A stretch of DNA of 64,000 bases, from NCBI GenBank assembly GCA_026874595.1, contig CM049306.1, positions 79,200,142 to 79,264,141 of the forward strand. Direction: 5' to 3'. The notes under the pieces are model-generated. The model had not been told where the DNA came from and did no database searches. It saw only the letters and a program-made list of their open reading frames with translations. The DNA comes from Sipunculus nudus (taxonomy: Eukaryota > Annelida > Sipuncula > Golfingiida > Sipunculidae). The translations under genes were made by a program, and so were the position numbers. Of the stretch, positions 1 through 64,000 are shown in pieces; within the stretch, counting starts at the first letter, position 1; each line of letters begins with the position of its first letter.

Positions 1-3000
1 ATACTGTTCTGTGAACCACTCTAAACTAAAGACAACATCAAAGACCCTTAATCACATGCAGATATTTTCAGACACTTGAAACAAAACACTATACTGTTCT
101 GTGAACCACTCTAAACTAAAAACAACATCAAAGACCCTTAATCAAATGCAGATATTTTCAGACACTTGAATCAAAACACTATACTGTTCTGTGAACCACT
201 CTAAACTAAAAACAACATCAATGACCCTTAATCAAATGCAGATATTTTCAGACACTTGAAACAAAACACTATACTGTTCTGTGAACCACTCTAAACTAAA
301 AACAACATCAAAGACCCTTAATCACATGCAGATATTTTTAGACACTTGAAACAAAACACTATACTGTTCTGTGAACCACTCTAAACTAAAAACAACATCA
401 AAGACCCTTAATCACATGCAGATATTTTCAGACACTTGAAACAAAACACTATACTGTTCTGTGAACCACTCTAAACTAAAAACAACATCAAAGACCCTTA
501 ATCACATGCAGATATTTTCAGACACTTGAAACAAAACACTATACTGTTCTGTGAACCACTCTAAACTAAAAACAACATCAAAGACCCTTAATCACATGCA
601 GATATTTTCAGACACTTGAAACAAAACACTATACTGTTCTGTGAACCACTCTAAACTTAGAACAACATCAAAGACCCTTAATCAAATGCAGATATTTTCA
701 GACACTTGAAACAAATCACTATACTGTTCTGTGAACCACTCTAAACTAAAAACAACATCAAAGACCCTTAATCAAATGCAGATTTTTTCAGACACTTGAA
801 ACAAAACACTATACTGTTCTGTGAACCACTCTAAACTAAAGACAACATCAAAGACCCTTAATCACATGCAGATATTTTCAGACACTTGAAACAAAACACT
901 ATACTGTTCTGTGAACCACTCTTAACTAAAAACAACATCAAAGACCCTTAATCAAATGCAGATATTTTCAGACACTTGAATCAAAACACTATACTGTTCT
1001 GTGAACCACTCTAAACTAAAAACAACATCAATGACCCTTAATCAAATGCAGATATTTTCAGACACTTGAAACAAAACACTATACTGTTCTGTGAACCACT
1101 CTAAACTAAAAACAACATCAAAGACCCTTAATCACATGCAGATATTTTTAGACACTTGAAACAAAACACTATACTGTTCTGTGAACCACTCTAAACTAAA
1201 AACAACATCAAAGACCCTTAATCACATGCAGATATTTTCAGACACTTGAAACAAAACACTATACTGTTCTGTGAACCACTCTAAACTAAAAACAACATCA
1301 AAGACCCTTAATCACATGCAGATATTTTCAGACACTTGAAACAAAACACTATACTGTTCTGTGAACCACTCTAAACTAAAAACAACATCAAAGACCCTTA
1401 ATCAAATGCAGATATTTTCAGACACTTGAATCAAAACACTATACTGTTCTGTGAACCACTCTAAACTAAAAACAACATCAATGACCCTTAATCAAATGCA
1501 GATATTTTCAGACACTTGAAACAAAACACTATACTCTTCTGTGAACCACTTTAAACTAAAAACAACATCAAAGACCCTTAATCACATGCAGATATTTTTA
1601 GACACTTGAAACAAAACACTATACTCTTCTGTGAACCACTCTAAACTAAAAACAACATCAAAGACCCTTAATCACATGCAGATATTTTCAGACACTTGAA
1701 ACAAAACACTATACTGTTCTGTGAACCACTCTAAACTAAAAACAACATCAAAGACCCTTAATCAAATGCAGATATTTTCAGACACTTGAAACAAAACACT
1801 ATACTGTTCTGTGAACCACTCTAAACTAAAAACAACATCAAAGACCCTTAATCACATGCAGATTTTTTCAGACACTTGAAACAAAACACTATACTGTTCT
1901 GTGAACCACTCTAAACTAAAAACAACATCAAAGACCCTTAATCACATGCAGATATTTTCAGACACTTGAAACAAAACACTATACTGTTTTGTGAACCACT
2001 CTAAACTAAAAACAACATCAAAGACCCTTAATCACATGCAGATATTTTCAGACACTTGAAACAAAACACTATACTGTTCTGTGAACCACTCTAAACTAAA
2101 AACAACATCAAAGACCCTTAATCACATGCAGATATTTTCAGACACTTGAAACAAAACACTATACTGTTCTGTGAACCACTCTAAACTAAAAACAACATCA
2201 AAGACCCTTAATCACATGCAGATATTTTCAGACACTTGAAACAAAACACTATACTGTTCTGTGAACCACTCTAAACTAAAAACAACATCAAAGACCCTTA
2301 ATCACATGCAGATATTTTCAGACACTTGAAACAAAACACTATACTGTTCTGTGAACCACTCTAAACTAAAAACAACATCAAAGACCCTTAATCACATGCA
2401 GATATTTTCAGACACTTGAAACAAAACACTATACTGTTCTGTGAACCACTCTAAACTAAAAACAACATCAAAGACCCTTAATCACATGCAGATATTTTCA
2501 GACACTTGAAACAAAACACTATACTGTTCTGTGAACCACTCTAAACTAAAAACAACATCAAAGACCCTTAATCACATGCAGATATTTTCAGACACTTGAA
2601 ACAAAACACTATACTGTTCTGTGAACCACTCTAAACTAAAAACAACATCAAAGACCCTTAATCACATGCAGATATTTTCAGACACTTGAAACAAAACACT
2701 ATCTGTTCTGTGAACCACTCTAAACTAAAAACAACATCAAAGACCCTTAATCACATGCAGATATTTTCAGACACTTGAAACAAAACACTATACTGTTCTG
2801 TGAACCACTCTAAACTAAAAACAACATCAAAGACCCTTAATCAAATGCAGATATTTTCAGACACTTGAAACAAAACACTATACTGTTCTGTGAACCACTC
2901 TAAACTAAAAACAACATCAAAGACCCTTAATCACATGCAGATATTTTCAGACCTTAGAAACAAAACACTATACTGTTCTGTGAACCACTCTAAACTAAAA

Positions 3001-4130
3001 ACAACATCAAAGACCCTTAATCACATGCAGATATTTTCAGACACTTGAAACAAAGCACTATACTGTTCTGTGAACCACTCTAAACTAAAAACAACATCAA
3101 AGACCCTTAATCAAATGCAGATATTTTCAAACACTTAAAAAAAAACTCTATACTGTTCTGTGAACCACTCTAAACTAAAAACAACATCAAAGACCCTTAA
3201 TCAAATGCAGATATTTTCAGACACTTGAAACAAAACACTATACTGTTCTGTGAATCACTCTAAACTAAAAACAACATCAAAGACCCTTAATCACATACAG
3301 ATATTTTCAGACACTTGAAACAAAACACTATACTGTTCTGTGAACCACTCTAAACTAAAAACAACATCAAAGACCCTTAATCACATGCAGATATTTTCAG
3401 ACCTTAGAAACAAAACACTATACTGTTCTGTGAACCACTCTAAACTAAAAACAACATCAAAGACCCTTAATCAAATGCAGATATTTTCAGACACTTGAAA
3501 CAAAACACTATACTGTTCTGTGAATCACTCTAAACTAAAAACAACATCAAAGACCCTTAATCACATGCAGATATTTTCAGACACTTGAAACAAAACACTA
3601 TACTGTTCTGTGAACCACTCTAAACTAAAAACAACATCAAAGACCCTTAATCACATGCAGATATTTTCAGACCTTAGAAACAAAACACTATACTGTTCTG
3701 TGAACCACTCTAAACTAAAAACAACATCAAAGACCCTTAATCACATGCAGATATTTTCAGACACTTGAAACAAAGCACTATACTGTTCTGTGAACCACTC
3801 TAAACTAAAAACAACATCAAAGACCCTTAATCAAATGCAGATATTTTCAAACACTTACAAAAAAACTCTATACTGTTCTGTGAACCACTCTAAACTAAAA
3901 ACAACATCAAAGACCCTTAATCAAATGCAGATATTTTCAGACACTTGAAACAAAACACTATACTGTTCTGTGAATCACTCTAAACTAAAAACAACATCAA
4001 AGACCCTTAATCACATGCAGATATTTTCAGACACTTGAAACAAAACACTATACTATTCCGTGAACCACTCTAAACTAAAAACATCAAAGACCTTTATCAC
4101 ATGCAGACATATTCAGACACTTGAAACAAA
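1..4130. repeat. Satellite array, 90-bp unit, about 46 copies
   Basis: A 90-bp unit beginning ATACTGTTCTGTGAACCACT repeats head to tail from the first base, so the array continues left of the window. Most copies differ by 0-4 bases. One base is lost near 2702, shifting the register by one. The last unit (about 4051-4130) is degenerate and a faint echo of the unit lies near 4250. Diagnostic variants show higher-order repeats: 810 bp (9 units) in the left part and 720 bp (8 units) in the right part. There is no coding potential. The unit has no spacer and no dyad repeat, so it is not a CRISPR array. Confidence 0.98.
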
Positions 4131-5184
4131 TTATATGATTTAAATTTTAATTTTGATTCTAAAATGCCAAAATGGATTGTAAAACTGCAATAATTACCTA
4201 GAATCAAAGAAGCAACACACAATTTTTTCTTCATGAAAAACATACATAAAACCACTCTAAACTAAAAAGGATCACAGACTTTTATAACATTTATATTATT
4301 CGTTATGAATTGTTATGAAAATTGAAGTAAAGGTATTATCATGGAAATAGTTATTTTTTTTAAGATCACAGACATGAGTAATATTAATTATCAATATCGC
4401 ATGTAATATCTCATTTATATTTCACAATATATTGCAAAAAAATAGTGGTGTAAATTTTGCTACAGTGCCGTGTAGTGCATGTAGTATATAATTGTAATAT
4501 GTTATAATGTATATAAAAGATTGGACATCTGTTTGATGTTACTTTGAATTTCAAATCCCTTATGCCATAGTCCTCCATCCTTATATACTCTATATATATT
4601 AATTAAGGTTTAAACACAGGGTTTGCATTTACCCAGGGTAAAACCTATTTTGCCCAAATGAGTGGGTTAAACCTTGGTAAAAAGTATTTTAGTCTATATT
4701 TATTAATATTTTAGTATTAGTATTTAGTATTAGTTTATCTGCCTTTATCATACATGAGGATCTGACCTAAGTTTCTTCCAGGTTGGTAAGCAGTGATTTT
4801 TTTACATACATTTTATGAATTTTGGTTGTAAGCAAAGTGGCTCTGACCACATAACCCCAGTCAAGAAACAACCATTTTCCAGTCACACTTAAATTCATGT
4901 TTGGCTATGCAGAGCACATCACTAATCAACAGGAATGTTTCAAGCAGTAAATCAAACAACTTCTCATTGCAGTTGCTTCAACAGGCCCCATTTAACTTGT
5001 GTTCAGTTCTTATAGCGCAACAACTGCTGAACCGTGTTGGAAATACTAAAGCCAAGAAACTTGTTTTCTGTCATTGGCTGCTTTGAGGACCACACGCAAT
5101 TCACTTTTAATTATGTACCAGATTCCCTAAATGTGTCAAGTTGAATATTTAGTATGAGCCAGAAAATATATTTATATATATTTT
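4131..5184. other. AT-rich intergenic stretch, no recognised feature
   Basis: Beyond an echo of the 90-bp satellite near 4250 I see no gene, RNA or clear transposon end here. Short open frames such as the one at 4901-5086 have no recognisable protein content. Confidence 0.6.
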
Positions 5185-6225
5185 ATTTTGCGCAATAACT
5201 CAACAACAACATACTTCAGCTTTCCCAAATTCACAGGGATGATTGGAACATATGATGGCTTTAGACCATTTGAATTACAGACCTGCTTGAATTCCAGTAT
5301 GGCCTCCACAGCCCAATCACTGATTTTCTTTCATGCGATAATTCAGCAACAACATATTTCAGCTTTCCCAAATTCACAGGGTTGATTTGTACATACGAGG
5401 GTTCCAGACCTATTGAATTACACACCTGTCAGGATTCCAATATGGCCACCACAACCCAATTGCTGATTTTCTTTTGTACAATACCTCAACAACAACATAC
5501 TTCAGCTTTCCAAAATGCACAGGGATGAATGGTATATATGAGGGCTCCAGACCTATTGAATTACAGACCTCTCGTAATTCCAATATGGCCCCCACAGCCC
5601 GATCACTGATTTTCCTTTGCATGCGTTAACTCAACAACAATATACTTCATCTTTCCCAAATTTTAAGGGATGATTTGTACATATGAGAGCTCCAGACCTA
5701 TAGAATTACAGACCTGTTGGAATTCGAGTATGCCCACAGCAGCCCAAACTCTGATTTTCTTTGGTGTGTGATAACTCAACAAGACTTTACTTCAGCTTCC
5801 CCAAATTCACAGGGATGATTGGTACTTATGAGGAAACTATTCCTGATCAAATTTCAGGTCTGTCTAAATTCCAATATGGCTGCCAGAGGACAATGGGTGA
5901 TTTTCTTTTGCAACCGATATCTCAACAAGAACATGCTTGATCTTTATCATTTACACAGAGATGATTGGTACCTGATATCTTGGGGCTCTTATTATCTTTA
6001 TTGAATTGCAGACTAGTTGGAATTCTAATTTGGCCACCAGAGCACAATTGTCAATTTTCTTTCACACCTGATTTCTCAACAAGAACATACTTGATCTTTC
6101 TCAAATTCACAGAGATCATTGGTGCCTATAAGAGCTTCTGATATATTAAAATACAGACTTGCTCAAATTCAAATATGGCCAACAGAGTACAATCGTTGAT
6201 TTTCTATTGCATATATTTTTTTCAG
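5185..6225. repeat. 145-bp tandem repeat, about 7 decayed copies
   Basis: A unit of roughly 145 bp recurs at about 5203, 5345, 5486, 5631, 5775, 5921 and 6076. Each copy has a CAACAACATACTTCAGCTTT-like stretch followed by CACAGGGATGATTGG-like, GAATTACAGACCTG-like and TATGGCC-CACAG segments. Divergence between copies is far higher than in the satellite at the left edge, so this array is older. Short open frames inside it are by-products of the repeat. Confidence 0.9.
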
Positions 6226-7207
6226 ACATATCTTCTTTAATATTATTAGAACCAGTAGGATTTTTCCCATTGTGCATATGGATAAAAACCTGTCTCTGTT
6301 TGACATATTTTTTAACTTCAACCTAAACTTTTTACCCTATGTAAACTAGTCCAGCACTACCAAAGTCCATGTGTGTCTGTTTACCAAAATTTACAATGTG
6401 GCAAAAGATCCGATTGTGAGACGCAACATGCATGATTATGCTGACATCTGTGATCATGCCCAGTCCACTATTTTTAATACTAGTTTACAGGAGTAAGCAT
6501 TTGATTTCAAGGCAATATTTTGGCAGGTACAGATTTATTTGAATGGGAAGAAGCTAGTTTTCATGTTAATTCAACATGCCTTATAGGTGATTGGGCCCCT
6601 TTAAACTGATAGCACACTGGCCCAGCACCCTGCATAGTTATCCTCGCAAGCCAGTGAAGTATATAAGCAAAATGTACCAGTAACAATTTTGGCCTGGGGC
6701 AGTCTTGATTGATGAATTTCAGATCTACATTACAACTCTACCGGTATTGATTTCTTTTACTGGTACATATCATAAGTGTATCTGTAAGACAGAGAGGCCA
6801 ATAATTTTCAATATGGCAGATTTACATATTTTGTTACCATTATGTTTATAATAAAGGTTAATATAATAGGGTACATCACTACATGTAATGCCAACTTTTT
6901 TTAAAGAGTGTTTCCTTGAAGTATGTTGGCACATTGGAACGTGAAATGTCTGTTCTAAATGCTAAAAACATGTTGAAAATGATTTGAAGGACAACATACT
7001 AGATAGTGTATATATATATACATGGTGATTTGCAGATGCATGAAAACACAGCCTCAGTAGTTGAAGTATGCATAGTGACTCTGTACAGTTATCTAATCCA
7101 TGCTCTTACAAAGGTATATGCTTGTTTTCATGGGAACTCTGACCTTGCAATCATGAAAATCTACTAAATGTACTTTCTTCATTGTTATGACCCAATAATT
7201 GGGATGA
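6226..7207. other. Intergenic stretch upstream of the amidase gene
   Basis: No exon, RNA gene or transposon end could be recognised. A 5' untranslated exon or promoter of the amidase gene may lie here or just downstream, but nothing in the sequence pins it down. Confidence 0.4.
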
Positions 7208-7210
7208 TTA

Positions 7211-7548
7211 GGCCAAAAAAAATTAAAGGTATGGTTCTCAGGCACCGCCCGCATCAATTTTAAACCCCCGCATCAAAAATTTTTATTTTGATTTTCAATA
7301 AAAACTTTCCAATTTTGAGCTGCTGCCGCTCCGACATTTCTTTCAAGAAGATAAAACCATACAATTTCCTTTGTTTTGTAGTGCTTTTACTTATTTAGCA
7401 AAATAAAACTGTTATTTTCATGCTTTTCCCCTTATCATTTGACATTTTTATAGAAACATACCAAAAATTTTAAAATAAAAAAAGTGCCCGCCCGCATTGA
7501 TTTCTGAAAAAAAGTGCCTGAGAACCATACCCTTTTTTTATTTTGGCC
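7211..7548 (-). mobile_element. PIF/Harbinger-type MITE, copy 1
   Basis: A 338-bp element bounded by terminal inverted repeats of about 35 bp that start GGCCAAAA and contain GGTATGGTTCTCAGGCAC. It is flanked by a 3-bp duplication, TTA on both sides. A TTA/TAA duplication with GG-starting ends is the hallmark of the PIF/Harbinger superfamily. It has no transposase. It lies in opposite orientation to the other three copies in the window and about 460 bp upstream of the first amidase coding exon. Confidence 0.85.
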
Positions 7549-8050
7549 TTATATACCCAGGACCTGCAAGTGCAGCCTGGGTGACATCAGGACCGGTATA
7601 AAATAAATGACAGGAAGTGCTTATGTCACGTAGTCCCAAACTGAAATTAACTCTGCTTAATTTAAGAATTAGACAAGTCAGCTAATGAAATGGAGATGTT
7701 TACCTCCACACACAAAAATTTTGAAAAACTGACATATAAATGAATTGTCTTCACACTTGTTGTATATACAACATACATAGAGATTGGTGAGAAGAAAAAA
7801 CACTTATTAAATGAGGCCATGATTGTCAGTATGTCAGAGTGAGTCATGACCTTGAATGGTCCATTTTGGTTGAATAATCATCCAGAACACTAGATAGCCA
7901 CTCCCAGCATAATCATTTTTCACAGCAAATAATTTTGCAATTAGAATGCTTTATTCGCTTTTAATTCCTGATTATTTATGAATTACTTTTTTTTCTTTTC
8001 ACAGATTTATAAATTCCTCCCTAGCAGAGTTCACTTCACTAGCTGCAATC

Positions 8051-8066
8051 ATGAGTGCTGCTAAAT
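8051..8066 (+). CDS. Amidase coding exon 1 (start codon)
   Basis: Encodes Met-Ser-Ala-Ala-Lys plus the first base of a split Ser codon, then donor GTAAGT. An acceptor-like ACAG precedes 8005, so an upstream untranslated exon is possible and this exon may run 8005-8066. The short N-terminus and the exon 2 join (T|CT) keep the frame. It is the least certain exon because it is so short. Confidence 0.75.
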
Positions 8067-11000
8067 GTAAGTATCATATGAGTGAGGTGACAACAAGCAC
8101 AAGGTAATTAAAGTTTTTGCAAATTAAATTATTACCCAGTTCAAACAACTTGAGTCAACTTTTAATATGTCTGTCCTTTAAAAATTGGAGGCTTTTAATA
8201 CATATGTACATATATAAGGCCAAAATAAAAAAAAGGTATGGTTCTCAGGCACTTTTTTTCAGAAATCAATGCGGGCGGGCAGTTTTTTTATTTTTATTTT
8301 TTTTGTGTATGTTTCGATAAAAATGTCAAATGATAAGGGAAAAAACATGATAATAACAGATTTATTTTGCTAAACAAGCTAAAGTACTACATAACAAAGG
8401 AAATTATATGATTTTATCTACTTGAAAGAAATATCCGAGCGGCTGCAGCTCAAAATCGGTAAGTTTCTGTTGAAAATCGAAATAAAAATTTTTGATGCGG
8501 GGGGTTAAAATTGATGCGGGCGGTGCCTGAAAACCATACCTTTAATTTTTTTTGGCCTAAATGGCAAATTTTTAAAAAAATACAAATTTAAGTTTTAAAT
8601 TATATCTCTTAATGTAACAAGTCCATATCCTAGAGGAAATAAATGTTTGCACAGTATACTCTTTGACCATGATTTTTTTCTGTTGTAGCTCTTTTCAAAT
8701 CCCCTGCTGTCAGGACCCCTACCTTGAAGGAGCTGGGAGACATTGCAAAAAGACTGGGATATGAAATCAGTGACAGTGACTTGGCTCAGTATCATGGTGG
8801 GCTTTTTAGTCAAATTTGACAACAATTTGAAACTATTTTGTGATATCATGCACAGTTTGTTGCTAAAATAATCTACCAATACATCAGCCTACACTTTTAA
8901 AAAAAGATATAAATATATCAAGTGCAATCATATGGATACTTTTGTATTGTGACTGAGGTTTGTGTAGTTTTATATTACAAGCAGGGGCTTCATTTCCTTT
9001 TGTTAACAAGAATATGCAAAAATATATATATTTTTTTAATCATTTGAGATAATCAAATATAATATGAACCCATTATTAAACATATATTTTAGGCATATTT
9101 CTCAGTGCATGTATACATGTATATACAAAGTAAAAAATGATATATTTGGTTATTCTTTGATATGGTGGCCTATTCCAGTGTTGCAAAGAATTCATGTTGG
9201 ACTTGCATATTGTGGATCATAATGTTACAACCACTGATGTTTTATATTTTAAGAATTTATGGGTAAGGCAATGGCCAACTACAACAAGTTATCCAAATAC
9301 CCAGAACCACTGCCTGAGGTCAAGTACCCCCGCATGCCAGGAAAAAAGTTACCACAAAGTGAAAACCCAAACAATGCTTGGTAGGTCAGTTGTACTTAAA
9401 AGTACGCATCTTCAACCCTTAAACAACAGTGTCATTGTCCTGAATAATTGAAGTACACTCAGAAAGAATATACATACATGTGCTAAAGATGATTCATTTA
9501 TGACAAGGAAACCATACATAAGGATAATATTTTTAAAATCATTCAAGTCATCCGTGGCTCTACACTAGGGCTGAAACAAGTACAAAATTTTGGACTCGAG
9601 TACTTGATAGGCATTACCCAACTCAGACATGAGTACTTGTTACCATGGTAATGCTGTAACATCTGTTTACCAATGCAAAATATGCCTAAATTTGAATTTG
9701 TGACAGATTAACTTTATCCCAATGAAATAATAGATATAAATACTAAAATTAAACAGAGTGGAAAAATCCATTCAAAAGCATATAACTCATAAATGTAAGA
9801 CCCTTTGAAATAATCTGTACAGTATGATTATTTTGTATAACTTTAACTCATTAACACTTACTGCCTACAGACTGCCTGTAAATTTGCAGTAATATTCAGA
9901 TATGCATGTACATACAAAAGTACTCAAGTCCAAATTTTGGACTTGAGTACTTTGTAAGTATTACCCAGACTCAAGTACTCCTTTTCAAATCTACTTTACA
10001 CCCACTGAGCCACCTCTTTAGAAATTTTGTTTATGTCAGTTATTAGTGTCCCAGCCAACATGCCATGTTATGATCTTTAGTCTTTTTTTAATATCCTTCA
10101 GGTTTGTGAAGACAGACATTTCTGGGGCAGAAAGTGGGAAGCTCAAGGGCAAAACCATTGCTATCAAGGACAACATGGCGGTGGCAGGGGTCCAGTGGGC
10201 TGTTGGAAGTAAACTGTTAGACGGCTACATACCTGAATATGATGCCACTGTTGTGACAAGAGTGTTGGATGAAGGTGAGAGTAAAAAGTTTACAGACCAT
10301 GACCCTAAAACACTATAAATGGCATTTTTAGCTCAGCTGACTATAAGTCATCTTAGCTATAGTCGTGGTCCATTGTCCGTAGTCCGTCCGTCTTGCCGTC
10401 CATCCGTCTGTCTGTCCGTCTGGATGTCCGTCCGTAAGACTGGCTCGTTTCGACACCGTTCGACTTACGAATCTGAAATTCGGCATACAGTTAGATGTCC
10501 CCAAAATCTCCTACCATGCCAAAAATTGGGTCAATATGACTTTGTTCCTTCGAGATATTAAGGAAAAACCTCAATTTTTTATTAGAAATCTATTTTCACA
10601 CTTCAGGACTGCCTAATATCAAAACCACTCATCTGGTTTTCTTCATTTTTACCATAAATATTCCTCTATATGGTTCCTATGTACATGCCAGAAATTAAGT
10701 GAAAAATATGAGGAAAGATATTTTGTCACTTAAGACCAAAAGTGTTAAAGGTAGGAATTTTTTTTTCAGTAATACTACTTTAAATAATCAAAATTGAATT
10801 GTATACCAAAAATTAGATCAAAATCTGTTAAATTTTTTTAAATATTGGCAAAAATATAAAATTGGTACCTTAAATTTTGCCCAAGTTTGACCATGGCACC
10901 TTTTTTTTTCCTGTAACTGCTGTGGATTTAATTTTCAAAGCATGTTTTTGTTACCATTTCAACTATTAAAACAAAAAATTTGAAACCAGTTGATCAAAAA

Positions 11001-12885
11001 CTGTAGATTTTATTCAAGTTTTAAAGCCCCATGTCATATATTGTTTACACCAAGCTAGTGTTATGCAGTTTACTAGAGCTCATCTCCCCAGCTTCAGCTC
11101 TAAGTTCCTTAAATTTTGCATACAGTTAGATGTCCCCCAAATCCTCTACCATACTAAAAGTTTGGTCACTAGGACTGCATTCCTTCGAGATATTAAGAAA
11201 AAACTTCATTTTTCGATTAAAACCCCATTGTTACACTTAAAGATTGCCTAATATCAAAACCACTGATCTGACTTTGATAATATATAATATACATTTTTTT
11301 CTATACATTCGCTATGCATATGCCAGAAATGATGTCAGTATCGTGTAATTGTTTTAAGTTCTAGGCCCAACCATAATGCAATTTGTAAAAAATCAAGAAA
11401 TATATTTACTCTCTTAACATGAAAATTGCTGAAGGTAGACATTTTTTGCCCGGGATATAACATTATTTAATCAAGATTCAATTGTATTCCCAAAATTAGT
11501 TCTGAATTTTTCAAATATTTTAAGTTATTAGCATTAATATAAAATCAGTACCTTAAATTTTGCCCAACTTTGGCCATGGCATATTTTTTCCCTGTAAGCA
11601 CTGTTGATTTAATTTTCATATCTTGCACTGGTAAGGATTTAAGCTTCTAAATTCTGAAGTTATAAAAGGAATTGGTCAAAAACTAGCTTTTATGAAAGTT
11701 TTTATGAGACCATATCACACCTTGGCTGTACTGAAGCCCCTCTTTTATGTCCCCACATTGACCTTTCAGGCAAATTATGCATGCTTGAAGCGAGGCACTC
11801 TGCAGCCAGCCAGCTCTAGGGTGGCTTCAACTAGATCTAACTGTCCAACCCCCTCCACTAGTATTTGTTTAGGCCATAAACATAACAATAAACTTTTTTT
11901 TAATATTTGGTTTATGATAAGAACTTAAAAAAATAAATGGAAAAGGAATTTATAGTTAATGAGTTACAGGGGATTACCTTGCAATTACTGATCATTTATG
12001 GATCTTCCATGGATGGCCAAAATTGTATTTCAAATAACACCATGCAGTCATCATTGGGTATTTTTAATTTCAACCATAAAAATGAAAAATAAATAATTAA
12101 AATAAATTGTTGTTTACTATTAGGGATTATATGAAGCAAGATAATGATAGACAAGGATGCAGTTGATTATATTAAATTAATCTAAATTTCCAGGTCTTTT
12201 CCAGGTCTTTAACTTGTTGGTTTATATTTATTACAAAATTAAAATAATAAATAAATATGTCAAAAATTTAAAATATTACTCAGACAAGTGTTCATTAAAG
12301 ATTTTAATTTGTTTGACTTATACCTCATGGTTGTATCAGTTGTTACATGAGACTGGCTAAATAATCAAAATTTATATTGCTGGTCCTTTATTTCAGTTCA
12401 TAAAATTAAACATTCCCAACTTTAGTTTGCTCCTGGTATGATATATTGGGTGTTTTGATCCTTGGATTTATTTTAACACATGTATTAGTTTTATAGCTGA
12501 GAATACTTTTCTTTTTTTCCTGATACCATTTAAAAAAATATAAATATTCAAATTTTTTCCTGTTAGTGCTGTGGGTATAATTTTCACAGCATGTACACAT
12601 TAACATTTCATCTGTTAAAATCTGAAATTTGAAACCAATTGATCAAAAACTGTAGATTTTATTCAAGTTTCCAGGTACCATGTCTTCATTGTTTGCATCA
12701 GATCAGTATAAATGCAGTGTACTGGGCAGTTACATAACACCTTCAGGTCTGACCTACTGCCACTGTGATTGTCTGGGTCAGGCAGTAATTACCAGAGAGC
12801 CTCTCTTTCTCTCTCTCTCTGGCAGTCTAGGTCTCTTTCTCTCTCTTTCTCTCCTCTGCTTTTTCTCTTTCTTTCTCCATCTTTC

Positions 12886-12926
<41 letters not shown>

Positions 12927-15900
12927 AATTGCCTCCCTTGCTCCCTCCATCCCATTCTGTTGACAGGTACTATAAACTAGATACATTAGCTATAAATGTT
13001 GATGCAATTTAGAAATGTGAATCAACTGAAATATTCACAATCACATGTATGTTATACTGTAAATTTATAGTAACATTCGGAAACTTGGATTAAAATTATG
13101 TAATGAAAAAAAGGAATAAATGCAAATATTGTTAATTTTTTCTTGGCTCAGTAGAATGGGGGAAAAAATTATTTGCTTTGTTTCTCCAACTTTCTTTCTG
13201 TTTTAAATATTTAATGTTCATGAATAAACTTTTTTTTATAAGCAATGTTGAATTAAATTTCATATCCTGTATGTATATGCAAGGGTGTTGTAACTCTCAC
13301 CATCCCCTTCTTCATCCCACTGAGGCTTTGCTCCTTGGCACTGTGAACAATAGTTCTATGGCTATAGCATAAAATTTAATAATTAAAGAAAATATCTCTC
13401 TGAGATATATAACTCTGATCATAACACAACACCCCTCCCCCCCCCCCCCCCCCCCCCCATCAAGTCATTGCACCTGTGGAATGAGGACGTTATGACAACT
13501 GTATACATATCATAAAATTGATAAAAAAGGTTTACCAAATAAATTGGATCTCATCAGACAAATGTGTAAACTGTTGAACTGTCAACAGCTTATCAAAAAG
13601 GTAACCAATGGAAAGGCATGGTCAGGTCTCAAATATTATTTGCAACATTTTCTTCAATCATATAAACCAACCATGGCCCAGATTACCTCTTCCTCTCAAA
13701 CATTATCTACATTTCATCATATTTTTAAGATTTTAACCTTCCAGGTGGTTCAGTACTGTTGACCATTTGTCCATAGGTACCTATGTACATGCCAGAAATT
13801 ATGTCAATATTGTGTAATATGAAGATGTGAGGGGCATCAAAATAATGCACCTTGTCAAGACCGATCTTGTCAAGATATTATGTCATACAGTCACAAATTC
13901 ATAAATGCCCTCATCAGTATAGTTAATCATAACCTTTTATCTGTCAAATTGAACTCTTGCAGTTTTCCATACACTATAGATCCTTCAACAAATAGCCTTA
14001 TCATCATTATACCCCTGCTTAGCATACTGTCATTGCATTCATATTTGCTCAAATAAATTGCTTTTTTCAACCCCTCCCAAATAAATAAAAAATAAACCAC
14101 TATATTTTACTCCATATTAATCCATCAGTCAGGTTATTTCATATATCATTTACTCACATATTACATTATATTCCTTTATAAAACCCAACATGACCATGAT
14201 ATTCTAAGCTTTATCTACTCAATATAGTATCACAATGGTGATACATTTATAGTCCAATCAGGATCAGCTGAGCGCCGTGACCCATGGGTCCCTTGTTTTT
14301 CAAGTCTGGCAACCACAGTAGAAAGAATGGCCATAGTCCCAGCTTTCAGAAACTTGCTTGCAAAATATAACGGGGCATTTGAACTTCAAGTTCAAAGATC
14401 ATGGTCTAAAGTCATTTGTGGTCAAATTTTTATTTTTATCCATATTTTCAAATAATGTGCATATTTATGCTGATTTTTAATCATGGAATAAATGAAAAAA
14501 ATATCAGTTTGTAGTAAACACAAATACCCATTTCATCTGCAATAACTTTTAGGTTTCAGTCTTATGTATTGGCTCAAATGAGAATATGGACGCATCAGAA
14601 GGGTTGGATTTTGTATCATTCTCTGTATCTGAGAAAAACAAAGTTTTGCGGATACTATGTTTTTGACCAGGTGCTGCTACCACTGCTGCCGTTTCCAGAA
14701 TAGAACTCTGAGACCACTGGAATGATTTTTCTTAAACTTTACACCATTATTGAGTTGCATGTGAACTGATGCCAAATATTTTGTGTTGACCTCTGACTTT
14801 TCCTCTCTCCAGTGCATCCATCTGTGCATCTGTTTTGACACTTTAACCCTCAATATCTTCAGACTTATTTGACCAATCAGGCTAAAAATTTTGCACTAAT
14901 GTAGCTCTTGGATAGCTTTCAGGCTTGGGTCAAGTACATGTACTTGTACTTGGTACTTGTACTCAAGTACAAAATTTTCAGTACTTGGCCTTTACTTGTA
15001 CTTGGTACTTTTTACCAAGTGCAGTACTTGAAAAAAATGTACTTGAAAAATCAAGTACATTTCAAGAACTAGTCAAGTACATGTATTTCTGTAAAATTAT
15101 TTTGAATACTGAGCCACTTATCTACTTACCATAAACACAGCATTATGAGACCTCAGGCCAAACAGAAATCTTAGCACTATGTTTGACTGATAGACTCAGA
15201 CAGAACTGACACTAGACCTGTTTTGTGAGTTGTTCTGATGAACCAAAACTATACCTCAGTCCTAAACTGCTCAGATCCTCAAACCTGATTACATGAATGG
15301 CTTGTGGAAACACTACCCACTGAGTAGTTCTGCTGAGTAAGTTTGTCCCAGGTTACATCTGCTCATGCTCCAGGCTAATTAGCCATGGTAAATGAGCAGG
15401 TCTGGTTTGTAATGAGTAAATCTGGATTTGAGTTGTCACAGCTAAACTATACACAACCCTCAGGTGGACTGTTGAGCTGATAAGCTGAGAGTTTTACACA
15501 CCAATTCAAGCATCCACTGCACATTTTTCGTGTTCTGATATATGACTGTGTAATAGTGTATATAATATAAATATTTCTTATAGTATAAGTATTATTTTCA
15601 TAAACTATTACCAACTGCTGTGAAAGGCCATAAAAACTATCACCCTGGATTACCTAGAATAAAAAAAAAATCAGCAAAGTCAAGCAGCAGTTCAGGCATC
15701 AAAGCATCATTTCTTGTGTACTGATATATGACTGTGTAATCTAATACAGACAACGCCACGTATTTGCAAGTCAGTTAACAGAAAATGCCGCTTATTTGCA
15801 AAAAAAATCTGAAAACCAAAACCATTTCTTATATGTTATCATTAAAAACACGCCGCATAATTGGAAGCCTCATAATCGCAAACTTCCGATAAACGCAAGG

Positions 15901-18780
15901 GAAAATATGGGCAGAAAGGTAGAAAACTCATGTTAAATGCAAGTACTTCAATGAGTCTGTGAGTTATGTTTGTGTAATCCCAATAATGATCACCGGAACT
16001 CCAAAAGTAGCCGCTGTGATAACTGCTGGTGCACATGTGTACAAAGGATCTTAATCACCTTGTGCTCGGTGATGCAGTTCGATACGGTCAGAGCACACAT
16101 CTCTTTGAAGTGGGTTAACAATGGTAGGTTAAAAAAACATCACACATATTAAACACCTTGATCACAAGAGCAACTCTTAATTAGCTTGAGAAAATAAATT
16201 TATTTTCATATCGCCTATCACTGAGGGGATAATAACCATTAAAATGATGTATTGCACAGTATTGTACACAACACGGTTTTAGAGAACATTGCAAACAAAC
16301 GTGAACTGAATTTGTTTTATAAGTACAGACGAAGCTGCTTAATTCTGTTTTTTTACCGAGCACAGCTGAACTGCCTTCGGCAATCACCGGAATGCGGGCA
16401 TTGTGGTCACTCAACCTCTTACACTAAGGACTATTGTTCATATGAAAAACTCTTGCTTTCAATGAGGGATTTGACCCACGTGCGTAGTCAGTAAAAGAGA
16501 AAAACACATGTCTCTCGCTTTATGAAATGGAGAGTTCAACCCAAGAGGATTAATGACAAAACCTAATTCACGGTCCCAATTTCAGAAGAAAGGGCTGGGG
16601 TGGGGTTATAATAAAAAATGAGCCAACATTCAACATCTCAGTAAATATATCTCCCAAACCCCGGTAAAAAGCTTGGCATACATGGTTTATCAGCTAGTAG
16701 TGTATATAAATACTGAAAGGCCATCAAGACTGTCACCCTGGATAACCTAGAATAACAAAAAAAAAATAAAACTTTCAGCAATTGGAGCATCAACCCACCT
16801 TTTTTGTGTACCAGTACTAATATCTGACTGTGTAATGGTGTGTATAGTATAGGTAATTTTTATCAATAAATATTCAGAAAAATGGCTTTTTTATTTCTTT
16901 TTTTAATTAAAAGTACTTGTACTTTTACTCAAGTACAGACCCCTGTACTTGTACCCAAGTACATTGAAAAATTGTGTACTTGTACTTGTACTTGACAAAT
17001 TCTGAAGTACTTGTACTCAAGTACTGACCCCCTGTACTTGACCCTAGCCTGAATAGCTTTATAACATACACAAAAAAATGGTGACGCAACCTGCAACCAT
17101 TTTTGCACAGCATCCATCTGTTCATCTGCCTTGGGATAAAATCACTCATATCTCTGTAGTGGTTGGACTTATCCATCTGAAATTTTGCATGTGTATACAC
17201 CCTGGATAGCTTTCTTGATTTTATGACAGAATGCACCACCTACATTCACATTCAGGCTGCAGACATCAAGGCATGATTATTTTGCCCGGGTATAGATCTT
17301 ACATAGCTCTTTATCATACGCAAAACTGGTGGCGCTGTCTGTTTATCAGAGTGGGATCAAATCACTCATATCTGGACAGTGGTTTGACTTATCTGCCTAA
17401 AATTATGCATTTATATACATCTTGGATAGCTTTCTGGATTTTTTTTGGTAGGAGGCATCACCTACATATATGTTTACACTGCAGATATCCATGCTAATAT
17501 CTCAAGATTTGTTTGATGTTTCCCCTGAAATTTTGCTGTGTATAGATCTCACTTAGCTCTTTATCATACACAAAAAAAGATGGTGCAACCTGCAACCATT
17601 TATGCACAGCATCCGACTGTTTGTCTGCAGTGGGATAAAATCATTCATATCTCAGCAGTGGTTTGACTTATCTTTGTGAAATTTTGCATGTATATACATC
17701 TTGGATAGCTTTCTGGATTTTGTGGTAGGTGGCACCACCTACATTTATGATTACGCTGCACAAATCCATGCTAATATCTCAGGACTGTTTGATATATCCC
17801 CTTGAAATTTTGCATGTGTATAGATCTCACATAGCTCTTTATCATACACAAAATTGGTGGGGCCACATGCAACCATTTTTGCACACATTCTTCTGTTTGT
17901 CAAACTTTGCATATGTATACAACTTGGATAGCTTTCTGGATTTGTGGAAGGTGGTGCCACCTACATACACATTTAGGCTGCAGACATCCATGCTAACATG
18001 CAACACACCTCACTCTATTTCCCCTTGCCAATCAATCCATGCCTGACTTCACACATCCCACTCTGATTTCAGCAGATACACTTAATCGCTTGTCAACTGC
18101 CCATATTCCAGTTGTTGCATTTTATTGTTAAGCTCAACAGGTCAAGGTAAAAGATAATAAAAAAAAACAATGTAAGATTATGGAAAAAAAATTAAATTTT
18201 GACATCTTGACCTTGAACTTTTAAATTGAAAGTCTATTGACAGTGTACCTGTATGCCATGAGGCGTTGTCAGAAAATGATGAAAATATTTGCATCCTCGT
18301 AGAGCCTTATAGTGTGATCTCATTGAAGGATGTAACAGCACTCTGATAGCCAGTAAGCTGTTTGTATACTCTCTAATGTCTCTAGGGCTGGAATAGCACT
18401 AAATGACTAACAAAGCAATAACCTGTCCTTTATTATTTACATGCTCTGAATAAATTTCCTTTACCCTTTTGATATTGGAGTATTTCACTCCAGTGACATA
18501 TATTTTGTTTAATAAAGCTTTGCTGCTTTCTAATGAGTGATAAAATTTTTTAAATTTGAATCCTATAATGTCTCCAAGACAAGAAATCTGCAGCTGTCTT
18601 TTATAAGGCTGTAATGATCCTCCCGTGCATTGATACATTGTGATACAATATCAAATATTATACTGGTATCATACAGTGGCGTCAATTCTTCTTCCAGGGT
18701 GGGGGGGATGACTTGCCAACACACCTACATGTGTGTGTATATATATATATATACCTTTATGGCACCTGTATAACACGTTT

Positions 18781-18845
<65 letters not shown>

Positions 18846-18945
18846 TACAGTAAACTCATGAATGGAGCCCTTCTTTATATTGTATTCAAATCTATATTTT
18901 ATTTACAATATATATATATATACATATACATACACACGCACACAC

Positions 18946-19007
<62 letters not shown>

Positions 19008-22000
19008 CTCTGAAAAGTGGGGGGGATGATAACATTGACCACCCCCCCCCCCTTGCCAAAAAGTGGGGGGATATATACCCCCCATCCCCCCCTATATTGA
19101 TGCCCATGGTATCATAAGATGTCCCTGAATCAATATATTGATGATTTATGTACATCCAACTTTTAACCAGTGACATCAGATCAGGTATTTAATAGTAGTC
19201 TTTGACACAGCATATATAAGGCAAACCATTACTGACCAGAAATCTTTAAGTAGAATCTGATTTCCTTGGCTAATTGCCACATGATCAAACCAATTAAAAG
19301 GGCTGTTTCATGATTCTTTATTCTTTATAAGCATGATGAGGCCAACTTAAAGTGTGATTTAACTCCAGAAAGAGAGTAGAGAAAGGACTTGGAATCTGCA
19401 CTCTAATACCTCTACATGTAAAGTATTATGTATCATATTGTGAATGAAGTATCACAACCCATAGTGTATCTTGAGAAAATGTTAAATAATCAATAATACA
19501 TCACAATAATCTTATAATAATTGTTTAATTATATTTAATAGCCAGCAGATTCTAGAATACATTTTTACTTTTTTATTCATTTATATTTAGATAACTTTTG
19601 ATATTATTTGAAATTTTTCTTTTTATAAAATCCAGAAGAATAACACTGTTCTCCTTCCTGAGGATAATTAAAGATAAACTATTTATATTTTTTCACTGAC
19701 AGGTGGCTACATAGCTGGTAAGGCCAGTGTGGAGGATTTTTGTGTTTCTGGTAGCAGTTTCACAAACTCTTTTGGACCTGTCCTCAACTACCATGACCCA
19801 ACCCGCAGTGCGGGTGGATCAAGTTCTGGCTGTGCTGTACTGGTATGTTAAATAATGCAACACATTGTCATATATATATATATAGATATATTAATATCTG
19901 TCATTATAATACAATGGCAACGGATACTTTATTCAATTTACAGTATTATTCTAGATTGAGTTCACAGAATAGTATTTATCATTATGATTCAAATCAATAT
20001 TAATAGAAAACAAGGATATTATGCAGTAATTAAAAAAATTTTTTTGAAGAAAAGTGATATTTGTAAATATCAACAGAATTGTCTTGATGATAATGTTAAG
20101 TCACCAATAAATACATACAGAGTTCAGTGATTATGTCCCAGGTAATAGAAATTAAATCAAGATGTAATCAGAAACATAAAAAACTGCTAGAATTGTTTTG
20201 CTAGGTTAAAATCTACCTATTAACCACCCCATCCGATGTCACCTCCAGTACAGAACAATCCCCTGTCACTGATCAATAGCTCTATAATAATTTAATAGCC
20301 TTGACAATGGGACAGAACCTTTGAATTAAACTCTTTATGATGTAAGAGATTACCTCCAAATTTAATGGATTGTTTCTTGGGTGTTTTCTTAACCCTCCAC
20401 AAAATTTCAGCAATCTGTACAGAACTCTTTTGCGTAAATTTGCTAACAGACAAACTGAGGATAAAGTATAATACCTCTAACCCCCTGCAGTTATAAAATG
20501 TTTGTACTAGGTATTTTGAAACAAAATCTACTTTGAACATTCTAAACATTGAGTAAATACAAGTAAATCTAGAAATGTGCATCCCAACAGATACATGCCT
20601 CCACCATGGGAGCACATTTTTCAAAAATGTTCTGCAAACACACACTGGACTCCGTCACTTCAAGGTGCTGGGTGCTTGAATGTGACCTAATCATGTTGCG
20701 GGCCACACTGATGAGGCCAGAAATTCTATGCATTCACTTTTTGCCCATATTCTCAGGTTCATTCAGGCATAAGTGACCTACATTTGTGAATATTCCTTGA
20801 TCACACTACAGAATCCAAAGAAGATGCTGGATCAACACCAAAATCTAATCATTTCTTCCTCGGCCCATTAAGGAAATGCTCTGAAAATTTAACTTTTATG
20901 TTTTTTCAACACTGTGAGCAGACATTATATTACAAACTTCAATTGCTTGTCAGGTCATGCCATCTAGTGTACATTTGATAAAACATTATTATGCCCCCCC
21001 CCCCAGGGGAGACATGTTTTTTTCAGTGCCATCGTTAGTCGTCTTTGTTGTCAATGTCGTCTGTAGGATATCTTGTGAACGTGATAACTTTTGAAGGACC
21101 ATATATTGTCCTCAAAAATTTTAAACACTCATTGTTCCTACAAAAGTCTCGGACAAGTTTGAAATCTGGTGACTTTGACCTTCAACTTTAAGGTCAAATC
21201 TGCCGAAATATAAAATTATTGTGAACCTCATAACTTTTGAAAGGCTTTACATTTTGTCCTCAAATTTGGTACACAAATTGTTCCTACCAAGTTCTTGGCC
21301 GAGTTTGAAAACCAGTGACCAAGACCAGGATCTTCAAGGTCAAATCAGGCGAATTATTGTCATTGCCTTGTGAACCCTTCTGAAGGGCTGCATATTTCCT
21401 CCAAAATTTTAAACACTCATTGTTCCTACTCGGATGAGTTTGAAAATGGGTGACCTTCGCCTTCATCTTCAAGGTAGAATCTGCTGAAATGTAAAATTTT
21501 GGGACCCCATAATTTTTTAACCGCTTCACATTTCTCACCATGTCTTTATTGATACAACCTATATGCAGTGAGGGGAGGCATCTGTTTTTGCAAGTGCGAA
21601 AACAAGCCAATCTAGTAACTCGATGATTACATACTAAATGTAATCAATTACGATTACAATTACTATTAAAATGTGTGATTACGATTACATGGAAATATCC
21701 ATGTTATTGGTCATGATTACAATTACTTTTACAAGTAATCATGATTACAAGTATAAAATAATTAACAAATAACACAAAAAAATGTGTGGTATTCTTTATT
21801 GATATGTCACTTAAAAGTAATGGGCTGTGAAGTTAAGCTGGAGTCAGTGCACTAGCTCTCATATGTAAATGATCAGCTGATATGCTGTCTACTTTTAACA
21901 TACAACAGTGTCTAAAGCTTTGGTTGTAGTTAAGTTGAGGAGATTGTTACATTTACTGAAATGTAATGCACCCATCTCTTCAGTTTCTTTCATTCTTCCA

Positions 22001-25000
22001 TTTTCTAGAGAGAGTTTACTGTATATAGAAGTATTGAACTGGCTAAATTTCTGTTCTCTGATTATTTAGACAGATTCATGTTTGCAGTCACCAATAGACA
22101 TGATGTTGTACAAATATACCTGGCCATAGTGGTGCATGTTTGGGCAGTTCAGCACTGTATACCTAGATACTTGTTTTACATGTTACATAACATGGCCAAG
22201 AGAGAAGAGCACCAGCATGATTACCTGTGACCTAGTAATAGTCACTGCATGGGCTGTATCTGGCTGTGTCACCAGCTGGATATAACTAAACCCACTAAAC
22301 ATAAGTGTACTCCTCATGGACCTGTCAAAGAGCAATGGCTAGTTTAGATCACTGCATGGGCAAACAGTTAGCTACAAAGAAGCCATACTCTTTTGATATC
22401 AGTCATTCTCTGTGTACACCTCCCAGACCAAGTACTGGACTCTCTCTGTAGTTCCATACCCTATCCTCTTTTCAGTTAATCAGCTGATCATTACTAAACA
22501 GGATTAACCTGACCACTGACCACATCTTTGTCAAATATAAGGTGTGAAATGTTGCAAGCCAATACTGTCCTCCAGTTCAGTATATATATATGCATGTAAA
22601 TGGAAGATATTGGGCCGGGCCTATTTATTTTCCCCATTAAAATTTAAAAAATGATCGTTTCAGGTATAATACATTGTTATATGCATTTGAGCCATGTAAG
22701 CCATTGATTTTGTAGGACAAGATATGGTACAAAGCTAGGGAATTGTTAATGGTTATGCATGCATGGACAATTAATCATGACTAGGTTTTAAATCGTTGCT
22801 CATATACTAATGAGGTAATTTGCAAGGGAGGTAAGTGGCAGGTGAGTAATGCCTGGCTCATTAAAACTGCTAATTTTTGCAATACCTGTTACGCAAGTGA
22901 GAATAGCTTAGAACTTTATAGTGAGCACTTATCCATGGTCTTAAATAAAGTTATGATGGCCATACTAAACATGATGTAAATTGAATTTAATTATCTACTT
23001 TTAGTTTTAAGTGAATATTAGTTTAGTGAATATCAGTGTATTTATAAATAAATAAAACCATCTTAAAGAGAAACAGTGAAAAGTAATTAAAGTGACCTAT
23101 GTTACAATTATTTTTTCAATGATGATGATTACGATTACAATTACCCTGCTCTAAAACCAGATGTAATCGATTATATTTACAATAACCTTCTAAGATGGAA
23201 CCGATTGTAATTGATTAAGATTACTAATTACAATTACCCCAACCCTGGAAGTAATAGGAGGTAAGACATATTACTCTTGCCATTTGCCTTTAAATATCAG
23301 TACTATTACAGCTCAGTTTTATATCTTTTATATTATGATTACTTTGATAAGCTGAAAATTTGAATTACTATATATCATATCATTTCGGCAGTTGCTTTAG
23401 GTAAAGACCTAGACACACCTATCACACAGGCTATATAAGTTCCTGCACTTCCATTACATGCTCACTGACATGGACGGACACATCTATGGGAGCTATTTCT
23501 CTGTCACTGACTGACGGACCTACTGGTACCATAACATTTGCTTTTGTTCTTGCATTTAGTAATAAATATAAATTATATTAAATTTAAATGTAGCACTTTA
23601 TGGAACTTTTACTCAACAATTCTGATCATTTCAATGGAGCCTGTAATCTTCATTTCCAATTTAGTGCTTTTTTCAAGTCAATTCAACTTCATTCATTTTT
23701 CACTACAAATCATATTCAATTCTGAATTGACCCCATGCCCAGTCTTAATTTTGTCAGTTTAGTACATTTACAAACAGTGACACCACAATTAAGACCAAGT
23801 TGGAGGCTACATGGGCAAAGTGGTCTGATTTTGGGGGGTGGTCTAGTTTAAATATGCCTTGAAATCCTTTTCTAGGTTTGCATATGACAAAACTAATAAA
23901 AACCTAAGTAAAATTATTTTTTTACCTTATAAATTAGCTCCATTTAAGCTAAATTGTGGTAATAAGCAAATGAATTATCAGTGAATTAATAATTTGAAGT
24001 AGAAGTCATTCAATTAAATAAATAAAATTAACAATAAAGTCACCAGTAGGCCTATCAGGTATTATTTAAAATACATTAACCTGAACCTTCAGGCCACATA
24101 TGATAATGTACCATTTACCCTCTAGAGGACACTACTAGAGAACAGAAGTGCTTGATAAACTTCCTCATAATATAGGTATGCCCCCTGTGTTTGTTAAGAT
24201 TGTTCATTACTTTTTGTGCAGAAAAATATCTACATTAATATTATGTGGTTGGTTTGGCTGCCACTGGTTGATTCAGGAAAGTTAAATGATTGTTTGAAGA
24301 AGAAGAAGAAGAAGTTTATTCGACATAAAATTGTACATATCCATATATTGTATATTCAATTGTTTATCTTTTCGTTTTTACTATGTCAGGAGACTGTTGT
24401 AAGGATTTTTTTTTCCGCTGACACAACAGCCACCTGAAAACATTTGGTATAAGAAAGTATATATAACTATATAAATATGGATGATTGAACATGTTTGATA
24501 CATTTACAATGAGATGATAATAATTGTTTACAAAAATAGTGAAGGAGATTGAAAGAATTAATGGGTATTTATATGTTTGTTTGTTAATGGAGGAAAGGAA
24601 AAAACAACGAAAAATTCTAATTTTTGTTACAGATGTAGCAGTTTGTTTGTGTGCAATTTTCTTTGTATGTATTTATAAAATGTTGTTTGGTGTAATTAAT
24701 TAATCCTTGGAGGCTGTGGGTGTAGATTTTATCAGCAATGTTATGGTCTGTTTCATTTATGACTTTTGGTATTTTGTTCCTCAGACTATCGTCTGCTATT
24801 TTGGTTCTTGTTTTATTTGTAGCTAGGGTGTCTTTGTGTCTTGTGTTGTGTCTGTGCGTCATGTTTCTTGTCGATATATTAAACGTTAGGAAGAATTTTG
24901 GAAGTGCTGCATGACAATAATTATAATAAAATTTTATTATGTTTAATTTGAAAATATTTTTTTTTTTTGTTTGAAACACGGCTAGTGTACTGTCTACCAA

Positions 25001-28000
25001 ATTTCAGTATAATTGTATTTAATCAAGGTGAATGATTGAAACTTATGTGCTTTGACTAATTTTGAACATTTTGTTTTCATTTTCTCTCGCCAGGTGGCAG
25101 CTGGGGAGGTAGACATGGCCATAGGTGGTGACACTGGTGGCTCCATTCGTTTGCCTGCTTGTTGGAATGGGGTGGTTGGTCTGAAACCTACTTTTGGACT
25201 AGTACCTGTAACAGGCAGCATGTTAATAGAACCTACACAGGACCACTTGGGACCAATTACTAAAACTGTGCATGACTGTGCCTTAATGCTGGAGGTATGT
25301 CTCGAATTTAAATCACAAATTCTAAAAATAAAGTCTTTCTTTATATATTTATATAGTGAATTAATTTGTTATACCAAATATGCTGGCAGCGCTTTGTTCT
25401 ATAAACCATGATTTATTAAGAGTAAAACAGTCTTTTTCAAAACCCTTAATTGTGGCATTTTATTTGCAAATCAAATTCTGGTCCAAACATGATTGTATTT
25501 TGGTATCAATAGCAATATTTTTTCAAATGCTTTTAATGTTAAGTTAATTTACTCTGAAAAACATGTAAAAATTATCCTTTTTTAGTATCCTATCATATGA
25601 AATATATTATAAAAATAAAAAGTACATTTACATCCAGACACACTAGACCAGACAGCTTTTAAAAGTGTTTTCTGTATTTCTGTACTCTAACACAGGTGAT
25701 AGCTGGATATGATGAGCTTGACGGGAGACAGCATCCAGGGATCCAGGTGAAGGAGTACTCAAAGATGGTGAGCTTTCCTCATTGTATCCGCCAAAACAAA
25801 GTTTTGCGGATACTATGTTTTTGACCAGGTTCCGCCGCCACCACCGCCGCATTCGTTTCTGGAGAACAACTCTGAGACTACTGGATAGATTTTTCCGAAA
25901 CTTACACCAATTATCGGGTCACCTACATTCACATTCATGCTGCAGACATCCAAGCTCATATCTCGGGAACCATTCGACCAATAAGGAAAAAAAATTTACA
26001 TAAATGTAGCCCTTGGATAGCTTTGTAACATACACAAAAATGGTGGAGCCACCTGCAGCCATTTTTGCACAGTGTCCATCTGTTTGTCTGCCTTGGGTTA
26101 AAATCACCCATATCTCTGCAGTGGTTTGACCAAATTACCTGAAATTCGGCATGCATATACATCCCGCATAGCTTTCTTGATTTTATGACAGGTGGCGCCA
26201 CCTACATTCACATTCACGATGTAGATATTCATGCTTATATCCGGACTCATTCGACCAATCAGGAAAAACATTTTTACACAAATGTAGCCCTTGGATAGCT
26301 TTATAATATACACAAAAATGGTGGCGCCACCTGCAGCCATTTTTGCACAGTGTCTATCTGTTTGTCTGCCTTGGGTTAAAATCACCCATATCTCTGCAGT
26401 GGTTTGACCAAATTACCTGAAATTCGGCATGCATATACATCCCGCATAGCTTTCTTGATTTTATGACAGGTGGCGCCACCTACATTCACATTCACGATGT
26501 AGATATTCATGCTTATATCCGGACTCATTCGACCAATCAGGAAAAAACATTTTTACACAAATGTAGCCCTTGGATAGCTTTATAACATACACAAAAATGG
26601 TGGCGCCACCTGCAGCCATTTTTGCACAGTGTCTATCTGTTTGTCTGCCTTGGGTTAAAATCACTCATATCTCTGCAGTGGTTTGACCAAATTACCTGTA
26701 ATTCGGCATGTGTATACATCCTGGATAGATTTCTTGCTTTTATGACAGGTGGCGCCAGCTTCATTCACGTTCAAGCTGCAGACATTAATGCTTATATCTC
26801 CAGACTGGTTCGACCAATCAGAAAAAAAAATTTTACACAAATGTAGCCCTTGGATAGCTTCATAACATACACAAAAATGGTGGCGCCACCTGCAGCCATT
26901 TTTGCACAGTGTCCATCTGTTTGTCTGCTGTGGGATAAAATCACTCCTATCTTTGCAGTGGTTTGACTTTTCAACCTGAAATTTTGCATGTGTATACATC
27001 TTGGATAGTTTCTCGTTTTAATAACAGGTGGCACCACCTTCAATCATGTTTACGTGGCAGACATCCATTCTAATAAGTAACACATGTAACTCTATTTCCA
27101 CTTGCCACTCAATCCATGCCTCACTTAACCCGTCCTACTCTGATTTGGCGGATACAGTCGCTTGTCCACTACCCATATTCTAGTTTAATCCAGGACTTGA
27201 GGAATAAATCTTAATTTGCTACTTATTGCATATTCATGTTGGATTAGTAGGTCAGTATATCTGCATCACCCTATCATTAGCTGTCCACCATGTGCTTTAA
27301 TTGTTTCTGTTGAGGCACCACCTGTCTATTGGTATATATAAGAGATAAGAATACAAATCTTAAATTCACACTTCCTTTCTAACTTTGAAGCATGTATGAA
27401 TAGCCATGCTGGTTCATTGTATGTAGAAATGGAACATGAATAAACAGAAAAGGTTTGTTCACTGCTGATGGGCAGTGAACTGACTTTTCCAAGCAGTATA
27501 CTTATATTCCATCTCTGAAGGATGACATTAGCCATATTCAGCTGGTACTTTTACAAGAGTTAAATTAAGCTCCTCAACCCCTCCACAGCAACCAAGCATG
27601 GTACATGGAAATAGACCAGTTGAATGAAGTCCAGTAAAAACGTCTGCTGCTGACCATTAATGTAGCTGCAGATGGTGAAGCAACAGTTTTTTTTTTAATC
27701 TCCTGAAGTCCACATTGATCCAATCACTCAAAAAAGAAATTGAGGAGTCCATTTTTATAGGCCACCATATATATGAAAACCTTGCTTGCCTGGCAGAAAA
27801 GTTTGGTTTATTTTGGCCAGTTCCCCACAAGTTATAAGCACATTGATATAAACAAAATGAACAGCTTGTGTGTTAGATTGGCATTGTCAAGCATATATTT
27901 CAAGGGATAAATTTCCAGTTTTCTTGACATTTCAAGTCTGTCCACTCTTGAGCATGGATTACCTGAGACTGCTTTAGTTTCAAGGGATTGATTCACAGGT

Positions 28001-31000
28001 CTCTTTGCTTGTGCCAGATCTCCAGTGACTTGAAGGGAGTGAAGATCGGGATTTTGACGGAGGGTTTTGATGAAACTGAGTCAGATGTTGAGGCTCTGGT
28101 GAGGGAGGCTGCACTGAAATTGAAGACAGCGGGTGCTGTCGTTGAGGAGGTTTCTGTTCCCATGCACAATGATGGTTAGTTCTGTAGTATAAGTAAGCTG
28201 AAACAAACATACGTATTTATTATTTAATTTTGCATTGTTCATTTACCTGCATATCTATGATATTTTCTGGCACACTAGCAATTAAAAAAACAGGCATAAG
28301 GCCAAAAAATAAAAAAGGTATGGTTCTCAGGCACTTTTTTTCAGAAATCAGTGCGGTTGGGCGGTATTTTATTTTTGACCTTTTTTGTATATTTCGATAA
28401 AAATGCAATAAGATCAGGGAAAAGCATGAAAATAACCTTTTTTTTTGCTAAACAGGTAAAATTACCACATAAATTGTATAATTTATCTTCTTGAGAGATA
28501 AAAATCAAAATAAAAATGTTTGATGCGGGGGATAAAAATTGACGCGGGCGGAGCCTGAGAACCATACCTATTATTTTTTTTGGCCTAACATTGTAGAATT
28601 TTACTATCTGTCATGCCAAAAAATAAAATTGCATGTATACATCATTTTTATTGGTCATTTAAAAATTGAAAAATTCACTTCCTTTAATCTACAGATTTTC
28701 ATACAGAGATATTTATATATAAATATGTGCCACTAACAAAGTCTATATACAATATATGACTTTACCATAGCAGACCAGTAAGTACTGGCTTTATTCATGC
28801 TAAACATGAAATTAGGTCCCTGATCTCCTATGTAGAGGCCACAGACCAAAAATATGAGTTTGTTGATCCCTCAGTGATTCTCACTAAAATAGTGACTATT
28901 ACATAACAAGGTGTAAATTTCTATTTTCTGTTTTGTTAATTTATTTGAAATTTAAAATAAAATACTCTGTCATATAAACAAGACAGAACTGCCCTGATTT
29001 GCAAACCCACCATTTTCCTGTTGGGTGAAGGTGTGTGTCATTTGCTATAATTAGGTTCTATTAAAAATGATCAGACAGGCCTATGTGTATTGAAATCTAA
29101 TGGCCCATGCAACCTTATATTTTCTCTCTTGATTTTTTTCATATTTTGATATCATTAGTGATGAAGTCAAGTCCACACCATCCAAGTGCAAGACTGAGTC
29201 CAGGCTACTCGAGTCCTAGACCTTGAGTTTTGAGTCCAAGTCCACATTCTTTGAGTCCAAGTCATTTGGTACATGAGTCCAAGTCTGAGTCCAATACAGT
29301 TCTCCTTATTAAAAGAAATTTAAAAAGGATATTTGAGACAATCATGCAAATGTTATATTAATTTATAAGTTAACTTGAATGTTTAATAACATTCAGCCCC
29401 AGAATCAGAGCTTAAGCTAGGTATGTATAGTCTTATTTTTGTACCGGTAATATTCTGTCAGTGGTTCATCCATGTGCAAACTTTATGTATTATATGCAGA
29501 TTTTTCATTTTCACAGGACTCAAGATGGACTCAGCCTGGTTTCTCAAGTCCTTACCTGTGAGTCTGAGTACAAATCCGAGTCCAGGACCCTCGAGTCCAA
29601 GTCCGGAATCTAGTCCTACATCACTTTATATAACTGTTTCATCTCATTGCTTCTGATTTAATATTTAACTACAATTCTGTTTTTTTTTCTGTGGTTTTCA
29701 GCAAGTGCAATCTGGGGCCCAGTTGTCATAGAAGGTGCATATGAGGCCATGATCAGTTGTGGAGGTAGGGTATATAACATATAATTAAACTACAAGTGAT
29801 AAGCACAAACCTCACTATTTTGAATTTTCCTGAAGTTAACCCCAACTCTCATGATCTTGAATAGCTGGACCTTGCTTGATGTAGTCGGGCCAATTGCGAT
29901 ATTTCTGTACATTTATGTCCCACCCGTAACACCAACATTTATTGTAATAGAAATCTTAATTATTTATCTTTTATGCATGTACATAAGCTGGTATACTTAT
30001 CTCAGAAATCTCCCAGCTCCCACTTTCCTCCATGGTTAGATAATGATAAATCAATATTACAAAGTCATCATAATCTGTTCCACCCGTAACACACACAGTG
30101 TTCCACCTTGCTGGTCCCAGGTTTTACTTGATGGGAACTTTTTTTCAACTTGCATGTACCTGAGGCAATGAGACCCCTGATAGGTAGAATAAGTTCAACC
30201 CAATAGTCTTACTATTAAATATGTTAAGATAAAAAGTGTTACGGGTGGGACATATTTGATAGAAATGTGGTTTTAATTAATATTAACATCAAATTTATAC
30301 ACTAATATGACAATAAAATAAGGTACAAACCTTAAATATGCCATGGACTATTGAAAATCAAGGCACAGTATATTTCTTTTTAAAATTTAAAATGAGTAAT
30401 TTGTCAAATTTGCCAAAAGAATGTCTGTGGAGGACCGTTACGGGTGGGACAAAGGCTGGTACCGGTAATGCTGTTTACTTTTACAACAGTTATGTTTTAA
30501 TATTCCTCTTTATTGATCAATTGTATGGTGAGAAAATGCTATAAAATAATCTGCACCATCATTCTGATAACTCTGATGAAAAGTTGCAGCAGTTAATTTT
30601 AAAAAAAATAACCCTGCATGGCTACTCTTTGAAATTATTGCTTAAGATATGCTTATTAGTACAGTCCATGAAGCACTGTAAAAGTACAGTAAATGTAAAA
30701 TACATGAGCTCATGTTTTCCTAACTTTTCAATTTTGTCAGTTTCTTTTTGAAATCCATACCATTATTGTTACCATTATTGACAAGACCTGCCTTTAATGT
30801 CACCTTTCAATATATATATGTCTTTATCAACTAATTTACTAAAACATCTGTCATTTTATGCAGTTTCCCTTTATTATTTGCTTATATTTTAAATGATTTA
30901 AATAATATATAATGTTGAAAACATAATAAAATGAAATTAAATCCAGATTGATCCAGGGAAAGAAAATTTTTGGCATTAAATATAAATAAATAACAATATG

Positions 31001-34000
31001 ATAAATTGCCTTCCTGAAAATCCTAATTATTAACCAAAGAAGGCCTAAAAAGTATATAAAAACATATTAAAAGTATAGTATTACCTTTAAAATGAGTTGA
31101 AGAAGATACCATCAAAGTTAACATGAAAGGGGTTGTTCAATCTTATTTAATCTGCAGCAAGCTATATTCTTTGCCTTGTACGGGTGGGACAATTTTACGG
31201 GTGGGACACGTTACGGGTGGGACAGAATGATGTATCTTTGATATGCTGTACAATAAATTCAAAGGACAGGCATACAGATTAGGCATGACAAAACAGTTCA
31301 GATTTGTGCTTTTCTGTATAAAGGTTTAAGGTTTATCTTGTCTCTAATTTTACACTGCTATTCCACTGTTACGGGTGGGACAGTTATGATTGACGATTCC
31401 AACCTTTTTGGATGAAACACTTGAATCTGATTTGTTAGAGTTACATGTACCCCAGACACATATAAATTATTAATCTCACTTCTATTCTGGTCAGTGTAAC
31501 ACAAAATGCAGTTCTTGGTTAATAATCATGACAACTGCAGCACTACCTGTTACGGGTGGAACAAAAAAAATATTTCATTTTGACCAAGACATCATAATAG
31601 GTACCAAAATCCAAGTTTTGGATTTCTGTATCCAAGTTACCTCTTCATGTAAACTTTCAACCCTACTACACTTTTTAAATTCATTCAGCAGCATGTATGC
31701 AGCTGATTATTAAGGTCTGCATGGTCATAAAACTTATGGGTTTAAATGTGGACATGTTACGGGTGGGACAAATTGGCCCATAATTTGCTGCAAGTGGATA
31801 GGAACATCTTTTCTGTCACACTAAAAAGTGATGGATGTTAATGTCTGCATCATCTGTGATATTCTTAATGAGTAACTGCCTGACAAACAGCCTTATTTTT
31901 CTTTCTTTAACCTCAAACACTGCCATGTACAGATTTAGCGCAATTGGCCCAGTTGAATTGTTACTGTTTTTGTTTAATCTTTATAAAATATGTAAATTTA
32001 ATTACATCAAGTAAATTTTTTTTTGTGTTCACTAAAATTGTAGTATTGGTCATGTTAAGATTATTAAGCTTTAAATGTTTCTTAGTGGACACATTTTGAA
32101 CCAGTGATGTAGTTGAGTCCACACTATTTATTTCCGAGTGCAAGTCTGAGTCCAGGCCACTCAAGTCCAAGACCGAGTCCTTCAGGTTTGAGTCCAAGTC
32201 CACCCGGTTCAAGTCTGAGTCAAATGGAACCCAAGTCCAATACAAATCTCTTTATTAAAAGAAATTGAAATGGGGAAATTTGAGATTATCACATGTTTCA
32301 ATGCTTCAGTTTATACAGATGTTTTTAGGTCAGAGGACTTTTAAGTCATCTGAGCTGTAGTTATGGTGTTATTGTCCATTGTCTGTCGTCCGTCCATTAG
32401 ACTGGTAGGTTTTGAAACCGTTTCACTTACAAATCCAAGATTCAGCATACTGTTAGATGTTCCCAAGATCTCCTAGCAAACTGGAAACTGGGTCACTGCA
32501 ACTTTGATCATTCAAGAAACTAAGGAAAACCTCAGTTTTCTTTTAAAACACTATAAACACACTTCAAGACTGTCTGATATCAAAACCACTCATCTGTTTT
32601 TAGCTCAGCTGACTGTAAGTCATCTGAGCTATAGTCGTGGTCCATTGTCCGTCGTCTGACCGTCTGTCCATCCGTCCGTCCGTCCGTAGATGTGGCACGT
32701 TTTGAAACTGAAGACCTAGGAATCCAAAATTCAGCATAATGTTAGATGTCCCCAAGATCTCCTACCAAGCCAAAAACTGGGTCTTTGCGACTTCGTTCCT
32801 TTGAGAACTTATTTTCACACTTCAGGACTGCCTAATTTCAAAACCACTCATCTCATATTTACCATAAATAATCCTCTATATAGTTCCTATGTACATGCGA
32901 GAAATTAGGTCTGTATTATATAATTTAAAAAAGTTATGGACCCAAACATAATGCATTTTGTAAATAATCAGGAAAGAAATTTGATCACTTAACACAAAAC
33001 TTGTTAAAGATAAGCACTTTTTTCCAGTAATATAACTTTTATTAATCAAAATTAAATTGTATACCCAAAATTAGATCAAAATATTTTAAATTTTTTAGCA
33101 AAAATAAAAAATTGGTACCTTATATTTTGCCCAAATTTGACCATGGCACATTTTTTTCCTGTAACTGCTGTGGATTTAATTTTCACAGCATATGTACATA
33201 AGGATTTAACCTTTTAAAATCTGAAATTTCAAAGGAATTGATTGAAAAGAGTAGCTTTTATTCAAGTTTTCATACACCATGTCAAGTGTTGTTTACATCT
33301 AGCCCACCAAGTAGTACAGCCTCCACTTGCATTATGTAACCCACCCCAGGCAGCTTGCCTTGGCTTAGCTTGGCCACTACTAGCAGGCTTCCCCTCTGCC
33401 CTGCACCCCCCCCCCCCCCCAGATGGTGCATTAACTAGATGAATGTTATAATTTTCTGTATTTTATTTTATTCTTGGCTATGCTACATTTTAGATTTTGT
33501 ATTGTACCACCAGGGTTACAATGATTAAAGTGCACATTTAATTGTGTCCACAAAGTGGTGTATTTCTATGAAAGCGTGGATGTTCATCAGATAAGTAATT
33601 CCTTACTTGAGAAGAGTAAGAACTTCACCATGTGTTAAATTGAGTATTAATTCCAGTAATAAATTATAGCTTAGATTGTAATTAGCATAATTATATTGTT
33701 TGTCCCTCATTCAACCAACAGTGTGTATACTTTATTTGAAAATGTTTTTATTTTACCAAATTTACTGAATCTTTTATTTTATTTGGTGAATAAGATTAAG
33801 CATGTACTGAAAACTCCCAATGTGCAAAACTCTTTAATAGTGATTCAAGGAATAATCTTGTAGATGCCATGTTGTGGCATTATTTTCTTTTAAATTCAGT
33901 TGAAACATTTGTGATTTAAAAATAATAAAAATATATGTGTATGCATAATATGACCCAATATGAGCTACACTCTGGATATATAATAATTGCAACTTAGAAT

Positions 34001-37000
34001 TCTAATATTTTAACTTATATTCTCAGTGTTTTTTAATACAAATTTATAAAACTTGTAAATAAAAAAATAAATCAGATAGAAACTATTTTAATGGAAAAAG
34101 TGGATATGCTTAAATAATAGGCTTATATATAAACTTAAATGCTTTATTCCCTTGAAAGTTAAATAAAGGTATTAGTCCATTCTGTCCATTTGCCTGTCTA
34201 TCTGTAAATTTTTCATATGCATCACAGTATCTCAAAACTTATACTGTTTTTCTTCATGACAGTCTTGTAAGAGTATTAGTTTGCAATCATATATTTTGAA
34301 CTTTACTATAACCAAGTAGGAGGGCCCCTTTCTTCTAAGCTTCTAATATGCTTATATAAATGACAAACATTACAATAGAATATTTTGCATATTTTGCAAT
34401 TGCAAAAATTTCAAACTTCAGCTGAGCACCGTGACCCATGGGTCCCTTGTTCTTCATATTTACAATAAATATTCACTTATAAAGTTCCTATGGAAATTAG
34501 TTCTGTATTACATAAATTATAAAACTGATAGATCCAAACATAATGCACTTTGTAACAAATCAGGAAAGATATTTACTCACTAAACATAATTGTTGAAGCC
34601 AGAGACTTTTTTCAGGGATATAACTTATTGTATCCGCCAAAAGGAAGTTTTGCGGATACTGTGTTTTTGACCGTGTTCAGTGGCCGCCGCTGCCGCCACC
34701 ACGTTCGTTTCGGGAGAACTCCTCTGAGACTACTGGACGGATTTTTCCGAAACTCACAAAAATTATCGGGTCACATGTGAACTGGTGCCTAACCAATTGG
34801 CCTTGACCTCTGACCTATCCTTTGCCCAGCGTCCATTTGTGTGTCTGTTTCCATACATAAACCAACATATCTCGGGAACTGTTTGACCGATCAGGAAAAA
34901 AAAGTTGTACAAATGTAGCCCTTGGATAGCTTTATAACATACACAAAAAATGGTGGCACCACCTGCAGCCATTTTTGCACAGTATCCATCTGTTCATCTG
35001 CCTTGGGTTAAAATCACTCATATCTCTGCAGTGGTTTGACTAATTCACCTGATATTTGGCATGTGTATACATCCTAGATAGCTTTCTTGATTTTATGACA
35101 GGTGGCGCCACCTACATTCACATTCACACTGCAGACATCCAAGCTCTATCTTGGGAACTGTTTGACCAATAAGGAAAAAATTTTTACACAAATGTAGCCC
35201 TTGGATAGCTTTATAACATACACAAAAATGGTGGTGCCACCTACACTTATTCTAGTTTAATAAGGACTCAATTGTATACTCAAAATTAGATCTGAATATA
35301 ATATTTAATATAAAATCAGTACCTCAAATTAATACCATTTTTGACAAAGGCACGTTTTATTCCTGAATTTGCATTTGATTTTATTTTCACAGCAGGTACA
35401 CATAAGGATTTAATCTGTTAAAGTCTGTAATTTGAAAATAAAAGCTAAAATATAAGGCTATTTTTTTTTTTTTTTTATAGAGGCTCTTTTGTATTCGTTT
35501 GCATTGTCAAGCTCCAGGCTGCCCACTTCTGGTCACTATAGCCCTGCCTGGATAACCTTATTTGTGATGCAACCCTGGGAACTCCTGTACTCACAGGTGT
35601 ATAGTTATTATGTCACCTCCCCCTCCCCTTGCCCCTCCCCACCCCCTGCCCACCAAGTGTACTAAATTAATTGTGATTGTTTGAACTGTATTTCTTTAAC
35701 TATAAAGCTGTTTTCACTCAATGTCCAAAACGTTTCTTGAAATAGTAATTCAAGGAGTAATCAAAAAGATGTCATGTTGTGGTAATGTAGCATTTTTAAA
35801 GAAATTAATTTCCTTTTAAATAATTTTATCGAATTAAAATATCATTAAACCCATCAGCAGGCATAATTTGACGAAGGTGCAATTTATAATTTTAAATTCT
35901 GAATCAAGTGTTGTTTACAGATTTTAATTGAAAAAAAATTGATATTATGAGAAAAAATCTAATGCAAACATTTGTTCATTATTTTCCTGCATCAATGGAA
36001 TGAGAATTAAACTGATTTGCTTTGTTTTTCCATCTGTCTGTCTGTTTTAAGATATTTAATAATAAGGAGTAAACTTTTTTTTTCCTGGTAGCACTGTTGA
36101 ATTAAATTTTATATACTATATGTATATGCAAGGGTGTTGTAACCCCATCATCCCCCCCCCCCACCCACCATTGAGTCCTTACACCTGAGATTTCGTGCAA
36201 CTGCATAAAATTTATTAGATAAAGAAAATATTTACAGAGGTGTTGTAACTCCCATTATTATCCCTCCCCCCCCCCTCCAACCCACCACCCATCAAGTCCT
36301 GCCAACTTAGGAATATCACCATATGATGTTTTTTTTTAAGTTTTTACCTTTAAGGTCAACTTCATCTGAGCACAGTGACCTACTGGTCCTTTGTTGTAAT
36401 ATTCTGTTAATAGTTCGCATATTTACATAGGTCCTCATACTATTTGAAAGAGCTTTTCTTTTTCTACTGGACTTGAGATGGAGACTAAGCTGTGTAATGT
36501 GTTGACAGGTTCTCCAATGGGACTGAAGGGATTTCAACCGACTAGTCTCGTTGATGCTGTGTCCAGAGGAATGAAGGCCAGACCGAATCTTCTACCGAAT
36601 ACTGTCAAGTATGCAGGCTTTGTCGGATCATACATGAAGGTATGAATTTATGATAACCATGAATTTATGAACCATTAAATATACTATTGTGTGACATAGT
36701 TTGCCTCTTATATATATTCAGACATCACTCTTACAGTTGCTATCAGGTGATCTATTTCTAAGTGACATACAGGTTAATGTTCATCGTTTATTGTCCCCCG
36801 CTTCCTGGGTAGGAAGAATGGACATCATTATGGGTTAGTCTGTTTGTCTGTCTGTCTGTCTGTTTGTTAGGTTTTTCGTTTCTTTGTGATTACTCTCCTA
36901 AATTTAATCTTATTTCATTCAAATTTTGGTTAGTGATTGCTTTCATGCTCACCTTGGTTGGGATTGGTTTTGGAGTGTGTGTCTCATAAGATAATAATAC

Positions 37001-40000
37001 AATAATATATCATTATTTATATAATGAATCAGCACATTTAGTTTCACTAATCACCAACAGGTGTCACTAGCAGTGGACATAAAATACTTGAATTATTTTA
37101 CAGTAACTGCAAGGTGCTGCCATCTTTTGAGGGTGGTTAAAACTATTAATACTTACCAAAGACTTTAAAATCATCCTTGACTTGAAGGCAAAGTGGAGGA
37201 CATAAAATTCTTGAATTTGCTTGTTTATATAAATTTGTTTTCATTATTGATACAATCATCTTTCACTCTTTAACTTTTAATATTCATTGATTTAGGCCAT
37301 ACTTTGTATCCAACAGAGCTATTAAAACTTTTGCAAAATCCAAACTAAATTAAAGATGATCTTAGTGGATTGAACCAGGACAGCTAATCTTTTGTTCATG
37401 GAACATAATGTCATAACTTTACAGTCACCTTGATGTTCTGGTAGTTGATGATAATTCCTTTGAAAGATCATGTTTGATTTAAAGCCAGCCATTCACAAAC
37501 CTTGACTACAGAATTTATTTGATTTATTGCATTCTATTTGAACATATAAATGAAGTCCAGTTAATTTATGTTAAAAAAGATATTATAATGCAGATGGGGT
37601 GAATGAGCTTGTTTATCTACAAGCCAAAACAACAATGTTGGCAAATGGAAAACCATCTTGTAACTTAAAGTGGTTGGTTGTATGTAAGAAACATTTAACA
37701 TGCAAAACTCTGGTTCATGTGACTTGTCAGTGTTGAATGGGTTTGAATTATTTTGGCATGCCCCCAACATGTTACAAACATGGGGATATAAACAAAACAA
37801 ACAGCCTGTGTGCAGGGTGGGGGGGGGGGGGGTTGGTGCTTTCTGTTTTATTTTTATAAAAGGTTAAAGGGATTATTTGTAGTTAATAGATGTCAAATAT
37901 CAGAGTAGGACCCTTTAATTTTCCTACTTTATCTCTTTGCAGGAGAATTACAACTATCGCTTCTACATGAAGTCAGCTAACCTGATGCGGACTCTCAGAA
38001 AGGCTTATGATTCTGTGCTGGATGACTATGATGTCTTAGTTATGCCCACTATAAGATTCAAACCACCAAAACTGCCTGGAGCTGATGCGTCTGTCATGGG
38101 TATGTCTGTTATATTCTCTGTTCCACCAGCCTTAGTCAGCTTGATATTTGAGTTGATTTTCTTAAAAATTTATATTTTTCAATAAATAAATAGAAGATGT
38201 ATATGGAAGTGATAGCCAAAGAGGGCAAGCAGAAATTTTAAAATAAATCTTTGGTTCATGTCTCGGACTTTCTGGAATCTCTTCAGTGATTTGACAGATC
38301 AGATGGGTCCCTGTATGAGAAGCCATCTTTGTTTTAGCTGGTAATTTTTAGCTCAGCTGACTGTGAGTCATCTGAGCTATAGGGATCACCCTTTGTCCCG
38401 CCGTCTGGCGGTCTGACCACATCCGTTAACAGGGCACAAATCGTAACCGTTGGACCTAGAAACTTTTAAATGTACATCCAGGGAGGTCCTGGGCAAATCT
38501 CCTTGGAAACCTGAAATGAGGTCATGGTGACCTATATTTTTTTACTTACAGGCTGAAAACATGAATTTTAGCACCAAGACAGTCAGACAGGGCACAAATT
38601 TTATCCATTAGGCCTAGAAACCTCTTACCTGACATTTTAAGATATCCTAGGCAAATGTCCTTTGAAACCTGAAACTAGGTCACTGTGACCTATATTCTGC
38701 GAACTATAGGGAAAAGATGTCATATCAGCACCCTGAATGTCAGATGGGGACAAATCATATCTGTGGAGCCTAGAATCTTCTAACACAATATCCTAGGAGT
38801 TTCTAGGCAAATCTCCTTGGAAACCTGAAGTTAGGTCATGGTGACCTATATTTTGTGACCTATGGGCCGAAAACATGTAATCAGTAGGGCACCAATAGTA
38901 TCCATTAAGCCTAGAATCCTCCAATGTGACATTTAGGGAGATCCTAGGTAAATGTCCTTGGAAACCTGAAATTAGGTCACTGTGACCTATATTCTGTGAC
39001 CTATAGGAAAAAGATGTCATATGAAAACCCTGAATGTCAGATGGTGACAAATCATATAAAATAAGGGGAGGTCCTAGTCAAATGTCCTTGGAAACCTGAA
39101 ATTAGATCATGGTGACCTATATTGTGTGACCTATGGGCTGAAAAAATAGTTTTGAGCACCCAGACAGACTAGGCACAAATTGTATCCATTAGCCCTAGAA
39201 TCATCTAACATGACATTCAGGGAAATCCTTGGCAATTCTCCTTGAAAACCTGAAATTGGATCATGGTGACCTATATTCTGCCAGTTATGGACCAGAAACA
39301 TGATTTTTAGCACCAAGACAGACGGGGTACAAATTGTATCCATTTTCCTTTGAACCCTTTATTGTGAAATCCATGGGGGGGGGTTCCTGGGCAGGTCTCC
39401 TATGAATCCTGATTTTTTTATTTTCTGTCCATTTTTTCAACACTTTAACTTTAGCCATATGCTATTCTCACAGACAATATATAACATTAATAAAAAATGA
39501 GCACCCAGTCAAAATTAGCTGAGCATCATGGCCCATTGGCCACTTGTTTTGGGAGTGTTAACATGACATCAGCAGCTTTCAGCTTTTGCTATTTGTGCAT
39601 GTTACCAGTGACCTTGACTGCCGTAAGAGGGGCTGATGTTGTAAAATGTTGGTTGATTTCTCATATGTTTTAATAATTCTTTTCTGAAATAATTACTGAA
39701 GTAGGTTTTGAAAATTATACCCATTAATCTTCTACTCTCCATTTTTATTTTGTCCCTTGAAATGTGAGTAATAATTTTCCATATCAAAAACAGGTGGACA
39801 CAAGGTGATGGAATGAGCGTTACATTACACGTCTTTTCTTCTGGATTCAGAAAAGCTGTACTAAATTTTGTATGTACCTGTGAGCAAACCTCCTAAGTTA
39901 AATTTCTGAAATACTTGTTAACAGATTATCTAAACAGACTGTGTCTGAGTTTAATATGTGCATAATAAAACACATGTGTATAATCACATATAATTATAGA

Positions 40001-40600
40001 CATATATGTATATATCATGTGCAACATCACTGTTGTATATTAAAATAAACCATTTGAAAAGACTGCCTTTCTAACTATTTCTAAATTTATTCAGTTTCAT
40101 CATAAATACAGTTTACAGTAATGTAATTCCTGTTAGGGCCTCAAGGCTTTCAGAACTGTTTTAAAGAGGGTATAATATATTTAGAGGTACAGCAGGGTCT
40201 CCTTCATCTTTTAATACTATTTATATAATAGTAACATTAAATCATAGAAAAAACAAATGAACAGATAGGTTTATAAACAGACATAGATAGATTTGATTTA
40301 TTATATAAATAAATTGGATGACATTCCATATCACAATTATAATAATGAATGATAACATTGACACTGTATTTGATAAACATTAAGTTCCATATTCCTACTT
40401 CCACAGAACAACTGATCGAGTCAATGGGTAACCTTGCCAACACGTGTCCCTTCAATGCAACAGGCCACCCTGCCTTGACTGTGAATGCAGGGTTTATTCA
40501 AGGGCTACCTGTCGGTATGCAGATAGTTGCCAAGCACTGGGAAGAACCGACGCTGTTCAACGTCGGACAAGCTGTGGAAAAGATAACCAGCAGAAACTGA
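8051..40600 (+). CDS. Amidase-signature family hydrolase, 12 coding exons, 512 aa
   Basis: Hydrolyses a carboxamide to acid plus ammonia; the substrate is unknown. Coding exons: 8051-8066, 8689-8796, 9254-9380, 10102-10274, 19703-19842, 25094-25294, 25696-25767, 28018-28174, 29702-29764, 36509-36639, 37943-38099, 40407-40600. All introns are GT-AG and all phases join, giving 1539 nt including TGA. The amidase signature is intact: catalytic Lys106 (IKDN), bridging Ser181 (AGGSSSG) and nucleophile Ser205 (DTGGSIR). The spacings of 75 and 24 residues equal those known for FAAH and Rhodococcus amidase. Residues 1-85 form a helical N-terminal extension like that of Rhodococcus-type amidases. The C-terminal part has the MPT and TGHPA-GLPVGM motifs. 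No signal peptide or membrane anchor is visible (animal FAAH has one), so it is probably cytosolic. The start at 8051 has A at -3. Family assignment is near certain; substrate and ancestry are inference. Confidence 0.95.
8218..8557 (+). mobile_element. PIF/Harbinger-type MITE, copy 2
   Basis: A 340-bp relative of copy 1 in opposite orientation, with the same GGCC-starting inverted ends and a TAA duplication on both sides. It sits in amidase intron 1, about 150 bp after the exon 1 donor. The GC-rich segment reading GATGCGGGCGGTGCCTGA near the right end marks its orientation. Confidence 0.87.
8689..8796 (+). CDS. Amidase coding exon 2
   Basis: Acceptor TTGTAG, donor GTGGGC. Encodes residues 6-42 with the helical N-terminal segment [20 protein letters not shown], which is typical of bacterial amidases having an N-terminal helical domain. 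It ends with one base of a Glu codon completed by exon 3. Confidence 0.9.
9254..9380 (+). CDS. Amidase coding exon 3
   Basis: Acceptor TTTTAAG, donor GTAGGT. Encodes [14 protein letters not shown] and a proline-rich linker ending NPNNA, with a Trp codon split across the donor (TG|G). The join to exon 4 gives WFVKT, matching the start of the amidase core. Confidence 0.92.
9550..10010. mobile_element. Possible hAT-like remnant with AAGTACT-rich ends
   Basis: Opposed segments AGGGCTGAAACAAGTAC (about 9569) and GACTCAAGTACTCC (about 9968), with GGACTTGAGTACTT-type repeats, resemble the ends of the larger element at 14920-17052. No clean terminal repeat or target duplication could be fixed, so the call is weak. 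It lies in amidase intron 3. Confidence 0.35.
10102..10274 (+). CDS. Amidase coding exon 4 (catalytic lysine)
   Basis: Acceptor CCTTCAG, donor GTGAGA. Encodes [20 protein letters not shown], holding catalytic Lys106 in the KDN motif, and ends [10 protein letters not shown] with a split Gly codon. Confidence 0.97.
12800..12936. repeat. CT-rich microsatellite
   Basis: Irregular (CT)n and (CTTT)n tract. It creates low-complexity Ser/Leu or Arg/Glu open frames on both strands that are not genes. Confidence 0.95.
13435..13459. repeat. Poly-C tract
   Basis: An almost pure run of about 24 C, inside the large AGCTCAGCTGA-family copy. Length is likely unstable or uncertain in assembly. Confidence 0.95.
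14624..18111 (+). mobile_element. GTATCCGCC-family element, split by a hAT insertion
   Basis: Starts with the hairpin GTATCTG-AAAAAC-AAA-GTTTT-GCGGATAC and ends GCAGATACACTTAATCGCTTG followed by CCCATATTCCAG, matching the two ends of the better copy at 25783-27183. The core is tandem units with CACACAAAAATGGTGGCGCC-like segments. A 2.1-kb hAT element at 14920-17052 interrupts it. No coding capacity was recognised. Confidence 0.75.
14920..17052 (+). mobile_element. Non-autonomous hAT element, 2.1 kb
   Basis: Inverted ends CAGGCTTGGGTCAAGTAC and GTACTTGACCCTAGCCTG, flanked by ATAGCTTT on both sides (14912-14919 and 17053-17060; the right edge is ambiguous by one base). CAG...CTG ends and an 8-bp duplication are diagnostic of hAT. 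The subterminal regions are rich in TACTTGTACTTGG. A block of about 250 bp recurs inside (around 15500-15740 and 16690-16840). No transposase frame is recognisable, so it must be moved by an enzyme in trans. Confidence 0.85.
18674..19108. mobile_element. Short hAT MITE with AT microsatellites
   Basis: A 435-bp insert starting CAGTGGCGTCAAT and ending ATTGATGCCCATG, flanked by a perfect 8-bp duplication GTATCATA (18666-18673 and 19109-19116). Inside are two long (AT)n runs (about 18785-18842 and 18949-19003) and G-rich/C-rich tracts near each end. It lies in amidase intron 4. Confidence 0.85.
19117..19702. other. Amidase intron 4, 3' part, nothing recognised
   Basis: AT-rich intron sequence ending in a good polypyrimidine tract and CACTGACAG acceptor at 19702. 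Confidence 0.6.
19703..19842 (+). CDS. Amidase coding exon 5 (bridging serine)
   Basis: Acceptor CTGACAG, donor GTATGT. Encodes [19 protein letters not shown] and [17 protein letters not shown]. Ser181 of AGGSSSG is the bridging serine. It joins exon 6 in phase 0. Confidence 0.97.
20990..21605. repeat. Unclassified repeat with about 140-bp internal units
   Basis: Starts near a C-rich tract followed by GGGGAGACATGTTTTT and ends near GGGGAGGCATCTGTTTTTGC. Inside, a unit with CACTCATTGTTCCTAC and GACCTTCAACTT-like segments recurs three times at about 140-bp spacing. It lies in amidase intron 5. Confidence 0.6.
21606..23248. mobile_element. Probable non-autonomous hAT-like element
   Basis: Both ends are rich in GATTACGATTACAATTAC-type repeats in opposite orientation. 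The right end, read on the minus strand, is CCAGGGTTGGGGTAATTG, a typical hAT terminus. The left end (CAATCTAGTAACTCG) has decayed and no duplication is evident. A related fragment occurs at 52640-52730. Confidence 0.45.
23249..24296. other. Amidase intron 5, nothing recognised
   Basis: AT-rich sequence with no transposon end, exon or RNA gene that I can identify. Small open frames (for example 23538-23762) are low-complexity. Confidence 0.5.
24297..25015 (-). mobile_element. 5'-truncated LINE 3' end, antisense in intron 5
   Basis: On the minus strand an open frame encodes the characteristic C-terminus of a non-LTR retrotransposon polyprotein: LPKFF, then [29 protein letters not shown] and a terminal C-x(4)-CYICNKN before the stop near 24617. 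Downstream the element ends TGTCGAATAAACTTC followed by a short CTT run (24297-24315 on plus), a common LINE tail. Only the last 120 or so residues remain. The clade (Jockey/CR1-like) is inferred. Confidence 0.65.
25094..25294 (+). CDS. Amidase coding exon 6 (nucleophile serine)
   Basis: Acceptor CTCGCCAG, donor GTATGT. Encodes [20 protein letters not shown] with nucleophile Ser205 and the [13 protein letters not shown] strand, then [18 protein letters not shown]. This is the most conserved exon of the family. Confidence 0.98.
25696..25767 (+). CDS. Amidase coding exon 7
   Basis: Acceptor AACACAG, donor GTGAGC, 24 codons in phase 0. Encodes [15 protein letters not shown], the family's AG-D-LDPRQ-like segment. 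The donor lies only 15 bp before a transposable element. Confidence 0.95.
25783..27183 (+). mobile_element. GTATCCGCC-family element with 279-bp palindromic core
   Basis: Left end is the hairpin GTATCCGCCAAAAC-AAA-GTTTTGCGGATAC; right end is TTTGGCGGATAC, then CGCTTGTCC and CCCATATTCTAG. The inverted GTATCCGCC lies about 40 bp inside the right end, so the terminal repeats are asymmetric. The core is about four tandem copies of a 279-bp unit, each with two GGTGGCGCCACC palindromes (26191, 26320, 26469, 26599, 26749 imperfect, 26879). Middle copies are almost identical. No protein is encoded; minus-strand open frames repeat with the unit. Architecture recalls Helitron/Helentron-derived tandem-core elements of molluscs, which is inference. 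Confidence 0.85.
28018..28174 (+). CDS. Amidase coding exon 8
   Basis: Acceptor TGTGCCAG, donor GTTAGT. Encodes [17 protein letters not shown] and a helix [22 protein letters not shown], matching the amidase segment between the active-site core and C-terminal domain. It ends with a split Gly/Ala codon. Confidence 0.95.
28300..28585 (+). mobile_element. PIF/Harbinger-type MITE, copy 3 (short subfamily)
   Basis: A 286-bp copy with the GGCC inverted ends and TAA duplication on both sides. It shares an internal shortening and most point differences with copy 4 at 55231-55518, so the two are a recently active subfamily. It lies in amidase intron 8, about 125 bp after the donor. Confidence 0.87.
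29156..29626. mobile_element. hAT-like MITE of the GTGATGTAG/GAGTCC family
   Basis: Ends TAGTGATGAAGTCAAGTCC and AGTCCTACATCACTT are inverted repeats; subterminal regions are full of GAGTCCAAGTCC. Related copies lie at 32102 (split) and 45344-45738. No exact 8-bp duplication was found here. It ends about 75 bp before exon 9. Confidence 0.65.
29702..29764 (+). CDS. Amidase coding exon 9
   Basis: Acceptor GGTTTTCAG, donor GTAGGG, 63 nt. Encodes [21 protein letters not shown], matching the amidase AIW-P---EGA motif. Split codons at both ends fit exons 8 and 10. Confidence 0.95.
29886..31951. mobile_element. 2.07-kb candidate DNA element with repeated 16-bp motif
   Basis: Inverted ends CGGGCCAATTGCGATA (29886) and TAGCGCAATTGGCCCA (31936) match at 14 of 16 bases. 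Inside, the motif TGTCCCACCCGTAACA occurs twice as written near the left end (29916, 30076) and eight times as its complement TGTTACGGGTGGGACA or a close variant (30237, 30436, 31178, 31194, 31210, 31367, 31548, 31755). Opposed subterminal motif arrays are typical of transposase binding sites, for example in CACTA-type elements. No transposase frame and no target duplication were found. It lies in amidase intron 9. Confidence 0.6.
32602..34449 (+). mobile_element. AGCTCAGCTGA-family repeat, inner copy
   Basis: A 1848-bp copy starting AGCTCAGCTGACTGTAAGTC after TTTTT and ending GACCCATGGGTCCCTTG before TT. The flanks rejoin as CATCTGTTTTT and TTCTTCATATTTACA, matching uninterrupted sequence near 10640, which confirms both boundaries. 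A C-run at about 33406-33420 is internal. Confidence 0.78.
34629..35255 (+). mobile_element. GTATCCGCC-family element, short copy in a nest
   Basis: Starts GTATCCGCCAAAAG with the GTTTTGCGGATAC hairpin partner and ends CTTATTCTAG. It holds about three GGTGGCGCCACC-type palindromes (34955, 35101, 35231, some imperfect). Comparison with the empty site in related sequence near 11460 suggests insertion between T and T without a clear target duplication. Confidence 0.75.
36509..36639 (+). CDS. Amidase coding exon 10
   Basis: Acceptor TTGACAG, donor GTATGA. Encodes [20 protein letters not shown] and [12 protein letters not shown]. Phase fits exons 9 and 11. The sequence just upstream of the acceptor appears transposon-derived. 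Confidence 0.95.
36787..37240. repeat. TTTATTGTCCCC-family repeat, copy 1
   Basis: Starts TTTATTGTCCCCCGCTTCCT, has a TCTGTCTG run, a TTTCATTCAAATTTTGGTTA segment and ends AGTGGAGGACATAAAATTCT. The copy at 41938-42305 has the same order of segments. Class unknown. Confidence 0.6.
37943..38099 (+). CDS. Amidase coding exon 11
   Basis: Acceptor TTTGCAG, donor GTATGT. Encodes a helical stretch [18 protein letters not shown] followed by [15 protein letters not shown], the family's MPT motif, and ends with a split Glu codon. Confidence 0.96.
38350..39546 (+). mobile_element. AGCTCAGCTGA-family repeat inside another repeat
   Basis: Starts AGCTCAGCTGACTGTGAGTC after TTTTT and ends GCTGAGCATCATGGCCCATT followed by GGCCACTTG and TTTT. 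Inside are several units of about 300 bp with AGGTCATGGTGACCTATATT. It interrupts a second repeat whose halves (38185-38349 and 39547-39790) match the continuous copy at 42830-43210. It lies in amidase intron 11. Confidence 0.75.
40407..40600 (+). CDS. Amidase coding exon 12 (stop codon)
   Basis: Acceptor CTTCCACAG. Encodes [19 protein letters not shown] and [15 protein letters not shown], the conserved C-terminal substrate-pocket region, ending at TGA 40598-40600. Confidence 0.97.
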
Positions 40601-40680
40601 GGAAACCTGTACACATAAAGAAGAAGTTGACCAGGAAGCATGTTAATGGGTATAGCAACATCAGGGCCAGTACCAATAAC

Positions 40681-40686
40681 ATTAAA
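40681..40686 (+). terminator. Possible polyadenylation signal of the amidase gene
   Basis: ATTAAA 80 nt after the stop codon. Many other A/T-rich hexamers follow, so the true cleavage site is uncertain. Confidence 0.3.
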
Positions 40687-41022
40687 AATTCCTGGTAAAT
40701 AACATAGAATATATTTAAATACTGTGGGATGGGACAAATTGTTTGGTGTAAGTGTCACAAATGTCTGCTTTTTTGCCACCATAAAGTGATATGTGCTTAA
40801 AGTAGGTTAATGATTTATGTAAACAGGAAAACAAATGGAGTAAAACTTGGAAACTTATCTGATAACTTATGCAGTTATCATCTTATAGTCATAATGTTCA
40901 GCCTTACTGCAGGATCTAATGTATAACATGGCAAGCCAAGAACTCTCTCCTCTCTTTACAACTATATGTACAATAACCTTGAGTGCAGGCTCATACAACA
41001 GTGGTCTGTGGCTTAACCTTTC

Positions 41023-41090
41023 GGGGGGGGGGGGGGGGGGGGGGGAGGTTATTTACATGAGTATGGCTGCATTTGTCTCAGGTTTACCAC

Positions 41091-41128
<38 letters not shown>
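41023..41128. repeat. Poly-G tract and (AT)n microsatellite
   Basis: A run of 23 G (41023-41045) and an (AT)n run (41093-41128), just downstream of the amidase gene. They generate a spurious 141-residue open frame. Confidence 0.95.
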
Positions 41129-41135
<7 letters not shown>

Positions 41136-41937
41136 TGAACTTCCTTGTAAGTTATAGCAACTCCTTCCCTGATGTCAATATTAGTAAAGTTAAAAGGTTA
41201 ATTGTTCAATTTGGTGTCTTGTTGATGTCATATTTCAGGGTACAGATGTTTATAAGTCATAATGGTTATTTTAATATTACATTTACACAGACACATACAA
41301 ATAATATTCAAGGTGAAACATTCTATAGAAATGAAATGATATAGGTGATATATAAAAGACCTACAGCTGGACGTATTCAGATGTCTATATTGTATTGATT
41401 TGTCACCTGTTAACTTAAGTAACATTAACATACCTACATACATCTATGTATACACTGTAAAAAATGATTTCATGTTGAAAAGTTGACAAAAGCACTCTCA
41501 TAATATGCAGTGAAACTGCAGATATATATTTCATAACTAGATTAGATCTTAGATTTTCAAGTGCATCATTTTGATTGTTGCCTCCTGGTGATTCACTGTT
41601 TAAATTCTACATAAATGGTTTTTATTCCTATAAGGTTCCAGGATATGATCACATGAGGTGATAAGCACTACATTGGATAAATGTTGTTTGTTGTTTGCTT
41701 TATGTGCAGAATAATACAATTATATGAATGTCAAATTCACTGAATCAAGTAATATTTCTGAGTGAAGATTCAACTGCAAATTAGTTTGCTGTAAGTGGAA
41801 AGGGACCTGACAGATACTGAATATCTCAACATTTTAATTTAACTCTTTGCTGCTCAATAACATGACCATTGAGCTTTCTTCCTGGATAAGGACAAAGTGT
41901 ACATGTAGCAAATTATTACAAGAAATATAGTATAAAG

Positions 41938-42305
41938 GTATTTATTGTCCCCTGCATCCTCATAACAGGGGATATTGATTTCGGATTGTCTGTCTGTCTT
42001 TCTGTCTGTCTGTCTGTCCGTCAGGTTTTCCATGCAATAACATCTGATTTCATTCAAATTTTGGTCACCGATTCCTCTCATGCATACCTTTGTTGATATT
42101 GGTTTTGAAAAAAGTGTCTGTCTGAAAATAATTCCCACCAGCTCCAAGAACAAAATAAGATTTTGTTCTTATTTCACAGCCAAAATTACAACATGTGGAG
42201 ACATCTTCAGGTGAAAATATAAACTAAAAGATTGAAAAGGCAAGTATGAATGACAACAAGAGGCGGAAGCGGAGGATATAAATTCTTCAAATTTACTTGT
42301 TGTAG
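41938..42305. repeat. TTTATTGTCCCC-family repeat, copy 2
   Basis: Starts TTTATTGTCCCCTGCATCCT, has (TCTG)n, TTTCATTCAAATTTTGGTCA and ends GCGGAGGATATAAATTCTTC, parallel to 36787-37240. Confidence 0.6.
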
Positions 42306-42829
42306 TAATATAATGTGGACTTAAATAACCAAGTCTTGTGTTCTTCAAGATTTTTTTGTTGAGAATGTTTTCATTAACAAAAAAACTTATCCTGAATCTC
42401 TACCTAGAGTTTTCATATCAATTCTGATGAAGTCTGATAAAAACTTGGCTTTTCATAAGTCACACTATGCATCAGGGATTGGATTGATTTTTAATTCTGT
42501 GGTCTCAAGATGACAAACTGTGTGTTGGTTTATGCTGGGATGAAAAAGGTGGCACAGCTAGTGTCAAATATGGTGACTATCCCGAGTAATTACTGAAAAA
42601 AATTTAAGACGGCACAGTTTCTCCTTGTTATGTGAATAGGACAAAATGGTGCATGCTTAAAAGAGTTACCATGAAAATTAGTAGTATTGAGTGACATAAG
42701 ATGGATACATTTGTGTTCATTCAGAAAAATTTCATAAAAAATAATAATAATTATGGTTAATAAGGCTTCAAATACTCCCATTTATGGTGTAGGTGAAGAT
42801 AAATAGTACAGTATAGGTGTAAGTGTTTT

Positions 42830-43210
42830 ATGTTATAGTCCATTTCACCACCTGCTGTCCACCTGTTTTTTGTAGATGATTTACCTAAAAGTTTATATTT
42901 TTCAATATTTTCCAAGTAGACAACACAAGGAAGTGACAACCTAATATGGCAGTTAAGAATTTTACAATAAATCCCCCGTTTATGTTTCACAACATTTTAG
43001 TCTCTTTATCATGATCTGGCAGATATGGTGTGTCCCTCCATAAGTAGCCATCTTTGTTTTTGTTGGTTATATTCTTTAGAGTGTTTACATGAGATTATCG
43101 AATCAGCAGCTGTCAGTTCAGGCTGTTTTTGCATGTGACCAATGACCTTGACCGCCATAAGTGGGTCTGATTTGTTGTAAAATGTAAACTGATTTCTCAT
43201 ATTTTAAGAA
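42830..43210 (+). repeat. Unclassified repeat, continuous copy
   Basis: Contains TTTTTTGTAGATGATTTACC, AAGTGACAACCTAATATGGC and CAATGACCTTGACCGCCATA. The same segments occur interrupted at 38185-39790 and inverted at 46990-47540, so this copy serves as the empty-site reference for the insertion at 38350. Confidence 0.6.
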
Positions 43211-43646
43211 AATACTGTAACTCAAATATGGCATAAGGTAGGAATATAGTTACCTAGTTGAAAATTAGGTTCTGTAATCCTATATATATATCTGATCATG
43301 ATGGAACATTGATATGCCCAATGTACCAGCAGTATGCTTATTGAAAATGTTTGACCTTGCTTATCTGTAAGCTCAATTATCCAAACAAATTTCATGTACC
43401 CCAAGGGATGTAGAGTTCTACTGCATATATGTTACAAATAAAAATCAAGGTTACACATCCATGTTTGGTCCATGTGATGTGTATATTTGATGCAGCTTCA
43501 CACTTAAGTCTTAAGTTATTATCATGAACAAATTAGCAAATTAATAAATTTTAATGAATAGTTATAAATGAAGAGTTTTAAATAGACAAGATTTGTGGTT
43601 GTTCTGTGATAATTATCATGCTTGCAGTTATTATTTCACATACACA

Positions 43647-43651
<5 letters not shown>

Positions 43652-43696
<45 letters not shown>
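43652..43696. repeat. (AT)n microsatellite
   Basis: Nearly pure TA repeat of about 45 bp in the intergenic region. Confidence 0.95.
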
Positions 43697-43697
<1 letters not shown>

Positions 43698-44196
43698 TTA
43701 TTGCAGGAATATTTGGTAATGTGATATTAATGATTTGTTATAGGAAAAGTATCCATAATGGAAGGCATTGATATTAATATCATATTGTTATTCTGGAAAG
43801 TAAATATTGTTTGGTTGGATTTTGCTTGTGTGCAAACCATTGTTTGTGAAATAAGATAGAGCACTGTTCGGGAACAAATAAGCTTTGCCTGTTATTTAGC
43901 CTGCCTTGCCATATATTATTACTTCCCGGTGATAGTAGTATGTATACAAAACAATGCTTTGATAAAATGAATAAAATGTATTTTTTTGCTCTGTGTCTCA
44001 GTAATTGTGAATATGTGCGTGGCTGTGAAAAGTGGCTGTGAGTGAGGGTGAGATTTTAAAATAATGCACTTTTATAAATGAGATATATTTAATAATATTA
44101 AAATATTAATGTTACATGGAAATTAATTTTAATCAATGCATACCAGGTTTAAAATTACCTGTATAAATTATTTACTTAATAGGGTCTTAGATGAAC

Positions 44197-45087
44197 TCGA
44201 AAACAGGTAATTGACAAGCGACGTGTATCCGCCGAAATCAGGTTGGTACGGGTGAAGTGAGTGATGGATTGAGTGGGAAGGGGAAATAGAGTGAGAAGAT
44301 GGGGCAAAAATTTGAATGTCCTCAAAGAAATTGTAGTTAGACATTGGCAGATGTTTGATTAAACATGAACTATGAAACCATGATCATCAGTAGGCAAAAA
44401 TTTCCAGTAAAACAGTGAACAGTAGAAACCCTCATGAAAACAGCTGAGTAGCACCATCACATGTAATCCCAGACATGTACAATTTCAGGCCCATATGTCA
44501 GACCACTCCTGAAAGAAGTCCAAAAAACACTGAGAAAAGTGCATTAATTTGTTCAACGAAAACAGGAAGGTAGGTGGCGCCACCTGTCTGGTTTATGAAA
44601 AAAATTTCCAAGATGAATGGACATGCCAAATTTCAGACCAATACATTGAACCACTCCTGAGATCTGAGCAATTTTCACCCAATGCAAATGTATGGATGGA
44701 TGCCTTAGGAAAATGATTGCAGATGGCACCACTAGTCTTAAGTACAAAACGGAGAAGTCCAAGGTCTATGGATATGCACAATTTCAGGCCAATACCTCAA
44801 ATCACTCCTTAGATAAAGGCAATTTATGCTACGGAAAGGTAGGTGGCGCCACCTGTTTGGTTTGTGAAAACTTTCCAAGATGGATGGACATGCCATATTT
44901 CAGACCGAGACCATGAATCACTCCTGAGATATGAGCAATTTTCACCCAAAGCAAATGTATGGATGGACGCCAAGGGAAAATAATTGCAGATTGCGCCACC
45001 TTGTTTAGTATATGATGGAGGAGTCCAAGATATATGGATATGCACAGTTTCAGGCTTATACCACAAAACACTGTTTTGGCGGATACA
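44197..45087 (-). mobile_element. GTATCCGCC-family element, inverted copy
   Basis: Left part GACAAGCGACGTGTATCCGCC corresponds to the CTAG-side end, which is eroded here; right end is TGTTTTGGCGGATACA. The core has GGTGGCGCCACC palindromes at 44575 and 44844 within units of about 270 bp. It has no coding content. Confidence 0.75.
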
Positions 45088-45343
45088 ATTAAAAACACCT
45101 AATCCATTAATTTTAAATTAAAGAATTGTTGCATACATTCTATCTTCAGCCTTATTTAAAACAAACTATGGTAATTATGGTAATCGTTATGACGTCACAG
45201 TTGTAACGAAGGTATTTAATCCTGGTCCCTGACTTGAGTCAAGATAATATCATTGCCACGGGCGCAATGTAATCAGTGGGAAGTTCCGGTCTGGACAAGC
45301 TCCATGTATTTTATTTATTAAATATCATAATGTTATAAATGAG

Positions 45344-45738
45344 CAGCGATGTAATCGAGTCCACCTTCTTCCAGTCCCAGTATGAGTTAAGACTACGTAG
45401 AGTCCTTCAGGTTCGAGTAAAAGTCCGTGTCATCTGATATCTGGAACCCAAGTACAATAAAAATCTCCTTATCCAATAAAATTTGAAATGGAAATCTGAG
45501 ATAACAATACAAAAGTTTTATGTTAGTTATTGCATTTGACCCCCGATGCAGAGCTTATGCTAGGTATATAGTCTTTTATTTTGTAAAATACAGTCAGTAC
45601 TTTGCACATGTATATAAATTTCTTTATTGTATTTGCAAAAGCTTTCCTTCTACTATACTCGATTTAACCTTGGCGTGATTTTTCATACAAAGACTTTACA
45701 GCCGAGTCCCTAAAACAATTGAATCGAGTCAATCACTG
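45344..45738. mobile_element. hAT-like MITE, 395 bp
   Basis: Ends CAGCGATGTAATCGAGTCC and GAATCGAGTCAATCACTG are inverted repeats. The flanks are TAAATGAG on the left and TAAAATGAG on the right, an 8-9 bp duplication with one indel. Same family as 29156-29626. Confidence 0.72.
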
Positions 45739-45796
45739 TAAAATGAGCCATTATTCGAATGTTATCTAGCAGACATATAATGAGCCAGCCTTATGT

Positions 45797-45820
45797 CTGT
45801 GTGTGTGTGTGTGTGTGTGT
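45797..45820. repeat. (GT)n microsatellite
   Basis: About 12 GT repeats. Confidence 0.95.
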
Positions 45821-46549
45821 AATCAGTAGGCTTGTTACACCTTCACTTAGTAATACTAGAGCATGTAGCAACGTGGTTATGAGCTTGGGCCTTATCAGTG
45901 CTTATATCGCTGATTCATTAAGTAAATTAGTAAATTGTTTGCATACAGATCAAAACTTCCTTTTCGTTAGTTTGTATTTTTCCTTCCTGTCCCAACTTTT
46001 TACCATAACCCTCGTGTATTTTCGTTAATTTAATACTGTTTATAAATTCTGTGACATTCATGTCAGTAATTTTCATAGAATGTTGGCTCACAAATGCTCA
46101 TTACGAGACATCAGACGCCGAACAGGTATCTATACCACTTGTCTCGATAATTTGTCTTCAACTTTAAAAAGATACCAGATATCATACAATGGCTTCAGTG
46201 TGATGATTCAAGCTGGGCTTTTAAAGGAATGCTAAATTTGCAAATCTTCCCATTCGTTCATCCAAACTATTTCTTAAATGTATTTTCCTAGAACATTTGG
46301 TTAAGTTAATACCTGTACATGAGATGTGTTCCAAGGTTGATCCCACGAAACACATCCCATTATGTGTACGTTATGATATCTGCAAGAGACACGAAGCCGA
46401 GGTGCATATTCAAGTTCACAGCCATCTTCCACCACAATCTAGTCATAAGCAGACATTTATGGATTTTGACCTCACACCGTGCAGCAAAGGGAACCGGAAG
46501 CATTTGATAAGGTCTAGCTTTATGACCTATGTTCAGCAGAGATCCAAAG

Positions 46550-46724
46550 CAGTGGCGGATCCGGGGGAGGCAAGGAGGTACTAACCAAAACAGGGTTCAG
46601 GGTTTCAAACCAAATTTTGCGACCCTGACCCCCTCCCTTGCGGACCAGAGGATCTTTTTATAGGTTTTCTTTCAGTCTTCCTGGGCGTGACCCTCCCCTT
46701 TCCAAAATCCTGGATCCGCCCCTG
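46550..46724. mobile_element. Short hAT-type MITE (CAGTGGCGGATCC ends)
   Basis: A 175-bp insert with ends CAGTGGCGGATCCGGGGGAG and ATCCTGGATCCGCCCCTG; CAAAG lies immediately outside each end. These ends match a widespread animal hAT MITE type. Confidence 0.7.
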
Positions 46725-46989
46725 CAAAGGAATAACTGGTCTGACTTCCGATGCTTCTCCAGTCAATGCATCTGTACCAATGGGTTAAATACTTGCACCA
46801 GCTGTTCTATTCTATCGTTGCATAGTCGAGGTCTCATTACTACTGTTTTATTAAAATTTTAACTTTCCTAGAGGGACAGAGAGGTCAGCCAGTGAATGGC
46901 AGTTCACAGTGCACCAGGAAGCAGTAGTGCATGTTGATACTGTAATCCATTAAAGCACAATGGACTGTTCATGGTGTTATTTCTTACGG

Positions 46990-47540
46990 ACAAAATACCA
47001 TTTCTCCATCTTAACCTTTTATAGTCCATTTTATCCCCTAATGTTCACCTGTTTTTGCTATGAAATTTTTTTATTGGTTACATTTCAAGGGAAACAATTA
47101 TAGTGTAGAATTTTGGATTAAAGGACATAATTTTCACCAAGGTATTAAAATACCTATCTTATACCTTATTATGAAACAGAATTATTTGAAAATATGAGAG
47201 ATCAGTCTACATCTTACAACCTATCAGTCCCACTTATGGTGGTCAAGGTCACTGGTCACATGCAAAAACAGCCTCAGTTGACAGCTTCTAATTTGATTAT
47301 GTCATGTAAACACTCTAAAAATATAACTAGCTAAAACAATGATGGCTGCTCATGCAGGGAAACATCATGTCTTCCATTGTGAAGAGAGAAAAGTGTTGTG
47401 CAACAAACTGGGGATTTATTGTTAAATTCTTAATTGCCCTATAGGTTGTCACCTCCATATGAAGTTTCCTAGGAAAAATCGCAAATTATAAACTTTTAAG
47501 AAAATTATCTACAAAAACATGTGAACTGGCAGTGGTTAAA
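46990..47540 (-). repeat. Unclassified repeat, inverted copy
   Basis: Reverse-complement counterpart of 42830-43210: contains TATGGTGGTCAAGGTCACTG and ATAGGTTGTCACCTCCATAT. The left side also carries a TATAGTCCATTTTATCCCC segment mirrored at the right end, hinting at long inverted ends. Confidence 0.5.
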
Positions 47541-47679
47541 CAGATTATATGTGCTTGACATATGCAGTTTATGTTCTACGCTTACATCTCCAATTAATTT
47601 ACACTAATTATAACAGAAGAGCGATTTTCGGTGGCAGCAAGTTTAAATAAGGATAAATTCTAGAGCTCTTGGTTAAATA

Positions 47680-47945
47680 CTGACTTTGAGTTGGTTGGGT
47701 AAATGCCTCTTAACTGAAAGGGCTGAACAAGGCCTGAGAGCAATGTGGAAAGTATACTACAGCATCCACACTAAATATGACGTACAGAGCCACAGACCGC
47801 CCGATGTGAGAACGGAACACTGGCCAGAAGCCTTTTCCACTGTGCTGCCAGAATTTGGAACAGCAAATCAGAAATGTTTTGGCATATATGCGAGGAAAGG
47901 AGCCCAAGCTCCCTAGAGGAGTAATTCAAGCCTTTTTATATGATT
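47680..47945 (+). other. Coding-like fragment, unrecognised
   Basis: Base composition is richer in GC than the surroundings. One frame reads LARSLFHCAARIWNSKSEM, faintly like the A-R-WN segment near the end of LINE polyproteins; others give 76- and 83-residue open frames. No frame is open throughout and no splice structure is evident. A decayed retroelement piece is the best guess. Confidence 0.25.
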
Positions 47946-49236
47946 TATTTCAAGGGAGAAGGATGCGAAAATGGGTTGAATTACCGTCATTCCAGAGAAC
48001 TTGGAATTGTGTTCCGGCTTGGCTTCTTATTTTTTCTTACCGTACTATAAGGCTTAGCACGAGTAACAACCATCTCTTGTCTTATTGTCAGCTTATCAAT
48101 CATTAATATATATGAACTTCATATTTTTAAACACATATTTTCCTATAATCTTATAAATTTGTTAATTGTACATATGATTTAAAGAAGGGTGAACGCTGAG
48201 CAACATGTTACCTATCCAACTGGTTCACCAAGGTTCTCCCTGAATTTATCACCATAAATTTCTGTTCTTTTTTCATAATATATAGATTTTTGTGCCTTTC
48301 GACTATAGACAATACAGCCAAGGATAAGGTATTAGAGATGCCAATGAGGCAATTATGTAATTGTTTTACCTGTGCAGATGGGGTTTCATATTCATAATCT
48401 CATAATACGGCTTTATTTTCGCAATAATTTCACTTTTTAAACCCTCTCGTACAAAAAAAAATCAGAGTATCTGTCCTACTTAATATGCTAAATATATAAA
48501 CTGTACATGCTCACGCTAGAAAATTATAAGTGGCGCACAATAGCTCCACTTTAACAACACTTTATTATTCATAATAAGTTTTTAATTAAATTAAAGAATT
48601 ACCTGTACCGACCATGGTACTGATCTTACACATTCTCATGCTGACATCCTCTAATGAGAAACAAATGGCTTACAATCATTATAAATAGTTTAATTATCTT
48701 TATAAAAAGAATATCATCTTAAACTCATGGATAAACATGGTTATATAAACAAACAAACAACACAAACTCCTACGATATGTATACGTCTCAGAACATTGTT
48801 TTAAACCTTTACTCTCTGCATTCTTTAACATAGTACATATATAGACACAAGTGTATATGTAGTACATATTGGTAAATAAACCATAGCCAACTGACATTTA
48901 TTAACAGTATCAAACGTAGATATGTATAGTGAGAACTGTTTGCCTTTCAATTGTCATTAAACATATGTAAAAATTCTTTAAAAATTACTTAACAATAATA
49001 AATATGCCTAACAAATATTTGTATACGATAGATATTTAACGCATACGAAGTTAAAGAGTTTGAAATGTTGCGTGAATATACTATGTCTACCAAAAAAAGC
49101 TGGATACATATTAATAGCTAAATAAACACTTATACTATTGAATAGATTAACAACAAAACAATACAGTTTACAACAAAACAAAACATTTAATCTGTTTAAA
49201 TTGTTTAAAACATGCAGTTGCTGAAGAATCAATGTG
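47946..49236. other. Intergenic, nothing recognised
   Basis: AT-rich sequence between the two convergent genes with no transposon end, RNA gene or exon that I can support. It may include 3' UTR of the deaminase gene. Confidence 0.5.
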
Positions 49237-49242
49237 TTTAAT
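49237..49242 (-). terminator. Possible polyadenylation signal of the deaminase gene
   Basis: Minus-strand ATTAAA about 440 nt after the stop codon. No AATAAA was found closer. Weak evidence. Confidence 0.2.
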
Positions 49243-49681
49243 CTAAATAATTTCGAAATTATAAATAAATAAGCTTGAATCCTTAGGTCCTTATTTTTGC
49301 AAATAACTAATACGCACCAGCCGTGTATCAGATTTAGTCCTTTACTCTTTAGTTTTACTCTATATTTTAACGATTTACTGGGGTTTTTTTCAATTTCAAC
49401 TTGTTTGCTTTGGTTTGTTATAACGTTGTGACTGTGATATGCTACCCACCTCTACAATATTCAACTTACAGTTTTATCCCCTTATAATAAATTTCCACAA
49501 GAGACAGCACCAGAAAAACCTGGCACAGGCAATAATTGTCCAATCAAAGATAATGAGACACTCTCCATTCTTGATTACCTGTGCTTTATCTGTGATCGCC
49601 ATACATCGTTGCATTGAAAGGAACCCACAAAGTGGTATATCAGGTAGCATTATATTAAAAATAAAATACCGTGTATAGAAT

Positions 49682-51459
49682 TCAATGCACTCTGCAAAAT
49701 TGGATAAAGACACTAGTTAAAGCATAGAGAAATAGTATTCCCGATGATGATGCTAGCCGATCAGACGATGAGACAGTTGGTCTTGTTTCTGCGGGAGGGA
49801 GAGTGAACGTGTCATACTTGTAGGTAAAATTTTGTCCAACATCTTGGAATGTACTTCCGCCGTCAAATGACACCTGTACTGGCACAGTCACACCTTCAGC
49901 GGTTGTTTGGTAACTGAATCCATCATCATCGATTAAAATGAGTTTCTGATTATATGGAGGAACCACCGCTTCTATCCGCTGGCCCGAGGATAACACTGGA
50001 GTTTCGCAAGTTATCAACTGACTTGACACAAGTGTCGTGGATGTTGAGACTCTATTCCCGAACTTACACTGCACCTTCTTGCAGATACCCCTCTCAAATC
50101 CGTGACCAAAGATGTAAACTTTGGTGGAGCCCTTTCTGCTTCCTTCACGGGGGAGTATACGTGAGAAGGATGGAGTGTTAGAGTATGTTGCTGCGCACGC
50201 GGTTGCTTTTGTCGTATTTATATACTCAGCCCAAGCGGTCTCCCATTTCGTCATTGCTGCAGCCTTGTCCTGTTCATTCATTGTGCTGTAGTTTAATGAA
50301 TTGATTGCCAGCTGTTTCATATCTGCAAGATCAAGACCCCATCCGAGGTAAGCCATGTACCAGTCAACTGTGAAGTAATCATATCCAAATGTACCCGGAT
50401 CATCGGACCCCATGACGACGGGGATCCCTGACTTAATGTAGTTGATCGCTGGGTGGTTGCGAAGATCAGCCATGAATCCAAGAATCTGGTTGCTAATGGG
50501 GCATGATTCTATGGCAACTTGTCGCTCTTTAATGAGCTTCAGTAGGTAAGGATGTTTGATATATCCGATGCCATGACCGATTCGGTTGGCTCCTAAAACC
50601 ACAGCTTCGTAGGTGTTTTCCAGGGTGGCCACAGGGTCGTTATCATACTGACTGGTGCGGAGGTCCCCAGGAAAGTTGGTCTCGCCCGTGTGTAGGTATA
50701 GGTTAATATTGCTGCGTTTGGTCGTATCATTGTAAAGAGTCAGAAAATTTTCTAAGAAGAACAAGTTGGCCCTGCCTGCGTCTTCCTCAGCTACAAGATC
50801 ATATCCTACGACCCAGTTTGGATATCTTCTATGGAACTTGATTGTCCTTTCTATATCCCTTTGCACATGGTCTATGCTTCTAAAACGTTGAGACATGGCA
50901 ATATTCCTATAGCCGATGAAGCTAGGGTTTCTCCTGGTGAAGTTTGCTATAACTTCATGTGTTAACTTGAGGTCATTGAGTGCACCTTCCTCAGCTGTGT
51001 CCAAGTATCTCTTGCCGTTAGAGCTAGCGAACGCTGGCGAGGGATCCAGAGTATACAGCACAGCATCCAAGCTGCGTCTAGCTTCCAAATACTGTACACC
51101 CTCCTCCAGGGAAAACTCTAGCATCCTCTCTATATGTTTAGTTTTAATTTTAATGTTATTAATAATCTGAACAGAACCTCGGTCCCACAAAGGGTTCATC
51201 TGCTTCCAGCGTTCCCTGCTGTTGGTTGGGTATCTTTTTGCATTATCATCCATGATTTCCATAAACACCTGCGTTTTGTAGATCTGCTCCTTGGTCAGGT
51301 TGCTGTCTTTGACCTTAATCCAGCCTTCCCCTTCAGGTGGGTTGATGAAGAAGTCTAGTTTATTCGGATGGCTGCTGTTTTTCGTCATGATGTACAGATG
51401 CTCGAAGTCTTCCGATTCCCAGACGATGTCGAGCAGGATCATCTTGCTCAGTATATGGT
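49682..51459 (-). CDS. Deaminase exon 3: catalytic core, IPT/TIG domain, tail, stop
   Basis: A single 1778-nt exon carries residues 121-712. The acceptor is CTTTTTTTTAG on the minus strand, ending at 51460. The open frame continues about 30 codons upstream of it, but that part is intron: it has no homology and the spliced join HLHE-HHILSK restores the family sequence. Confidence 0.96.
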
Positions 51460-54400
51460 CTAAAAAAAAGTTAAAAGTTAAGATATTACGCAATGTTGTT
51501 ATTTTCATGTTGTTATGTTGATATAAAATCAACCGACAATCAAACATATCCCTCTAATATCAGAAGCATCATAACAATCCCTCAAACATCAGAAGAAGCA
51601 CAATTAGATGTTTCAGAATGCAAAAGAAGGTAAAATAAAAAAACACGAAAGCAAATTAATAATTAAAAGAAAATGAGGAAAGGTTGTGGGAAAAGGACTT
51701 ATAACACAGGAGTAATAAACAAAGGAGAAATATGAATAAGAAAAACAGTTGATAATATAATTAAATTATTAGGGAGAAAATAAATGACAGAAGTAGTAAC
51801 AACGGATTCAGAACAGGTCAACATGATTCAGAGAATAGTGAATCAGTTAAGAAGGATAAACAGAAGTAATTAGAATAAAAGGTTATTGATTCTTATGAAG
51901 ACGACGATGATGATGATGATGGGCACATTTGCAGAGAGATTAGGCTAAACCAGTTTTCCACAAGTGAATAATACATTGATATGATCAATGAAAGCTAACT
52001 GATACAACATTTGAAATAACCTCACTGATAAATAATCTGCAAATTCGGCATTTTTATAATAGAAAATATTTTTAATATATAATAATGAACTCATTTTCAC
52101 ATCGTATTTATAACATGTAAAGCAGAACTGACATACGTTCGTGCAAATGCATATTCCCTCCTTTGGGCAGTTTTTTAAGTGCAGCAAACAAAGTAGAATT
52201 CAGGACGTGTGGGAGAACTTCCTCGATCGGCAGGAGAGGGGGCACTGTCGGCCGGGTCTGCATAAACTCATCCCACTTCAGGTAGCTGAGATACTGGTCC
52301 ACCGTCTTTTCGTCCTGTAAAGCCACATTCAGATACAAATCATCTACATATTTAGGTTTATTTCATAATTAAACTTTCAGAAAGTATATGATAGATATCT
52401 TAAAATATATCATCGATTTTAGATATAATATATATGTGCTCTAAGTATTTTCTTACTAAGGAAATAAAGTTTTTACATTCAAGGTTGAAAAGGTCTCCTA
52501 TTATATTCACATATGCAAGGAATAAATAAAAGATAAATTTTGATTGCTTATTGGTATAAGTATATTGTTATGAATTTATCGCAGAGATATATAGTGCAGA
52601 GAGACGGTGAGAACTGGTGTGTGCATGGAAGTGTGTGAAATTATTTTGGTTATCGTTATTGTAATCGTAATGATTTACTTTAAAAGAAATCGTAATTGTA
52701 ATCGATTACATATATCAAGTAATCATCCCATATCTGGTATATACATGTCGCGAAAATACGAAGTCAAGTTTAAAGATAAAAGACTGACATTCTTAATAAT
52801 AGTAGATCGTCTATGTTCAAAATTCCCATTATAAACTTGTATACGGGAAGTCGACAAGCGACTACGTGTATCTGCCAAAATCAAAGTAGGACGGGTGAAG
52901 TGAGGCATGGATTGAGTGGCAAGGGGAAATAAGAGTTAGATGTGTTACACATAAGCATGGATGTCTGGCACGTATACATGATTGTAGGTGGCGTCACCTG
53001 TTATTTGAATGAGAAACTATCCAAGATGTATATACATGCAAAAGTTCAGGTGGATAAGTCAAACCACTGCCGAGATTTGAGTGACTTTATCCTACAGCAA
53101 AATGGTTGCAGGTGGCGCCACCGGTTTTTTGTATGATTAAGAGCTATATGAGTTCTAAACACATGCACTAATTCAGGAAGATACGTCAACCAAGTCCGGA
53201 AATTATTATTGATATCTGCAGCATAAACATGAATATAGGTGGCGCCGTCTGTCATAAAATCAAGAAAGCTATCCAGGATGTATACGCATGCCGAATTTCA
53301 GATGAATAAGTCAAACCACTGCAGAGATATGAGTGCTTTTAACCCAAAGCAGATGAATAGATGGACGCTGTGCAAAAATGGTTGCAGGTGGCGCCACCAT
53401 TTTTGTGCATGTTATAAAGCTACGCAAGGGCTAACATTTGTGCATTTTTTTTCTCGGTTGGTCAAACGAGTCCGAGGATATGTGGGTTAATGTGTCAAAA
53501 CAGACGCACAGATGGGCGCACTGGAGAGAGGAAAGGTCAGAGGTCAACAGAAGTCAAAACTTTGTTTTGGCGGATACAATAATATCAGATCTTTTGAATT
53601 CTCTGCCATTAAAGAACAATAATTTCCACTCTTTCGATGACTTTTTGGGTTCCCGTGCAATTTTTAATATTTTGCTGATATAATTGAATGGAACATCGCG
53701 AAATTGAACCCTCAGGAAACACTGAAATTTATAAATCGCGTAATTTAACCTCGCGATTATAAAGCCAACAACAGTATATTCAACATGACAATCATAGTAA
53801 ACAAATTCCTTTACTTTGCATACTATATACCCGACAACTGGGGCGGCTCTATTTAAAGGGGGCCAGGGGGCGCGCCTCCTCTGTTTCGATATTTAAAAAA
53901 CTGGGAGAAATATAAAAAATTATGCCTAATATGTAACAGCCGCACCGGAATTATCGTTATCTTCCAAATACTTGTGCTATATCAGAAGCGGAGTCAGGGG
54001 GAGGGTCCAGGGGGTCCGAACCCCCCCCCCCCCCCCTTTTTTTTTCAGCCGCTGCAACCTTTTTTAAAAGGTTTCTGACCATTTTTCCCTGCTTGGACCT
54101 CCATCCGCTTTTCAAAACCTTAGGCTTTGTCGTGAGTCCTCTCGAGTTGGACCCCTCCTTTTCCTTAATCCTGGATCCGCCCCTGTTTATTTACCTATAA
54201 AATCTACTAGCACTCCAACACTTGATTACCTTTTTCCATTCACTACGCTTCGGCCTTTTGGAATCAGTTCGGCAGAGTATAAAGAATCGACTAAAGGCCG
54301 AAGAGTATTGAATGACCTTGTTTATTATTTAGATCTTGTTTTCGCCCCTAAATAACACTTTGATATGTAACACCAGACTCATTTTGCATTTATATCTTGA

Positions 54401-54841
54401 AATCACTACAAGAAAAGGCTACTCAATATCAAAAAGTAAGCCAGATCAGCTTACTTTCGAGCGTGTGTGCGTGTTTGTTTATTGTGTCAAGGCAAAGGTA
54501 AGCTTGTAAATTATAGGGAAACCAGTATGTATAGTTAACCCATTTTGTGAAACGGATTTGTTTAATCTCCTTAAATCAGCTGTATAAGACATTATAATAT
54601 GAACTTCGTTACACCTAATTCATTAAAAAATCCCCGCGACAGCCAACAAGTGTCGTTAATCATTTTCTTGTTTATACCTACAGACGGTCCTACTCGTGTT
54701 TATCTCTGATTTATCTGAGAACCGTCAACATACTGAAGATAAAGGACTTCAGGAATCATGTGCACTATTAATACATGCAGGTGACTGCCGGAATGTAAAC
54801 AATATGCATTTTTTTGCGGTTGTTGCTCAGTCTGGTACTCT

Positions 54842-54906
<65 letters not shown>

Positions 54907-55083
54907 CACGAAGATTTATCGTAGAAAGGCCTTAGGGCCCAAAGTACAAAAGGACGTTAGTAACATAAAAATATATACAAGTTTGCCAACAATTTCTGTC
55001 AATAGTATTAATTTGAATAAAAAAATATAAAATGCATGTACATTTTTTAACCATTTTCAACAATTCATAAATTACATTTATAT

Positions 55084-55151
<68 letters not shown>

Positions 55152-56342
55152 AAATAATCTTTACCCGTTCTTGGCCAAGGTATTATACTAGTACCAGTTC
55201 AATGCAAAGAACAAAAAAAAATAAATATAAGGCCAAAAAATAAAAAAAGGTATGGTTCTCAGGCACTTTTTTTCAGAAATCAGTGCGGTTGGGCGGTATT
55301 TTATTTTTGACCTTTTTTGTATATTTCGATAAAAATGCAATAAGATCAGGGAAAAGCATGAAAATAACCTTTTTTTTTTGCTAAACAGGTAAAATTACCA
55401 CATAAATTGTATAATTTATCTTCTTGAAAGATAAAAATCAAAATAAAAATGTTTGATGCGGGGGATAAAAATTGACGCGGGCGGAGCCTGAGAACCATAC
55501 CTATTATTTTTTTTGGCCTAATATTTCTATTAAACACAGCACGTTTTTTTGTTGCATGTAACTAATTCTCCCCTTGCATGTGACCAAAAAACAGCTTTAC
55601 CAGTATATGCATGAAGATAAGAAGCGTTGTATATTTCGCACTTCAAGTCACGTACTGCGCTAAACAAGGAAGGGAGTGAATAAGTGTAAATATAAGTCAG
55701 GGAACTATGTGGGACTTTTTTAGATCAGGAAAATAACATGTCATATAACCACTCCACGCTTATAATACTGTTCTCTAAGGAAGCACTGGGTTGCACCGAT
55801 TTATGCCCTTTGGACGTGTTAAAGGACTAGAATGTCTGACATACCATTATAACTAGGTCCGTTGTTCTGCAAATTCAACGTCGTTGCTCATAATTTATAT
55901 ACTTGTCTTGTGATGTACAGCTACAATAAATATTAATGCGTTTGTCTGTGTGTACGTGTATGCGCGCGTCCGTTTGCTACAACTAACAACCAAGTACCGT
56001 TATACGTTATAATAAAAGGCGTTATATTAAAGACGTTATCATTCCAAGTCTTGACAAAATCTTATATATACTGTTACTGTATACACACACATATATATAT
56101 ATTATATTATATATGTCATAATACAATATAAATTATACATTAACTACCCTATTAATTGGCAGTATTATAATTATATATAAATATTAACTTGCCGCAGACA
56201 GCTGGATTCTTTTGTGAGCGAATTCCCATTCTTCTCGTTTGAGCCATTCCCGGGCGATGGAGAACTCGTATTCGTTTTGGGGGTACCCTTCCACCAGGCC
56301 TAGCAGAGGTAGCAGCGCTACTAGCCACACGGTGGTCGCCAT
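49682..56342 (-). CDS. ADA2/ADGF-family secreted adenosine deaminase with IPT/TIG domain and C-terminal anchor, 712 aa
   Basis: Deaminates adenosine to inosine outside the cell; ADGFs act as growth or immune factors. Three exons on the minus strand: 56342-56189, 52343-52137, 51459-49682. Phases join (A|AT and C|AC), 2139 nt. Residues 1-19 are a signal peptide (MATTVWLVALLPLLGLVEG); 20-100 the ADGF N-terminal helical region; zinc ligands His117 and His119 (MHLHE); HTGE at 377-380 (catalytic Glu380); GHG with His416; SCPISNQ 439-445; GSDDP with Asp473/474. Residues about 556-676 form an IPT/TIG domain (RILPREG, VYIFGHGF, CKFG, LITCETPV, VQVSFDGGSTF, NFTYKY). A Ser/Thr/Pro linker and hydrophobic tail (694-709) follow, fitting a GPI signal. 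The usual ADGF is about 500 aa. The region after the zinc motif lacks the cysteine pair of human ADA2. The start has a strong context (A at -3, G at +4). Neighbour: amidase gene, convergent. Confidence 0.95.
52137..52343 (-). CDS. Deaminase exon 2: N-terminal helical region and first zinc motif
   Basis: Acceptor ATATGTAG, donor GTATGT. Encodes DLYLNVALQDEKTVDQYLSY and LKKLPKGGNMHLHE. The acceptor at 52344 is preferred to a TTTACAG 29 bp downstream, since only the former keeps phase with exon 1 and retains the conserved LN---EK motif. Confidence 0.93.
52836..53578 (-). mobile_element. GTATCCGCC-family element, inverted copy in deaminase intron 1
   Basis: Left end CTTGTATACGGGAAGTCG with GACAAGCGACTACGTG; right end TTTGTTTTGGCGGATACA. 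Palindromic GGTGGCGCCACC-type sites occur near 53110, 53236 and 53388. It shares with 59594-60810 the segment TGAGGCATGGATTGAGT. Confidence 0.75.
53983..54185. mobile_element. Short hAT-type MITE, second copy
   Basis: A 203-bp insert; left end CAGAAGCGGAGTCAGGGGGA is a mutated CAGTGGCGGATCC end, right end ATCCTGGATCCGCCCCTG is intact. It contains a C-run and T-run near 54018-54045. No clear duplication. Confidence 0.6.
54186..55228. other. Deaminase intron 1, with two (AT)n microsatellites
   Basis: (AT)n runs at about 54843-54904 and 55088-55144. No exon or transposon end was recognised in the rest. Confidence 0.7.
55231..55518 (+). mobile_element. PIF/Harbinger-type MITE, copy 4 (short subfamily)
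   Basis: A 288-bp copy nearly identical to 28300-28585, with GGCC inverted ends and TAA on both sides. It lies in deaminase intron 1. Confidence 0.88.
55519..56188. other. Deaminase intron 1, 5' part, nothing recognised
   Basis: AT-rich intron sequence with short TA and CA repeats near 56080-56115, ending at the exon 1 donor GTTAAT (minus strand, 56188). Confidence 0.5.
56189..56342 (-). CDS. Deaminase exon 1: start codon and signal peptide
   Basis: 154 nt encoding MATTVWLVALLPLLGLVEG followed by YPQNEYEFSIAREWLKREEW. Donor GTTAAT. It is in a different frame from the longest open frame on this strand, but supplies a signal peptide and the correct phase (A|AT) for exon 2. Confidence 0.9.
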
Positions 56343-58049
56343 GTTGAGTGACGACAGTCACCGGGGATCAATTAAGGTTACTCTTTGTATAAGCTCGATC
56401 GTCACTATTGTCTTGCTGGTACCACTCAGTGTCGCCTTATCTCGAGGGACCAAATGATTATAACATGTTATCGCCTTCCCGTGTCAGCGCGATCACCTGG
56501 GATTGATTTATGAGGCCATGTTTAACCTTGTTCGATCAGCTGTTCGTGTTTGTATATTGGAGTGAAGAACTGGTTCAGGGAAACAGTTCGCTGGCTTCCA
56601 AGTCTAGATGTTACTCTATATGAGGAAAACAAGCTCTGGTAACATGTTTGCTAACACTGATCCCTGACTGCGCGCATGTAGGCTTATACTTATATAAGCG
56701 GTTCGGCGATATTCTGAAAGTGCAGGCATTTACGCATACATGTTAAATAGAGTCGCATAATCAGTGTCGTACACAGATTATGGTAATTATTATCCTTAAC
56801 CGCACCAAGCCAGCCAGAACAACACCTAACAAAGGAAATACCCCCGCGTCATTCATCACAACAAAGAGGGACCCGAGTGTCACAACACCTGCCGCTGTTT
56901 GCGACCTCTAGCGATCGTCTGAAGAACTTCCGGATGATAATATTAAAGTAGCGCTAAATGTTTAATGAACATTTTCTCTAGAAATGTATAAGCAAATATC
57001 TAATATTGTGTTAAATGTCACATGGCGGAGCCCTAATTGATGACATAACCTCTGTATTCTACTGTATAATAGTTTAATTAAACTGTCTCACTAACAATCT
57101 CAGTGATTCAAAGTTAAATACCATAAATGTATATTTTAAAGACATAATTGAGAGGAACACTTAACTAATTTAGGTCATGTTAGTTGAATTTAAATGATCA
57201 AGAAATAATGATTTCAATCACTGCTGATGAAACACTTAATTCTGTGTAGTTTACAGATTTTAAGTAAAGATACATAGAAGAAAATATTTGTCTTACTTTC
57301 TTTGTAAGACTGGCCTTCATAAACATAATCGAAAATCATAACTTGTATTCTTATTTTAGACATTCTTTACAAATGAATATGTATTACCGTATAGTTAATA
57401 TTTTTTTCGGTTATGTTCCTTTGCAAAAGGAATCGGGAACTGAACAAGGTGGGAATAAGTCCAAATTAATCCAGATTTACAAAATATTGTCTGTCAACTA
57501 TAAATTTGAATAAAAATGTACGAATAAATACTAAATACATATGTTAATATGTAATTCTATAGAATGCAACCTCCGCCATGTTGGGTGGATTCCCTATTGT
57601 GGGACTCTCGTGTTGGCATTTACTTAATCGGCCCATATTCCCTGGTCCATTCGTGCATAAATGACTATATATACATTTGTGAATATTCCTTGATGACGAT
57701 CCGAATAGGGATCATGTTCCGGATCCACACCCGAAATGCCTTGAGAATTTCATTAGATTCCGTTCAGGATTGCGTGAGTTATGTTGTGAACAATCACACA
57801 CACAATACATAAATGAAAGGGGATCAAAGCATTCCTTCCATGCGGCAGCAAAAATGAAAATACAAATTGCATACAGTGGTGTTTCTTTTTAAATTCGAAA
57901 TCTACCAAAACCTGAAGACTGTGAGGTACCAATGTAAGGAGAAGAGAAAGCTGTGTATAAGGAGCCATGTTTATGTCAGTTTTCCTGTCGATTTGCTCCT
58001 CATTAGTTATTTAAATTTCTATGGTCAACCCTGAAGGGAACACTAATCT
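56343..58049. other. Upstream flank of the deaminase gene
   Basis: The promoter and 5' UTR should lie in the first part, but I could not identify a TATA box or initiator with confidence. A segment near 57580-57740 (CATTTGTGAATATTCCTTGA) also occurs near 20790, so it is part of a dispersed repeat. Confidence 0.45.
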
Positions 58050-58054
58050 AAATA

Positions 58055-59480
58055 TAACTAGGGACCCATGGGTCACGGCAGTGAGCTGAACTTTGTAAAG
58101 ATTTAGCAAATTGCAGAATGTACGTATTTCTAAATAATTACATATTAGCATTTTAAAAGATAAGAGGAAATCAGCTTGCTTTTTGGTGAAAATCAAATAC
58201 ATAATATATGAATGCAAGACAAATACTACATGTGCACTTTTTGGACTACATCAAAGATGCAGGAGCCTCTCATTATCAAATATTTGTAAAACTATCTACA
58301 TTTCATCTATGTGAAAGTAATATGTGTTTAAAATACCCACTGAGAACATATGAAACAATGTAAAATATAGAATAAGGAAGAAAGTGGGGAAGAGCTTTTG
58401 TATAATAATACATTTTTTAATTAATTGACTGAAATAAAATATTATAAAAATAGAATTGTACATCTTCAAATGAGCATAAACTAAATCTAATAAGAATATA
58501 TTATAATCTTTTTCATTGAATTCCTTTGAAATTTCAGTTTCCAAACGATTAAATCCTTATGTATACATGCTGTAAAAATTTAATCAACAGTGCGAAAGGG
58601 GGAAAACATGCCTTGACAAATGTTGGACACTATTTCAGAAATTGATTTTTTATTAATGCTAATAACTTAAACAAGTGACCCTCAGCTGACTAAGAAAACA
58701 TACATTCGTTCTTCAGATACTGGAGCTTTTGTAACAATTTTTTAATTATTCTGAGGGTTCATCTGACCTCCATAGCTCCGATGATATGGGTAACAGAGAC
58801 CCCATTTTAGGATTCAAAGGGAATAGTTCATGGACGTCTCTGGATGTCAAGATAGAAGATTCTAGGTCCAATGGTTACGATTTGTGCCCTATTAACTAGC
58901 GTTGAGACGGTAACCGATATCTGGGATTAACACGATATCTGACAGCTGCGATAATTGTTTCGTTAACTTCCCTGTTATCTTGATATCAAGATATGCTTTT
59001 GGTCCACAGGTTTTTAACACACACAATCTTTTTAGATTATGACATCGCCAAGGTCATTCTGTGTTCGAAAAATCATTTATTTTCAAGGATAACATTATTT
59101 TAATATGGGAATGTTCAAAATGACAGTGGTGGACAAAGTGACAGAATCCCATTCCCAGAAAACTTGCGATTTACCCGCTTATAGATAGTCGGAAATGGCA
59201 GATAGCACTTACATTTGTGATATGGAGAAAAATGCTGGACTACTCTTGTCAGATACTTATATTACGATACCATGATATATTGCGATAAATACATTCATTA
59301 TCATCCATTTCATTATCATGATATAGAAAAATGATATCATCCCAACCCTACTATTAACAGACTATCACATCTTTGAATGTCTAAAAAATTGAGGAAATGC
59401 ATAACAATTTGAAACAATGCCTACAGGCCTAATGCAAACCTGTGCATTGGGAAATACACCAGGTATAATGCTTCAATGCT
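58055..59480 (-). mobile_element. Remnants of the AGCTCAGCTGA family, inverted
   Basis: GGGACCCATGGGTCACGGCA (58061) is the reverse complement of the family's right end. Near 58860-58897 the sequence matches the left half of the copy at 38350 (reverse complement of GGGCACAAATCGTAACCG). A hAT insertion at 58898-59350 interrupts it. Outer limits are unclear. Confidence 0.5.
58898..59350. mobile_element. Non-autonomous hAT element, 453 bp, perfect duplication
   Basis: Ends TAGCGTTGAGACGGTA and ATCATCCCAACCCTA are imperfect inverted repeats of the TAGGGTTG type, flanked by a perfect 8-bp duplication CTATTAAC (58890-58897 and 59351-59358). It interrupts an AGCTCAGCTGA-family remnant. The interior is rich in GATATC and ATGATAT. 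Confidence 0.87.
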
Positions 59481-59593
59481 GGACCATTACTTCTCATGTA
59501 TATGAACAATGCAAGTACTAAACATTTTGAATAAGAAACAATTACACAAACATTACTGCTGAAATTCTGGCATGGGTACACACAACACAAAAA

Positions 59594-60810
59594 CTAGAAT
59601 ACGGGTAGGCGACAAGCGACTACGTGTATCCGCCGAAATGAGAGTGGGACGGGCGAAGTGAGGCATGGATTGAGTATCAAGGGGAAATAGAATGAGGTGT
59701 GTTGCATATTAGCATAGATGTCTGCAGCCGAAATGTGTATGTAGGTTGTGCCATCTACCAAATACTGTAGATTCAGAAATATTAGTTGGGATTTTATTTT
59801 CGTGGTTTTCGTGGATCAAGATAATCCACGAATTCATGATTCCAACGATCAAAAAATCACACGGTCAGAGGATATACGGTATCTCAACGGCAGTAATCCA
59901 AAAAGCTATCAAAGTTGTATACAAATGCAAAAAGTCAAACCACTGCCGAGATATGAGTGATTTTATCCCAAGGCAGACAAACGGACGGACGCTGTGCAAA
60001 AATGATTGCAGGTGACGCCAGTTTTGCGTATGATAAAGAGCTATGTGAGATCTATACACATGCAAAATTTTGGCCCAATCGGCCAAACGGTTCCCGAGAT
60101 AAAGCCTGGATGTCTGCAGCGTATACATAAATGTAGGTGGCGCCACCTGTCATAAAACCAAGAAAGCTGTCCAGGATGTATACACAGACGGACGCTGTGC
60201 AAAAATGGTTGTAGGTGGCGCCACGAGTTTTGCGTATGATAAAGAGCTATGTGATATCTATACACATGCAAATTTTGTCAAAATCGGTCAGAAGGTTCTC
60301 AAGTGATGAGTTTGAATGTCTGCAGCGTAAACGTGATTGTAGGTGGCGCAACCTGTCATAAAATAAAAAAAGCTGTCCAGGATGTATACATATGCAAAAT
60401 TTTAGGCAGATGTAAGAAATCACTCCCGAAATATGAGTGATTTTATCCCAAGGCAGATGAACAGATGGACGCTGTGCAAAAATGGTTGCAGGTGGCGCCA
60501 CCATTTTTATGTATGTTATAAAGCTATCCAATGGCTACATTTATGCAAAAAAATTCCGGAACGGTCAAACGTTTCCCGAAATATGTGAATTAATATGTTA
60601 AAACAGACGTACAGATGGACGCACTGGAAAGCAGAAAGGTCAGAGGTCAAAACAAAATCGGGGCGCAGCAGTTCACATGTGACCCAATCATAATCCTGGG
60701 TTCCGTAAAATTCCGCCCAGCTGTATGGAGGAGTTCTCCGGACACCTACGCGGCGGCGGCGGCGGTGGGCTGTAAACATAGTATCCGCAAAACTCTGTTT
60801 TGGCGGATAC
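59594..60810 (-). mobile_element. GTATCCGCC-family element, inverted copy
   Basis: Left end CTAGAATACGGGTAGGCGAC, then GCGACTACGTGTATCCGCC; right end hairpin GTATCCGCAAAAC-TCT-GTTTTGGCGGATAC. The core has GGTGGCGCCACC-type sites near 60137, 60217 and 60491 plus imperfect ones. A segment at about 59760-59880 with TTTTCGTGG...CCACGAA looks like a separate small insertion. Confidence 0.8.
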
Positions 60811-61150
60811 TATGATTTTAGCTGGCACCACCAGTCTTTTATACAACAAAGCTATCAGAGATATATACATATGCTGACTGTAATATCAAACCCCTCCTGA
60901 AAATAAGCAGGGACACACACTGCGCAAATATTATTGTAGGTGGCACCACCAGTCTTGTATACGACAAAGCTATTTGATAAGTATATATATGCCAGATTTC
61001 AGGCTGATATATCAAATTCCTCTGTAGAAATAAGCAGGCACATACACTGTGCAAAAGTCATTGTAGGTGGCGACACCTGTCTTGTGAACGAGAAAGCCAT
61101 CAAAGACACATATACAGGTAAAAAAATCAAGCCAATTCATCAAACTTACC
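60811..61150. repeat. Further GGTGGC-CACC units outside the element
   Basis: Three units of about 120 bp (60822, 60938, 61066) with GGTGGCACCACC or GGTGGCGACACC continue past the terminal hairpin, suggesting a second, incomplete copy or a related family. Confidence 0.5.
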
Positions 61151-61184
61151 TTGAGTCTGAAACATGGAGCTGACCCGGCTTAGG

Positions 61185-61710
61185 TGAGGAAGGCAGTTGC
61201 CCCGAGTGAACTGTGACAAATTTGCTGGCTCAGGCTACTGCACCGAGTGAACTCATGACCTGCACCTGGCTAGACTGAGTGAACTTTTGACCTGTACCTG
61301 GCTGCACTGAGTTAACTCTTGACCTGTTGCATTCTGATGCAGTATGCTGACTGCCAATGCTATAAAGAGAATGTAGCTACTGCACTGAGTGAACTCCTGA
61401 CCCATACCTGGCTGCACTGAGTGAACTGTTGACCTGTTGCCTAATTTGATACAGTTGGCAGTCTGCCAGAGCTATTAATAGATCCGTACTGACCTCTAGC
61501 CTGTTGCCACATCTGAAATAGAAGCCACACCATTGCATAAGCTCATGCAGGGGCCCTGCCCCGAGGGGCATGACACGCATGAAGTGATCTCATAGTGCCC
61601 ATGAGGTGTTCACATGTCACCCATGAGGTATTCACATGCCTTGTCCTTGGCTGATCTGATTGAACTCTTGACCTATATCTGTCTGCCTTGAATGAACTCA
61701 TGATCTGTTG
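61185..61710. repeat. Degenerate short tandem repeat, GAGTGAACTCTTGACCTG
   Basis: Variants of CTGCACTGAGTGAACTCTTG followed by ACCTGTACCTGG occur at about 61233, 61267, 61304, 61380, 61415 and 61645 with irregular spacing of 35-75 bp. No open frame spans it. Confidence 0.6.
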
Positions 61711-62159
61711 CTAAATCTGAAACAGTTGGCAGTTTCTCAACCTATTTATAGACACAGACACCATCTTGGCCTGTTGGTAAATCTGTTAAATATAATGAAA
61801 GACTTTGGCTAAAATGCTTTTTTTACAAGCGGACATATTCATAAACTTGTTATCAAAATATCTAGAATGATAAAACATGCAGTCCTTTTATTGTTAAAGA
61901 ACTAATAATTCTGCCAAAAATAATTCAAGTAAATTTGATCAAAGGCCACCTCAGAATAATTTTTGTGCAATGATACAGAATTTATAATTGAAACAATAAT
62001 TTTGTAGAAGAACAGTTTTGCAGTCCTCAGTTTGAAATAAACATAACAATGGCCATAAGACCAACTTAAACTTTTCTGATATGATTGAAATAACCATGTC
62101 CTAGGATAATTCTTTTGAAAAAATTGAACGAATCATCTTGACAGTTTCATCATAAACAT

Positions 62160-64000
62160 TTTAAGGTAAAAGAGGCTAAAATTGTGAGGTTTTGCCCATA
62201 AAACCATGTGACCATAAAAGTCATGTGACCAACATTTGCACAATACTTGGTAATGCTAGCTTCTGTCATTTCCGAGATTACTTTGTCAGTATGTTTTCTT
62301 GGCCAAATGATTGTTCAAATTCATGTAACTCCACTAAAATTCATCAAATACAAACCATTTGAACAAACTTAAGAAGGCTTGCCTCCGGAATCATTTCTGT
62401 AAAATATTGAACAATTTGGCTGAACGGTTTACAAGAATAAGACTTTTAAAAGTTTTTCAAATTTTTCCCTATAAAATCTAAGAAAATGCAGATAGTAAAA
62501 AAATAAGCTGAATCCCACAAAATTTGATATGTGACAGTTTGTTGCATAAAATCTGGGGATGGTAGCTCTGAGAAATTATGAGTTAATGTACAGATGACCA
62601 ATGACCCCCGTACAAAAAAGTCAATGCAGGTGGCACCACCAATACCTGAATTTCATATATGGTTCATGTGACCAACGCTGGCATAAAATTTGGTGATGAT
62701 AGCTCTGGCCGTTTCTGAGGCTGTAATTTTAGTGTGCTTTTTTGGACAGATGACCAAGTTCAACTTTCTGTAACTCGGCCAAAATTCAACGAACTTGAAC
62801 CATTCGAAGAAACTTGAGAGAGATGGTATAAAAGATTTCTGTGAAATATTGAACAATTTGACTTGACAGTTTCAGAGAAGAAGATTTTAAAGCTTTTTTT
62901 TTAGATTTTTCTCAATAAAATCTAAGAAAATGCAGAATATTTCAGATGGCTAATTTTTTGCATAAAATTTTATGATGCTAGCTCCAGTTGTATTCTAAAT
63001 AGTATGTATTAACGTACAGACGACGGACACTGCCACCTAATTGCATTAGCTCACAGGTTCGCTAAAATTACTATAGATGCAAATTGAACGCAAAATTATA
63101 ATACAGATACATCTCACTGATTGCAAAATCTTAAATAAAGTTGAGTATGGATGCCAATTATTTATAATCCATGTACAGCCATCTTTATATACCCACAGAG
63201 AGCTGTATACCTGTGATTGTAAACATTGCCTGGCATGAGAAATATCTAAAATCATAAATCTACATTTTTTAAAAGCTTTTAAAAAACATTCTTGATAATA
63301 TTAACAATAGATAACCTGAAATCTATATGTCTATAGAAGCATGATGAAACCGATGCTGATAAACTGGTGCCAGGCTAGATGTATCTGCTTCACACAGCTA
63401 ACATATATAGTAAAATGACTCAATTCAATCTTTATAATTCAGCCAAAATTCATTCTTTGGAACCAAAAAAGATAATTATTATAAGAATTATTCAGGGGAT
63501 TATTCTTGTAAAATATTAAACAAATTGGCCTCAGTGGCATCAGTCAAAAAACGTTTTACAGGTTTAAAACTCATATAGGTAAATACAGCAAAATGGCTAA
63601 GTTAAGCTTCCCATAACTCAGCCAAAAATCACTGAACCAAAACCATTTAAACAAACTTGAATTATCAACATCTAAGGATTATTAATGTGTGAGATTTAAG
63701 AATTTGGCCCAGTGGTTTTTGAGAAGCACATCTTTGTAGCCACTGAGCTAAAATGGGCTGTTATGGCATATGACTAAATTTAGCTTCCCATAACTCCGCC
63801 AAAAGTCACTCAACCGAGACCAATTTGGCCACATGGTTTCAGAGAAGAAGTTTTTTTGTAGCGGTCAGTATGATAAGGGCACTGATGACCCCCGTACAAA
63901 AAAGGCCGATGCAGGTGGCGCCACCAATACCTCAATTTCAGATATGACTCATGTGACCAACATTGGCATAAAATTTGGTGATGATAGCTCCAGCCATTTC
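62160..64000. repeat. Dispersed repeat continuing past the window end
   Basis: A block with CATGTGACCAAC, GGCATAAAATTTGGTGATGA and TAGCTC occurs near 62220 (diverged), 62667 and 63950; the last two are preceded by ACCCCCGTACAAAAAAG and GCAGGTGGC-CCACC (62628, 63912). CCATAACTC-GCCAAAA segments recur between them. The unit is about 1.3 kb and the last copy is cut by the window. Confidence 0.55.

Follow-up and report, generated by a model that had tools for sequence, protein, structure and literature searches.

Can an ADGF carry its own membrane tether? The question is raised by a gene on the minus strand of the window, the 64,000-nucleotide stretch of Sipunculus nudus DNA analysed here. ADGFs are seen as secreted proteins that regulate extracellular adenosine, with connections to growth, immunity and human ADA2 deficiency. 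The original prediction described an ADA2/ADGF-type deaminase that runs on, within a single exon, into an IPT/TIG domain and a C-terminal anchor signal. Our computations reveal the fused frame, a predicted TIG fold, catalytic motifs, a signal-like start and a hydrophobic end, and two nearby paralogues show this layout as well. We consider it probable that the gene encodes an ADGF/ADA2-like purine deaminase, joined to a TIG domain and GPI-anchored at the outer cell surface.

Gene structure

A splice model predicted from the sequence and from paralogue comparison gives a minus-strand gene of three exons with a predicted product of 701 residues, which replaces the 712 residues proposed originally. 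The region first singled out, 49682-51459, is exon 3: one open frame on the minus strand that holds the bulk of the deaminase, the TIG domain, a linker, a hydrophobic tail and the stop codon. Exon 1 (56193-56342, minus strand) supplies the start codon, a signal-like peptide and an N-terminal segment (residues 1-50). Exon 2 (52137-52314, minus strand) encodes the N-terminal deaminase part, with PKGG followed by the zinc motif HLH at residues 106-108, a region that aligns with the HLHD of human ADA2. Two paralogue loci on the same contig support both upstream exons: exon 1 is 46.7% identical to each of them across 45 residues, and exon 2 is 71.6% identical to both by blastn. The signal-like peptide covers approximately residues 1-19 (MATTVWLVALLPLLGLVEG), with a cleavage site judged by eye; the hydropathy of the N-terminal 15-mer is 2.19.

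Exon 1 ends at 56193 in a GC donor (GCG/GCAAGT), giving the window gene a GC-AG intron, and both paralogues have a GT donor (CCG/GTACGT) at the matching position. A GT donor four bases past the GC site was rejected because exon 2 would go out of frame. Short matches at ∼55.2-55.5 kb were likewise discarded as an exon: they offer no fitting frame and align outside the paralogues' genes. A conserved piece at 58225-58052, across which one window frame is open (58250-58014), was dropped as exon 1 since the matching paralogue frames contain stops, and a translated comparison that placed exon 1 at 56342 replaced it. This piece belongs to a ∼180-base stretch that precedes the window gene and each paralogue (58052-58225, C1:79364948-79365131 and C1:79375683-79375862), with 69-70% likeness among the copies. 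It is probably non-coding, either a promoter remnant or a repeat.

The deaminase part and its family

The deaminase part of exon 3 (50177-51457, minus strand; residues 111-537) is supported by a Pfam match and by phmmer alignment to three solved chains (9nti, 9nte and 3lgd). Exon 3 scores 81 bits against A_deaminase (PF00962; cut-off 27, E 1.1e-22) over profile positions 125-322 of 330, which leaves the first third of the profile uncovered. The full product aligns with the Aplysia ADGF chimera (9nti) at 166.9 bits over residues 46-526, with Helix pomatia AMP deaminase (9nte) at 164.3 bits over residues 12-526, and with human ADA2 (3lgd) at 146.7 bits over residues 43-525; residues 46-110, ahead of the exon 3 part, align with all three chains. 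HLH, HTGE, GHG and SDDP are the established zinc and catalytic motifs of the family. The product contains HLH at 106-108, HTGETN at 366-371, GHG at 404-406 and SDDPG at 461-465, and the corresponding readings in both paralogues include HGH and HTAETN. The structure model of the whole of exon 3 was poor (pLDDT 40.6). Foldseek with this model placed no deaminase among the 50 matches listed, a result of little weight because most of the deaminase part was below pLDDT 50. The assignment of a deaminase fold thus rests on sequence.

Within the family, the best NCBIfam model for the full product is TIGR01431 (ADGF), at 254.9 bits over profile positions 9-477 of 479; paralogue A scores 243.6 bits over positions 19-477. 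The product stands closer to ADGF than to ADA1 (254.9 bits versus 87.2 for TIGR01430), and the AMPD model TIGR01429 scores 35 bits on exon 3. The curated cut-off of TIGR01431 is 315 bits, which the full product does not reach, and for this reason we would call the window gene a divergent ADGF-like enzyme rather than a full ADGF member. Among Pfam matches of the full product up to E 10, PF08451, which we take to be the N-terminal ADGF domain, is absent, but the corresponding residues 46-110 do align with the solved chains, as given above.

The original prediction spoke of adenosine removal, which is an assumption about the substrate. An AMP-preferring or otherwise altered deaminase, compatible with any mode of anchoring, is a possible reading, although one we hold to be clearly the less likely. 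It is favoured by the Helix enzyme being, after the Aplysia chimera, one of the two best PDB sequence matches, and by a match of exon 3 to PF19326 AMP_deaminase (31.5 bits, cut-off 27). PMC10358891 describes the Helix pomatia AMP deaminase as an ADGF that prefers AMP as substrate. Against this, the scores of the Aplysia and Helix chains are nearly equal. A further hint might be sought in Glu109, the residue behind the zinc motif; all three solved enzymes (Aplysia chimera, Helix, human) carry Asp at that position. This substitution may alter substrate handling, but it is no pointer to AMP because Asp is retained in the AMP-preferring Helix enzyme as well as in the Aplysia chimera.

The IPT/TIG domain

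Directly behind the deaminase, and in the same frame, exon 3 matches TIG (PF01833) at 34.6 bits (cut-off 20.9, E 1.9e-8). Both domains named in the original prediction, a deaminase and an IPT/TIG domain following it in one exon, are thereby borne out by Pfam matches above the cut-offs. In the full product the Pfam match covers residues 539-604 (profile 1-63 of 84). We set the domain at residues 538-659 (49811-50176, minus strand), beyond the Pfam match, because the predicted model places the last strands there. That model (pLDDT 76.3, pTM 0.71) matches IPT domains by Foldseek and by VIA and has the IPT fold. Cysteines 569, 574 and 594 are kept in both paralogues, whose TIG stretches score 14.5 bits each, under the Pfam cut-off; even so, paralogue B and the window gene share 54% identity in this domain.

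The TIG stretch alone gave seven weak phmmer matches in the PDB, the best being a dynein heavy chain (E 0.019), with plexins among the others (E 0.74-1.2). A profile comparison with the TIG repeats of another gene of the genome was also weak (hhalign probability 56, E 0.00011, 31 columns). MET, plexins and the anthrax-toxin receptors have IPT domains in their extracellular portions, and the closest known systems for this part of the protein are the IPT/TIG domains of MET, plexins, EBF, CAMTA1 and ANTXR2. Elsewhere in the genome, two clusters with many TIG domains lie at C14:34.86-34.89 Mb and C14:47.96-48.00 Mb; these are presumably fibrocystin-like genes.

Paralogues and the fusion

Might the fusion be an artefact, with a deaminase and an unrelated TIG gene joined through an assembly or frame error? 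Searched against the whole genome, exon 3 returned five matches, including its own locus. Two were the paralogues, at 62%; the others were a third ADGF-like locus, at 36%, and a bacterial-type deaminase on C123. Paralogue A (C1:79366002-79369046) and paralogue B (C1:79376726-79379752) lie on the same contig as the window gene, at distances of ∼110 and ∼120 kb, in the opposite orientation, with the same exons and 692 residues each. With nearly identical sequences, the two amount to about one independent witness. The last 176 residues of the product, searched against the genome up to E 1, found only the window gene and these two loci (50% over 142 residues).

The same fusion at two more loci argues strongly against an assembly error, as do the single uninterrupted frame in exon 3 and a substitution pattern typical of coding exons across the TIG part. 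Between the window gene and paralogue A, pN/pS was 0.217/0.840 for the deaminase, 0.313/0.776 for the TIG domain and 0.541/0.893 for the tail, values of which only the direction is informative, as synonymous change is saturated. The other two frames of the TIG stretch contain 5 and 10 stops. An artefact would require all three loci to be misassembled alike, so we regard this explanation as refuted and its residual probability as negligible. The results support a real in-frame fusion of deaminase and IPT/TIG, common to two paralogues, and the original view of one frame rather than two joined genes stands.

A limited literature search, judged by title and with most subscription journals outside its reach, turned up no paper on a deaminase-TIG fusion. 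The wider ADGF literature gave no title on such a fusion among the matches listed. Within that scope, this agrees with the original remark that no described ADGF of this type was known: the combination of A_deaminase, IPT/TIG and a probable surface tail did not come up. The window protein shares with the ADGF/ADA2 family (Aplysia AGSA/MDGF, human ADA2, abalone MLGF) a signal-like start, the motifs HLH, HxGE, GHG and SDDP, and alignment over residues 46-526. It differs in adding an IPT/TIG domain of ∼120 residues and a hydrophobic tail, and in falling under the TIGR01431 cut-off. Its 701 residues compare with 521 in abalone MLGF (PMC9598359). Helix pomatia AMP deaminase, the second-best solved relative and itself of ADGF type, has HLHD in place of HLHE, and its open reading frame of 536 residues (PMC10358891) is too short to hold such an extension.

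The C-terminal tail and anchoring

Behind the TIG domain lies a linker of 24 residues (49739-49810, minus strand; residues 660-683), FTLPPAETRPTVSSSDRLASSSG, with Pro, Ser, Thr and small residues and a candidate region for GPI attachment; SSS and SSSG precede the hydrophobic stretch that follows. This stretch (49694-49738, minus strand; residues 684-698, ILFLYALTSVFIQFC) is succeeded by RVH and the stop codon. The original prediction had it end four residues before the stop, which holds if the stretch is ended at Phe697; by the 15-mer the distance is three. With a Kyte-Doolittle mean of 2.07, it is the most hydrophobic 15-mer of the protein past residue 22. In all three proteins this maximum falls at the extreme C terminus, followed by four residues in paralogues A and B. 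When the mature protein was shuffled, an equally hydrophobic 15-mer appeared in the last 30 residues in 134 of 20,000 cases, compared with 48 (A) and 195 (B) of 20,000 for the paralogues. These shuffles address composition and position only, were chosen post hoc with the tail already seen, and involve paralogues that are not independent. The tail sequence itself is poorly conserved (18% across 34 codons), and paralogue B has an Arg inside it. The layout is nonetheless of GPI type, with a hydrophobic end, three residues after it and small residues before it, and a C-terminal anchor signal is plausible but unproven on the grounds of hydropathy and shared position.

Two other readings of the tail have to be weighed. 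The same enzyme could instead lack a GPI anchor and cross the membrane once, as a type I protein whose cytoplasmic end is very short, in keeping with a hydrophobic stretch of ∼15 residues near the C terminus of all three proteins. To our knowledge, the Drosophila male-specific IDGF (MSI) has no TIG domain. It resembles the window protein as a membrane-bound relative of ADGFs: a title cited in PMC9598359, a 2022 abalone paper, presents it as a membrane-bound extracellular signalling molecule. That paper also mentions ‘secretory or transmembrane-type ADGFs’, so the original statement that known ADGFs are soluble is not supported in that form. The two passages of PMC3055890 consulted contain nothing on membrane-bound ADGFs. 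Against the type I reading, the stretch is short for a membrane span, only 3-4 residues follow it, and in the window protein these hold no basic cluster past one Arg and one His. We judge a type I protein unlikely. A soluble, secreted enzyme, with a hydrophobic end that is no anchor and a TIG domain serving in dimerisation or matrix binding, appears slightly less likely still. The weak conservation of the tail would suit it, and so would the description of ADGFs as secreted in PMC10358891, but the placement of the top 15-mer in three of three proteins, and the rarity of that placement among the shuffles, speak against it.

We retain GPI anchoring as the preferred reading; transcription, secretion, enzyme activity, the substrate, GPI attachment and the role of the TIG domain are all inferred. 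The three-exon animal gene would produce an ADGF/ADA2-like extracellular purine deaminase, which a signal peptide would direct into the secretory pathway and in which a GPI anchor would replace the C-terminal signal. The anchored enzyme would then act at the outer cell surface rather than diffusing off, removing the amino group at position 6 of adenosine or AMP. The IPT/TIG domain, placed near the membrane, might act as a spacer of Ig-like type or serve in binding; the IPT domains of MET, plexins and anthrax-toxin receptors likewise stand outside the cell. An ADGF that naturally combines an Ig-like module with an anchor of its own would mean that purine removal can be confined to the cell surface, and would make it readily testable how localisation affects ADGF function.

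A bolder and rather improbable proposal is that these proteins are surface-tethered ADGFs of a new class, with the TIG domain turning the enzyme into a contact-dependent (juxtacrine) regulator. This module would dock to a partner on its own or an adjacent cell, and adenosine or AMP would be removed only at chosen cell contacts. At least three intact ADGF-type genes were found in the genome and those three all carry the TIG domain and tail, so the organism may have swapped a diffusible ADGF for a tethered one.

Other deaminase loci and neighbouring features

The genome search with PF00962 matched at least 14 places: the window gene, the two paralogues, the third ADGF-like locus, a single match on C123, and nine spread over C5 and C8. 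This tally is a minimum, and a conventional ADGF split over several exons may have escaped it. Of these nine, three on C5 (L005-L007) were read; their motifs are ones that we take to be ADA1-like, and these three were rejected as further ADGFs. The third ADGF-like locus (C1:53394648-53396684; L020, L021) apparently has the same exon 2/3 boundary. Its match stops at residue 431 of the 592-residue exon 3 query, and tblastn found no match to the TIG part in ∼10 kb downstream. With an in-frame stop mid-deaminase, and the catalytic SDD replaced by ADA, it looks decayed or non-catalytic.

Pattern scans of other collections, presumably not meant to contain animal genomes, gave 125 and 22 matching stretches in two scans of prokaryote genomes and 20 in viral contigs, with no relative among them. 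The C123 match (C123:42481-43440, L001) is an intact bacterial-type adenosine deaminase in a 342-residue frame (270.9 bits). Its neighbours are presumably bacterial-looking transporter and HemN-like frames, and C123 looks like a contig of a bacterial contaminant or symbiont. In the window itself, an exon of an amidase-signature gene (PF01425, 92 bits) lies on the plus strand at 25040-25408.
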